DNA from: a virus
Reading direction: 5' to 3' (one strand)
DNA length: 37,474 bases
IMG/VR virus record: IMGVR_UViG_3300006071_000035
Span: 1-37,474 of that record
Part shown: piece by piece, positions 1-37,474 of the stretch
How positions within the stretch are numbered: position 1 is the first letter of the stretch
How the letters are laid out: every line of letters begins with the position of its first letter
Notes under the pieces: model-generated
The model's input: the letters and a program-made list of their open reading frames with translations, nothing else
Databases searched by the model: none
What the model was told of the DNA's origin: nothing
Position numbers and translations under genes: made by a program

Positions 1-111
1 ACCAAGTTGTTCAACTAAATAATCTTCAACTAAACAAGACCAAGCATACCAATTATCTTTTACACCAGCCGAAAAACTACACCCAGTTATTAGAATTCTA
101 AATGGTTGCAT
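1..111 (-). CDS. SGNH/GDSL-like protein, N-terminal fragment (runs off the window)
   Basis: An ATG at 111 opens a frame that stays open to base 1, giving 37 visible residues. They begin MQPFRILITGCSFSAG. A short hydrophobic strand followed by G-C-S-F/T-S is block I of SGNH/GDSL hydrolases, with the Ser as presumed nucleophile, and it matches the start of the gene at 25801-26826. The start overlaps the end of the upstream glycosyltransferase by 14 bases, so the two are probably translationally coupled. The rest lies outside the window. Substrate unknown; the glycosyltransferase neighbourhood suggests glycan de-acylation or acyl transfer (inference). Confidence 0.55.
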   Translation of the reverse strand, partial: MQPFRILITGCSFSAGVKDNWYAWSCLVEDYLVEQLG

Positions 112-724
112 AGAAATTGTTTTGTCTTTCTTGTCTTTCTATTTCTTTAATGTGTTTAATACAATATGTCTCATCTTTTGGAAAGATAGAATAGCTCTCA
201 AATCCTTGTAATTGTTCATGTACTTTACCACTCCAAAATATAGATTGTTTGTTTTGATATAATCTACCTTGTACATCAGGAAAGTTTACCCAACCCAATT
301 CATTTACTTGCCATCCCCATTTTTTAATATGCTCATCGGTTAATCCGTTTACAATATTAATTCTAGGAATAAAAAACATTTCAATATTTGGATTTCCTTC
401 TAATATAAAACCTAAGTTATTTATTAATTTGGTATCTAAAATTTCGTCTGCATCTAACTGAAATATCCAATCTCCTGAACAATTTTGATTAAGATGTTGT
501 TTGTATGTTCCAAAATCTCCATTAAGAGGATATCCAATTAATTTATCAATTTTCTTATCAAATACTAAATCATTAAGATATTCCAATACTTCAACTGTCA
601 CCTTTTGGTTATCATATTGAACAATGATTTCATCGGTATCTATTTTGTTTTCTATCAACAAAGGAAGTAAAGTTTGTATTTCCTTAATTTCATCTGCAAC
701 CGTAACTGCGTAACTTATTTTCAT
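98..724 (-). CDS. Family 2 (GT-A) glycosyltransferase
   Basis: A 208-residue protein. The N-terminus (MKISYAVTVADE) is a GT-A beta strand, and residues 88-94 (FQLDADE) carry the D-x-D motif that binds the metal and nucleotide-sugar in family 2 transferases. It is shorter than most free-standing GT2 enzymes (about 250-300 residues), so it is a minimal catalytic domain; no membrane segment is visible. It is the last complete member of a run of glycosyltransferases at 98-3940, with 2 bases separating it from the previous gene. Likely role: sugar transfer onto a phage or host glycan. Donor and acceptor cannot be read from sequence. Confidence 0.75.
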   Translation of the reverse strand: MKISYAVTVADEIKEIQTLLPLLIENKIDTDEIIVQYDNQKVTVEVLEYLNDLVFDKKIDKLIGYPLNGDFGTYKQHLNQNCSGDWIFQLDADEILDTKLINNLGFILEGNPNIEMFFIPRINIVNGLTDEHIKKWGWQVNELGWVNFPDVQGRLYQNKQSIFWSGKVHEQLQGFESYSIFPKDETYCIKHIKEIERQERQNNFYATI

Positions 725-726
725 TT

Positions 727-1269
727 TTATAATATTTCTGTTTCGTTATTGAAGTTTTTAAATCCTAATTTTGTTTTTAATTTAGATACATCAAAATATA
801 ATTCTTTAATCATTTTTATATTTTTCTTTTTGTAGGTTCGATATACATCATATTTTTTTAAATCACTATTATTTTTAACTGATTTTTTGTAGAATGTTTT
901 ACCACTTCTATCAATTAAAATAGCTTTCCTACCGGTGTCATATCCTAAATCATCATTAAAGGTTTTATCATTATCTTCAATTTCTTTGATTAATTCTTTA
1001 GTATATTTTTGGTCTTGAATATCATCGTATAATTTTAAAAATCTGCTCAATGGTAATTCATTTAATTTTATACAATGTATTAATCCTTTTCTAGTGTTTT
1101 TTCCTAAAACTAATAATAATGGCGTTCCTGCTGCACTATAAGATTCTGTTTTACCTGTATCTTCGTATTTGTAACCATATAATCTATAAAATGCACCATT
1201 CTTTACTTCATTAATAGAGGTTGGTATTTCTTTGTAAAAATATTGCCTATAATGATGTATTTGATTCAT
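727..1269 (-). CDS. Uncharacterised phage protein (180 aa)
   Basis: I do not recognise a family with confidence. Residues 25-72 read as a compact beta-rich module: G-A-F-Y-R-L-Y-G-Y, then a T-P-L-L-L-V-L-G strand, then G-L-I-H-C-I-K-L-N-E-L. This arrangement recalls a small conserved protein of T4-like phages that I know only as hypothetical. The C-terminal half is Lys/Asp/Asn-rich and probably helical. The start overlaps the end of the upstream glycosyltransferase by 23 bases, so it belongs to the same transcript. No signal peptide or membrane segment. Context alone does not assign a role. Confidence 0.6.
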   Translation of the reverse strand: MNQIHHYRQYFYKEIPTSINEVKNGAFYRLYGYKYEDTGKTESYSAAGTPLLLVLGKNTRKGLIHCIKLNELPLSRFLKLYDDIQDQKYTKELIKEIEDNDKTFNDDLGYDTGRKAILIDRSGKTFYKKSVKNNSDLKKYDVYRTYKKKNIKMIKELYFDVSKLKTKLGFKNFNNETEIL

Positions 1270-2533
1270 ATTGGTTTAATGTTGGTAAATTCAATGGTAT
1301 GAATTGTTTTATTGTTGGAACATATTGAGTTAAAATTGTATCAAACAATTTAGTCATTTGTTCTAAACTAAAATTCTGTTTGTTTTGTTTACCTAATTGA
1401 AATGATGCGATTTTATACTTATCGTAGTTCTTATAAATATCTTTTAATTTAGTAATTGCACTACTATAATTTACATAAAACCACTTACTACCTTGTATAA
1501 TAAATTGATTTTGTGCCGATGGATGAACATCTTTTAATTCACCCTCTAATAATACTGCACCACTCTTTAAGAAATCTAAATGTCCACTCCAATTAGAAGC
1601 AATCACCGGCTTACCAGTCAAACTAAATTCTAAAAGAGGTCTACCGAATCCTTCACCATGTGTAAAAGATACCATTGCTTTAACTTTTTGATGTTCGTAT
1701 AACCCATGCATTTCATCTTCGGTAAACTCACCATGTAATAAATAAATTGGAGGACAACTTGTACCAAACTCTTTAGTAAGTTGTTCAATTCTGCCCGCCA
1801 TATCCTCTCTATCTCTAACACTAAATCCTGCGGATGATGTTTTTAATACTAATGCCGGAGCATTCTTTTGTCCACCAAATGCGTGACAAAATGTTTTAAT
1901 CGTCATACCAACATCTTTTCTATCATGTCCTAATTCACCTTGTAACCAGTGACCTGTAAATAGAAATACAAAATCTTCTTTAATTTGATCTAATTCGGTA
2001 ATAGTTGGAACATCACTCGCACCAAATGTATCGTTATTAAATCCTTCAAAAAGAACTTCGATTGGTTTTACAATTTTAAATGTATTAATAACTTGTTGTG
2101 TTACATTATGTTTTTCTACATAAGCAGTATTTACTAAAACATCTTTAGAAAATTGAGATGGAACAATTATTAAATCCATTCTATTACAACCATGTATCCA
2201 ATCAATAGGTGCTACTGTCGTTTCTATTCCCGCTGTGATACCGATATTATATGTACCCTTAGCTTCAAATTCGTTTGGTACTGAAATTTGAATAAACACA
2301 TCTGGCTTTCTTTCAATTGGTAATCCTATTCTATCTAATATTTGTTTATCACTTTCGTTATTAGGATTTAATGCATTCATAGGTGTATTTCCCCAACGTA
2401 ATGATACAATTCTAATATCGTACTTATCTAAACTTATTAAACTTCTAACTAAATCTCTACTATGGTCTCCGTAACCACTTCTTGTTGCTACCGGTCCTTG
2501 TACTACTAATAAAGGTTTTGTAATTTCTGCCAT
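1247..2533 (-). CDS. GT-B fold glycosyltransferase (family 4/1 type)
   Basis: A 428-residue protein. The N-terminal Rossmann half starts LLVVQGPVATRSGYGDHSR, with the glycine-rich acceptor loop of GT-B enzymes. The C-terminal half carries HGEGFGRPLLEFSLTGKPVI at about residues 292-311, the conserved nucleotide-sugar-binding region with the E-x7-E-like pattern (E294 and E302). Length is typical for family 4. The start is ATGGC preceded by AAATAAGTT, a context shared with neighbouring genes at 3940 and 4153. It follows the next glycosyltransferase after 3 bases. Probable sequential glycan builder; sugar specificity not deducible. Confidence 0.8.
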   Translation of the reverse strand: MAEITKPLLVVQGPVATRSGYGDHSRDLVRSLISLDKYDIRIVSLRWGNTPMNALNPNNESDKQILDRIGLPIERKPDVFIQISVPNEFEAKGTYNIGITAGIETTVAPIDWIHGCNRMDLIIVPSQFSKDVLVNTAYVEKHNVTQQVINTFKIVKPIEVLFEGFNNDTFGASDVPTITELDQIKEDFVFLFTGHWLQGELGHDRKDVGMTIKTFCHAFGGQKNAPALVLKTSSAGFSVRDREDMAGRIEQLTKEFGTSCPPIYLLHGEFTEDEMHGLYEHQKVKAMVSFTHGEGFGRPLLEFSLTGKPVIASNWSGHLDFLKSGAVLLEGELKDVHPSAQNQFIIQGSKWFYVNYSSAITKLKDIYKNYDKYKIASFQLGKQNKQNFSLEQMTKLFDTILTQYVPTIKQFIPLNLPTLNQYESNTSL

Positions 2534-2536
2534 AAC

Positions 2537-3940
2537 TTATTTTATTTTGAATAATTCGTATTTTTTTCTAGGTTTCCAATTAGTTAATGCTGTATCCATT
2601 CCATTGATTAAAGTTTGGCACATATTTTGTACACTCAATCCACCAACTCCTAATGCGAAATCTCTACCTAATAAACCTTTTTTTTTTCTTTCATCTCTAC
2701 TCATATCATACCACTCTTTAATCTTATCGGCTACTTCTACAAAGTCGATATGATCTTCAAAAATATATGGTGTAGGTACTGAACCTGTAAATGAACGAGA
2801 TGTTGACCAAACTGGTTTAACCCAATCACCCCACTTTAAAGTATCTTTCCATAATCTCCAATCATGTAATGAACCCCATTTAACATAATCAGATGGTCTT
2901 GTATAATCCCAATTTCCACCAACTTCATCATTAGAGAATAAGAATCCACATTGGTCTTGCATACCACCTGTCACATTTACGATAATAGGTGTTCCTGCCA
3001 TAATACTTTCTGCTGTTGCTAAACCAAATCCTTCATTAGATGCTAAGTTAATTGTAACGTCTGCAATATTATAAAGGTAATTTAATTCGGTTTCACTCCA
3101 TCTAGCATTATCAAATATAACATTAATTTCAGGTGCATTATCTGCAATTACTTTAGGTAAGTCCGTTCCATTTTCATCTACCGGTTGAGTGTGCATTAAC
3201 AATACTGTCTTTGCTGCTTGTTCCGGTGTAAGTTTTGCTACAAACTCTTTGAATGCATAGATAACTTCAATTGGTTGTTTTCTCCTGATGTTTCGATTAC
3301 TCCAATATAATACGAAATCATATGTTTTATCACCGAATATTTTTTGTTTGAAATCTTGAGGTACATCAACAACTTTATAATCTTCTGGATTAATACCATG
3401 TGGTACATAACTTACTTGCCAAGATTCAGGTTGTTTCCATCTATCTTTGGTAGTTAAACTCCAAACTCTATTTGTAATACCAAATGTTTGTTTAGAAATA
3501 CAACCAATCCAATCACAACTTTCGTAGTAATCTCTATTATATTTTGGGTCTGGCAAATCATCCCAAATGTGATAAAAGAAAATAGGTGTGTGTTGTCTAA
3601 TTTCATGCTCAATATCATACAACCAAATCCAATATCTTGGGTCGGTAAAGTGTAAAATAGCATCAGGTTTTTCTAACTCTAAAATTTGTCTTAATTTTTC
3701 TGCTGTACCATATCCTGATGATGGATAAATCTTTAAATATGCATCTGCTATTCCCGTTTTACCACGAACATCATCACATAAATCTAAAATCTTACCTTCT
3801 TCTGGATGTTGTACTGCTGCACCTAATTGTACCCAATCATAATGTTGTAGTGAACCCATTACTAATTGCTTACTCATATTAGCAATACCACTACTCATTC
3901 TTAAATCATCTGCTAATAACAGGATTTTCTTTTTTGCCAT
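2537..3940 (-). CDS. GT-B fold glycosyltransferase (family 4 type)
   Basis: A 467-residue protein. The N-terminus (KKILLLADDLRMSSGIANM) is a GT-B Rossmann start with a glycine-bearing acceptor loop. At about residues 300-335 the motif N-E-G-F-G-L-A-T-A-E-S-I-M-A-G-T-P-I-I-V is the classic family-4 donor site with two glutamates eight residues apart. Tyr/Trp/Asp-rich segments near residues 100-140 and 340-390 are probably acceptor-binding insertions. It is the first of three consecutive glycosyltransferase genes, so it likely acts in the same glycan pathway. Cytosolic; no membrane segment seen. Confidence 0.82.
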   Translation of the reverse strand: MAKKKILLLADDLRMSSGIANMSKQLVMGSLQHYDWVQLGAAVQHPEEGKILDLCDDVRGKTGIADAYLKIYPSSGYGTAEKLRQILELEKPDAILHFTDPRYWIWLYDIEHEIRQHTPIFFYHIWDDLPDPKYNRDYYESCDWIGCISKQTFGITNRVWSLTTKDRWKQPESWQVSYVPHGINPEDYKVVDVPQDFKQKIFGDKTYDFVLYWSNRNIRRKQPIEVIYAFKEFVAKLTPEQAAKTVLLMHTQPVDENGTDLPKVIADNAPEINVIFDNARWSETELNYLYNIADVTINLASNEGFGLATAESIMAGTPIIVNVTGGMQDQCGFLFSNDEVGGNWDYTRPSDYVKWGSLHDWRLWKDTLKWGDWVKPVWSTSRSFTGSVPTPYIFEDHIDFVEVADKIKEWYDMSRDERKKKGLLGRDFALGVGGLSVQNMCQTLINGMDTALTNWKPRKKYELFKIK

Positions 3941-3955
3941 AACTTGTTTTGATTA

Positions 3956-4153
3956 TTAAAATTGTGAACCACTTTGTTGTAACTCTGTATATTTTGTAAT
4001 TGTTGTTCTATATTCATCATTTGTCATATAGAGGTCAATACTTCTATTAACTAATTTTTGTAATGTAACCCCATCAGTTATTGTAAAAACTTTAAAGGAT
4101 TTATACAAATCCGTTAGAATTTTTACCGATGTCAATTGTGTTTTGTCTGCCAT
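3956..4153 (-). CDS. Small ribbon-helix-helix DNA-binding protein
   Basis: A 65-residue protein. Residues 7-45 fit the ribbon-helix-helix fold (Arc/MetJ type): a short strand T-S-V-K-I-L, then L-Y-K-S-F-K helix A, then T-L-Q-K-L-V-N-R-S-I-D-L-Y helix B. Such proteins dimerise and bind operators through the strand. The start is ATGGC within AAATAAGTTATGGC. It lies between the nuclease gene and the glycosyltransferases, so it may regulate this early-type cluster (inference). No operator is obvious. Confidence 0.65.
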   Translation of the reverse strand: MADKTQLTSVKILTDLYKSFKVFTITDGVTLQKLVNRSIDLYMTNDEYRTTITKYTELQQSGSQF

Positions 4154-4194
4154 AACTTATTTTGTTTGTTTTAATTATATACATATATATAAGA

Positions 4195-5067
4195 TTATTT
4201 AAAAAACGAACACAATTTTTTATCTTTAAATTCACAAAATCTACAATTTTTATTCTTTTCACCTGGATTAGGTTCATAGTTTGCATTCATATTATACGAA
4301 CCATCCTCATTGAATACTGAATGAATAAACTCCATAAAATCTTTATACCCTCTCTTAGTTGTGTTTGTTCCATGTGCCGGTACAAATACTGAAATATGTG
4401 GAATTGGATATTCGAAATCTTTACTTACTTTTCTTTTGATAATATGATATTCTACTTTAATTTTTTCTATATCAATCTTATATTGTTCTGCTAAGAAATA
4501 TTTGTATAACAATAACTGATTAAGTTTTGTTTTATCTTTCTTCATATCCTTAGTCCAACCTCTACCACTTGTTTTAAAGTCGATGATATAATATTCACCA
4601 CTATCTTTGTGTTTTAAGAGAACGTCAATGAAACCCATAAAGTTGATATTATCTTTAACTTTAAGATTTAACGTTTTTTCTACACCCACTAGCTCCCAAC
4701 CTTTCTTTGAGAATAATCTATCACTATGCTTTTCAAACCATAGTAAAATCTCAATACCGTCCCCATAGAACTCCTCTAATTCTTTTTTGGTACAAACTAT
4801 CGTTCCTTCGGGTGCCTTCTCTTGTTCCTTAGTAAAATTCGTTCTAAGGGATTCTAATAACATACCCTTAAGGTCTAACATATTTGCTTGCTTCTTACTT
4901 ACTCCGTAAAAGACAGTAAGGTAGTGTTGTAGGACTTCATGCATTGAAGTTCCAAACACGGTGTTAATGTTTGATGTTGAAGTTCCTAATTTATCAATAT
5001 AGTTTAATTTATATTGATGTGGACAATTAGCCCAAATTGTGTATTGTGAGTATGATACTTTTGCCAT
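4195..5067 (-). CDS. PD-(D/E)XK exonuclease, Cas4/RecB family
   Basis: A 290-residue protein with the full Cas4/RecB-like layout. An N-terminal S-Y-S-Q-Y segment with a Cys (A-N-C-P) is followed by an H (S-M-H-E-V) at about residue 43. The catalytic G-F-I-D-V-L ... Y-Y-I-I-D-F-K-T-S at about residues 142-166 supplies the D, D and K. Q and Y of motif IV lie in L-N-Q-L-L-L-Y. A C-terminal C-x2-C-x6-C cluster (about 276-286) with the N-terminal Cys should bind a 4Fe-4S cluster. Likely a 5'-3' single-strand exonuclease in recombination or repair. A promoter ends only 5 bases before its ATG, so the mRNA is probably leaderless. Confidence 0.85.
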   Translation of the reverse strand: MAKVSYSQYTIWANCPHQYKLNYIDKLGTSTSNINTVFGTSMHEVLQHYLTVFYGVSKKQANMLDLKGMLLESLRTNFTKEQEKAPEGTIVCTKKELEEFYGDGIEILLWFEKHSDRLFSKKGWELVGVEKTLNLKVKDNINFMGFIDVLLKHKDSGEYYIIDFKTSGRGWTKDMKKDKTKLNQLLLYKYFLAEQYKIDIEKIKVEYHIIKRKVSKDFEYPIPHISVFVPAHGTNTTKRGYKDFMEFIHSVFNEDGSYNMNANYEPNPGEKNKNCRFCEFKDKKLCSFFK

Positions 5068-5072
5068 ATAGT

Positions 5073-5104
5073 CAAATATACGACAATTTCCTCAATTTAC
5101 CAAA
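5073..5104 (-). promoter_or_regulatory. Bacteroidota-type promoter for the Cas4-like nuclease
   Basis: On the minus strand TTTG is followed by exactly 20 bases and TATATTTG, a perfect match to the Bacteroidota sigma consensus TTTG-N19/21-TAnnTTTG. The -33 box sits in the wider TTTGGTA seen at most promoters of this window. The ATG of the next gene begins 6 bases after the -7 box. Confidence 0.85.
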
Positions 5105-5125
5105 AAATAGTGAGAATATCAGTTA

Positions 5126-5149
5126 CATATTATAAAAAACTATAATATG
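5126..5149 (-). repeat. Inverted repeat at the end of the 495-aa gene
   Basis: Two 9-base arms (CATATTATA and TATAATATG) form a perfect AT-only hairpin with a 6-base loop. The stop codon of the upstream gene (5140-5142) lies inside it. No T-run follows on the minus strand, so it may protect or pause the mRNA rather than act as a strong terminator. Confidence 0.5.
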
Positions 5150-6627
5150 ACCCTACTACCTATTAAGAAATTTTGTAATATGGGAGTACCAGGTTGTGTT
5201 GAGCCACTCATCTTATAATTGAAAGAAAATCCAAACCTTTTACTTATTTTATAGTCGAAAGATGCACCTGTCAAAAATCCCATATGTCTATTAACCATTG
5301 TTGCTCCCGTCACACTATTCCAACCTATCGGTGCAAACATAGTAAATATTTGTGGTGATATTGTTAATTTTGGGCTATACTGATATGGTTTAGTCCAAAA
5401 TACTACTGTCGATGTATTCATACTATAACCAAAACCACCATGTCCATTTGGTAAAAATAAATTAATTAAACCAACATTATATCCATAAGTTCCATGTACG
5501 ATATCTGGTTTAATCCATGTATATCCTAATAAGTTCATATATGTTCCATTCAAATATGCAAATGCAGTTGAATAAGAATTAATTGCGTTTAGTTGTCCGT
5601 TTTCGAAATCCATTTTTGTATATCCACCACCTAATACAAATTGTTTAAGATTTGAATATATCATTGATGTTCCACTCCAACTTTCATCACCCGCCATAGA
5701 TGATTGAGATATACCGACAGTTATTGCTGCAGAATATTTACCATCTGCTCCTTGTGCTGTTGTTAAGTCAGATGCTAACAATAATGGATTTAATGCTCTT
5801 TGTTGTTCTTTCTTTTTTTTCTCCTCTTCTTTTTTCTTTTCTTCTTCTTTCTTTTTTTCCTCCTTCTTTTGGTCATCTTTCTTTTCATCTGATTTTTTAC
5901 TTTCAGATTTACTTTCGGATTTTGAATCACTTTTACTATCTGATTTAGTTTCTGCCGGTTTGTCAGAAGATTTACTATCCGAAGATGCTGCCGGTTTACT
6001 ATCTGATGAAGAACTACTACTTGATGAAGATGAACTCGAAGATGATGAACTACTACTTGCCGGTGGTGGTGTATCTCCCCCACTACTTGTAGAACTACTA
6101 CTTGCAGGAGGTGGTGTATCAGTTCCTCCACTTGTAGAACTGCTACTTGCCGGAGGTGGAGTTGATGCCGGCGGTGGAGGTGCTGCGGCAGTTGCTGCTG
6201 AACTACTTGCTGCCGAACTTGCACTACTACTTGCGGCAGATGATGCTGAACTACTTGCTGCCGAACTTGCAGCTGCTGATGCGGCTGAACTTGCTGCTGA
6301 ACTTGCAGCTTGTGCTGCGGCATTTGTTGCGGCTTGTGTTACGACAGTAGTTACGACTGTATTAACAGGACAAGCCATTGATTGATATGTTGCGTATGTA
6401 GTTTGTAACCATGCTTGCAACAATCCCAACTGAACTTGTTGTGGTGTGAATGTTTGTATTTGATTGTAAAATGAAACTACTGCGTTTCCGTTTACATATG
6501 TTGTGGTTGCTTTAACAGTCTGACCTGTACACTTATCTATAAAAGTTTGGGTATAGGTTTGTCCTATCGCTTTATTTGCGAATAAGAATGTAACAATTAT
6601 GAATAAACTTGCTAACCATTTTTTCAT
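5140..6627 (-). CDS. Exported Ala/Ser-Pro/Ser-Lys/Glu low-complexity protein with beta-rich C-terminus
   Basis: A 495-residue protein. Residues 1-22 are a signal peptide (MKKWLASLFIIVTFLFANKA, then IGQ). Residues 24-88 form a small domain with two Cys. Residues 98-148 are Ala/Ser repeats. Residues 149-192 hold three TPPPASSSS-type units, and 190-208 are poly-Ser. Residues 209-275 are Ser/Asp/Lys grading into a Lys/Glu helix. Residues 280-495 look like alternating amphipathic strands rich in Gly, Tyr and Phe, like an outer-membrane barrel or beta sandwich. I infer an envelope anchor with a long rod or linker. It is last in the 8228-5140 gene set. Exact function unknown. Confidence 0.75.
   Translation of the reverse strand: MKKWLASLFIIVTFLFANKAIGQTYTQTFIDKCTGQTVKATTTYVNGNAVVSFYNQIQTFTPQQVQLGLLQAWLQTTYATYQSMACPVNTVVTTVVTQAATNAAAQAASSAASSAASAAASSAASSSASSAASSSASSAASSSAATAAAPPPPASTPPPASSSSTSGGTDTPPPASSSSTSSGGDTPPPASSSSSSSSSSSSSSSSSSDSKPAASSDSKSSDKPAETKSDSKSDSKSESKSESKKSDEKKDDQKKEEKKKEEEKKKEEEKKKKEQQRALNPLLLASDLTTAQGADGKYSAAITVGISQSSMAGDESWSGTSMIYSNLKQFVLGGGYTKMDFENGQLNAINSYSTAFAYLNGTYMNLLGYTWIKPDIVHGTYGYNVGLINLFLPNGHGGFGYSMNTSTVVFWTKPYQYSPKLTISPQIFTMFAPIGWNSVTGATMVNRHMGFLTGASFDYKISKRFGFSFNYKMSGSTQPGTPILQNFLIGSRVIL
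6004..6336 (-). repeat. Low-complexity coding repeats (Ala/Ser and TPPPASSSS units)
   Basis: Within the 495-residue gene, DNA encoding residues 98-208 consists of imperfect AASS codon repeats, three copies of a roughly 13-residue TPPPASSSSTSGG unit, and a run of about 18 Ser codons. Synonymous codons are mixed, so the repeat is kept at protein level more than at DNA level. Repeat-number variation between isolates is likely. Confidence 0.75.
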
Positions 6628-6632
6628 TTATA

Positions 6633-6935
6633 TTAGTGTCTGCCTCTAAATCCACCTCTAAATCCACCTCTAAATCCACCACCAATTCTAATAGGAACTA
6701 CTACACTTGGTGCCCAATATGGATATAAAATTCCATTATAATAATAAGGTGTGTTTACATATACTTGAGTTGATACAGGAGTACCATCTGCATATGTTCT
6801 AGTTACAATTTTAACTTCTTTACCAGTACTGTCTTTTGTGATTGTTTCTGTAACACTATAAGGTCTTTCCGCTTGATAAGGTGCTACACAACCTACCATA
6901 AATACTACTGCTAATAATCCTAATACTTTTTTCAT
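6633..6935 (-). CDS. Small lipoprotein with GGFRGGFRG tail
   Basis: A 100-residue protein. Residues 1-16 (MKKVLGLLAVVFMVGC) form a lipoprotein signal with Cys16 as lipidation site. The middle holds two short beta segments (T-E-T-I-T-K-D-S and V-K-I-V-T-R-T-Y-A-D-G), then a Tyr/Pro-rich stretch. The C-terminus has three G-G-F-R repeats and ends RGRH. The layout resembles small Bacteroidota and proteobacterial surface lipoproteins with YXXG or GFRG tails. It sits between other exported proteins, 5 bases upstream of the 495-residue gene. Probably outer-membrane anchored; role unknown. Confidence 0.7.
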   Translation of the reverse strand: MKKVLGLLAVVFMVGCVAPYQAERPYSVTETITKDSTGKEVKIVTRTYADGTPVSTQVYVNTPYYYNGILYPYWAPSVVVPIRIGGGFRGGFRGGFRGRH

Positions 6936-7102
6936 TTCTTTTCCTTTTTATTTTGAACAATCATTTCTATTTTATCATCATCTTCCTTTGTTATTGCACA
7001 TTCTGCACAACAACCACCAGTTCCATGTGGTATATTAGGTGAGCCACTAAACATACTCATTATACCAGCTAAGAACAATCCTATGGTTTTAAATGGTTTC
7101 AT
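6932..7102 (-). CDS. Small membrane or exported protein with Cys cluster
   Basis: A 56-residue protein from the ATG at 7102, which lies one base past the previous stop; a GTG at 7114 would add four residues and is less likely. Residues 1-20 (MKPFKTIGLFLAGIMSMFSG) are one hydrophobic segment, possibly a signal peptide. A G-G-C-C-A-E-C motif follows, then a charged Lys/Glu/Asp tail. The three Cys could bind a metal or form disulfides. The end overlaps the next lipoprotein start by 4 bases (ATGA type), so it is translationally coupled. Family not recognised. Confidence 0.55.
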   Translation of the reverse strand: MKPFKTIGLFLAGIMSMFSGSPNIPHGTGGCCAECAITKEDDDKIEMIVQNKKEKK

Positions 7103-7103
7103 A

Positions 7104-7307
7104 TTAACAACCACACATTTTTAAAAATTCATCTTTATCAAAAATAACATGTTCTGCATTAAATTTATTAATCATATTATCTGCTATTTCTTTTCTATTT
7201 TCTTTATCCTTTACCATCAAAAGAAGCTCCGCTACACCGGTAACCATATCTCTATCGTTCTCATGTTCATCATATTCTTCTTTTATCAGGTCTTTAAGTT
7301 TTATCAT
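7104..7307 (-). CDS. Small acidic protein with a T4-type capsid-targeting-like N-terminus
   Basis: A 67-residue protein. I chose the ATG at 7307 because TATAGGAGATAAT lies directly upstream, a clear GGAG ribosome-binding site, and because it starts one base after the previous stop. An upstream ATG at 7340 would overlap that gene by 32 bases. The N-terminus MIKLKDLIKEEYDE is nearly the same as that of the 2H phosphoesterase at 24216-24746 (MIKLKKLLKE). Both resemble T4 internal-protein capsid-targeting peptides, which are cut after (L/I)-x-E. The rest is a charged helical protein ending C-G-C. Possible virion internal protein (inference). Confidence 0.6.
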   Translation of the reverse strand: MIKLKDLIKEEYDEHENDRDMVTGVAELLLMVKDKENRKEIADNMINKFNAEHVIFDKDEFLKMCGC

Positions 7308-7308
7308 A

Positions 7309-7506
7309 TTATCTCCTATAATAGTGATGGTGAAATCCATGATGATGTCTTGGATTGATTGTAATACATGAACTTAATAATCCTACCACTAAAACAAAGG
7401 TAGATAATTTTTTCAATATATCCAAATTATTTTTAACTAATTCTGTTTTTTTAACACCAGAACGTCTACTTCTCATTGGTCTTTTTTTCTTTGCTGCTGT
7501 TCCCAT
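7309..7506 (-). CDS. Small basic single-span membrane protein with His-rich tail
   Basis: A 65-residue protein. Residues 1-32 are strongly basic (AAKKKRPMRSRRSG). Residues 36-52 form one hydrophobic segment (STFVLVVGLLSSC), which could also be read as a late lipobox with Cys. The tail is His/Tyr-rich (RHHHGFHHHYYRR). An N-in, C-out topology is expected from the positive-inside rule. It starts 2 bases after the CsgG-like gene ends and belongs to the same set of envelope proteins. No family recognised; the His tail may bind metal. Confidence 0.55.
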   Translation of the reverse strand: MGTAAKKKRPMRSRRSGVKKTELVKNNLDILKKLSTFVLVVGLLSSCITINPRHHHGFHHHYYRR

Positions 7507-7508
7507 AA

Positions 7509-8228
7509 TTATTTAGTGAATACACCTTTTTTAACCATTTTATTTAATATATTTGCACATGCTATATCTAATGCTTTTTTAGTTGCAATTGAAATAGTAG
7601 ATTGATTGAATTTTACAGGGTCAACTGTCGCATCTGAAAGGAAAGTTAATTCTCTTGTAGTTTTAGCTTCTCCCAATCCACTTGCTGCAATGATTGTTCC
7701 ATTCTCCGCATCTGTAAATCTAACTTGTAAACCTATTCTTGTTACCATTAAATTTTTAACACCATTCTTTAAGTTTACTTCTTCATCTTCCGATACTGAA
7801 TAATCATAACATTCAATTTCAACAAAATAATGTGCTAATCTAATTTTACCCCTACCATCCAACTTATCTTGCGAAATACCTGCCTGCGAAGCTTGAAACT
7901 GCTTAACCATACGATTTTTAATTTCAGTTTTGTCTTCTGTAAATGTAAATCGATTAAGATTATCAAGATACTCCAGTGTAATATTAGCCACACCCAAACC
8001 GACACGTTTTTCTTTAAGTTCGGGATATTGTTCGTACATTTCATCACTTATTCCACATTTTAATAATTGAATTGGGATTTGAGGTCCATCATAATTCATA
8101 AATTGTGAGATATCACTTTTTGTTTCAAACGATGCCTTAAACTGTTCTGTTTTTGTGGAACCAATTGTTTGACTATTTGCAACAAGACTTACTAAAAATA
8201 CGCTTAATAATATAAATAATTTTTTCAT
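7509..8228 (-). CDS. Exported CsgG-like protein (candidate)
   Basis: A 239-residue protein. Signal peptide at residues 1-19 (MKKLFILLSVFLVSLVANSQ, Bacteroidota-type SQ cleavage, no lipobox). Residues 75-120 (V-G-L-G-V-A-N-I-T-L-E-Y-L-D-N) and 128-180 (alternating strands with V-E-I-E-C-Y-D-Y and L-Q-V-R-F-T-D) give the alternating strand/helix pattern of CsgG-type curli-export channels. A C-terminal helix (S-I-A-T-K-K-A-L-D-I-A-C-A-N-I-L) matches that family's repeated-helix end. CsgG homologues are known from T4-like cyanophages. It would sit in the periplasm or outer membrane. The match is by pattern only; a generic periplasmic protein is the alternative. Confidence 0.5.
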   Translation of the reverse strand: MKKLFILLSVFLVSLVANSQTIGSTKTEQFKASFETKSDISQFMNYDGPQIPIQLLKCGISDEMYEQYPELKEKRVGLGVANITLEYLDNLNRFTFTEDKTEIKNRMVKQFQASQAGISQDKLDGRGKIRLAHYFVEIECYDYSVSEDEEVNLKNGVKNLMVTRIGLQVRFTDAENGTIIAASGLGEAKTTRELTFLSDATVDPVKFNQSTISIATKKALDIACANILNKMVKKGVFTK

Positions 8229-8231
8229 ACA

Positions 8232-8492
8232 TTAATTTTGGTTATGATGAATAATATGATTTAAAATATCAATTGCGATATGTAAACCTTTAACTTCACC
8301 TTTTTTTAAATTTCTATATTTTGCAACTTCAAATTCATCAATAAAACCACTATTAAGTGCTTCTTCTAAACCATGTAATTCTTCGTTGTTTGCTTTTTCT
8401 GCTAATTCTACTAAATGTAAAATAGCTAATTCAATCTCCTGTTCGTTGATTGTGTTTTCGTTTTCGTTCTGTAAAATTGAGTTCTTTGCCAT
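8232..8492 (-). CDS. Small acidic helical protein
   Basis: An 86-residue protein from the ATG at 8492 (ATGGC context like neighbouring genes); an upstream ATG at 8519 would overlap the previous gene. The sequence is acidic and helical, with leucine-rich stretches (E-L-A-I-L-H-L-V-E-L-A and I-A-I-D-I-L-N-H-I-I-H-H). No membrane segment, Cys or known motif. It follows the phosphoesterase and precedes the CsgG-like gene by 3 bases, so it is co-transcribed. Function unknown. Confidence 0.6.
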   Translation of the reverse strand: MAKNSILQNENENTINEQEIELAILHLVELAEKANNEELHGLEEALNSGFIDEFEVAKYRNLKKGEVKGLHIAIDILNHIIHHNQN

Positions 8493-8496
8493 AATG

Positions 8497-9219
8497 TTAA
8501 CTTTTATATAAATATACATTATTTTCTTTATCTACTAAAATTGCTGATAGGTTTTCTACCCAATCACCACTATTAACATATCTTTTACCATTTATCATTC
8601 TATCCTCTGGTTGATGAATATGTCCACACATTACTCCATCACATCCTTTTTTAGTTGCCATAGATAATGCAGTTGTTTCAAAATCATTTATATAATTAGT
8701 TGCAGCTTTAACACCACCTTTTATTTTTTGTGATATGGATTGATATGGTAAATTTCTCCATTTTCTATAATGATTATACCAACGATTAAGTGTAAGTGCA
8801 AAATCATATCCTATTGAACCTATTTTTGCCAACCATTTATACTTTGTTATAAAAACATCAATAACATCTCCATGGAAAATATAGTAACTCTCCATAGAAT
8901 TATGTAAGTTAAGAACATAATCTTCTCTAATTTCCACTCCACCAAAATGGTTTCCCATAAATTCATGTAAGAACTCATCATGATTTCCTCTTATCCAAAT
9001 AATTTGTGTTTTGTTTGAAAGCTTTAGTAGTTTAGATATAACTTTAGTATGTTGTTTTTTCCATTTAGCTCCTCTATTGATTGCCCATCCATCTATAATA
9101 TCTCCATTAAGAATAAGGAGATCAGTTGGATGTTTTTCAATAAAATCTAAAAATTCTTCTGCTTTACTATCTTTTGTTCCTAAATGTAAATCCGATACGA
9201 TTACTGCCTGATATTTCAT
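8497..9219 (-). CDS. Calcineurin-like metallophosphoesterase (LpxH-like)
   Basis: A 240-residue protein starting at the ATG at 9219, which overlaps the previous stop as ATGA. All metallophosphoesterase motifs are present: S-D-L-H-L-G at residues 8-13, N-G-D-I-I-D-G at about 38-44, R-G-N-H-D-E at about 77-82, H-G-D at about 119, and G-H-I-H-Q-P at about 205-210. The order, the Y-N-H-Y-R-K insert and the length match UDP-2,3-diacylglucosamine pyrophosphatase LpxH and its Bacteroidota relatives. A lipid A-directed or nucleotide-sugar role is possible, but the family is broad. Confidence 0.82.
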   Translation of the reverse strand: MKYQAVIVSDLHLGTKDSKAEEFLDFIEKHPTDLLILNGDIIDGWAINRGAKWKKQHTKVISKLLKLSNKTQIIWIRGNHDEFLHEFMGNHFGGVEIREDYVLNLHNSMESYYIFHGDVIDVFITKYKWLAKIGSIGYDFALTLNRWYNHYRKWRNLPYQSISQKIKGGVKAATNYINDFETTALSMATKKGCDGVMCGHIHQPEDRMINGKRYVNSGDWVENLSAILVDKENNVYLYKS

Positions 9220-9911
9220 GTCCAATAGTTGTGATGTTGTTTAAAGAAATTTGTGTTGTTTCGATTGATATAGCATTTTATACTGATTAAAAACATATAG
9301 AAAAATCCTTTATTTTTAAATCTTCTTGCCGATGTCCATACTCCTTTGGTATTATGTATTTTCATTACATCTGCTTTTTGTGATACCCAATAATCTTCTG
9401 CAAATAAATGTGTTTCATCATACCCACCGGTTTTCCAATATGCTTCAGTTTTCCATAATTGAAATCCACCTATGGCAAATGGTGTTCCTAACCAATTACT
9501 CATTTTTTGTTGAATATCAAATAAACGAAATATCCAATTAAACCCTTCTTCTGTTTGAAATGGAACTGTCACCAAATCTGTATTATATGCTAAACATTCA
9601 CCTAATACAAATCTATTTTGCAACATTATATCAGCATCTAAAAAAAGAATATAAGGTGTAGTTACTAATTTACTACCGTTTAAACGTGCTTTAGCTGGAA
9701 ATCCACCTTCGATAATTTCAATATTTAAACAATACTTAAAATCTCTTTTAACATAATATAAAAAATCTAAGCTATCACCTTCATCGGAAGTATCTGCAAT
9801 AATAACTCTAGTTCCTGCGAACCCCACTTGCTTTGCAATAAATCCAATACACTCATATATGTTATCCTTTTCGTTTTTACACGGTATTACTATTGTTAAT
9901 AAGTTATTCAT
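9216..9911 (-). CDS. Family 2 glycosyltransferase
   Basis: A 231-residue GT-A enzyme. N-terminal L-T-I-V-I-P-C-K-N-E is the family-2 first strand. F-L-D-A-D-I at about residue 92 is the D-x-D motif. G-G-F-Q-L-W-K-T ... G-G-Y-D-E-T-H-L-F-A-E-D-Y at about residues 145-170 is the acceptor loop with the catalytic E-D base. No membrane helix. It begins just past a terminator and is coupled to the LpxH-like gene through an ATGA overlap, which hints that both act on the same glycan or lipid. Confidence 0.83.
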   Translation of the reverse strand: MNNLLTIVIPCKNEKDNIYECIGFIAKQVGFAGTRVIIADTSDEGDSLDFLYYVKRDFKYCLNIEIIEGGFPAKARLNGSKLVTTPYILFLDADIMLQNRFVLGECLAYNTDLVTVPFQTEEGFNWIFRLFDIQQKMSNWLGTPFAIGGFQLWKTEAYWKTGGYDETHLFAEDYWVSQKADVMKIHNTKGVWTSARRFKNKGFFYMFLISIKCYINRNNTNFFKQHHNYWT

Positions 9912-9921
9912 AGGTATAAAT

Positions 9922-9949
9922 AAAAAACCCCCACTAATTGTGAGGGTTT
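9922..9949 (-). terminator. Intrinsic terminator of the exported-protein operon
   Basis: On the minus strand AACCCTCAC, a 5-base loop and GTGGGGGTT form a 9-bp stem (one G-U pair) followed by six T. It lies 17 bases after the stop of the 92-residue membrane protein, closing the 15589-9967 operon before the next glycosyltransferase. Confidence 0.9.
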
Positions 9950-9966
9950 CTAATGTTAATTAATTA

Positions 9967-10245
9967 TTAACCTAATTCTTCAGTTGGTGCTGCCGGTGTT
10001 GTTGGTTCATCTGCAGGTGCCTTCTTACTGAATTTGTCTAAACTATCAGCACCCATACCGATTGCAGTTATAACCATTACAGCATCAACTAGCTTATCAG
10101 ATGGAGCGATATCTTTAGCAGAATAGCTATTCGCAATCATAGTGATACATAAAAATAATGCACCAAAAAATGCGATAACTGGTTTTACTGAAATTGCACC
10201 TCTTTCATCTTTGAAAAGGTCAATTACCCATTCTTTAAAAGTCAT
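9967..10245 (-). CDS. Two-span small membrane protein, holin-like
   Basis: A 92-residue protein. An amphipathic N-terminus (MTFKEWVIDLFKDERG) is followed by two hydrophobic helices at residues 21-42 (V-K-P-V-I-A-F-F-G-A-L-F-L) and 50-67 (K-L-V-D-A-V-M-V-I-T-A-I-G), then a Pro/Thr/Ala/Glu tail. D-E-R/K-G then two helices is common in small membrane proteins of phages of this host range, sometimes annotated as holins. The start has a strong AAGGAG site (AATAAAGGAGTAACAAG). It is the last gene before the terminator. No lysin is visible nearby, so holin is only a possibility. Confidence 0.65.
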   Translation of the reverse strand: MTFKEWVIDLFKDERGAISVKPVIAFFGALFLCITMIANSYSAKDIAPSDKLVDAVMVITAIGMGADSLDKFSKKAPADEPTTPAAPTEELG

Positions 10246-10277
10246 CTTGTTACTCCTTTATTGTTTGTTATTGAATA

Positions 10278-10643
10278 CTACCATTGAGCAGGCTTCTCTT
10301 TGAACTCATCACCTTCTTTCTTTTTAGGTTTTGGTTGTTCTGATTTTTCTGCTTTTTTTACATCTTTGTCAGCCGGTCCTTTTTCTTTAATAATAACAGT
10401 CTTACCTGCCGCTGCTTGTTGTTGTGCTGGTATGTTGATGTTAATACTTTGTGGTTGAACTTGTTTGTTTTCCCCTTCTTTTGGTTTTTGTAAGTATGTC
10501 ATTAAAAATGCACCACCTGCCGTTACCAATGTTCCGACAGTTCCTATAATAGTTTTTTTCAAACCACTCATAGTTCCATCATTGTGTTTTTCGTTTTTAG
10601 CCATTGCCTCATCCGGCGTTTGCTCTTTTTTTGCCTTTGCCAT
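10278..10643 (-). CDS. Single-span membrane protein with Lys/Pro-rich tail
   Basis: A 121-residue protein. Residues 1-28 are basic and hydrophilic. Residues 29-50 form one membrane helix (K-T-I-I-G-T-V-G-T-L-V-T-A-G-G-A-F-L-M). Residues 52-121 are Pro/Gln/Lys-rich and extended. An N-in topology would put the tail in the periplasm, a layout reminiscent of inner-membrane spanin or envelope-linking proteins. It lies 6 bases downstream of a lipoprotein gene, which would suit an inner-outer membrane pair, but no coiled coil is visible. Function unassigned. Confidence 0.6.
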   Translation of the reverse strand: MAKAKKEQTPDEAMAKNEKHNDGTMSGLKKTIIGTVGTLVTAGGAFLMTYLQKPKEGENKQVQPQSININIPAQQQAAAGKTVIIKEKGPADKDVKKAEKSEQPKPKKKEGDEFKEKPAQW

Positions 10644-10649
10644 AAATTA

Positions 10650-11030
10650 TTATATTTTGTTAAAATCTGTTATTGCCAATAAATTACCTTTACTATCATA
10701 TACTGCCAATCTATAAGCTGCTGTTGGTAATGCTGCTGCATAAACCGTCAATATATTATCTCCACTTATTACATCGGAAGTTGATTTAGATACTACTCTA
10801 TTTGCAATATCTAATATTTTTACAGTCACAGTCTGTGCTGCATCACTTTTAACATTCATTTTAACATCAGTTGTTACGAATGTTGTTTGTAATGCTACAC
10901 CTACCGAAGATGTAATTGTTAATGGATTTTGTGCAGGATTAGATACTACTGAATCGATTGATTTTCTACAACTCAATGCGATTAAAGATACTAAAAATCC
11001 TAATCCTAATATTTTATCTATTCTTCTCAT
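10650..11030 (-). CDS. Lipoprotein with type IX sorting-domain-like beta module
   Basis: A 126-residue protein. Lipoprotein signal at residues 1-21 (G-F-L-V-S-L-I-A-L-S-C, then RKS). Residues 65-126 read V-T-V-K-I-L-D-I-A-N-R-V-V, then G-D-N-I-L-T-V, A-L-P-T-A-A-Y-R-L-A-V-Y-D and G-N-L-L-A-I-T-D-F. This order matches the C-terminal sorting domain of Bacteroidota type IX secretion substrates (the usual pattern is V-x-I-Y-D-x-x-G, then L-P-x-G-x-Y). Having both a lipid anchor and such a domain is unusual. Co-translated with its neighbours in the 15589-9967 operon. Confidence 0.65.
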   Translation of the reverse strand: MRRIDKILGLGFLVSLIALSCRKSIDSVVSNPAQNPLTITSSVGVALQTTFVTTDVKMNVKSDAAQTVTVKILDIANRVVSKSTSDVISGDNILTVYAAALPTAAYRLAVYDSKGNLLAITDFNKI

Positions 11031-11031
11031 T

Positions 11032-11382
11032 TTAATTTATTATTATTGTTGTTTTACTTATTTTATTTTTTGTAACATCTTCCAATAACAGATATAAATA
11101 TTTACTTTCTATTCCTTTAGTGTATATTTTCTTTTTATTTATTCCAATTTGTCCATTAAATCTTTCTCTTGTCACAACTTGGTTGGTAATTGTATCGGTC
11201 AAACTTAATGTATACACCCCATCTTTAGTTAAATTGAATTGTATTTCCTGTCCATTTGTAATACTATTTTGTGCATTATCAAATACATTATTAGTTTTTA
11301 CTTGTACCGGTGCTACTAATACTTTTTGACAAGATATTATAAAAATGATACAACAAGCTATTATAATTTTAATCCATTTCAT
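11032..11382 (-). CDS. Small lipoprotein, beta-sandwich
   Basis: A 116-residue protein. Signal with lipobox at residues 1-18 (C-C-I-I-F-I-I-S-C, then QK). The remainder is beta-rich: I-Q-F-N-L-T-K-D-G-V-Y-T-L-S-L-T-D, then V-V-T-R-E-R-F, then L-Y-L-L-L-E-D-V and a final K-T-T-I-I-I-N strand. The arrangement is like its neighbour at 10650-11030, so the two may be diverged paralogues. The ATG overlaps the stop of the PA14/cohesin gene (TAATG), so translation is coupled. Probably an outer-membrane partner of the two large exported proteins. Confidence 0.62.
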   Translation of the reverse strand: MKWIKIIIACCIIFIISCQKVLVAPVQVKTNNVFDNAQNSITNGQEIQFNLTKDGVYTLSLTDTITNQVVTRERFNGQIGINKKKIYTKGIESKYLYLLLEDVTKNKISKTTIIIN

Positions 11383-13274
11383 TAGTTTACCACCACTTTT
11401 AATTGTCTTCCATTTTGATTAACTGCATCCGTTGCACCTATTGATATTAACCCCAATATATTATCTAACTTTGTATTAGCTAAAAATGATAGTGTGTATT
11501 GTGTTGTATTATCCAAAGTACCACCATTTGTAAGTAATGAACCTACACTAATATAAGTACCCTTATCAGTTGCGTAATTAGTAGGTGAACCTTTTGTAGT
11601 GAACTTTACTCCATTAAACTTTAACAAAGAATTATCATAGTTTAATTGGAATTGTGTACCAACTAAAGATTGTGTCAATGGATCTATGGTAATATATGCG
11701 TAAATACTATCACCCACCATTTCAGTTAAGATAGATGCATTGATTTGATTGGTAATACTCGTTGATTTTAATGCCATTGTTGTATAACTATTCGATATAG
11801 GTGTTGTTGAATGTGATAAGTTTACATCACCTTTCCATGCTACTGCCAAATTTAATGTATCGGTTGATTTACCTGTGTTTATATCAAATGTATATGAACT
11901 ACCCAATGGTAATGTAAATCCATTCCAATTAGATTTACCAATCATATCGTATGTTGATTGTGGTATAATTCTTAATGTTTTATTTAAATTGAATGTATCT
12001 ACTAATGGTTTTGCACCTGTCAAATTTTGTAATAATAAAAAACAATCTGTTTCATTGAATATACCATCATTATTAATATCCGCATTTTGATATTGAATAC
12101 CATATGTAAATTCATTTCCACTTTGATTACCAAATAAACCAACATTTGCTACTTCTTTAAATGCCAAATACACATCCGAAACCGTTACAATGCTATTATA
12201 TAATGTTGTTAAATTGTTTGTAGTTGATACCGATATTGTTTGTGGTTTGTAGATTTGATTTGCTGTAAATCCTACATTACAAGAGAATGCATAATTACTA
12301 TATCCTGCATTTCTTATATTTGAATTATATGTTGAACTACCATCTGTTACTTTTGGTAGTGTTGATGGAATAGTATAATGTGCCCAATAGATATCACTAC
12401 TTTGATATGTTACCGGTCCATTATATACATCCAATATTGAAACACTATTAACTGTCGATGGTGTTGTGTTGCCAAATTCTCTTAAATCTATATAAAGAGT
12501 TGTTGTTCCATTAGATATATTCACATAACTCCATTCGGTTTGTCCGGCGGTAATTCCTGCTTTATATCCATTTACAATTTTATTACTATCTAATTGATTT
12601 GTAATATCAACCGTACCTGTTGAACTCAATGTATTTCCTACTGAAAATTTAGTTGCATCTATATTTGTATTGAAATTAAAATCAACCAATCCCTTTTTAG
12701 TTGGTGATGCAGGTGGAGTTGAATATACTTCATCTCCTTGAGTTGTGTATGTTGTTTGTGAAGGTCTTTTCCAAACTAAATACATACCCCATCCACCACC
12801 CCAGTTTTCAAATCTTGCCATAAAGGTATAAGATTGACCTGCGACTAAATTTACCGAACCATATCTATAACCACCAAATCCATGTGGTCCATAATAAGAT
12901 ATTACAACATTTCCATTCAAAGAAAAATCTACACCATCATCTCCATCAATACCAAATATGTATGTTCCCGTTTCTTTTGGGACAAAATATCCAGTTATTT
13001 TAATACCAGTATAATTGGCCCCATTGGGAAGTCCAGAAGGTTGCCAACTACCATTGAAATATAATGTTTTTGCTGCTGTTGATGTTCCACTTGCATAAAT
13101 CGTTGCACCCTTTGTAACATCAAACATATTAACAAAATCATTTGCATTATTAGCATATTGGCCTGCTCCATTACTAATAATATTATAGACCGTATAATTC
13201 AAATAACCCACTCCTTGAGAGTAGGTTATTATTGAACTAATTAATAAAAATAATATAAGAAGTAGTTTCTTCAT
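11382..13274 (-). CDS. Exported PA14 / dockerin-like / cohesin-like protein
   Basis: A 630-residue protein. Signal peptide at residues 1-20 (ending I-T-Y-S-Q). Residues 22-172 form a PA14 (carbohydrate-binding) domain: G-T-Y-I-F-G-I-D-G-D-D-G at 103-114, then Y-T-F-M-A-R-F-E-N and M-Y-L-V-W. Residues 185-345 are an unassigned beta domain. Residues 362-420 are dockerin-like, with a calcium-loop motif D-I-N-N-D-G-I-F-N-E-T-D at 399-410. Residues 510-630 resemble a cohesin domain (V-G-D-S-I-Y-A-Y-I-T-I, then G-T-Q-F-Q-L-N-Y-D). The C-terminal half parallels the upstream gene's product. Both ends overlap neighbours as TAATG. Probably cell-surface or virion-surface scaffold. Confidence 0.72.
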   Translation of the reverse strand: MKKLLLILFLLISSIITYSQGVGYLNYTVYNIISNGAGQYANNANDFVNMFDVTKGATIYASGTSTAAKTLYFNGSWQPSGLPNGANYTGIKITGYFVPKETGTYIFGIDGDDGVDFSLNGNVVISYYGPHGFGGYRYGSVNLVAGQSYTFMARFENWGGGWGMYLVWKRPSQTTYTTQGDEVYSTPPASPTKKGLVDFNFNTNIDATKFSVGNTLSSTGTVDITNQLDSNKIVNGYKAGITAGQTEWSYVNISNGTTTLYIDLREFGNTTPSTVNSVSILDVYNGPVTYQSSDIYWAHYTIPSTLPKVTDGSSTYNSNIRNAGYSNYAFSCNVGFTANQIYKPQTISVSTTNNLTTLYNSIVTVSDVYLAFKEVANVGLFGNQSGNEFTYGIQYQNADINNDGIFNETDCFLLLQNLTGAKPLVDTFNLNKTLRIIPQSTYDMIGKSNWNGFTLPLGSSYTFDINTGKSTDTLNLAVAWKGDVNLSHSTTPISNSYTTMALKSTSITNQINASILTEMVGDSIYAYITIDPLTQSLVGTQFQLNYDNSLLKFNGVKFTTKGSPTNYATDKGTYISVGSLLTNGGTLDNTTQYTLSFLANTKLDNILGLISIGATDAVNQNGRQLKVVVN

Positions 13275-14944
13275 TACTCAATATTCAGGTTAATTTTATT
13301 ACCACTTGCATCAACTGCATCGGCTAGTACAAAGAAAAATAAACCTGCTGTATTTGATAAAGGAACTTTTGGTGTAAATGTTAATGTATACGGAGTTCCT
13401 GTTTTAATTCTAGCAGTTTTAATTTGGTCAATTGAACCAAATGTTAATCTTCCGTTATTGTGAGTTGAGAAGTTTGTTATCGTGCTTCCTGCATCAAATG
13501 TTACATTATCTAAACTCAATTTAGTAGAATCATAATTCATAATAACTTGTAAACCTGCTAAGTTTTGTTTTGTTAAATTTGCAGTTAAGATTACTTTACC
13601 ATTTACAATTGATGAATTGATGTTTAAGTTTGCGGTATCTAATGGAGCTGGTTCGTATGCCAATGTTGCATTAGATGCTATTGCAAATGATTTAATTGTA
13701 GCGGAAGCTGTTGGTATTACTTTATCAGAATTTGTATAAACACCATTATTAATACTTACATTAATTTGTGCCGGTGATGGAGATTCATTAAATGCCATAT
13801 CACCACCCCATGCATATACTGCGTTGACTGTTTGATTTGGTGAAGTTACATAAATTCTATAAGTAGGTGTGCCATCTAACCAACTTTGATTTAATAATCC
13901 ACTATGCCATGCTATATTTGTTGCAGTTGATGTCGGGATATTTGCTACTGAACTCATATCTTGCCCCATTACATATGCAAATAAATAATAAGGGTCTTTT
14001 TCAGTAAATGCAGTATCACCTTTACCAACCATACCAATCATTTTTTCCAATTTAGGATATGTCCAATATGTTTGTGCACCGGTAATATCGGTTTGTGAAA
14101 TGCCTAAGAATGCTTTATATGCATCTGCAACAGTCACAATATTATCCATAAATGTTTTTTGATAAGCTGGAGTAATAAATACACCAACACTATCACCCAC
14201 TTTAATACCAGATGTGAATGTTACCATACCACTTGCATCCAATGAACCTACTTTAATTGGTTGTTGAGTCCAATCAATACTACCATCTGCTTTAACATGC
14301 ATCAATTGAACATTGTGTTGATTAATATTTGTATATGTTGATGGATATAATACTTTAATAGTAAATGCCGATGTTGCTCCTGTGACAGTTCCTAATGAAA
14401 GTGTAGATTGTGTTGTTGTTACACTTGATATGTTTGCTCCAGTTGCACTATCCAACGCATATGCTAAATCCAATTTGTGAACATTTGAATAAGAAGCGAT
14501 ATCTTTTAATACAAATTTTTGAGTTGCTAATGTTCCTGTAATTGCTTTATCCGTTCTTTGAACTGTCAATTGTCCAACATTGTTTCCAGTTGTTGATACA
14601 TAATTCCAAGGAGTATGTCCATATTGTCCATACAAATCAGTTGTTGCTGAATTTGCGTTTGGATTGAATATATAATTTGTCCACTCATAAAAATATGTTT
14701 GAGTAGAGTTACCTTGTCCAAATGTCGTGCTGTTAGATACCATACTCATTGCTGTTGAATTGTATTGGTATCTCAACCACACATATCTTGCTCTGGATAC
14801 ACCACTCACATTATAAGTTACCGTAATGGTATCACCAACTTTCAAATTAGTTGATGGTGAGTATGATTGGTTAATTACTAATTGACTAAATGATGATATA
14901 GATATTAATAAAAATACCCCTACCAATCCTAATAATTTTTTCAT
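13274..14944 (-). CDS. Exported cohesin-like protein, paralogue of the PA14 protein
   Basis: A 556-residue protein. Signal peptide at residues 1-21 (ending S-S-F-S-Q). Residues 22-190 form a cohesin-like domain (L-K-V-G-D-T-I-T-V-T-Y-N-V, then V-W-L-R-Y-Q-Y-N). Residues 190-262 are a linking domain. Residues 264-330 parallel the dockerin-like region of the neighbour (N-I-V-T-V-A-D-A-Y-K-A-F ... F-T-E-K-D-P-Y) but lack its calcium loop. Residues 440-556 form a second cohesin-like domain ending L-A-D-A-V-D-A-S-G-N-K-I-N-L. The ATG directly follows the previous stop and has a GGAG site. Predicted to pair with the neighbour through cohesin-dockerin-type contacts (inference). Confidence 0.7.
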   Translation of the reverse strand: MKKLLGLVGVFLLISISSFSQLVINQSYSPSTNLKVGDTITVTYNVSGVSRARYVWLRYQYNSTAMSMVSNSTTFGQGNSTQTYFYEWTNYIFNPNANSATTDLYGQYGHTPWNYVSTTGNNVGQLTVQRTDKAITGTLATQKFVLKDIASYSNVHKLDLAYALDSATGANISSVTTTQSTLSLGTVTGATSAFTIKVLYPSTYTNINQHNVQLMHVKADGSIDWTQQPIKVGSLDASGMVTFTSGIKVGDSVGVFITPAYQKTFMDNIVTVADAYKAFLGISQTDITGAQTYWTYPKLEKMIGMVGKGDTAFTEKDPYYLFAYVMGQDMSSVANIPTSTATNIAWHSGLLNQSWLDGTPTYRIYVTSPNQTVNAVYAWGGDMAFNESPSPAQINVSINNGVYTNSDKVIPTASATIKSFAIASNATLAYEPAPLDTANLNINSSIVNGKVILTANLTKQNLAGLQVIMNYDSTKLSLDNVTFDAGSTITNFSTHNNGRLTFGSIDQIKTARIKTGTPYTLTFTPKVPLSNTAGLFFFVLADAVDASGNKINLNIE

Positions 14945-15589
14945 TTATTTCTCCGATAGTTTTGTGATTAGCTTGTCACAACCTTTTTTAAGTGCATTAC
15001 TTAAACTTGTTTGATTGAAACTACCACCTTCGTCAACTATCAATGTGCTCATTGAAATTTCAGATGAGGACTCTTCTACTATAACTACCTTATCCTTTTT
15101 ACCTTGAGATTTTAATACACCTCTCAAACGGATAACAACTTCCGCTTCACCACTATGTAAAACGGAAATATTTTTCTTTGTATTTAAAACATCTAAAAAG
15201 ATGATTTGAACTGATAATTTGTTTGGTGCATTTGGAGATAAATTATATCCCTTATCTTGTAAATATTCTTCTAAAATATTCTTAACACCAAATTCTAATT
15301 TTCTATTACCAGCTAACTTACCTATTTTAACTTCGTTAGTTACACTTTCTACCCAAATTTGTTCATCTGCATTATACCAAATGTTACCTGGACTATTTTT
15401 GAATGTTCCATCAAATTTCCAGCTAAATTGATTTGCTAATGATTGTTCTTGGCCTTCCCCACCAAAAAAATGCAAACCAACTGCATATAATGAAAAACAT
15501 AGTGCAAATATAACCCATGCACCAAATAAACTAAGGATACCTATTTCAAAATAGTGTTTCCAATCAATTTTTAATAACTTTGCTTTCAT
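14945..15589 (-). CDS. Membrane-anchored periplasmic protein
   Basis: A 214-residue protein with one N-terminal membrane helix at about residues 13-38 (F-E-I-G-I-L-S-L-F-G-A-W-V-I-F-A-L). A soluble domain follows, with alternating strands and helices (L-S-V-Q-I-I-F-L-D-V, A-E-V-V-I-R-L-R-G-V-L) and a final helix (L-S-N-A-L-K-K-G-C-D-K-L-I). The shape recalls YajG- or CsgG-type periplasmic domains. A clear AAAAGGAGTTAAC ribosome site precedes the ATG. First gene of the 15589-9967 operon, so it may be the inner-membrane component for the exported proteins that follow. Family not certain. Confidence 0.6.
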   Translation of the reverse strand: MKAKLLKIDWKHYFEIGILSLFGAWVIFALCFSLYAVGLHFFGGEGQEQSLANQFSWKFDGTFKNSPGNIWYNADEQIWVESVTNEVKIGKLAGNRKLEFGVKNILEEYLQDKGYNLSPNAPNKLSVQIIFLDVLNTKKNISVLHSGEAEVVIRLRGVLKSQGKKDKVVIVEESSSEISMSTLIVDEGGSFNQTSLSNALKKGCDKLITKLSEK

Positions 15590-15638
15590 ATGTTAACTCC
15601 TTTTACCTATATAAGTATAAAGGAACATATGATTATTA

Positions 15639-16127
15639 TCAGATTTTTAATTTTAAGGATGTTATCAATTTCTTTTCGATACCATATTTGTTGCAAATAT
15701 TAAGAATTTGTTCTCTACCATTTTTAGTTGAATATAAAATTTCCAAATAATCATTTGCTTCTTTTGTTGAACATTTATATTCTTTAACAATTAAATCAAC
15801 TATCCAATCTTCGTAATCATTTGCTTTTCTACCTTTAATATATTTTAAATAATATTTTTTAGGTGGAATCATATCAATAAAAAAACGATAAAAATATTCA
15901 TTAGGTAAAGATTGAATATATGGCTGAACATCTGCTATCCATTCTATCCAATCTGGGTTCATTGATAGATACCTCTGAATAATAAAATTGCCAAACGTTT
16001 TTTTATCATCATCAGAAATATTTTTCCAATAATTTGGGTCTTGATATTCAGTTACAGCTGAGATATGGTCAAATAAACCCAATCTCTTTGCTGTAACTTC
16101 TTTTATTTCTTTTTTAGTTTTCGCCAT
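15639..16127 (-). CDS. 62: Clamp loader small subunit (T4 gp62-like)
   Basis: A 162-residue protein, close to T4 gp62 (187). The segment I-Q-R-Y-L-S ... Y-F-Y-R-F-F-I-D-M-I-P-P-K-K-Y-Y-L-K-Y-I-K (residues 49-100) is the family's most recognisable block. It is followed by V-D-L-I-V-K-E-Y-K-C-S-T-K-E-A-N-D-Y-L-E-I-L, which parallels the gp62 end region. gp62 joins four gp44 subunits to load the sliding clamp. The gene overlaps the zinc-ribbon gene by 14 bases and lies downstream of the gp44 homologue, which supports the call. Confidence 0.75.
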   Translation of the reverse strand: MAKTKKEIKEVTAKRLGLFDHISAVTEYQDPNYWKNISDDDKKTFGNFIIQRYLSMNPDWIEWIADVQPYIQSLPNEYFYRFFIDMIPPKKYYLKYIKGRKANDYEDWIVDLIVKEYKCSTKEANDYLEILYSTKNGREQILNICNKYGIEKKLITSLKLKI

Positions 16128-16371
16128 TATCTGGTCTTAATTCTTTTGGTAATAAATCTTCTAATACTTCACCACAATCAATACATAAATAAATTTCTAC
16201 TGGAATAACTTGTTCCTTTCCACTTGCACTTGCTAATGCACTTTCTTTTCTAAAATGTAATCCAGGTGAAAAGAATTGTCCTCCACATTTACATTCAATT
16301 GCGGTTGTTTTACTTAAATCTGCTGGTGCTTGTTGTGATTGCCCTAACTTGCTTAAATCCATTGGTTGCAT
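16114..16371 (-). CDS. Small zinc-ribbon protein
   Basis: An 85-residue protein. Residues 27-29 (C-K-C) and 63-66 (C-I-D-C) form a split C-x-C ... C-x2-C metal site typical of a zinc ribbon; the intervening region carries F-F-S-P-G-L-H-F and short strands. The first 20 residues are Gln/Pro-rich and flexible. The gene lies between the GroES-like and gp62-like genes and overlaps the latter, so it is part of the replication transcript. Could be an accessory factor for replication or late transcription; nothing in the sequence decides. Confidence 0.65.
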   Translation of the reverse strand: MQPMDLSKLGQSQQAPADLSKTTAIECKCGGQFFSPGLHFRKESALASASGKEQVIPVEIYLCIDCGEVLEDLLPKELRPDNGEN

Positions 16372-16381
16372 AATATATGTT

Positions 16382-16690
16382 TTATCTAATTACTAATAAT
16401 AAGTCCATTTCTCTACACATAAAGTAGTCCTTATCTCCTAACTTAATCTTTTGTACTGCCATTTCACTTGTTGGTAATAATACTTTATCACCTACCTTTA
16501 CTGTCATAGGAACTTTAACACCACCCTGTGTATAAACCCCGTCACCCGTTGCTACTACTTTTGCAATTTTGTTATCACCTGTTTTTACTGAATCTGGGAT
16601 AATAATACCACCAATTGTTTTTTCAGTAACTTCAATCTCTAATAATAATCTATCTCCAATTGGTTTTGCTAATTGAAACTCTTTATTCAT
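16382..16690 (-). CDS. groES: GroES-like co-chaperonin
   Basis: A 102-residue protein, the usual Cpn10 length. It shows P-I-G-D-R-L-L-L-E at residues 10-18, the GroEL-binding mobile loop T-E-K-T-I-G-G-I-I-I-P-D at about 22-33, A-K-V-V-A-T-G-D-G at 43-51, V-G-D-K-V-L-L-P at 66-73 and a final C-R-E-M-D-L-L-L-V-I strand. It should cap the host GroEL and help fold phage proteins, as gp31 does for the T4 capsid, but here the sequence is plainly GroES-like. It lies 5 bases after the clamp loader gene. Confidence 0.9.
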   Translation of the reverse strand: MNKEFQLAKPIGDRLLLEIEVTEKTIGGIIIPDSVKTGDNKIAKVVATGDGVYTQGGVKVPMTVKVGDKVLLPTSEMAVQKIKLGDKDYFMCREMDLLLVIR

Positions 16691-16695
16691 ATTCT

Positions 16696-17646
16696 TTATT
16701 TTATAATGTTAATAATTGCTATAATTGTTGCCATAAAACATATTTCTTTATCTATAACCAATGCATCTCTAAATTGTCCTTGTGATAATTCTAAGATTAC
16801 ATTTGCTGTATTTCCATTTGCATAATCATCTAATCTTTCATATAATGCTGAATAAAGTTCTGCAAAATCATTTACTTTATTGTCCCCCACCAATTGTCTA
16901 ATTTGTCCATATGCATTTCGTTTTTCATCACCACTTGCCAAAATATCTACAATTTTATTTTTGAAATCTGCTTGCAATATAGTTTGTCTATCTACCTTTA
17001 ATTCACCTTTAGATGATTGTAATTGGCAGGTATTCATAATTCTTCTAATATCTGGATAAAAACTACTAATAATATCTGCTACATCTTTTATGTCATACTT
17101 AATACCCTCTTTTGTTAGGATATCAGTTACATGTACAGCCACTTCTTTTTTAGAAGGTGGATTTACTGCAAAAGTTTGACAACGGGATAAAATTGGTTCG
17201 ATAATTTTTTCATGGTAGTTACAAGTTAGAATAAATCTAGTATGTCTACTGAATGTTTCCATTAAGTTACGAAGGATTGCCTGTGCGTTTGGTGTCATAT
17301 AATCAAACTCATCTAATATAATGATTTTGAATCCTTTGAAACCTGCACCACTTGCAAAATTCTTTACTTTATTTCGTACTGTCTCAACATTGTTTTCATC
17401 TGATGCATTTATTACCATATAATCACATTCAATTGTGTTTGCTATGATTTTTGCCAATGTTGTTTTACCTGTACCTGCTTTACCATAAAGAAGTAAGTGT
17501 GGAACATCATTATTATCTAAATAAGATTGTACTTTTTCTTTAAGTAAATCGTTTCCTATATAATCTTTTAATGTTTGTGGTCTATATTTTTCTACCCACA
17601 ATGTATTTTCTTGTTTTGTTGATTTGTCTTGTTCAAAGAAACTCAT
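16696..17646 (-). CDS. 44: Clamp loader large subunit (T4 gp44/RFC-like AAA+ ATPase)
   Basis: A 316-residue protein (T4 gp44 has 319). L-W-V-E-K-Y-R-P at residues 17-24 is the RFC-family box. Walker A Y-G-K-A-G-T-G-K-T-T lies at 54-63 and Walker B I-I-L-D-E-F-D at about 109-115. Sensor 1 is L-T-C-N-Y, and the arginine-finger motif S-R-C-Q-T-F lies at about 154-159. It should form the ATP-driven loader that opens the sliding clamp, with the gp62-like protein. The polymerase and clamp genes lie upstream in the same direction. Partner genes are separated here by GroES and a zinc-ribbon gene. Confidence 0.95.
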   Translation of the reverse strand: MSFFEQDKSTKQENTLWVEKYRPQTLKDYIGNDLLKEKVQSYLDNNDVPHLLLYGKAGTGKTTLAKIIANTIECDYMVINASDENNVETVRNKVKNFASGAGFKGFKIIILDEFDYMTPNAQAILRNLMETFSRHTRFILTCNYHEKIIEPILSRCQTFAVNPPSKKEVAVHVTDILTKEGIKYDIKDVADIISSFYPDIRRIMNTCQLQSSKGELKVDRQTILQADFKNKIVDILASGDEKRNAYGQIRQLVGDNKVNDFAELYSALYERLDDYANGNTANVILELSQGQFRDALVIDKEICFMATIIAIINIIK

Positions 17647-17649
17647 AAT

Positions 17650-18852
17650 TTATATTTTATTGTTTATTATATCCTCTAAGATAGTATTATTTTCTATATA
17701 TTCCAAACATTTAGCTCTATTTTTCTGTGCTACTATTTTACATTTATCTAACATTAATTGATATTCATTTTCATCCATATCTGCAATTCTTAATACAATA
17801 TCTTTAAGTTTTTTGATTATAAATCTTTCCTCACTCCATAAATCAGTATAATTTATATTCAATTCATTTTCATATGTTTCAAATCCCATATGTTGTAAAA
17901 AATCATATGTAACTTTATCACATATAATAAATGGCTTTTCAACTAGTAAATCATCTATTGTTTTTTCGGTAATATTACAAAATCTTTTTTCATTGTTAAG
18001 ATAATGTTCATTTATATTTGACTCAAATAATATTTGAATATCAGATGAAATTGTTACATCATTTAATTTTTCAGAACTGCTATGTTGTTGATTTCCTATA
18101 ATCAATGGATGTGTATTTGCTACTGAATTTCCTAATCTTTTTAGGGTTTCAAATTCAAATTCATATGTTCTTAGTCTATCCTGATCATTATGTTCTGTTG
18201 CAAATGTATATAGATAATTCATTCTATTTACATAATAATCGCTTAATCTAAGATAAATTTTAGGATGTTCATAGTTTAATAATGAACGAAATAATTCAAT
18301 TCTTTCATCTTTATCTGCAAAATTTCGTATACATAAATCTAATCTATATTCTTTTTTTAACTTTTTAAATAAATCATTATGATGGAAATGTGAAAATATG
18401 ATTTTATTTGCCATAAATGCTCTAAGAATATATCCAAAATCAAATTTTTTGTTTGATTCTTCAATTCTAAGTGTAGTAAAAAAAATACAATTAGATTTAT
18501 CTCTTATATGCGGATAACCATCAAATATGTTATATGGTTCTAAATTAGCAGTATCAAATATATAAAACTTAAAATCATTTCCTTTATTTGCAATTCTATT
18601 ATGTACTTTATTTAAAGAATTTGCAATTATATGTACCCCCGGATTATCAAAGTATTTATAATCTGGATCATATGTGATTCCTAAATTTTTAAAAAAATTG
18701 TTTTTAAATTCTTCTAAATTAGAGCGTAATTGGTGACCTATTTCATGTGATGGCTCTAAAACTAAAATTTTAGAATAGTCATCCCAGTATTGTGTATTAT
18801 AGAATAATGCTCTATATACATGCCCATGTAAATCATCATGTAAATAAATCAT
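17650..18852 (-). CDS. Glycosyltransferase-like protein (family-10-like C-terminus)
   Basis: A 400-residue protein from the ATG at 18852, which begins one base past the dUTPase stop; an upstream start would overlap. The C-terminal block C-N-I-T-E-K-T-I-D-D-L-L-V-E-K-P-F-I, then H-M-G-F-E-T-Y (about residues 290-330), matches the I-T-E-K-x-x-D-x-x-x-x-x-x-P-F-I signature of fucosyltransferase-like (GT10) enzymes common in phages and marine bacteria. The N-terminal half is Tyr/Asp/His-rich and unassigned. No membrane segment. It interrupts the replication genes. Probable sugar transferase; acceptor unknown. Confidence 0.6.
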   Translation of the reverse strand: MIYLHDDLHGHVYRALFYNTQYWDDYSKILVLEPSHEIGHQLRSNLEEFKNNFFKNLGITYDPDYKYFDNPGVHIIANSLNKVHNRIANKGNDFKFYIFDTANLEPYNIFDGYPHIRDKSNCIFFTTLRIEESNKKFDFGYILRAFMANKIIFSHFHHNDLFKKLKKEYRLDLCIRNFADKDERIELFRSLLNYEHPKIYLRLSDYYVNRMNYLYTFATEHNDQDRLRTYEFEFETLKRLGNSVANTHPLIIGNQQHSSSEKLNDVTISSDIQILFESNINEHYLNNEKRFCNITEKTIDDLLVEKPFIICDKVTYDFLQHMGFETYENELNINYTDLWSEERFIIKKLKDIVLRIADMDENEYQLMLDKCKIVAQKNRAKCLEYIENNTILEDIINNKI

Positions 18853-18853
18853 A

Positions 18854-19306
18854 TTATTTTCCAGTTGAACCGAATCCACCTTCACCTCTTTCGGTAGTTG
18901 TTAATTCGTTTACTTCAATAAATTCTACGTTTGGATAAGGTACGATAATCATTTGAAATATTTTATCACCAACATTATATTTGTCAGAACCTTCTCCTTG
19001 TATTTTTCTAAATGTAGCTTGTAATTCACCTCTATATCCACTATCAATTACACCAACTGAATTACTTAAACTCAATTCTGTATTTCTGATAGATGAACGT
19101 GGATATACTAATCCTACATAATTCTCTGGTATTTCTACTGCAATATCCGTTCCGTATGTGATTGAATAATACGTTTCATTTATTATTTTAGTTGCTACAA
19201 AATCTAACCCAGCATCACCTGCTTTTGCGTATTTTGGAATAACTGCATTCTCACTTAATTTCTTAATATTAACTTTCAAATCGTAATTAAACATTCCGAA
19301 TTTCAT
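18854..19306 (-). CDS. dut: dUTPase (trimeric)
   Basis: A 150-residue protein from the ATG at 19306, 4 bases after the methyltransferase stop; a longer frame from 19360 would overlap that gene. All five motifs are in order: A-G-D-A-G-L-D-F (motif 1), P-R-S-S-I (2), G-V-I-D-S-G-Y-R-G-E-L (3), G-D-K-I-F-Q-M (4) and R-G-E-G-G-F-G-S-T-G (5). It hydrolyses dUTP to dUMP, keeps uracil out of phage DNA and supplies dTMP precursors. Length fits the homotrimeric family. Confidence 0.95.
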   Translation of the reverse strand: MKFGMFNYDLKVNIKKLSENAVIPKYAKAGDAGLDFVATKIINETYYSITYGTDIAVEIPENYVGLVYPRSSIRNTELSLSNSVGVIDSGYRGELQATFRKIQGEGSDKYNVGDKIFQMIIVPYPNVEFIEVNELTTTERGEGGFGSTGK

Positions 19307-19310
19307 TGTA

Positions 19311-20876
19311 TTATGGTTTATAAAATATAAAAATTGGTTCGTATTTGTATGAAGTTCCATCTAATTTCATAGAGTTCTTCACACCACTTAAATCTACACC
19401 TGTCATTGGACTCATTGTCATTCTCAATTTACCTTTGTATTCCATTCCTAACTCTGTAAGAATATCAATACTATCTTGTTCTAAAGTAAACCACTTATCT
19501 TTACCCACTTTAATATCTGCAATGTTCCAACAAATGTATCTATCATTTTTAAGATATTCAAATGCAGTTGTAAGTGTAGGTCTTAAGAAACCATCTCTCC
19601 AACTTTCATACGAATTGAATTTCTTAAATGATTGTGTATCATCATCTGAATATCTTTCTCTATCAAAGTATGGTGGAGAAGTAAATACAAAATCTAATTG
19701 TCCTTTATACTTTTGAAATCTAGGATCTTCTGCTATTATTTCTGAACCAGTTGTAAAGATTTCATATGTATTCTGATGTCCCCAAAATGGATTTGCAACA
19801 CCAGGTACTTGTGTATTAAAGAACTCAGCTAAGTATTCATAACGAGTCTTTCCTATTTCAGGTATTTGGTTTTCAGTATTAGGGTCATTTCCAATGTAGT
19901 GAATATTTCTATCACCTACACTTAATGCTCCTAATATTCTACCACCCCACCCACTTGAAGGGTCATAGATATTGATTTTATCCTGCCCTTTAATGTGCTG
20001 AGTAAATCTTTCGTATAGATACTTTGCTGTTAATGGTGGGAAGTTTACGGCTGGTTGAGAACCCATACCAATTCGGAATGCGGCTGTTGCTTCAGGAAAT
20101 ATTCTCTGACCCAATGGGTACACCCTGATTTGAATTGGTTGTTTAGGTAAATCAACTAAATTATCAATGTTCTCACCCCAATCTGCTGTTTTTAGGGATG
20201 CGATATGTTTATATTCTAACACACCACTTTTGTATAATTCTCTTACTTCATCTGCTGAAATTGGTAAACTTGGTATTCTACTATCTGCTTGTGATAATGC
20301 AAATCCTAATCCCTCTGCTTTATCACCACTTTGCCATTTCTCAATCCACTCCTTACCTGTTGTTAAGTGTGAATTATGAAACTCTGGATTATCTTTATGT
20401 AGAGTTTTAGAGAAACGATACATACCATCTTGTCTTGTCAATCTTCTCATTTGTTTTGTGAATAACTCTAAATAGTCATCCGATGCAAATATTTCGTAGA
20501 TAGATGGTTTTGGTTTATCGTATGTACTACCACCGATAGCAGTTTTGTACATAGCAGGAAAGAATTGATTTACTGGAGTTGCAAACTTATTGAAATTGAA
20601 TATTACTTCATTTCCATCATCATCTTTTTCCTCAAACTTAGTTATCTTATAACCTTGTAGTTTAGAAAAATTCTCAATGATTTCTGCTTCATTAACACCA
20701 ATCTTAGGAGGAGCACCAGTCTCATCCCATTGTTTCAATGCAGTTTTCTTAAAGTTGGCTACCCACTTTTCGAAATCAGGGAATGACATCTCAAGCACTT
20801 GTTCGTACTTGAGATTCATTTCCGGGTCATAGAACCAATCACTTCTTTCGTAAAAATATTTCTTTGTATAATTCAT
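19311..20876 (-). CDS. DNA methyltransferase, TSPPY class
   Basis: A 521-residue protein. Y-D-P-S-S-G-W-G-G-R at about residues 300-309 is the SAM-binding motif I, followed by I-G-N-D-P-N. F-T-S-P-P-Y-F-D-R-E-R-Y-S at about 380-392 is catalytic motif IV (TSPPY, used by N4-cytosine and some N6-adenine enzymes). N-I-A-D-I-K-V follows. The first ~280 residues could be a target-recognition or other domain. It overlaps the clamp stop by one base (TAATG). A paralogue lies at 34374-35606 with the same T-S-P-P-Y-F ... E-R-Y-S-x-D-D-T-Q-S core. May protect phage DNA; site unknown. Confidence 0.8.
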   Translation of the reverse strand: MNYTKKYFYERSDWFYDPEMNLKYEQVLEMSFPDFEKWVANFKKTALKQWDETGAPPKIGVNEAEIIENFSKLQGYKITKFEEKDDDGNEVIFNFNKFATPVNQFFPAMYKTAIGGSTYDKPKPSIYEIFASDDYLELFTKQMRRLTRQDGMYRFSKTLHKDNPEFHNSHLTTGKEWIEKWQSGDKAEGLGFALSQADSRIPSLPISADEVRELYKSGVLEYKHIASLKTADWGENIDNLVDLPKQPIQIRVYPLGQRIFPEATAAFRIGMGSQPAVNFPPLTAKYLYERFTQHIKGQDKINIYDPSSGWGGRILGALSVGDRNIHYIGNDPNTENQIPEIGKTRYEYLAEFFNTQVPGVANPFWGHQNTYEIFTTGSEIIAEDPRFQKYKGQLDFVFTSPPYFDRERYSDDDTQSFKKFNSYESWRDGFLRPTLTTAFEYLKNDRYICWNIADIKVGKDKWFTLEQDSIDILTELGMEYKGKLRMTMSPMTGVDLSGVKNSMKLDGTSYKYEPIFIFYKP

Positions 20877-21595
20877 TATGCAGATAACTGAACTTCAACT
20901 AAATAATACTTACAAACGAAATCATCAATGATGAATTGAATGTGAGCTAAACCTTTTGTTGAAACTAACAATTTAGCAGATGTTGCTTCTTTGTTTGCAG
21001 TTAAAATTTCTTTTAGATACTTTGCAGAGAATGAAATAGGTTTAACCTCAGTTTCATAATTATCTGCTGCTTTAAATGTAATTCTGTTTGAGTTTACATT
21101 TGAGTAACCCATAACAATATTCAAATTACCTTTTTCAGTTAAGACAGTGAATGTATCAACATCACTCAATGCGTTCTTAGCTTTGATGAATTTGTCAATA
21201 AACTTACCATCTAAATCAATCTCCACATCAAATGGTGGTAATGATTTTAATTCAGGAACATTTGGAATAACACTTAAATCAGCTAATTGATATGCCGCTT
21301 TAATACCATCTGTACCTAAACCCAATGCGATAGATTTATCCTCTACCTTTTGAACTTCTAAATCAACATCATCACCTAATACTGATAACATTTTATTTAA
21401 GTTAGAAGTTGTATAGATACCTAACTCAGCTTGTTCAAAGTTAAAGTTATCTAAAGTGATTTCACCTAATACGGTCTTATCATCTGCGATAAAACGAGTA
21501 TTCAATTTTTGTCCATCGGTAGTCCAAGCTACTGATTCAACCAATCCAGCTAAATTGTATTTGCTGATAAAACGGGTAATTCTTGTTTTGTTCAT
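20876..21595 (-). CDS. 45: DNA polymerase sliding clamp (T4 gp45-like)
   Basis: A 239-residue protein (T4 gp45 has 228). It shows the two-domain clamp pattern: N-terminal T-R-F-I-S-K-Y-N-L-A-G-L-V-E-S, then I-A-D-D-K-T-V-L-G-E-I, L-G-I-Y-T-T-S-N-L-N-K-M-L-S-V-L-G-D-D, and a second half ending I-D-D-F-V-C-K-Y-Y-L-V. It should trimerise around DNA and tether the polymerase, and in T4-like phages also activates late transcription. A promoter 25-56 bases upstream serves it directly. It lies between polymerase and clamp loader genes. Confidence 0.9.
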   Translation of the reverse strand: MNKTRITRFISKYNLAGLVESVAWTTDGQKLNTRFIADDKTVLGEITLDNFNFEQAELGIYTTSNLNKMLSVLGDDVDLEVQKVEDKSIALGLGTDGIKAAYQLADLSVIPNVPELKSLPPFDVEIDLDGKFIDKFIKAKNALSDVDTFTVLTEKGNLNIVMGYSNVNSNRITFKAADNYETEVKPISFSAKYLKEILTANKEATSAKLLVSTKGLAHIQFIIDDFVCKYYLVEVQLSA

Positions 21596-21619
21596 TTTGT
21601 TTATGTTTTATTTATATGT

Positions 21620-21651
21620 CTAATATACGAAATTATTTTCAATCTACCAAA
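21620..21651 (-). promoter_or_regulatory. Promoter for the sliding clamp
   Basis: TTTG, 20 bases, TATATTAG on the minus strand, within the shared TTTGGTA-type -33 box. The -7 box departs from TAnnTTTG at the last two bases. The ATG of the clamp lies 25 bases past the box, giving a leader of about 18-20 bases with no SD-like sequence. Confidence 0.7.
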
Positions 21652-24177
21652 TTAAAAGGAGAAAAATTCCTCTAATTTCTTTGAACTGAATGATGATTTT
21701 TCCCAACCTAATGCTTTGTAGAAATCATCCATTTTATTTTCTAATTCTGCTTCAAATATTCTATCTACATCAATATATTTTTTGATAAAATCTAATATTT
21801 CAGGTGGGTCTTGATAACCTTTAAATGCGGCAGTATCTAATCCTAATGGGTTTTGTTTAAGATATACCCATTTAATTTTATCACCATCTTTCATTGGTTC
21901 ATATTTGAAAGGGCAATTAAAGTGTTTAAGTAATCTATTGTAAGTGATACCTGCTTTAATATGTGCAGGTGTTCCCTTCTCAAAATCACCTAATTGTTTA
22001 TTCTTACCACCTCTATCATATTTACTAATTTCTTTTACTGCTCCACCTTTTGCAATTACTGAAACATCCAAACTAGCTAATGATGATTTAAATTCTGCTA
22101 ATTCAGTATCTACTGCTTCATTTGATTTACCCTGTAGAATATCTCTCAACATTCTTGCCATAAAATCTTGGAATGCTTTAGGAAATGAGGAACGAACCAC
22201 ATCCAATCCTTTTACATCCAATTTATCCGTTGGTAATCCATTTGCGGCAACTATCCATTGTGCATATCTTTTCTTTGCAATCCATATACCCGCTTTACTG
22301 ATATACTCTTTCTTAATTTCAAATCTATGTTTATTGATATTAAAGAATTTAACTGCCATTATATCGTAGAACTTATTAAGAAACTCTTGTACCTCACCTG
22401 CTATTTCATCAATCTTTTCTGCCATCATTGTATCATCAAACTCTGCCCAATTAGGAAAACGATGCTTAACTAATGGAAGTGCTGAAAAGAATACTGAATC
22501 CGTATCGATATAAATGTTGTAATCGTCATTAGTACCTAATTCTTTATTGTATTTAATATTCACCATTTTTGCGGTGTTCTTAATTACCGTTTGACCTGTT
22601 GTAGTTACTGCTGCTGCGTTATCCACATCATAAAAACGAAATGCCGGTAATCCTAATACTCCATATAAAGAGTTCAATAAGATTTTTTGTACTAATTGCC
22701 TTTTTGCATAAAATGCGTGCTTAGCTTTATCCCCTTCTTTACCATATTTTTTCTCTAATTTACGGAACTCCACACGTTGAGAAAACCATTCATCTAATAT
22801 ATCTGCAATTAGACCTGGTTTATCTTGTGTATAAAGAACTCCATTTGAGGATATGGATAGATTTTCCTCCGTTAATTCCTTTCTTAATTCTTCAGTTGTA
22901 TAATTAAGGGCTGTGTTTTCTATATTCCATACTCTATAATCACCCTTAACAAACGCTTCTGCATCAAAATTAGCAATCTTACCCACCTTTGTTTCAGGTG
23001 AGATGTTCAAACTCATAATAATTGAAGGATATAGTGATGTTAAGTCCAAGTCATATAACCAATCATATTTACCTGGTATCGGGTCTTTTACATATGCTCC
23101 AATGAAACCTTGCTCACCACTCTCTTTTAGAGCCTCCATTTGTTCCCTTCTATCTGATGGTTTATTTGGTGCTACTAAATTTCTTTTCTTTAGATAGTTT
23201 AAACATGCTCCTTCTAAATACTTTGATGAATATACATAATCTTCATATGGAACGTGTCCGGCGTGACAAATACCTCTACATAAATCAATGAATTGAAGTT
23301 TTTTATCCATATCCACAACCAACTCAACGTCCACAATGTTATATTCAATGAATTTTTCAATATCATCTCTAAATAAATCATCCAAACTTCCTACATATTC
23401 AATTTTTTCTCTACCTAATTCTTTTTTTGCAATATAATTTAATGTATATGAAGGTTCTAATCCATAGTTATAATTCTTATATAATGTAATATAATCTAAA
23501 ATAGATACACCTGCAAATGTCCATTTTTTTCTGTAAGGTGAGTAAAATCCATCTCTAATTGGTGATAGTCGATATGCGTTCTGTTTACCTAATACATTTA
23601 CTAAACGATTGAATAAATACGGAATATCAAAGAAATCTATATTCCAACCGGTAAGTATTGTTGGATTAATATATTCGTAAATTGTTAAGAAAGCATTAAG
23701 TAATTCTCTTTCACTCTTAAATGCTTTAATAACTCTATTATCTTTTTTAATTGTAGATTGTAACTTACCCTCTTTATCTAAAATTAGAGCGTAATAAGTA
23801 TCGGTTGCACCATCATGCATTGCAATTGCCGTTATTTCATTTTCTGCTTTTTCAGTTGAAGGTAATCCACTTTCCATTTCTACCTCAATATCAAATGTCA
23901 TAACCACATGTCCTTCCGATGGAATATCACTTTCTGAATATAAATCTACTAAGATACGAGTTGTTTCCGGCACATCAGTTTCGTAATATGCGGGGTCATC
24001 CTTTTGGAACTCATAGATTTTGGTAACTTTCGTTCCATCTAATGCAGTTGATTGACCTCTTTCTGCCGGTGCGTAGGCGTAATTAAATGTTTTGTAAGGG
24101 AATGTTTGATAACCTAATTTATCATCCCATAAATGGACTAAATCCTTTCCTTTTTGTAAATAGACGTTTTGATACAT
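21652..24177 (-). CDS. 43: Family B DNA polymerase (T4 gp43-like)
   Basis: An 841-residue protein (T4 gp43 has 898). The 3'-5' exonuclease motifs are present: Exo I F-D-I-E-V-E near residue 105, Exo II G-W-N-I-D-F-F-D-I-P near 190, Exo III Y-N-I-V-D-V near 280. Polymerase motif A is D-L-D-L-T-S-L-Y-P-S-I (about 375), motif B K-I-L-L-N-S-L-Y-G (about 498), and motif C Y-I-D-T-D-S-V-F (about 553). It ends with a short Ser/Phe-rich tail that could contact the clamp. A promoter ends 6 bases before the ATG, so the mRNA is probably leaderless. Confidence 0.97.
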   Translation of the reverse strand: MYQNVYLQKGKDLVHLWDDKLGYQTFPYKTFNYAYAPAERGQSTALDGTKVTKIYEFQKDDPAYYETDVPETTRILVDLYSESDIPSEGHVVMTFDIEVEMESGLPSTEKAENEITAIAMHDGATDTYYALILDKEGKLQSTIKKDNRVIKAFKSERELLNAFLTIYEYINPTILTGWNIDFFDIPYLFNRLVNVLGKQNAYRLSPIRDGFYSPYRKKWTFAGVSILDYITLYKNYNYGLEPSYTLNYIAKKELGREKIEYVGSLDDLFRDDIEKFIEYNIVDVELVVDMDKKLQFIDLCRGICHAGHVPYEDYVYSSKYLEGACLNYLKKRNLVAPNKPSDRREQMEALKESGEQGFIGAYVKDPIPGKYDWLYDLDLTSLYPSIIMSLNISPETKVGKIANFDAEAFVKGDYRVWNIENTALNYTTEELRKELTEENLSISSNGVLYTQDKPGLIADILDEWFSQRVEFRKLEKKYGKEGDKAKHAFYAKRQLVQKILLNSLYGVLGLPAFRFYDVDNAAAVTTTGQTVIKNTAKMVNIKYNKELGTNDDYNIYIDTDSVFFSALPLVKHRFPNWAEFDDTMMAEKIDEIAGEVQEFLNKFYDIMAVKFFNINKHRFEIKKEYISKAGIWIAKKRYAQWIVAANGLPTDKLDVKGLDVVRSSFPKAFQDFMARMLRDILQGKSNEAVDTELAEFKSSLASLDVSVIAKGGAVKEISKYDRGGKNKQLGDFEKGTPAHIKAGITYNRLLKHFNCPFKYEPMKDGDKIKWVYLKQNPLGLDTAAFKGYQDPPEILDFIKKYIDVDRIFEAELENKMDDFYKALGWEKSSFSSKKLEEFFSF

Positions 24178-24183
24178 ATGTTG

Positions 24184-24214
24184 TAAAGATAACGAATAAC
24201 TTTTAAACTACAAA
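24184..24214 (-). promoter_or_regulatory. Promoter for DNA polymerase
   Basis: TTTG (in TTTTG), 19 bases, TATCTTTA on the minus strand. The ATG of the polymerase lies 6 bases after the -7 box, so transcription would start at or within a base or two of the start codon. Confidence 0.65.
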
Positions 24215-24215
24215 A

Positions 24216-24746
24216 TTATTTTATCTTTAATTTGAACTTCTTACCGGATGGTACTGAATAGATTGCAAATATAGGAGTTACTTGAAATTGTAAATCTCTC
24301 ATTCTATTAGTATATGCTTGCCATCTACCTCTTTGTAAATAAGCAATTGTCATATGAGGTCTGTAATCCGGATATTCGTTTGAGTTTGGTAGTTTCATTA
24401 ATAGGTGGTTTGCCTTTTTTAAACCATCTCCACTTGCATCCATTTTTAATACATCATACTCACCATTCTCAAATACTGAAACATTACTTAATTGAATATC
24501 TCCAAAGTGAACATTATCTAAAATTTGTTGAACTATTTGTGGAGTGACATTAGAATGTAACCCATATAATAGAGTTACATGTGGTTCGGTTTCTTTACCA
24601 TACTTACCACTACCATCATCGTAGATATCCTTATCATCTATTAACGAAGACATTTGAGTTTCATCAAAGTCAAAATATAACATTACACATCCATACTCAT
24701 ATGGACCACTTTCAATTTCTTTTAATAGTTTCTTTAGTTTTATCAT
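24216..24746 (-). CDS. 2H phosphoesterase (2'-5' RNA ligase-like) with capsid-targeting-like N-terminus
   Basis: A 176-residue protein. Two H-x-T motifs define the 2H fold: P-H-V-T-L-L-Y-G (His56, Thr58) and R-P-H-M-T-I-A-Y-L (His131, Thr133). Such enzymes cleave 2'-5' or cyclic phosphodiesters; the phage anti-CBASS protein Acb1 belongs to this fold. The N-terminus MIKLKKLLKE matches the small protein at 7104-7307. It looks like a T4-type targeting peptide cut after L-K-E, suggesting packaging in the virion (inference). Other roles (RNA end processing, nucleotide metabolism) remain possible. Confidence 0.8.
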   Translation of the reverse strand: MIKLKKLLKEIESGPYEYGCVMLYFDFDETQMSSLIDDKDIYDDGSGKYGKETEPHVTLLYGLHSNVTPQIVQQILDNVHFGDIQLSNVSVFENGEYDVLKMDASGDGLKKANHLLMKLPNSNEYPDYRPHMTIAYLQRGRWQAYTNRMRDLQFQVTPIFAIYSVPSGKKFKLKIK

Positions 24747-25234
24747 ATTATTTTTTGAAACATATCAATTATGATTTGTTTATTTTTTAATGTATTTTCA
24801 ATATCAAATATTAATGCAATTCTATGTTTTTTGGATAAATTGTGAACTTTATGTTTTAATTGAATATCAAAATGGTATATGTTTCCAGGAAACATTACAA
24901 ATTCATACACATTATCATCAATATCAATATAAGATAATACATTTTCAAAACTAATTATTGGCATTATAAATCGTAATTTATCACTATCAAAATTATCAAT
25001 ATGCCAATCTATATTTTTACCCGAAGATTGAAAATGTATTTTATAATTTTTTAAAGTAAAAATTGAGTTGAAATAATCAAAACATATTTTTTGCTGAGGG
25101 TGTTGTTCAAAAAAATTAAAATCATTAATATAATCATTTACACTATCATGTTTAATAGGTTTTATTATATTACTATTATAACATTCTAATTGAATATCTG
25201 AAAAATTAAATGGATATGATAATTTATATAACAT
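24743..25234 (-). CDS. Aspartyl/asparaginyl beta-hydroxylase-like 2OG oxygenase
   Basis: A 163-residue protein. I-D-W-H-I-D at residues 75-80 provides the H-x-D iron ligands, and K-H-K-V-H-N-L-S-K-K-H-R at 127-138 the distal His and the Arg that binds 2-oxoglutarate. F-P-G-N-I-Y-H-F at 115-122 is the family's G-x-x-x-x-F/H strand. The compact cupin length fits the aspartyl/asparaginyl hydroxylase family. Substrate unknown. Starts and stops overlap both neighbours by 1-4 bases, so it is co-translated with the nucleosidase and the 2H enzyme. Confidence 0.7.
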   Translation of the reverse strand: MLYKLSYPFNFSDIQLECYNSNIIKPIKHDSVNDYINDFNFFEQHPQQKICFDYFNSIFTLKNYKIHFQSSGKNIDWHIDNFDSDKLRFIMPIISFENVLSYIDIDDNVYEFVMFPGNIYHFDIQLKHKVHNLSKKHRIALIFDIENTLKNKQIIIDMFQKII

Positions 25235-25791
25235 TAACTTACTTTAAAATCTTCTTTTAATTTTTGTAGGAATAAGTCAATACCTTTTTTATGATTCTCT
25301 GCCCAATCTATCGGATCACCACTATCACTTATATATTTGTATGAAGTAAAATCAAATCCGTAAATCTTACATACCTTTGCAATTGAATATGCTTCCATAT
25401 CACATATTTCAGATGGTTTCTTTTCAAACTTATCCTGTGTGTAACAAACTGTACCTGTTCCAAATAAAATAGCATCATCATTACTTAATTTTGGATAAAT
25501 AACATCATCGAAAGGTGTGATTGTTTTTTTGGCAAATGGTCTTGCATCAATATCATTTTGAACAAATGTTTTACACTTAAATAATTGTCCAAACATAGCT
25601 TCATGTGCTCCTGCTGAACCATAGTTAATAACTATTGTTTCTGATGGTGATATGTTTTCAAGTGTTTGAGTAGCTTTGATGGCTGCGTTAATTTTACCAA
25701 CTCCTGTATAAATAACATCAACTCCCATAGGCGCCTTTTCTACTGGAAACTCACTTGGTAAAGCAACAAATAATTTAATTCTCATACTCAT
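25234..25791 (-). CDS. Nucleosidase/phosphorylase of the MTA/SAH family
   Basis: A 185-residue protein. F-V-A-L-P-S-E at residues 7-13, Y-T-G-V-G-K-I-N-A-A at 28-37, Y-G-S-A-G-A at about 57-62, and C-D-M-E-A-Y-S-I-A-K-V at about 129-139 are the motifs of the PNP/UDP family. The M-E pair binds the ribose, and I-S-D near 156 holds the catalytic Asp. It is shorter than typical MTA/SAH nucleosidases (about 230), so it is a compact form. It could recycle SAH made by the phage methyltransferases (inference). Confidence 0.78.
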   Translation of the reverse strand: MSMRIKLFVALPSEFPVEKAPMGVDVIYTGVGKINAAIKATQTLENISPSETIVINYGSAGAHEAMFGQLFKCKTFVQNDIDARPFAKKTITPFDDVIYPKLSNDDAILFGTGTVCYTQDKFEKKPSEICDMEAYSIAKVCKIYGFDFTSYKYISDSGDPIDWAENHKKGIDLFLQKLKEDFKVS

Positions 25792-25800
25792 AAATATATA

Positions 25801-26826
25801 CTATTTTTGGAACATATCCCATTTAAGAATAACTTCTTCTGTAAATTTTTTATAGTTGCAAGAACTAACATGTCCTGTGTGTCCTATTTTTTTATCTATT
25901 AGGGCTTTTTCCAATTCTTTTTTAGAAGCAAATCCATCATACTCCATAAAAAGTGGATTATATTGTGTTTCTGTACTTTCTAATTGGTTTCGTATTGCCC
26001 ACTCAAATACTCCACCTTTTTTATGTAAACCATATTCTTCAAAAAACCAACAATACTTATCCCAATCAATTGAATTATAAAGATATTGAGTGTAAGGATA
26101 TTTATCAATTCTAAATTCAGTTTCATTCCAAGTATTAAAAATATTTTTATCTTCAAATAATCCTTTAATCGTAGAATATCCATTGTTATATCCACCTGGC
26201 ATTAAACCATAATCATATTTAAGTGAAAATGAATTATGCATAAAAAATGTTTTTAATTTAATTCCATAATTATCACAAAATTGAATTAAATAATCAAAAT
26301 ATTCTAACCATTCAAAATATCTACTTTCGTCATTGTATATTGTTTGAAAATAAGATTGATTGTATTTGTATGCATTACTATTACTTTTTTCTAAAGAAGA
26401 ATGTTTCATATTTGGAATTGCAAAATTTATCCAATAACCATTTTGGCCAGAATATTCTTTTTCTTTAATGAAATCATTTACATAATCTTTATGTTTTTGA
26501 ATTTCAATATATGGTGTAAGTTCGTTTGAAATAAAATGTGACCTTCTAAAATAAGAAGACCATTGAATAATCATAGATATTTTTGAAGGATTAACTCCTG
26601 AAGCAATGAGTTCCTTTGCTTTATATAATGCACTTCTAGCAATTAATGAATTATTATTGCCTGGGTTTCCCATATTAAAAATCTTAATATTGGGATTAAA
26701 ATGTTGTAACCAATGTGGATAATACCAAAATTGTTTACTATCTTGCATAAATTCATCATCTTTTCTTTCATGATTAACTCTATATGCAGATGTAAAGGAA
26801 CAACCTGATGTAATTAAATACTCCAT
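25801..26826 (-). CDS. SGNH/GDSL hydrolase-like protein
   Basis: A 341-residue protein from the ATG at 26826; a longer frame would run into a tRNA-like gene. Y-L-I-T-S-G-C-S-F-T at residues 3-12 is SGNH block I with the nucleophile Ser. N-M-G-N-P-G-N-N-N-S at about 56-65 is block II. I-I-Q-W-S-S near 95 fits block III. The final catalytic D-x-x-H is not obvious, so activity is uncertain. It is Tyr/Trp/Asn-rich. Similar proteins lie at 33637-34389 and at 1-111; as a set they suggest acyl-group editing of glycans. Confidence 0.65.
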   Translation of the reverse strand: MEYLITSGCSFTSAYRVNHERKDDEFMQDSKQFWYYPHWLQHFNPNIKIFNMGNPGNNNSLIARSALYKAKELIASGVNPSKISMIIQWSSYFRRSHFISNELTPYIEIQKHKDYVNDFIKEKEYSGQNGYWINFAIPNMKHSSLEKSNSNAYKYNQSYFQTIYNDESRYFEWLEYFDYLIQFCDNYGIKLKTFFMHNSFSLKYDYGLMPGGYNNGYSTIKGLFEDKNIFNTWNETEFRIDKYPYTQYLYNSIDWDKYCWFFEEYGLHKKGGVFEWAIRNQLESTETQYNPLFMEYDGFASKKELEKALIDKKIGHTGHVSSCNYKKFTEEVILKWDMFQK

Positions 26827-26838
26827 ATTTTTTTGTTG

Positions 26839-27008
26839 CTGTAGCGGTAGGAGTCGAACCATACAAAGGGAGATTCGGAAAGTAACATAATCGCTTGCAA
26901 GCTGGTGGTCAACCCCATATTACTTTTCTATTTCTTTATCCCCGCCTTCGAGACGAGAAGGTGTGTTTGCCTGGTTATAACAGAGATAACCATTTTCACC
27001 ACGCTACA
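26839..27008 (-). ncRNA. 169-nt tRNA-like RNA with large insertions
   Basis: TGTAGCG (5') and CGCTACA (3') form a 7-bp acceptor stem. A canonical T-loop TTCGACT precedes the acceptor strand with stem arm CCTAC, but the opposing arm GTATGG needs a bulge. The end is discriminator G then CA, like the tRNAs nearby. Inside, a D-like stem (GTG/CAC) would enclose a hairpin GGTTAT-CTCTGTT-ATAACC. A CCTTC/GAAGG stem-loop sits in the anticodon position. An ~80-base variable domain contains a 10-bp stem (AAAAGTAATAT with ATGTTACTTT). About 90 bases longer than a normal tRNA. No amino-acid identity is assigned. Confidence 0.6.
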
Positions 27009-27210
27009 ATGTTCGGCCCAAACTAATATTAGATTGTAACCTTATATCTTTATTACTTAATACCCATATTTCACCATTATCTAAACCACACACAAAGTGC
27101 ACATAGTGTTCCTGTGAGTAATCTATAATAGCAAATGCATATCCTTTCATTCCATCACTTACCCTAACCATTGGAATAGTAGGGTTAAGTTGTAGCATTG
27201 ATTGTGTCAT
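27004..27210 (-). CDS. Small conserved phage protein (68 aa)
   Basis: A 68-residue protein from the ATG at 27210; a longer frame would run into the tRNA-Ser. The body, L-N-P-T-I-P-M-V, then G-Y-A-F-A-I-I-D-Y-S-Q-E-H-Y-V-H-F-V, then G-E-I-W-V-L-S-N-K-D-I-R-L-Q-S-N-I-S-L-G-R, is a pattern I know from many phages as an uncharacterised small protein (P-x-P-M ... D-Y-x-x-E-H ... G-E-x-W ... N-x-T-x-G-R). Its TAG stop lies inside the acceptor stem of the 169-nt RNA. Compact beta fold likely; function unknown. Confidence 0.65.
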   Translation of the reverse strand: MTQSMLQLNPTIPMVRVSDGMKGYAFAIIDYSQEHYVHFVCGLDNGEIWVLSNKDIRLQSNISLGRTL

Positions 27211-27231
27211 GCATATAAATATCAAATTGTG

Positions 27232-27317
27232 CGGAGAGAGTAGGATTCGAACCCACGGTACCTTTCGGTACACCTGATTTCAAGTCAGGCGCGATCGACC
27301 AGCTCTGCCATCTCTCC
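27232..27317 (-). tRNA. tRNA-Ser(UGA)
   Basis: Acceptor GGAGAGA/TCTCTCC, anticodon stem CCTGA/TCAGG with loop CTTGAAA (anticodon TGA), a long variable arm (class II) and T-loop TTCGAAT. Discriminator G, followed by CA rather than CCA. Confidence 0.93.
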
Positions 27318-27325
27318 GTTATATT

Positions 27326-27562
27326 CTAATAGATATTATCGTGATTATCTATTTTAAAATCTATTGTTTCATCTTTTTTTTGCTGATGTAAATGTTTATA
27401 TGATACGATTGCAAAGTCAACAGGTCCTAAAACCCAACCAATGCATAATACCATTAACAATTCCATTGCATTTGAACCAGTATCATCTTGTTCTGCCCAT
27501 TTCTTATATAAACGAGCGATACAATAAAATACACATGCAAAATAATACAAAGTAAGTAACAT
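27326..27562 (-). CDS. Two-span small membrane protein
   Basis: A 78-residue protein. Residues 1-17 (M-L-L-T-L-Y-Y-F-A-C-V-F-Y-C-I-A) and about 30-52 (A-M-E-L-L-M-V-L-C-I-G-W-V-L-G-P-V-D-F-A-I-V) are hydrophobic. A charged K-K-W-A-E-Q-D-D loop separates them, and the tail is Lys/Asp/His-rich. It has its own promoter (27589-27620) with a leader of about 20 bases, so it is expressed independently within the tRNA cluster. No family recognised. Confidence 0.62.
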   Translation of the reverse strand: MLLTLYYFACVFYCIARLYKKWAEQDDTGSNAMELLMVLCIGWVLGPVDFAIVSYKHLHQQKKDETIDFKIDNHDNIY

Positions 27563-27588
27563 AATTTTTAATTTTAGTGTTTATAGAT

Positions 27589-27620
27589 TAAATATACGAT
27601 TTTATTTTTATTAAACCAAA
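27589..27620 (-). promoter_or_regulatory. Promoter for the 78-aa membrane protein
   Basis: TTTG, 20 bases, TATATTTA on the minus strand. It lies between the tRNA-Met(CAU) gene and the membrane protein gene. Confidence 0.75.
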
Positions 27621-27627
27621 TATTTTG

Positions 27628-27702
27628 TGGGAAAGAATGGATTTGAACCAGTGACCTTCGCATTATGAGTGCGCTGCTCTAACCATCTGAGCTACATTCC
27701 CC
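27628..27702 (-). tRNA. tRNA with CAU anticodon (Met, or Ile2 precursor)
   Basis: Acceptor GGGGAAT/CTTTCCC (one mismatch), D-arm GCTC/GAGC with GG loop, anticodon stem GCGCA/TGCGA with loop CTCATAA (CAT), T-loop TTCAAAT. Discriminator A then CA. A lysidine-modified Ile2 tRNA cannot be excluded. Confidence 0.88.
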
Positions 27703-27704
27703 GG

Positions 27705-27795
27705 TGCCGGTGGTGAGGTTGGTTACTCACATGAAGTCCCTTTCGGATTAATCTCCCTTACTAGTTCGGATGCGTCTAATTTTCGCCACACCGGC
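27705..27795 (-). tRNA. tRNA-Leu-like gene with noncanonical D and T loops
   Basis: A 91-base RNA with perfect acceptor GCCGGTG/CACCGGC, Leu-like T-G-GCG...CGC D-arm, and T-stem GTGAG/CTCAC. The D-loop (AAAATTAGA) lacks the GG pair, and the T-loop (TAACCAAC, 8 bases) lacks TTCRA. A TAG triplet lies in the anticodon position, but its stem is weak. Length suits a class II tRNA. Either a diverged tRNA-Leu or a tRNA mimic. Confidence 0.5.
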
Positions 27796-27801
27796 ATTTT
27801 G

Positions 27802-27874
27802 TGGAGGATAACGGATTCAAACCGTTGACCCCTTGCGTGCAAAGCAAGTGCTCTATCAGCTGAGCTAATCCCCC
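27802..27874 (-). tRNA. tRNA-Ala(UGC)
   Basis: Acceptor GGGGGAT/ATCCTCC with the G3:U70 wobble that marks alanine, anticodon loop TTTGCAC (TGC), T-arm AACGG-TTTGAAT-CCGTT. Discriminator A then CA. Its 5' base touches the stop codon of the HNH gene. Confidence 0.93.
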
Positions 27875-28473
27875 TATTTTTTATTCATCAAGTATCTTTC
27901 CTTTCTTGCTGAATTTTTGTTTTTAGATTTATATGTGTCTAATTGAGAGTCACAATTAGGACAAACTAATCTTAAGTTTTCTCTTTTGTTATTTGATGCA
28001 TCACCATCAATGTGGTCTAAAACAAATACAATCGGTTTTCCATTCCACTCATTTTCAATCGAACATATACTACAACAATTGTTTTGTTCTTGTAATATAT
28101 GTGGTTTAAGAAATTTAATACCACTCTGTACACTACAATATTCACTTTGATTGTTCAAATAATGTTCTAATTTTTTAGATTTAATGTACTCACCATTACA
28201 TTTATTTGAACAAAATTTTGCACCAGTATACGCTAGAACAAATGTGTTATCACAATTAAGACAAATTGATGATTTAACTTTGCCTTTATTATGTGGAACC
28301 CATCCATCTGGAAATTTAGACCTTTTTTGTAAAGAAATACCAAGTTTACCACATATTTTTTTAATATAAGTGTCCGATACTCCATACATTCTGCCTATCT
28401 CTCTATAAGATAGATTTTTATTGAAAATTAAATCTTCAAGTTCAAATTTTTCGTATTTTCCAAATAATTTCAT
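27874..28473 (-). CDS. HNH homing-type endonuclease
   Basis: A 199-residue protein. Residues 21-47 (L-S-Y-R-E-I-G-R-M-Y-G-V-S-D-T-Y-I-K-K) form a helix-turn-helix. C71/C74 with C88/C92 and C134/C137 with C171/C174 form two zinc-binding sets. The HNH nuclease core is V-L-D-H-I-D-G-D at 151-158 with N-N-K-R-E-N-L-R-L-V-C at 161-171. A free-standing mobile endonuclease of this type often sits in phage tRNA clusters. A weak promoter at 28489-28520 precedes it. Its stop overlaps the tRNA-Ala 5' base. Confidence 0.9.
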   Translation of the reverse strand: MKLFGKYEKFELEDLIFNKNLSYREIGRMYGVSDTYIKKICGKLGISLQKRSKFPDGWVPHNKGKVKSSICLNCDNTFVLAYTGAKFCSNKCNGEYIKSKKLEHYLNNQSEYCSVQSGIKFLKPHILQEQNNCCSICSIENEWNGKPIVFVLDHIDGDASNNKRENLRLVCPNCDSQLDTYKSKNKNSARKERYLMNKK

Positions 28474-28488
28474 ATTATTTATTTAATA

Positions 28489-28520
28489 TAAATATCATAA
28501 AATAAAAAAATCGAACCAAA
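28489..28520 (-). promoter_or_regulatory. Probable promoter for the HNH gene
   Basis: TTTG, 20 bases, then GATATTTA (first base differs from TAnnTTTG). Spacing is the same as at the stronger promoters of the window, with a leader of about 9 bases. Confidence 0.5.
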
Positions 28521-28536
28521 AATTAAATATTTTTTG

Positions 28537-28609
28537 TACAACTAATAGGGTTCGAACCTATACAAAAACTTTAGAAGAGTCTTATGCTATCCAGTTACAT
28601 CATAGTTGC
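28537..28609 (-). tRNA. tRNA-Arg(UCU)
   Basis: Acceptor GCAACTA/TAGTTGT, D-loop TAACTGGATAG, anticodon stem AGACT/AGTTT with loop CTTCTAA (TCT), T-arm ATAGG-TTCGAAC-CCTAT. Discriminator A then CA. Confidence 0.88.
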
Positions 28610-28631
28610 ATATACTTTGTCTAATATATTT

Positions 28632-28706
28632 TGGCGGTCTATAAGGGTTACGCTCCCTTTACTTCTGCGTGACAGGCAGATATGATAACTACTTCACTAA
28701 TAGACC
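28632..28706 (-). tRNA. tRNA-Asp(GUC) with noncanonical T-loop
   Basis: Acceptor GGTCTAT/ATAGACC, anticodon stem TCTGC/GCAGA with loop CTGTCAC (GTC), discriminator G and an encoded CCA. The T-arm is AAGGG-AGCGTAA-CCCTT: position 54 is A, 55 is G and 58 is T instead of T, T and A. The D-loop has GTAG in place of GTGG, i.e. A18 opposite G55. Confidence 0.85.
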
Positions 28707-28712
28707 TTTTTG

Positions 28713-28784
28713 AGCCTCCGCCCGGAATCGAACCGAGTTATCTAGATTACAAGTCTAGCGCATCGCCTGCAATGCTTAAGAGGC
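28713..28784 (-). tRNA. tRNA-Thr(UGU)
   Basis: Acceptor GCCTCTT/CGGAGGC (one mismatch), D-arm GCAT/ATGC with GG, anticodon stem CTAGA/TCTAG with loop CTTGTAA (TGT), T-arm CTCGG-TTCGATT-CCGGG. Discriminator T then CA. Confidence 0.9.
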
Positions 28785-28927
28785 TTTTTTAGAAGGTCAC
28801 CGATACCACCTTCAACGGAGAGTTATTTAATGTCATTTTGTCTAATTTTACCGCTACGATAACATAGTCCGATAACATAGTCGCAGGTACTCTCTTTAAT
28901 GACAAACCCGACCCGGTTTTAAGTTTG
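28785..28927 (-). other. Gene-free stretch with hairpins and a 13-bp tandem repeat
   Basis: No ORF or canonical tRNA. It holds two adjacent copies of GACTATGTTATCG, a 6-bp stem CTGCGA/TCGTAG around them, AAACC/GGTTT around a 6-base loop, distant GTCATT/AATGAC arms, and GAAGGT/ACCTTC next to the tRNA-Thr. It may be a diverged RNA gene or a spacer with folded RNA. Confidence 0.4.
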
Positions 28928-28999
28928 TACTCGGTACGGGAATCGAACCCGTATTACCAGGATGAAAACCTGGCGTCCTAACCGTTAGACGAACCGAGC
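28928..28999 (-). tRNA. tRNA-Glu(UUC)
   Basis: Acceptor GCTCGGT/ACCGAGT, anticodon stem CCAGG/CCTGG with loop TTTTCAT (TTC), T-arm ACGGG-TTCGATT-CCCGT. Discriminator A then CA. Confidence 0.93.
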
Positions 29000-29095
29000 G
29001 TTAAAGGAAAGTAGAAGATGGGTGCGTGGACGACTACTTTTATGATTGGCGTTACTATCCGATGTTTATGTTTTTTCCCAATCAACCTTATATGT
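29000..29095 (-). other. Leader between promoter and tRNA-Glu with a hairpin
   Basis: Transcribed leader downstream of the 29096-29127 promoter. AAAGTAG and CTACTTT arms can pair just upstream of the tRNA-Glu, forming a processing or folding element. No ORF of note. Confidence 0.35.
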
Positions 29096-29127
29096 TAAAT
29101 ATACAAAAATTTTCCTTATATACCAAA
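29096..29127 (-). promoter_or_regulatory. Promoter inside the tRNA cluster (upstream of tRNA-Glu)
   Basis: TTTG, 20 bases, TATATTTA on the minus strand, with the shared TTTGGTA box. It would transcribe tRNA-Glu and the tRNAs beyond it. Confidence 0.75.
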
Positions 29128-29183
29128 AATTATCCTCAAAAAAATTTTTGGACTTTTGGTAAAATCGAAAAAAAGTACATTTG

Positions 29184-29259
29184 TACCCGTAATAGGACTC
29201 GAACCTATAATTGTGTGGATTCTAAGACCACTGCGTATGCCTAATTCCGCCATACGGGC
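29184..29259 (-). tRNA. tRNA-Leu(UAG), short variable loop
   Basis: Acceptor GCCCGTA/TACGGGT, Leu-like D-arm GCG/CGC, anticodon stem GTGGT/TCCAC (one mismatch) with loop CTTAGAA (TAG), T-arm ATAGG-TTCGAGT-CCTAT. The variable loop is only about 6 bases, whereas bacterial tRNA-Leu normally has a long arm. Discriminator A then CA. Confidence 0.82.
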
Positions 29260-29267
29260 ATTTTTTG

Positions 29268-29352
29268 CGGAAAGAGTGAGATTCGAACTCACGGACCTTT
29301 AACAGTCGGCAGTTTAGTAAACTGCTGGTTTAAACCCCTCACCCATCTTTCC
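29268..29352 (-). tRNA. tRNA-Ser, anticodon reads ACU
   Basis: Acceptor GGAAAGA/TCTTTCC, long variable arm (class II), T-arm GTGAG-TTCGAAT-CTCAC. Anticodon stem GCAGT/ACTGC with loop TTACTAA gives anticodon ACT (reads AGU), where bacteria normally use GCT. Discriminator G then CA. Confidence 0.85.
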
Positions 29353-29356
29353 TTTA

Positions 29357-29430
29357 TGGTGTGACCGAAGAGAATCGAACTCTTACATAAAGTGCCACAA
29401 ACTTTCGCCCTACCATTAGGCTACGGCCAC
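29357..29430 (-). tRNA. tRNA-His(GUG)
   Basis: Acceptor GTGGCCG/CGGTCAC, anticodon stem AAAGT/ACTTT with loop TTGTGGC (GTG), T-loop TTCGATT, and an encoded CCA. The base before position 1 is G, but position 73 is A, so the usual G-1:C73 pair of His tRNA is not formed. Confidence 0.88.
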
Positions 29431-29436
29431 CATGTG

Positions 29437-29510
29437 TTGCGATAGGTAGATTTGAACTACCGACCTAGAGGATATGAATCTCTCACTCTAACCAACTGAG
29501 CTATATCGCA
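29437..29510 (-). tRNA. tRNA with CAU anticodon (Met elongator or Ile2)
   Basis: Acceptor TGCGATA/TATCGCA, D-arm GCTC/GAGT with TTGG loop, anticodon stem AGAGA/CCTCT (one mismatch) with loop TTCATAT (CAT), T-arm GGTAG-TTCAAAT-CTACC. Discriminator A then CA. It lacks initiator hallmarks. Confidence 0.86.
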
Positions 29511-29516
29511 ATATTG

Positions 29517-29587
29517 AGGCGAGTATTGGAATCGAACCAATGTAAAAGGTTTTGCAGACCTCCACCTAACCACTCGGACAACTTGCC
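29517..29587 (-). tRNA. tRNA-Cys(GCA)
   Basis: Acceptor GGCAAGT/ACTCGCC (one mismatch), anticodon stem GAGGT/ACCTT with loop CTGCAAA (GCA), T-arm ATTGG-TTCGATT-CCAAT. Discriminator T, a known Cys identity element, then CA. Confidence 0.88.
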
Positions 29588-29595
29588 TTATTTTG

Positions 29596-29667
29596 TAGCC
29601 CCTAAAGGATTTGAACCCTTACTAAAACATCCGTAGTGTTTCGTGCTATCCATTACACCAAAGAGCC
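29596..29667 (-). tRNA. tRNA-Arg(ACG)
   Basis: Acceptor GGCTCTT/AGGGGCT, D-arm GTG/CAC with TAATGG loop, anticodon stem AAACA/TGTTT with loop CTACGGA (ACG, normally edited to ICG), T-arm AAGGG-TTCAAAT-CCTTT. Discriminator A then CA. Confidence 0.88.
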
Positions 29668-29675
29668 ATCATTTG

Positions 29676-29746
29676 CACCGGTTTACAGACTCGAACTGTA
29701 ATCAAAGGTTTTGGAGACCTACATGCTACCATTGCACCAAACCGGA
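29676..29746 (-). tRNA. tRNA-Trp(CCA)
   Basis: Acceptor TCCGGTT/AACCGGT (end pair mismatched), anticodon loop CTCCAAA (CCA), T-arm TACAG-TTCGAGT-CTGTA. Discriminator G, as usual for Trp, then CA. Confidence 0.87.
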
Positions 29747-29752
29747 TATGTG

Positions 29753-29826
29753 TTGGGAATGCAGGATTCGAACCTACGGCCTCTAGCTCCCAAAGCTAGC
29801 GCGATACCTGACTACGCTAATTCCCA
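29753..29826 (-). tRNA. tRNA-Pro(UGG)
   Basis: Acceptor TGGGAAT/ATTCCCA, D-arm GCG/CGC with TCAGG, anticodon stem CTAGC/GCTAG with loop TTTGGGA (TGG), T-arm GTAGG-TTCGAAT-CCTGC. Discriminator A then CA. Confidence 0.92.
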
Positions 29827-29832
29827 TTTTTG

Positions 29833-29903
29833 TTATCGGACCTGGACTCGAACCAAAACTAAAAGAACCAAAAACTTTTGTGCTACCATTACACTATCCG
29901 ACA
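29833..29903 (-). tRNA. tRNA-Gln(UUG)
   Basis: Acceptor TGTCGGA/TCCGATA with the U1:A72 end pair favoured by Gln tRNA, D-arm GTG/CAC, anticodon loop TTTTGGT (TTG), T-loop TTCGAGT. Discriminator A then CA. Confidence 0.86.
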
Positions 29904-29904
29904 A

Positions 29905-29983
29905 TTTCCAATTTTGTTATCACCATTTCCCGGTGTGCTAATACACTAAACTTCCAGGCGTGTTCCGGATTGGTAACCGTTTG
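29905..29983 (-). repeat. tRNA-spacer repeat, copy 1 (79 nt)
   Basis: Fills the gap between tRNA-Gly and tRNA-Gln. Its 26-base left arm (29905-29930) and 24-base right arm (29960-29983) are identical to copy 2 at 30228-30294. The 29-base core differs and forms CCTGG/CCGGG plus GTG/CAC stems. Arms can pair as GGTTACCA with TGGTGATAAC or as CCAAT with ATTGG. Confidence 0.8.
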
Positions 29984-30056
29984 AGCAGATGAGAGGAATC
30001 GAACCTCCGTCTCCTACTTGGAAGGAAGGAGTAATGAGCCATTATACGACATCTGC
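29984..30056 (-). tRNA. tRNA-Gly(UCC)
   Basis: Acceptor GCAGATG/CATCTGC, D-arm GTA/TAC, anticodon stem CCTTC/GTAGG with loop CTTCCAA (TCC), T-arm GGAGG-TTCGATT-CCTCT. Discriminator T, as in bacterial Gly tRNA, then CA. Confidence 0.88.
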
Positions 30057-30066
30057 TTTTTGTTTG

Positions 30067-30138
30067 CGCTTTCCGAGAATTACGATATCTCGACCCCATC
30101 GTTAACAGCGATGTGCTCTGCCCCTGAGCTAGGAAAGC
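30067..30138 (-). tRNA. tRNA-Asn(GUU), noncanonical T-loop
   Basis: Acceptor GCTTTCC/GGAAAGC, D-arm GCTC/GAGC with GGGG loop, anticodon stem CATCG/CGATG with loop CTGTTAA (GTT). The T-arm is GAGAT-ATCGTAA-TTCTC: A54 and T58 in place of T54 and A58, and T53 faces T61. A second, canonical tRNA-Asn lies at 30377-30448. Discriminator G then CA. Confidence 0.82.
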
Positions 30139-30141
30139 TTT

Positions 30142-30226
30142 TGGTGAGAGTAGATGGACTCGAACCACCGAACTCGAAAGAGAGCTGATTTACAGTCAGC
30201 CGCAATTGCCACTATGCGATACCTCC
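30142..30226 (-). tRNA. tRNA-Tyr(GUA)
   Basis: Class II tRNA with long variable arm, anticodon stem GCTGA/TCAGC and loop CTGTAAA (GTA), T-arm GGTGG-TTCGAGT-CCATC, discriminator A and an encoded CCA. The acceptor GGAGGTA/TACTCTC carries wobble pairs and one mismatch. Confidence 0.86.
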
Positions 30227-30227
30227 A

Positions 30228-30294
30228 TTTCCAATTTTGTTATCACCATTTCCTCCCGTTTCGGAGAGGTGTGTTCCGGATTGGTAACCGTTTG
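30228..30294 (-). repeat. tRNA-spacer repeat, copy 2 (67 nt)
   Basis: Lies between tRNA-Val and tRNA-Tyr, with the same 26-base and 24-base arms as copy 1 (29905-29983). The 17-base core differs completely in sequence but again forms a hairpin (CTC-CCG / CGG-GAG with a bulge, AAA loop). Confidence 0.8.
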
Positions 30295-30370
30295 TAGAAG
30301 ATATAGGATTCGAACCTATGACCCTTTGGATGTAAACCAAATGCTCTAACACCATCTGAGCTAATCTTCT
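30295..30370 (-). tRNA. tRNA-Val(UAC)
   Basis: Acceptor AGAAGAT/ATCTTCT, D-arm GCTC/GAGC, anticodon stem TTTGG/CCAAA with loop TTTACAT (TAC), T-arm ATAGG-TTCGAAT-CCTAT. Discriminator A then CA. Confidence 0.93.
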
Positions 30371-30376
30371 ATGTTG

Positions 30377-30448
30377 CGCTTTCGGATGGATTCGAACCAA
30401 CGACCAATTGATTAACAGTCAATTGCGCTACCACTGCGCTACGAAAGC
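30377..30448 (-). tRNA. tRNA-Asn(GUU), canonical
   Basis: Acceptor GCTTTCG/CGAAAGC, D-arm GCGC/GCGC with GTGG, anticodon loop CTGTTAA (GTT), T-loop TTCGAAT. Discriminator G then CA. Second Asn tRNA of the cluster. Confidence 0.9.
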
Positions 30449-30451
30449 CTA

Positions 30452-30489
30452 AAATAAAAAAACCCCTAACTGATTAAGTTAGAGGTTTT
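30452..30489 (-). terminator. Strong intrinsic terminator upstream of the tRNA run
   Basis: A 12-bp stem (AAAACCTCTAAC with GTTAGGGGTTTT, one G-U pair) and a 7-base loop followed by a T-run on the minus strand. It ends transcripts coming from the large ncRNA region before tRNA-Asn. A short T-run on the other strand could make it bidirectional. Confidence 0.88.
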
Positions 30490-30520
30490 TCGTATATATC
30501 TACCAATTTTTGCCTAATTG

Positions 30521-30649
30521 TTATCCTACATCCGTATCCTCTAACTTATTTGTATAACGCACATCTTGTGAATTAAACATACAATTGCCCGCCCAACTAT
30601 TGCTAAGTTGCGGTAATGTACAAATCGTATGTAAGTTAAAGTTTTTCAT
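30521..30649 (-). CDS. Possible 42-aa small protein
   Basis: ATG at 30649 opens 42 codons ending in TAA, beginning M-K-N-F-N-L-H-T-I-C. It sits alone between the 3' end of the large ncRNA and an intrinsic terminator. A TATATTTA box lies 8 bases before the ATG, as at the leaderless promoters of the window, but no TTTG is found at the right distance. Composition is ordinary; no family. Could be chance in a gene-free gap. Confidence 0.35.
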   Translation of the reverse strand: MKNFNLHTICTLPQLSNSWAGNCMFNSQDVRYTNKLEDTDVG

Positions 30650-30676
30650 CTGAATATAAATATAATAAAATTAAAA

Positions 30677-30746
30677 AAGTAATTCATCTTCAAAATACGC
30701 CACGTCAAGTCATGCTCCGGTTTATATCAGCCTCGATAAATTACTT
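30677..30746 (-). terminator. 3' stem and terminator of the large ncRNA
   Basis: AAGTAATTTATC pairs with GATGAATTACTT (12 bp, one G-U) around a 46-base loop, followed by TTTTTT on the minus strand. Confidence 0.6.
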
Positions 30747-30751
30747 CTCGC

Positions 30752-30791
30752 TATCATTATTGGAATCGAACCAACATTAACCATTATGATA
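30752..30791 (-). other. tRNA-like T-arm/acceptor minihelix inside the ncRNA 3' region
   Basis: TATCAT and ATGATA pair as a short acceptor-like stem, enclosing TTGG-TTCGATT-CCAA, a canonical T-arm. No D or anticodon arm is found between them. It is either a tRNA remnant or a tRNA-like module of the large RNA. Confidence 0.5.
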
Positions 30792-31715
30792 ATAAAAATA
30801 AGGATGAGAATACTCCATATTGTGAACCAGCTTTAGAAAGATTATTTGTTTCCTTCCGTTTCCACACCCTTTTGAGATGTACCAATTCAATGTGGGTTAA
30901 TTGAGTCAACCAATCTTTGAGTTATAAACTACTCTCTTTTTACTACGCTTCTTCAAATCTGCCGACCTGATTAAACCTTGCGGGTCTAGAAGTTTTTCGA
31001 AAGAATCACAGACTTCTTGCGGAAGTATCGTGGCTGAGAACGGCTCTCAACTATGTACACACCTTTCGTTTATAACTGGCAAACACTTAAGCTTTAAATT
31101 TAATTTATGGTTTGCACCGAAAGCAAATTATAAGTTTAGTTTGTAGAATTATTCAAGTAGTGGTTTGCCACCAGCTCCGTTATCTTTTGAACAACAGAAT
31201 ACTATACTACTCGATGCAATATCCCTATTGCGTTATTTTGAGTCATCTTCGAATATAGGTTTTGGTAAACTCTATATAAGGATAGTAACAGCACCACCTG
31301 TACACAGTCTTATCTTACGTCCTTTCGGATAGCTTGATGTTAAGACCACTCTTATAATGAATACCGCAATAATGTAAAGGGATTAAGTTTACACTTCTTA
31401 CTGATATTCTATGGGTTATTCTTATTGGTGTTCCCACCTCAACCAAAGTATCTACAATACCCCAGTTACTCAAACTCTTCGATGATAGTGTTACCCCCAT
31501 CTACAAAGCCCAAATAATATCCCACTTGCCTACTCAAGCTAATCTCTCCTTACGGGGAGAGTAGCCGCAAATGCACCACTTAAGTACACTCACTTTATCC
31601 TACTTTCGTAGTTTATTTAACCACCATAGGCGGCGGTTATCTATTATGTAACACAAGGTTACTAGATAGAATATTTTTAATAATGTTAAAGAACTACTTC
31701 GTTGTTATATATATG

Positions 31716-31747
31716 TAAATATAAATTAAAAAATCAAATTTACCAAA
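31716..31747 (-). promoter_or_regulatory. Promoter of the large ncRNA
   Basis: TTTG, 20 bases, TATATTTA on the minus strand, within TTTGGTA. Expected start near 31709. Confidence 0.75.
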
Positions 31748-31818
31748 TATTTTTACAACTTTTTTTAAGATTAGATACCGAGTATCTTTCATTGCCTATA
31801 AGTTCCAATCTTATATAT

Positions 31819-31850
31819 CAAAGATACGATAAGTTTTTTAAATTACCAAA
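31819..31850 (-). promoter_or_regulatory. Second promoter upstream of the large ncRNA
   Basis: TTTG, 20 bases, TATCTTTG, a perfect consensus on the minus strand. It lies about 100 bases before the first promoter, so the ncRNA may have two start sites. Confidence 0.8.
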
Positions 31851-31942
31851 TATCTTTGAGTATTTTTTTAGAGTATCCGGCTTTGTTCCTTACGGGTCAC
31901 ACAATCGGTTTTATTAGTTGTTGGCTTCAACCCTAATATTTG

Positions 31943-32014
31943 TTGCGGAAGAAGGATTCGAACCTCCGACCTACGGGTTATGAGCCCGCCGAGCTACCTC
32001 TGCTCTATTCCGCG
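31943..32014 (-). tRNA. Initiator tRNA-fMet(CAU)
   Basis: Acceptor CGCGGAA/TTCCGCA with unpaired C1 x A72, three G-C pairs next to the anticodon (CGGG-CTCATAA-CCCG), and A11:U24 in the D-stem. These are the three bacterial initiator hallmarks. T-arm GGAGG-TTCGAAT-CCTTC. Discriminator A then CA. Confidence 0.93.
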
Positions 32015-32020
32015 ATATTG

Positions 32021-32351
32021 TGGAGATGACGAGACTCGAACTCGTGTCTTACAAAGAACTAATAATACCAGCATATCACACGTTTAGGTTAAAGTTTAAT
32101 CTTATAAACTTTCCAAAATAATTGAGGTCGTATGGTTAGTACAACTTTCCACCAATATATTGTTTAGGTACAACATATAAAACCTTTGTAGGCACTTCTG
32201 TTACTAGGCGTATGTGCACCGGCCCTATTGTTGCTAACTAAGCTATCGCTAAATCAGCACCTACGAAGTCCATAAGGTCTGCGAAGGTCATTGTTGACAT
32301 TTCGTCGTTTATTGTTTTGTGCAGATTTAAGGAGAACTAGCACTTCTCTCC
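32021..32351 (-). ncRNA. ssrA: tmRNA (ssrA) candidate
   Basis: A 331-nt RNA closed by GGAGA/TCTCC and a canonical T-arm ACGAG-TTCGAGT-CTCGT, ending A then CA like the tRNAs. Between these ends is a reading frame starting at a GCA resume codon (GCA GAC CTT) that encodes ADLMDFVGADLAIA and stops at TAG, a typical length and Ala-rich end for a trans-translation tag. The pair at position 3:70 is A-U rather than the G-U that AlaRS prefers. Pseudoknots were not drawn. A strong promoter lies 74 bases upstream. Confidence 0.7.
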
Positions 32352-32424
32352 ACGTGTGGTACTACTATTTACATTGCAATCAATTCCATAGCATCCCCAT
32401 TATTTCAATGAACTCTTTCTCTTA

Positions 32425-32456
32425 CAAAGATACAACAATTATTTCAATCTACCAAA
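32425..32456 (-). promoter_or_regulatory. Promoter for tmRNA and tRNA-fMet
   Basis: TTTG, 20 bases, TATCTTTG on the minus strand, a perfect consensus with the TTTGGTA box. It lies upstream of tmRNA and tRNA-fMet with a leader of about 67 bases. Confidence 0.85.
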
Positions 32457-32506
32457 TATTTTAGGAAGTTTTTTATAACTTGTTGATTATCAATGTATTA
32501 TAAATA

Positions 32507-33634
32507 TTAATATCTTTTAAAACCAATAGTAGGTCTATCTTCTTCTGATTTGTCTTGCTGATTATCTATGTTATAAATCTCAGCTAATGTTAATCCTTCC
32601 GTTGCTTCTGTCTTTCTGTCCAACTTATTCAATAAAGTTTTGGTATCTTCTAATGATAGCTTACCAAACTTATGTTCTGCAATCAATCTTCCCTTTCTTA
32701 ATAATGCACTATCAATCTTTTCTTTATCCATATTGAAAGTAGCAATTACATGTATGTTTAAGATATCACCTAATATACCATCACTTAAATTCAATAGATT
32801 AGAAACACCAACTGAACTACCACTATTATTTCTGTCTCCAATTACTTTCTCCGCATCCTCAATAATCAAAACACAATCTTTGTTCTCCATTAAGAAAGGA
32901 ATGAAATCTGGATTAACAATACTCTCTGCCATAATTGGTGGTAAGAATAAAACTTTCTTTCCCAATTCATGTGCTAAGTATTTTAAATAAGTTGTCTTTC
33001 CTGTTCCTGGTAATCCGTGCAATAGAACTAACTTTGCATTATTATCATTGTTACCTCTAATAGTATCAACAATATTCTTATGTAACTTACTAAAACCAGT
33101 TCCATAGTTTAATTCCAAATCAATCGTTGGTCTTGTTAAATCAAATGCTTCAGTTTCAAATCCATATGATGTTGCTTTCAATAGATGGATTTGTCCTTTT
33201 AAATCCTTTTGTGTAAATGAAGGTAGTTCTGGTAATGCTTTAAATATATCTTCAATAGATGATGTAGTTTGAATCCAACCTTTTAATGGAGCTACTTTCA
33301 TCTTTGCTATTTGTTCTTCATTTGGTTCTTCGCCTGGATAATTAGCTTCATCTGCTCTATTGGAAAATCCTATTACTGCTCTATCCTCACCCATCTCTAA
33401 TTCATAAATTTCAGTAAGTGAGAATGATTCAGGTTCATAGTAATGTCTTTTTTCCCAAATACATTTTAATCCTTTTCCTTTTAAGTAATCAATAATCTTT
33501 GTATCAAATACTACCCCACTACCATAATAAATTGCATTAACAGTCTTACCTGTTTTCTCCGAAAGATATTTCTCAATTGGAAATTCTCCACCATGTCCTG
33601 GACTATATGCGTTGTACTTTGCTTCTTGTAACAT
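32507..33634 (-). CDS. AAA+ ATPase, BCS1-like
   Basis: A 375-residue protein. Walker A G-L-P-G-T-G-K-T-T at residues 207-215, Walker B C-V-L-I-I-E-D-A-E at about 253-261, sensor 1 V-I-A-T-F-N near 299, and the L-L-R-K-G-R-L motif with the arginine finger near 314. The order matches the BCS1/proteasomal-type AAA group often seen in phages. The N-terminal ~180 residues are an unassigned substrate domain. It lies 2 bases from the SGNH gene. Role is probably remodelling of a protein complex; partner unknown. Confidence 0.8.
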   Translation of the reverse strand: MLQEAKYNAYSPGHGGEFPIEKYLSEKTGKTVNAIYYGSGVVFDTKIIDYLKGKGLKCIWEKRHYYEPESFSLTEIYELEMGEDRAVIGFSNRADEANYPGEEPNEEQIAKMKVAPLKGWIQTTSSIEDIFKALPELPSFTQKDLKGQIHLLKATSYGFETEAFDLTRPTIDLELNYGTGFSKLHKNIVDTIRGNNDNNAKLVLLHGLPGTGKTTYLKYLAHELGKKVLFLPPIMAESIVNPDFIPFLMENKDCVLIIEDAEKVIGDRNNSGSSVGVSNLLNLSDGILGDILNIHVIATFNMDKEKIDSALLRKGRLIAEHKFGKLSLEDTKTLLNKLDRKTEATEGLTLAEIYNIDNQQDKSEEDRPTIGFKRY

Positions 33635-33636
33635 AT

Positions 33637-34389
33637 TTAGATTTTATTGTTTAATAATTTTGCTATTTCTTTGTGACCTTTAGGTGATGGATGTCCTCTT
33701 TCTTCAAACATACTATCATCTTTAAATCCTTTTAAATATTTTGTTAAGTTTATATCTTTAAAACTCTGTGGAATTTGTTTCCATAAATCTACCAAACCAA
33801 AATAATCTTCGGTATCATCAAATTGTTTTGCTACCTTTTCAGTATTGATATCTTTATTTAGTGTAAAAATTTCATCTTCATCATAATCGAAGAATGCATT
33901 TATACAAAGATAAGGTATTTTATTTACTTCACAAAATGTTTTAAGGGAAATTATTTGTTGAAAAACCCTTAATAATGAAGGAGTTAGGTTAGTTTGATGA
34001 ATAACATACTTACTATCTGTTAAATGATGTTCATCAATTTTACCCCATTTATCCTTATGTGTCCATAATCTTTCGTTTACAAACACATCACCATCAAAAT
34101 AATCAAAACGGGTAGGTGCTGTAAATGAAAGTAATACAAATATTTCATCTACTTTAACATATCCCAATTCTTCGTTATATATTGGTTCTCCATTTACAAA
34201 TTTACATAAATCTCTTAAAGTATTTCTATAAATTCTATCATTGGATATACCGCTACTGGCTACATTGAAATCTACCAAACCTTTTTCTTTGGCTAACAAT
34301 GTAGAGAAACGCTTAGTTCTGTCCTTTAATTCAGAACCCCAACTAACCGAATCTCCATTTGTGTATAATACTTTTAATTTTTTCTCCAT
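33637..34389 (-). CDS. SGNH/GDSL hydrolase
   Basis: A 250-residue protein from the ATG at 34389 (GTG at 34395 is the alternative). T-N-G-D-S-V-S-W-G at about residues 8-16 is block I with the nucleophile Ser. N-V-A-S-S-G-I-S-N-D-R near 39-49 is block II. G-H-P-S-P-K-G-H at the C-terminus carries the catalytic His block (D/E-x-x-H). No signal peptide, so the enzyme is cytosolic, acting on soluble or lipid-linked glycans. It overlaps the methyltransferase gene end by 16 bases. Confidence 0.8.
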   Translation of the reverse strand: MEKKLKVLYTNGDSVSWGSELKDRTKRFSTLLAKEKGLVDFNVASSGISNDRIYRNTLRDLCKFVNGEPIYNEELGYVKVDEIFVLLSFTAPTRFDYFDGDVFVNERLWTHKDKWGKIDEHHLTDSKYVIHQTNLTPSLLRVFQQIISLKTFCEVNKIPYLCINAFFDYDEDEIFTLNKDINTEKVAKQFDDTEDYFGLVDLWKQIPQSFKDINLTKYLKGFKDDSMFEERGHPSPKGHKEIAKLLNNKI

Positions 34390-35606
34390 ACCCACATCGG
34401 TTCACAAAATGTTTTATCTGCTGCTTCTCTAGCTTTTTCTAATGCTTCTTCTGTATATCTACCTTCATCTCCTTCTATAATTGCTCCTGCACCTGCAGAA
34501 CCAGGTCTTTTTGCCATTTCCATACCAATACATCCTAAATATTCTGCACCCCCTTGTTGCTCCAAGAATTCGTTCATAGGAGTAGTGATTGCTCTATAAC
34601 CCTTATCTGTTCCTTTTGATGCTGCGTATACATCTGCAATGTTTACTATTAGTGTTCCACCTTTTTTAAGTGTTTTCCAAATTTTTCCTAATGCTTTGTG
34701 TAAAAATAACTCATTCCATTCATCAATCGTTTTATATCTAACCCAACTTTGTGTATCATCATACGAATACCTTTCAACACTAAAATAAGGAGGACTAGTA
34801 AAAGCGATATCGAAATAGTTATCATATCCAGCATAGTCAAAATCCTCAGCTGGACTTTCCACAAACGTCGCTTTCTTTTCAATTTCAAAAAATCCATTAT
34901 TTTTTTCATAAAAATCTGCCTGTTGTCTATAAATAGGATGATTTTCTTTACGAGGGTCTATACCAACATAATGTTTACCATATTCACTTGCATAAAAACC
35001 ACATAAACGGTCACCCCAACCCGCTGCAAAATCCAATACAGTCTCTGCTTTAAAGTAATCATATAGTGCTTTTGCTACATTTGGTTTAAATTGAGAACAC
35101 ACATATTTTCTCAATGATAATGCTACTCTCAATGAACCTCTATCTATTTCATCAAACTTTAGAGTATACATTGCACCCATTAGTGTATACATAAATTCAT
35201 AAGTTCTCCAAGTTCTATCTGGTCCAGGTGATACTGTGCCATCTACACCCCATCTATTAGCTTGTTGGAAATAGTTTGAAGCTTGATTTCCGGTATTAAT
35301 TCTTCTGAAGTATAATTGTTTTCCTTCGAAACCTAAACCAAAACGGCTATCACTTGCTTTACGAATGAACCACTCATCATCTCTTAATAATTCATTCCAA
35401 CGGGTTTTCTTTAAAGCTAAATATTCTTTACGGGCATCATCTTCACTAATTTCTTGATAAGGTAATGGATATTCCATTGCAATTTTTGCTAAAGATTCAC
35501 ATACATCTGCTTTCTCAAATGTTGTTTGAATATGTTTCCATTGTTCTGCGTTTATATACAGATATGGTTTCATATTTTTAAATTGATCGAAATAATCTAA
35601 ATACAT
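34374..35606 (-). CDS. DNA methyltransferase, TSPPY class (paralogue)
   Basis: A 410-residue protein. V-L-D-F-A-A-G-W-G-D-R-L at about residues 200-211 is SAM motif I, then V-G-I-D-P-R. A-F-T-S-P-P-Y-F-S-V-E-R-Y-S-Y-D-D-T-Q-S at about 277-296 is motif IV. L-I-V-N-I-A-D-V-Y follows. The core matches the 521-residue methyltransferase at 19311-20876, while the N-termini differ, so they may recognise different sites. Candidate for DNA base methylation against restriction. Confidence 0.8.
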   Translation of the reverse strand: MYLDYFDQFKNMKPYLYINAEQWKHIQTTFEKADVCESLAKIAMEYPLPYQEISEDDARKEYLALKKTRWNELLRDDEWFIRKASDSRFGLGFEGKQLYFRRINTGNQASNYFQQANRWGVDGTVSPGPDRTWRTYEFMYTLMGAMYTLKFDEIDRGSLRVALSLRKYVCSQFKPNVAKALYDYFKAETVLDFAAGWGDRLCGFYASEYGKHYVGIDPRKENHPIYRQQADFYEKNNGFFEIEKKATFVESPAEDFDYAGYDNYFDIAFTSPPYFSVERYSYDDTQSWVRYKTIDEWNELFLHKALGKIWKTLKKGGTLIVNIADVYAASKGTDKGYRAITTPMNEFLEQQGGAEYLGCIGMEMAKRPGSAGAGAIIEGDEGRYTEEALEKAREAADKTFCEPMWVWRKN

Positions 35607-36130
35607 ATTGTTTCTATATTTTTGTCTGCTATTAATTTTAATTTATATACTGATCCTGATATATACCCTTCTTTTTTGCCATGCCACATTTTAGGATTAC
35701 AATCAACTAATTCAAAACCATTTTTTTCATAGAATTTTTTAGCATTAATATTTTCAGTTCTTACTGATAAAATTATGTTTTCACAATATTGTTCCTTACA
35801 ATACTTTATAAATTCTTGAAATACTCTTTGAGTTGCACCTTTAATTTTTCTATCCGAAGCAATTTGATGTAATATCATATCACCTTTCTTTTTTCTCGCA
35901 ATAGTTTTTCTAGCTACTTTAGTGTTGTTTTTACTTTTTTCAAATGTAATTACTACACCATCTTGTATTACAACTCCACCATGTGGCTTATTGAAATATT
36001 TTTTTAGCTTAAATCCTTGTCCGGCTAAGTGTGGAAAAAATTCAGGATATAAATCTATAACTTTCATAGCTTCCACAATTGCTGCTTCCATCTCTGGTCC
36101 ATCTTCTTTTATTCTAATCACATTAAGCAT
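35597..36130 (-). CDS. GNAT-family acetyltransferase
   Basis: A 177-residue protein from the ATG at 36130; a TTG two codons earlier is less likely. A strand with V-V-I-T-F-E-K is followed by the acetyl-CoA loop region Q-I-A-S-D-R-K-I-K-G-A-T-Q-R near residues 115-128 (the usual Q/R-x-x-G-x-G/A pattern). The classic end N-I-N-A-K-K-F-Y-E-K-N-G-F-E-L-V lies at 143-158. It transfers an acetyl group to an amine, of an antibiotic, protein or sugar nucleotide. The start overlaps the asparagine-synthase-like gene by 8 bases. Confidence 0.78.
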   Translation of the reverse strand: MLNVIRIKEDGPEMEAAIVEAMKVIDLYPEFFPHLAGQGFKLKKYFNKPHGGVVIQDGVVITFEKSKNNTKVARKTIARKKKGDMILHQIASDRKIKGATQRVFQEFIKYCKEQYCENIILSVRTENINAKKFYEKNGFELVDCNPKMWHGKKEGYISGSVYKLKLIADKNIETICI

Positions 36131-37474
36131 ATTCAAAAAACTTATTTAAGTTCAAAGTATCCTTATACAAATATAATTTTTTTAATTTAGATTTCAAAAT
36201 ATCCTTACGATTTTCTATCAATTCACCTGTCCTTGCTCCTTTAGCAAAAAATACTTTAGGTCTCCATAATAGTTCGTCACTAATTTCTCCACTAAAAGCT
36301 TCTCTTAATAGAGGTTTCATATGTCCTTTTTCTTTTTGATATAAAGGTGGTATGTTTAAACTATATTCTACAAACGGTCTCCAACTATATGGTGTACGAA
36401 CTTCAACCGTCCCACCCCACATTATAGATTGGTTTGTTGTTAGAAAGTTTGTTTTATGAACATCCTCTACTAATTTTCTTCTAGCTTTATCATAATCTTC
36501 TGGCTTATAATGAAACGCTTGAATATGACCATAACTACCCCAAATTTCATCTGATAAATCTCCACTAAATACTACTTTAAATCCTAATTCATTAATTTTT
36601 TTACCCAATGCTATTTGTGCAATTGCACTACCTAAATTTTGCCAACGGGATTGTTCAATAACATAGAGTGTTTCATCTATTGCATTTATAACATCATCTT
36701 CGGTTAATATGATTTCATGCAATTTTACTCCAAATTCTTTCGCAGCAATTCTTGCATATTTAATATCATCATCTTTTGTATTTCCATCACCCATTGATAC
36801 AACAAATGCTTCAATATCAGGTTTAATTTTAGAAAGTAAATACGTTGTAATAACACTATCAATACCACCACTAAGAATTGTACAAATAGGAACATCAGAA
36901 ACCATTTTTACTTTAACTGCCTGTTCTAATTGTTCTCTAATATTTTTAATAATAGTTTCTCTATTATCATTAATAATTTCAGTTGGTAATGTATAGTATG
37001 TTTTAATACTATTTTCTAATGTTTTATAATTGTATTGTATGTATGTTCCAGGATATACAGCTTTTACTTGCTTTTCATATAAATCAGCAGTCGGTAATGC
37101 TTTTTTTTCTGATGCAAATACTAATTTACCATCATTATCAATTGCGTACCATAAAGGTAATTCTCCAACATAATCTCTAACTACAAACGCAGTATTAATT
37201 CTACTATCAACTATACAAAATGAAAACATACCATCCAGTTTAATGAATGATTCAACACCATATTCTAAATATGCGTTTAAAATTATTTCTGTATCTGATT
37301 TTGTTTTAAATGGAATTGAAATACTATCTTTTATGGTTTGGGTATATGTACTATCCCATAACTCTCCATTGTAAACAATACAAACGGTCTTATCTTCATT
37401 CCACATTGGTTGATTTGCGGATGAAGATAAGTCCTGTATTGATAATCTATTGTGTCCGATATAAAAATCTTCAA
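36123..37474 (-). CDS. asnB: Asparagine synthase (glutamine-hydrolysing)-like, 5' end outside window
   Basis: The frame is open to the window edge: codons before the first internal ATG (37406) read I-G-H-N-R-L-S-I-Q-D-L-S, the conserved G-H-x-R-L-S-I-x-D-L block of the N-terminal glutaminase domain, followed by Y-N-G-E. The Cys2 nucleophile is therefore upstream, outside the window. The C-terminal domain has the PP-loop I-L-S-G-G-I-D-S near residue 180 of the visible part, then V-V-S-M-G-D-G-N. It makes asparagine from aspartate or, in phage clusters, an amidated sugar or peptide. Coupled to the GNAT gene. Confidence 0.88.
   Translation of the reverse strand, partial: EDFYIGHNRLSIQDLSSSANQPMWNEDKTVCIVYNGELWDSTYTQTIKDSISIPFKTKSDTEIILNAYLEYGVESFIKLDGMFSFCIVDSRINTAFVVRDYVGELPLWYAIDNDGKLVFASEKKALPTADLYEKQVKAVYPGTYIQYNYKTLENSIKTYYTLPTEIINDNRETIIKNIREQLEQAVKVKMVSDVPICTILSGGIDSVITTYLLSKIKPDIEAFVVSMGDGNTKDDDIKYARIAAKEFGVKLHEIILTEDDVINAIDETLYVIEQSRWQNLGSAIAQIALGKKINELGFKVVFSGDLSDEIWGSYGHIQAFHYKPEDYDKARRKLVEDVHKTNFLTTNQSIMWGGTVEVRTPYSWRPFVEYSLNIPPLYQKEKGHMKPLLREAFSGEISDELLWRPKVFFAKGARTGELIENRKDILKSKLKKLYLYKDTLNLNKFFEYA

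Follow-up and report, generated by a model that had tools for sequence, protein, structure and literature searches.

A phage gene cassette with cohesin folds, a dockerin-type calcium loop and exchangeable heads: a possible surface scaffold on infected Bacteroidota cells

Gene set and layout

The window is a 37 474-nt stretch of viral DNA (positions 1 to 37 474 of IMG/VR record IMGVR_UViG_3300006071_000035), and seven open reading frames on its minus strand, g1 to g7 (Table 1), were all found where the first-pass annotation, made from the sequence alone, had placed them. The coupling of these genes by TAATG overlaps that it described holds at two of the six junctions, g2/g3 and g3/g4, but not at the other four: at g1/g2 a TAA is directly followed by ATG, and gaps of 1, 6 and 32 nt separate g4 from g5, g5 from g6 and g6 from g7. 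The terminator proposed for the end of the set is present (9951-9923, 11-pair stem, -15.8 kcal/mol, T-run), with terminator-like motifs in the region overall showing no excess (4 found, 4.4 expected). Seven genes proved to be an incomplete count. Beyond two inserted genes (9216-9911 and 8497-9225) the cassette extends leftward to at least 5140, and it also has a CsgG-fold protein (o7509), a third lipoprotein, found in few relatives (5 loci), and a barrel-like protein (o5140). g6 and g7, put forward as membrane proteins, do have hydrophobic segments but no strong transmembrane segment by simple hydropathy; a g6-like protein can be discerned by eye in Flavobacterium phage immuto (gp16) and in locus L287. 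Holin identity for g6, g7 and a related 202-aa protein was considered and set aside, the matches being weak only.

Table 1. Features of the cassette and of its two modular proteins, in window coordinates
Feature	Position	Strand	Description
g1	14945-15589	minus	214 aa; predicted inner-membrane anchor, periplasmic YajG/CsgG-like domain
g2	13274-14944	minus	556 aa; predicted exported double-cohesin protein, putative scaffold component
g2 cohesin domain 1	14381-14887	minus	residues 20-188; Z about 13 against 2jh2 and 1g1k
g2 dockerin-like helical region, degenerate calcium loop	13955-14155	minus	residues 264-330; profile-profile alignment to g3 dockerin region; helices in model
g2 cohesin domain 2	13277-13639	minus	residues 436-556; Z 14.7, rmsd 2.1 over 119 residues against 6kge_A
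g3	11382-13274	minus	630 aa; predicted exported; putative sugar-binding head, dockerin, cohesin-like domain
g3 PA14 head	12744-13082	minus	residues 65-177; Pfam PA14 1.7e-13
g3 dockerin-type module, intact calcium loop	12015-12197	minus	residues 360-420; Dockerin_1 0.0038, sub-threshold
g3 C-terminal cohesin-like domain	11385-11774	minus	residues 501-630; homology to g2 cohesin 2
g4	11032-11382	minus	116 aa; predicted lipoprotein, g5 paralogue
g5	10650-11030	minus	126 aa; predicted lipoprotein, T9SS-CTD/DUF3244-like domain
g6	10278-10643	minus	small; one hydrophobic segment; order conserved
g7	9967-10245	minus	small; two moderately hydrophobic segments; order conserved in many relatives
Intrinsic terminator, 3' of g7	9923-9951	minus	
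o7509	7509-8228	minus	239 aa; predicted exported CsgG-superfamily protein
Small lipoprotein, between o7509 and o5140	6633-6935	minus	lipobox VGC in sequence
o5140	5140-6627	minus	495 aa; predicted exported; Ser/Ala/Lys-rich linker, barrel-like C-terminus

Distribution

The gene order together with the exported character recurs in more than 100 IMG/VR contigs, so the cassette is not a chance arrangement. It is present in 12 of the 13 contigs longer than 50 kb, these having been chosen by DNA polymerase alone, and is near-universal in one clade of T4-like jumbo Bacteroidota myophages, widespread very large viruses of freshwater members of that phylum. The phage origin assumed at the outset stands: T4-like polymerase, clamp loader and gp23 occur in all 12 large relatives. 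A bacterial origin was considered and rejected, the single o7509 match among genome contigs being to a 254-kb contig of a Bacteroidetes MAG which carries endolysin and tail-collar-like ORFs and is probably phage. Searches with g2 and g3 by tblastn against the phage collection gave no match. Immuto, an isolated phage whose host is Flavobacterium sp. LMO8, has a reduced version of the cassette.

Cohesins, a dockerin-type loop and exchangeable heads

The cohesin-like domains that had been proposed number two in the AlphaFold2 model of g2 (pLDDT 86), and structural comparison of that model confirms them as cohesin folds, not unrelated ones. At the level of sequence the window g2 falls just short of Pfam cohesin PF00963 (22.4 bits, curated cut-off 24.1), while its relatives exceed the Cohesin cut-off in 9 of 12 genomes, as does g3 in relatives. 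g2 and g3 had been called paralogous, and their C-terminal halves are indeed homologous (hhalign 1.8e-26), but the likeness is limited to that half. PDB sequence searches with g2, g3, g1, o7509 and g5 profiles returned nothing convincing.

The dockerin-like module fared less evenly. The calcium-binding F-hand loop of dockerins, here NAD[IV][ND]xx[DN][GN]xxxNExD, is found in 44 of 45 g3 homologues, but where two complete F-hand repeats were looked for one intact loop was seen, and the window g3 scores 17.8 bits against Pfam dockerin (cut-off 22.9).

The PA14 module assigned to g3 is above the Pfam cut-off, and a DD motif is present in 12 of 12 PA14 heads. Not all g3 proteins have such a head: among phages it is PA14, or a C-type lectin with or without LCCL (Lectin_C being over cut-off in L018 and in immuto gp13). 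The polymerase and clamp loader of L113 are 92% and 93% identical to those of the window, and its 772-aa g3 has a first 136 residues without significant match to the PA14 head. Among PA14-type homologues, the heads furthest apart are 35-43% identical, versus 71-85% for their dockerin region. Such comparisons indicate that the g3 head is exchanged between close phages. Diversification of the lectin by a DGR was rejected, a reverse transcriptase having been sought in 12 records and found in none.

Export signals

Signal-peptide-like N-termini are near-universal among the homologues of g2 (110/111), g3 (102/103), g4 (93/94) and g5 (91/91), and are also present in nearly all homologues of o7509 and in 52 of 55 of o5140, versus 0 of 83 neighbouring replication proteins taken as a control, which supports the export that had been claimed. 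g1 has a hydrophobic segment past residue 25 in 71 of 95 homologues. The two proposed lipoproteins are likewise upheld by a lipobox Cys that is invariant in the g4 and g5 families, themselves paralogous (hhalign 8.4e-18). C-X-K-(D/E)2 is a surface-export signal of Bacteroidota lipoproteins; the g5 family, with K at +3 in 22 of 25 and D at +5 in 16 of 25, resembles it, though the window g5 (CRKSID) is without the acidic pair. T9SS is another route to the cell surface. A T9SS sorting domain over cut-off ends the cohesin protein of immuto (gp15) and of L287, none is present in the window g2 or g3, and g5 homologues match Por_Secre_tail (16/26) and DUF3244 (25/26) at E up to 0.1, mostly under cut-off.

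Might these nevertheless be virion proteins, fibres or decorations with N-termini that resemble signal peptides by accident? Phage adhesins do include C-type lectin and PA14 folds, and L032 and L287 have tail-collar-like ORFs, a sequence pattern seen by eye, close to the cassette. Against this are the near-universal signal peptides, the invariant lipobox Cys, the T9SS signal of immuto and the position of the cassette, which in 9 of 10 genomes (all 10 if one contig is treated as circular) is not within the capsid-sheath interval. The genes do not look like ordinary tail components; a virion role is improbable. In a comparison for late promoters, the upstream regions of 12 capsid genes yielded no motif clear by eye.

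A CsgG-like fold and a barrel-like protein

With identities of 74-85% among relatives, o7509 is a very highly conserved member of the cassette. No Pfam CsgG match was found for it, and neither it nor g1 aligned significantly with the single E. coli CsgG by hhalign; the fold was settled by structural comparison, its AF2 model (pLDDT 72) being matched by Foldseek to CsgG 4uv2 (2.5e-6), with Z up to 11.2, and also to PelC and FlgT, which points to a CsgG-like fold. The model, of moderate quality, has a single long hairpin with a charged tip. A lipobox is present in 4 of 83 homologues, and no CsgA, CsgB, CsgE or CsgF partner was matched among the window genes scanned. g1 comes slightly under the cut-off for Pfam Lipoprotein_16 (YajG; 3.1e-5) and has a short, weak profile match to o7509. 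Judged by its sequence pattern, the C-terminus of o5140 is probably barrel-like, and its homologue adjoins that of o7509 in immuto and L287.

Comparison with known systems

Pelagimyophages and phage Melnitz carry a curli-pore operon, CsgG/CsgF (PMC7029224, PMC9004378). There too T4-like phages of aquatic bacteria have an exported CsgG-type protein beside unknown exported proteins, and tmRNA is common to Melnitz and the present phages. However, the present CsgG-fold protein has no Pfam CsgG match, mostly lacks a lipobox and is accompanied by no CsgF that was found, and the set adds cohesins, a dockerin, lectin heads, lipoproteins and barrel-like proteins. The likeness to cellulosome scaffoldins lies in the cohesin fold (Z 13-14.7) and the dockerin-type calcium loop on exported proteins; unlike a cellulosome, the present set is phage-encoded, with one intact loop and with putative sugar-binding adhesion heads in place of enzymes, no dockerin-bearing carbohydrate-active enzyme having been matched among the cassette genes scanned. 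It might be supposed that a Sus-like or cellulosome-like complex acquires glycans or nutrients for the infected host, and a surface lipoprotein, a barrel and sugar-binding modules resemble one, but the scan of those genes matched neither SusC nor SusD nor any enzyme that degrades polysaccharides, and a TonB-receptor-like ORF occurs in one locus, L050, as a sequence pattern only; this is most improbable.

In immuto (Immutovirus), gp12-gp19 likewise form a cluster, with genes for a C-type lectin, a cohesin protein and a homologue of the CsgG-fold protein (51%) as well as barrel-like and g1-like genes; it differs in being shorter and in the T9SS signal of its cohesin protein. These genes are annotated merely as domain-containing or hypothetical.

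What the cassette may do

The roles first offered were superinfection exclusion, a surface scaffold and progeny release. The evidence favours a scaffold with glycan-binding heads, in and on the infected Bacteroidota cell's outer membrane, with receptor occlusion as the likeliest benefit; we would put the probability of this at about 0.4. g2 and g3 would leave the cytoplasm via Sec signal peptides and clip together through calcium-dependent cohesin-dockerin contacts, a pairing that we infer; the lipoproteins g4 and g5 would tether the whole to the outer membrane; g1, o7509 and o5140 would be, or serve, a trans-envelope station for export or assembly; and the swappable heads, presumably exposed, would bind host surface glycans. 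Phage receptors would then be masked on the infected cell and on debris, blocking superinfection and the loss of progeny by re-adsorption. The broader proposition, held slightly more tentatively, is that jumbo Bacteroidota phages build a cellulosome-like, calcium-clipped scaffold with interchangeable sugar-binding heads outside infected cells. Sec, lipoprotein and T9SS-like routes would be used for this, as would a CsgG-fold station, and the structure would govern who adsorbs. Against a scaffold count the missing T9SS signal of the window g2 and g3, the missing acidic pair of its g5, a dockerin that has a single intact loop and scores under the Pfam cut-off, and, in about 30 of 143 loci, a same-strand endolysin at most 2.3 kb upstream of g1.

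That endolysin means a lysis-linked role fits too, and keeps progeny release alive. The small hydrophobic proteins, lipoproteins, CsgG-fold and barrel proteins would on this account disrupt the outer membrane late, along with the neighbouring endolysin, and the lectin scaffold would focus the disruption at the envelope or mask debris. The endolysin is GH19-type (phrog_181). Many relatives have it as the immediate upstream neighbour of g1, and in 4 of 11 large genomes the distance is about 3 kb or less; a class 3 lipase occurs in 11 loci, with L032 and L073 showing it among the cassette genes; exported nuclease relatives occur in 8 loci, plus immuto gp12; and CsgGF of Melnitz has been proposed as a lysis regulator (PMC9004378). 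However, no holin or spanin family exceeded threshold (g4 against spanin2_2 gave E 0.04, 14 bits versus a 100-bit cut-off), the endolysin is tens of kb off in several genomes, and the cohesins, dockerins and swappable heads are left unexplained. With the endolysin so often directly upstream it is a serious rival, if an unlikely one.

Close to the scaffold reading, and with the same anatomy, is the gluing together of neighbouring cells: infected cells would stick to uninfected siblings or particles, and progeny would find hosts. ‘Sibling capture’ has been proposed for phage curli proteins (PMC7029224), and the T9SS signal and lectins fit adhesion, but Melnitz, with its CsgGF, showed no aggregation (PMC9004378). 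Nothing here separates capture from receptor masking; we consider capture rather unlikely.

Phages are known to block superinfection with a single small protein placed in the envelope of the host. T5 Llp is one phage lipoprotein there, linked to superinfection exclusion (PMC9586334), but it is small, works as a single protein and has FhuA as its target, whereas a multi-protein scaffold with glycan-binding heads is envisaged here. That no such system had been described agrees with the literature searched, in which no conserved, phage-encoded, multi-protein cohesin-dockerin surface assembly was found. If the scaffold reading is true, large phages would be seen to remodel the surface of the host they inhabit, a gene block that has gone unannotated in abundant freshwater jumbo phages would be accounted for, and there would be a handle on how Bacteroidota phages compete and exit outer-membrane cells. 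As immuto is an isolated relative with a Flavobacterium host, that reading is testable now.

Gene layout and conservation

The window, a virus fragment of 37,474 bases from IMG/VR, carries a T4-like DNA polymerase, sliding clamp, clamp loader, 22 tRNA genes, a tmRNA and a GOLLD RNA. Seven closely spaced ORFs and a terminator, the exported-protein cassette of the first-pass annotation, were found as described; its TAATG overlaps occur at g2/g3 and g3/g4 only, the other junctions being adjacent or 1, 6 or 32 nt apart.

Positions in the window, or in the related viral locus named
Feature	Positions	Strand	Remarks
g1	14945-15589	minus	
g2	13274-14944	minus	
g3	11382-13274	minus	
g4	11032-11382	minus	lipoprotein
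g5	10650-11030	minus	lipoprotein
g6	10278-10643	minus	small hydrophobic protein
g7	9967-10245	minus	small hydrophobic protein
Glycosyltransferase and phosphoesterase genes	8497-9911		between g7 and o7509; missing from most relatives
o7509	7509-8228	minus	CsgG-fold exported protein
100-aa ORF	6633-6935		predicted lipoprotein, from its lipobox
o5140	5140-6627	minus	barrel-like exported protein
GroES-like protein (by sequence)	16114-16690		amid clamp-loader subunit genes
GOLLD RNA	30801-31214		288 bits, E 1.3e-81; adjoins tRNA array
tmRNA	32020-32398		phage-encoded; predicted tag DEMSTMTFADLMDFVGADLAIA
Additional gene, L113 (close relative)	9654-10309		~650 bp, separating g2 from g3
TonB-receptor-like and lipoprotein ORFs (sequence pattern), L050	11331-14782		between small membrane proteins and o7509
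Class 3 lipase, L032	13831-14574		inside cassette, same strand

Searches with g3, g2 and g1 found 72, 66 and 55 viral loci respectively, on contigs of up to 335 kb, and the operon recurs in most of them, as the annotation had proposed checking, these having on one strand the order g1-g2-g3-g4-g5-g6-(202-aa protein)-g7-o7509-o5140. The 202-aa protein, present in about 120 loci (L006 and L011 among them) and not in the window, has hydrophobic segments and a zinc-ribbon-like C-terminus with four cysteines, judging by sequence pattern. T4-type capsid protein gp23 is encoded in all 12 large genomes searched. With contigs chosen via DNA polymerase alone, to guard the prevalence figure against circularity, g2 is in 12 of the 13 longer than 50 kb; the remaining one, a 56-kb record, is possibly fragmentary. 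The cassette, which is conserved and clade-wide, lies outside the capsid-to-tail-sheath stretch in 9/10 genomes (10/10 if one linear contig is taken to be circularly permuted).

Modules and exchangeable heads

Modelling of g2, also proposed earlier, gave the cohesin fold twice (AlphaFold2, pLDDT 86), at residues 436-556 (Z 14.7) and 20-188 (Z about 13). Pfam matches of the window proteins to cohesin in g2, dockerin in g3 and a YajG-type domain in g1 fall below curated cut-offs; in 9 of 12 genomes g3, or g2, has a Cohesin match that exceeds its cut-off. PA14 in g3 has a strong Pfam match (1.7e-13). The calcium loop of the g3 dockerin is retained in 44/45 sequences. Because the first half-repeat has no obvious loop, the g3 domain is, on sequence, a 'one intact loop' dockerin, unlike the textbook two-loop form. 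The two proteins, annotated as paralogues, are homologous over g2 263-556 and g3 356-630 (hhalign 1.8e-26), a common tail of dockerin-like and cohesin-like parts.

Among 45 aligned g3 homologues, 12 begin with a PA14-type head of ~145 residues, all 12 with a DD motif; the longer homologues scanned have a C-type lectin region in its place, joined in L018 by an LCCL domain. Identity among PA14-type proteins falls to 35-43% in the heads and is still 71-85% in the dockerin region. The polymerase and clamp loader of L113 are 92% and 93% identical to those of the window, but its g3 is a 772-aa protein, lectin-type by sequence pattern and length. Such exchange would be expected if the heads face host glycans that vary.

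Export and envelope proteins

The signal peptides claimed earlier are predicted near-universally by a simple rule applied to N-termini of homologues (g2 110/111, g3 102/103, g4 93/94, g5 91/91, o7509 81/83, o5140 52/55), against 0/83 among control proteins encoded by these phages (clamp, clamp loader, GroES and methyltransferase). The two predicted lipoproteins were supported, every sequence aligned with g4 or g5 keeping the lipobox Cys; the two are paralogous (hhalign 8.4e-18). The g5 family has Lys at +3 in 22/25 and Asp at +5 in 16/25, resembling C-X-K-(D/E)2, an experimentally defined Bacteroidota surface signal (PMC5080379), a likeness that is only suggestive since the window's own g5 is missing the acidic pair. 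Homologues of g1 usually lack a classic signal peptide and have a hydrophobic segment past residue 25, and g1 is thus probably anchored in the inner membrane.

The protein o7509, very highly conserved in its relatives, gave a model (pLDDT 72) that best matches CsgG (Foldseek 2.5e-6, Z 11.2), followed by PelC, HpaA, FlgT, LptE, TraT and TolB, all envelope proteins. That it forms a barrel pore of its own is doubtful because its modelled hairpin has a charged tip. The g1 fold is probably related, given its YajG-type match and a short profile match to o7509. In o5140 a Ser/Ala/Lys-rich linker precedes a C-terminus of barrel-like pattern.

Distant relatives

The isolated Flavobacterium phage immuto_2-6A has a resembling cluster, gp12-gp19: an exported nuclease (gp12), a C-type lectin with dockerin-like loop (gp13), a protein with a signal peptide that by eye looks cohesin- and dockerin-like (gp14), a cohesin with T9SS type A sorting domain (gp15), a g6-like protein (gp16), an o7509 homologue (gp17, 51%), an o5140-like protein (gp18) and a g1-like protein (gp19). 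A paper on Baltic Flavobacterium phages refers to neither immuto nor cohesin nor mass spectrometry. L287 belongs to a Bacteroidetes MAG; this 254-kb contig, which also encodes a GH19 endolysin and tail-collar-like ORFs, looks like a phage with a distant version of the cassette, and its 642-aa cohesin protein ends in a T9SS domain. No other single feature points as clearly to surface delivery as this domain; within the window's clade neither g2 nor g3 has it, and g5 alone bears a weak resemblance.

What the cassette may do

A link to lysis has gene position as its strongest fact: a GH19-type endolysin lies no more than 2.3 kb upstream of g1 on the same strand in about 30 of the 143 loci whose upstream sequence is long enough, at times only 70-370 bp away, and within about 3 kb in 4/11 large genomes, though relatedness among these loci, some of them duplicates, keeps the count from being an independent test. 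A class 3 lipase occurs in L032 and 10 further loci, in L073 also inside the cassette on the same strand.

No phage cohesin-dockerin system was described in the literature searched, though this covered few subscription papers or preprints and such absence is weak evidence; phage CsgGF is the nearest precedent. The component folds are all known, and the novelty would lie in the assembled anatomy. The reading that accounts for most facts is that the cassette would build a scaffold on the cell surface, with interchangeable heads that would bind glycans. Aggregation of sibling cells, earlier proposed for phage curli genes (PMC7029224), would fit such a scaffold nearly as well as receptor masking. 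We place masking first because the heads vary while the remainder of the cassette is fixed, and because single lipoproteins mask receptors in phage T5 (PMC9586334); the exchangeable g3 heads, carried on the scaffold, would then mask phage receptors at the host surface.

Follow-up and report, generated by a model that had tools for sequence, protein, structure and literature searches.

What kind of RNA has the ends of a tRNA and large insertions in between? The question is raised by a 170-nt minus-strand element (27008 to 26839) of an IMG/VR virus record known only from metagenome sequence, of which the whole 37,474-nt stretch analysed is referred to as the window. This tRNA-like RNA is flanked by a 69-aa ORF on one side and a 342-aa ORF on the other, with the TAG stop of the upstream 69-aa ORF falling within the 5' strand of its acceptor, and occupies the end of a minus-strand cluster that also comprises 22 tRNAs, a tmRNA and a GOLLD RNA. 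While these neighbours are called by ARAGORN or Rfam, the tRNA-like RNA itself is called by neither. The comparison with tRNA and tmRNA models that the preliminary description of the locus had proposed gave no Rfam match to it, including none with the curated model of canonical tRNA (RF00005).

Anatomy of the tRNA-like RNA

The RNA is composed of the following features, where R1 denotes the covariance model of the phage RNA:

26839..27008, minus: whole tRNA-like RNA, position 1 to discriminator G73 (165.5 bits with model R1)
27002..27008, minus: acceptor 5' strand TGTAGCG, with U1-A72 and G2-C71 (covariation, helix 1)
26840..26846, minus: acceptor 3' strand CGCTACA (covariation)
26839..26839, minus: discriminator G73, then CA as in local tRNAs (loop statistics and local tRNA ends)
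26963..26999, minus: D arm, stem GTG/CAC, Leu-like loop with GG (alignment and covariation)
26992-26986 with 26978-26972, minus: lineage-specific 7-bp hairpin TGGTTAT/ATAACCA in the D arm
26945..26961, minus: anticodon arm CCTTC-TCGTCTC-GAAGG (covariation and loop statistics)
26954-26952, minus: G34 U35 C36 of the anticodon-like loop
26866..26944, minus: variable-arm domain, 79 nt (alignment and covariation)
26867..26871, minus: 3' strand of the V1 stem, partner 26943-26939 (GGGGA) (helix 4, 95.5% of cells paired)
26879..26926, minus: V2 region, in which stem 26926-26917 with 26888-26879 encloses the UUGA hairpin and the palindrome
26916-26904, minus: hairpin GGGG-UUGA-CC(A)CC inside V2
26902-26893, minus: palindrome GCTTGCAAGC inside V2
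26847..26864, minus: T arm GTA(T)GG-TTCGACT-CCTAC with a bulged U (covariation)

The cloverleaf of the element is complete, and its variable arm (V1) is elongated into a structured domain located, as in type-II tRNAs, between the T arm and an anticodon arm that is itself intact. This domain contains an internal loop, the V2 stem and the UUGA hairpin, together with a palindromic hairpin in phages. The tRNA-type RNA with interior insertions that had been noticed from the letters of the window is real, and the observation is larger than first reported, the RNA being one of a conserved family. Likewise, the perfect 7-bp acceptor (TGTAGCG/CGCTACA, 7/7 paired), the local N73-CA ending (G73, then CA, as for most local tRNAs), the extra D-loop hairpin (TGGTTAT/ATAACCA) and the variable domain of ~80 nt with its own stem (79 nt, 10-bp inner stem) were all found as described. 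The T-loop was correctly given as canonical (TTCGACT), but the bulged U in the T stem (GTA-U-GG/CCTAC) had gone unmentioned, and the type-II placement of the arm and the invariant GUC loop with G73 had been missed.

A 16-codon frame (GCA AAC ... TAA), previously considered suggestive, does exist, but several relatives (L010, L011, L017 and L021) stop after 11 or 12 codons. Because codons change as base pairing requires and stops shift, we regard the frame as chance, and a tag-encoding mini-tmRNA was rejected since the frame is not conserved. Both tmRNA and the tRNA-like RNA have tRNA-like ends and an inserted domain; however, tmRNA has its anticodon arm replaced and codes for a tag, whereas the arm is retained here and no frame is conserved. 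In line with the earlier view that the element is not a tmRNA, the window has a separate one (32020-32398, minus), with an unusually long tag (DEMSTMTFADLMDFVGADLAIA) whose DEMSTMT start is kept in related phages.

Relatives in phages and Bacteroidota chromosomes

In a scan of both strands for its signature (7 Watson-Crick acceptor pairs, T arm, span 110-220), the window had exactly one match, this RNA, and 60 Markov-resampled windows had none; chance hairpins were rejected on this ground. Since the RNAfold energy of the RNA alone is unremarkable (z -1.3), the reality of the structure rests on covariation. Homologues were gathered via the neighbouring ORF, the 69-aa ORF and DNA patterns, and 40 distinct sequences from IMG/VR phage contigs were aligned with MAFFT (alignment A1). 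The 42-pair structure is paired in 97.8% of alignment cells, with two-sided changes at 30/42 pairs; for the acceptor (helix 1) these values are 100% and 6/7 pairs. The covariation score was 0.451 compared to 0.139 in shuffles and 0.05-0.10 (at most 0.102) in slid controls. The alignment holds acceptor, D, anticodon, V1, V2, UUGA, palindromic and T helices, and the main ones were recovered independently by RNAalifold. Both the covariation in related phages and the conservation across relatives, on which the preliminary description had made its reading depend, are thus seen in 40 distinct phage homologues, and we hold the existence and structure of the family with very high confidence.

Applied to the same loci, model R1 gave at least 124 bits for complete members and at most 41 bits for ordinary tRNAs. 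Phage contigs carry one full copy each, plus two weak extra matches. At the corresponding site of two closely related contigs (L007 and L008) the RNA is missing, indicating that it is dispensable or mobile; L013 also shows no copy, but this contig is cut close to the site. Palindromes (GCUUGCAAGC, GCUAGCUAGC, GCAUGCAUGC, AGCCGGCU, GCUCGAGC, GCUGCAGC) are present in most phage members and absent from three, and as scored on phage members they are suggestive of homodimerisation. A partial match at window positions 7185-7209 consists of A-rich sequence and was taken as chance; the same verdict was reached for UAUGGGUUGACCACUAUAG, a pattern match in the leaders of L108, L112-L114, L116 and L119. 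Blastn against named phage or plasmid records returned no credible match to the RNA. None of the papers searched describes such an RNA family. Although this does not establish novelty, the family is apparently undescribed so far.

Chromosomal relatives surfaced only with the covariance model and not with an exact-pattern scan of bacterial genomes, whose 37 matches were unrelated, mostly G+C-rich and taken as chance. R1 matched in 30/296 Bacteroidota genomes. A second model built from these matches (R2) detected 48 copies of at least 99.5 bits in the 30 carrier genomes, compared to at most 68 bits for ordinary tRNAs, while 0/299 Pseudomonadota and 0/249 Bacillota genomes had a match at E 1e-19 or better. 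The Bacteroidota copies are 108-195 nt long and often in tandem. Their outer cloverleaf covaries as well, in an alignment that is model-fitted and hence leans towards the structure. An unrooted tree of 80 sequences has a single branch (100/99) dividing phage from cellular copies, which fits one old transfer. The tRNA-like RNA family is, with high confidence, common to phages and Bacteroidota chromosomes.

In 20 of the 30 carriers, a regulator of the AsnC/Lrp type lies divergent from the RNA gene at a distance of 122-214 nt (other orientations, 0); the adjacency is missing in the remaining 10/30. The regulator has the Pfam domains AsnC_trans_reg and AsnC-type HTH, and its best NCBIfam model is AsnC, below the cut-off of that model. 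Some other cellular copies are found near panC and panD (aspartate decarboxylase), and a promoter-like TAnnTTTG box occurs no more than 60 nt upstream of 22/48 cellular copies. A chromosomal family beside AsnC-type regulators could not have been shown by the earlier reading, which had the window sequence only.

Identity elements and likeness to known tRNAs

Among 80 distinct members, G34 is present in 79, U35 in 80, C36 in 80, C38 in 79 and G73 in 80. The GUC triplet is kept in 79/80, one cellular copy having CUC and one phage copy A38; G2-C71 is found in 79/80. G73, G34, U35, C36 and C38 are the five strong aspartate identity determinants (review, PMC9976931), and the family carries all of them. 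The first pair is U1-A72 in 78/80 and A1-U72 in 2/80, so that the G1-C72 of bacterial tRNA-Asp occurs in none of the 80, and many copies do not have G10. Position 33 is C in 33, U in 38, A in 8 and G in 1, while at position 37 a pyrimidine occurs in 76/80 and a purine in only 4/80; the U33 and purine 37 of decoding tRNAs are thus mostly lost from the family, which also does not have their short variable loop. The loop-reading script favours GUC when placing the loop, but the unbiased MAFFT alignment gives the same register.

Retention of the AspRS set, combined with loss of U33 and purine 37 in most copies, is consistent with an RNA that AspRS selects and the ribosome does not. Based on these patterns, the RNA is quite probably non-decoding, and we favour, with less assurance, that it is charged with aspartate, as its conservation would suggest. 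Bacterial GatCAB recognises U1-A72 in tRNA-Asn (PMC4206432), and because the family has the same first pair, the Asp-RNA might be amidated by GatCAB, which we consider possible but doubtful.

Compared to known systems, the RNA shares G34 U35 C36 C38 G73, G2-C71 and the cloverleaf with tRNA-Asp (GUC), but differs in its large type-II domain, its U1-A72, the loss in most copies of U33/A37 and its escape from ARAGORN and Rfam; it also has no G1-C72, a pair that is strict in bacterial tRNA-Asp and aids AspRS. With GatCAB-route tRNA-Asn and transamidosome substrates it has U1-A72 and the predicted charging with Asp in common, whereas GUC instead of GUU, the extra domain and an apparently non-decoding nature set it apart. 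It also differs from tRNA-Sec and allo-tRNAs, having 7+5 bp and GUC rather than a 12-13 bp helix of the 8/4, 8/5 or 9/3 type. The closest concept is tRNA-Other of Bacillus cereus, a pseudo-tRNA outside translation with a regulatory effect, reported from one organism, where it is on a genomic island and part of larger transcripts (PMC3399842). R2 found 0/249 in the Bacillota sample.

Candidate roles

With roughly even chances of being right, the best explanation is a conserved non-decoding aspartyl-tRNA mimic of Bacteroidota that is also present in large phages. Host AspRS would charge the RNA with Asp, the altered loop and bulky arm would exclude it from the ribosome, U1-A72 would make the Asp-RNA acceptable to GatCAB, possibly yielding Asn-RNA, and the variable-arm domain may bind a partner or, in phages, pair with a second copy. 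Because the cellular gene is usually divergent from an AsnC-type regulator, the likely role would be to sense or handle the state of aspartate/asparagine charging, and phages may carry the RNA in their tRNA clusters to keep or redirect this role during infection. Counting against an aspartyl mimic, G1-C72 is absent, G10 is often lost, and the type-II arm with G73 would fit SerRS too. SerRS is known not to read the anticodon, and a seryl-accepting type-II tRNA-like RNA would therefore leave the fixed GUC and C38 unexplained. We consider this reading improbable, even though SerRS does use both the long arm and G73 (PMC7609411).

About as improbable is a working, odd tRNA-Asp isoacceptor for GAY codons. 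The GUC loop, complete cloverleaf, T-loop and tRNA-type 3' end agree with it, but only 38/80 members have U33 and no more than 4/80 a purine at 37, the arm is 80 nt long, and the phage already has a tRNA-Asp(GUC) at 28632-28706. Somewhat less remote, yet still unlikely, is a decoy or cleavage-proof bait against tRNA-targeting defence (anticodon nucleases on GUN or Asp tRNAs), in which the phage RNA would soak up the nuclease and its altered loop resist cutting. Phage tRNAs with altered anticodon loops evade such defences (PMC10264068), the element is at the end of phage tRNA arrays, and the loop UCGUCUC is close to fixed among phage members (31/40). However, a phage decoy leaves unexplained why 30/296 Bacteroidota genomes have chromosomal copies, for the most part next to an AsnC-type regulator, and the bases conserved in the loop make up the AspRS set rather than the full tRNA-Asp loop. 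Least probable by far is the spliced form raised in the preliminary description, a tRNA whose variable arm holds a small intron or mobile insertion, excision of which would give a normal tRNA. While the insertion varies greatly in length among cellular copies (108-195 nt in all), no intron family matched, the arm and the tRNA form a single continuous system of covarying helices, and the loop is abnormal as an anticodon loop even without the insertion.

Returning to the aspartyl mimic, GatB is present in 30/30 carriers and 32/40 non-carriers, as predicted, which is weak evidence; GatCAB is common anyway and the genomes are not independent. AsnB was over the cut-off in 26/30 carriers compared to 25/40 non-carriers, and AsnA in 3/30 compared to 1/40. 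The predicted absence of AsnA/AsnB from carriers was not found, and because AsnB is not missing, replacement of asparagine synthetase by the RNA is not supported. A more tentative and rather doubtful extension would make the family a dedicated carrier RNA for Asp-to-Asn conversion or sensing outside translation, loaded by AspRS, amidated by GatCAB, controlled by the AsnC-type regulator and captured by large phages, where it may dimerise via a palindromic loop. If true, large phages would use a captured RNA to steer host Asp/Asn metabolism, and a bacterial RNA family missed by standard tools would be a tRNA-like adaptor with an amino-acid function outside decoding, syntenic with an asparagine-type regulator and carried by many large phages. 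This bears on two questions, namely why tRNA-type genes are so numerous in large phages and whether metabolic carriers or sensors exist among aminoacylated RNAs.

Several other RNA genes of these phages are unusual. GOLLD RNA (RF02032; window 30801-31214, minus) is likewise phage-borne and near tRNA islands, but its structure is unrelated to the tRNA-like RNA; it was over the cut-off in 13/50 contigs searched, including the four longest, and is a distinct RNA that forms homo-oligomers (PMC12286853). The window tRNA-Asp (28632-28706, minus) and one tRNA-Asn (30066-30138, minus) have no TTC-type T-loop (GGGAGCGTAACCC; GAGATATCGTAATTCTC), as is also the case for the tRNA-Asp of L031, so that the local canonical tRNA-Asp is itself unusual. 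Most tRNA genes here encode N73-C-A and then A, an incomplete CCA end that is by far the commonest. Oversized tRNA-like genes of 103-148 nt with weak R1 matches were seen at L034:2563-2665, L057:2490-2592, L109:4012-4114, L118:6268-6415 and L122:7047-7194. A tRNA-rich contig that also carries the tRNA-like RNA has a permuted tmRNA (RF04321; L123:634-855, minus). Finally, tRNA-Leu(UAA)-like genes at L031:12502-12613 and L058:2326-2436 (minus) have ~26 nt inserted in the anticodon loop; the insert pairs as a hairpin (TTAACAC...GTGTTAA), its removal leaves a normal CTTAAAA loop, and it is possibly a short tRNA intron in phages.
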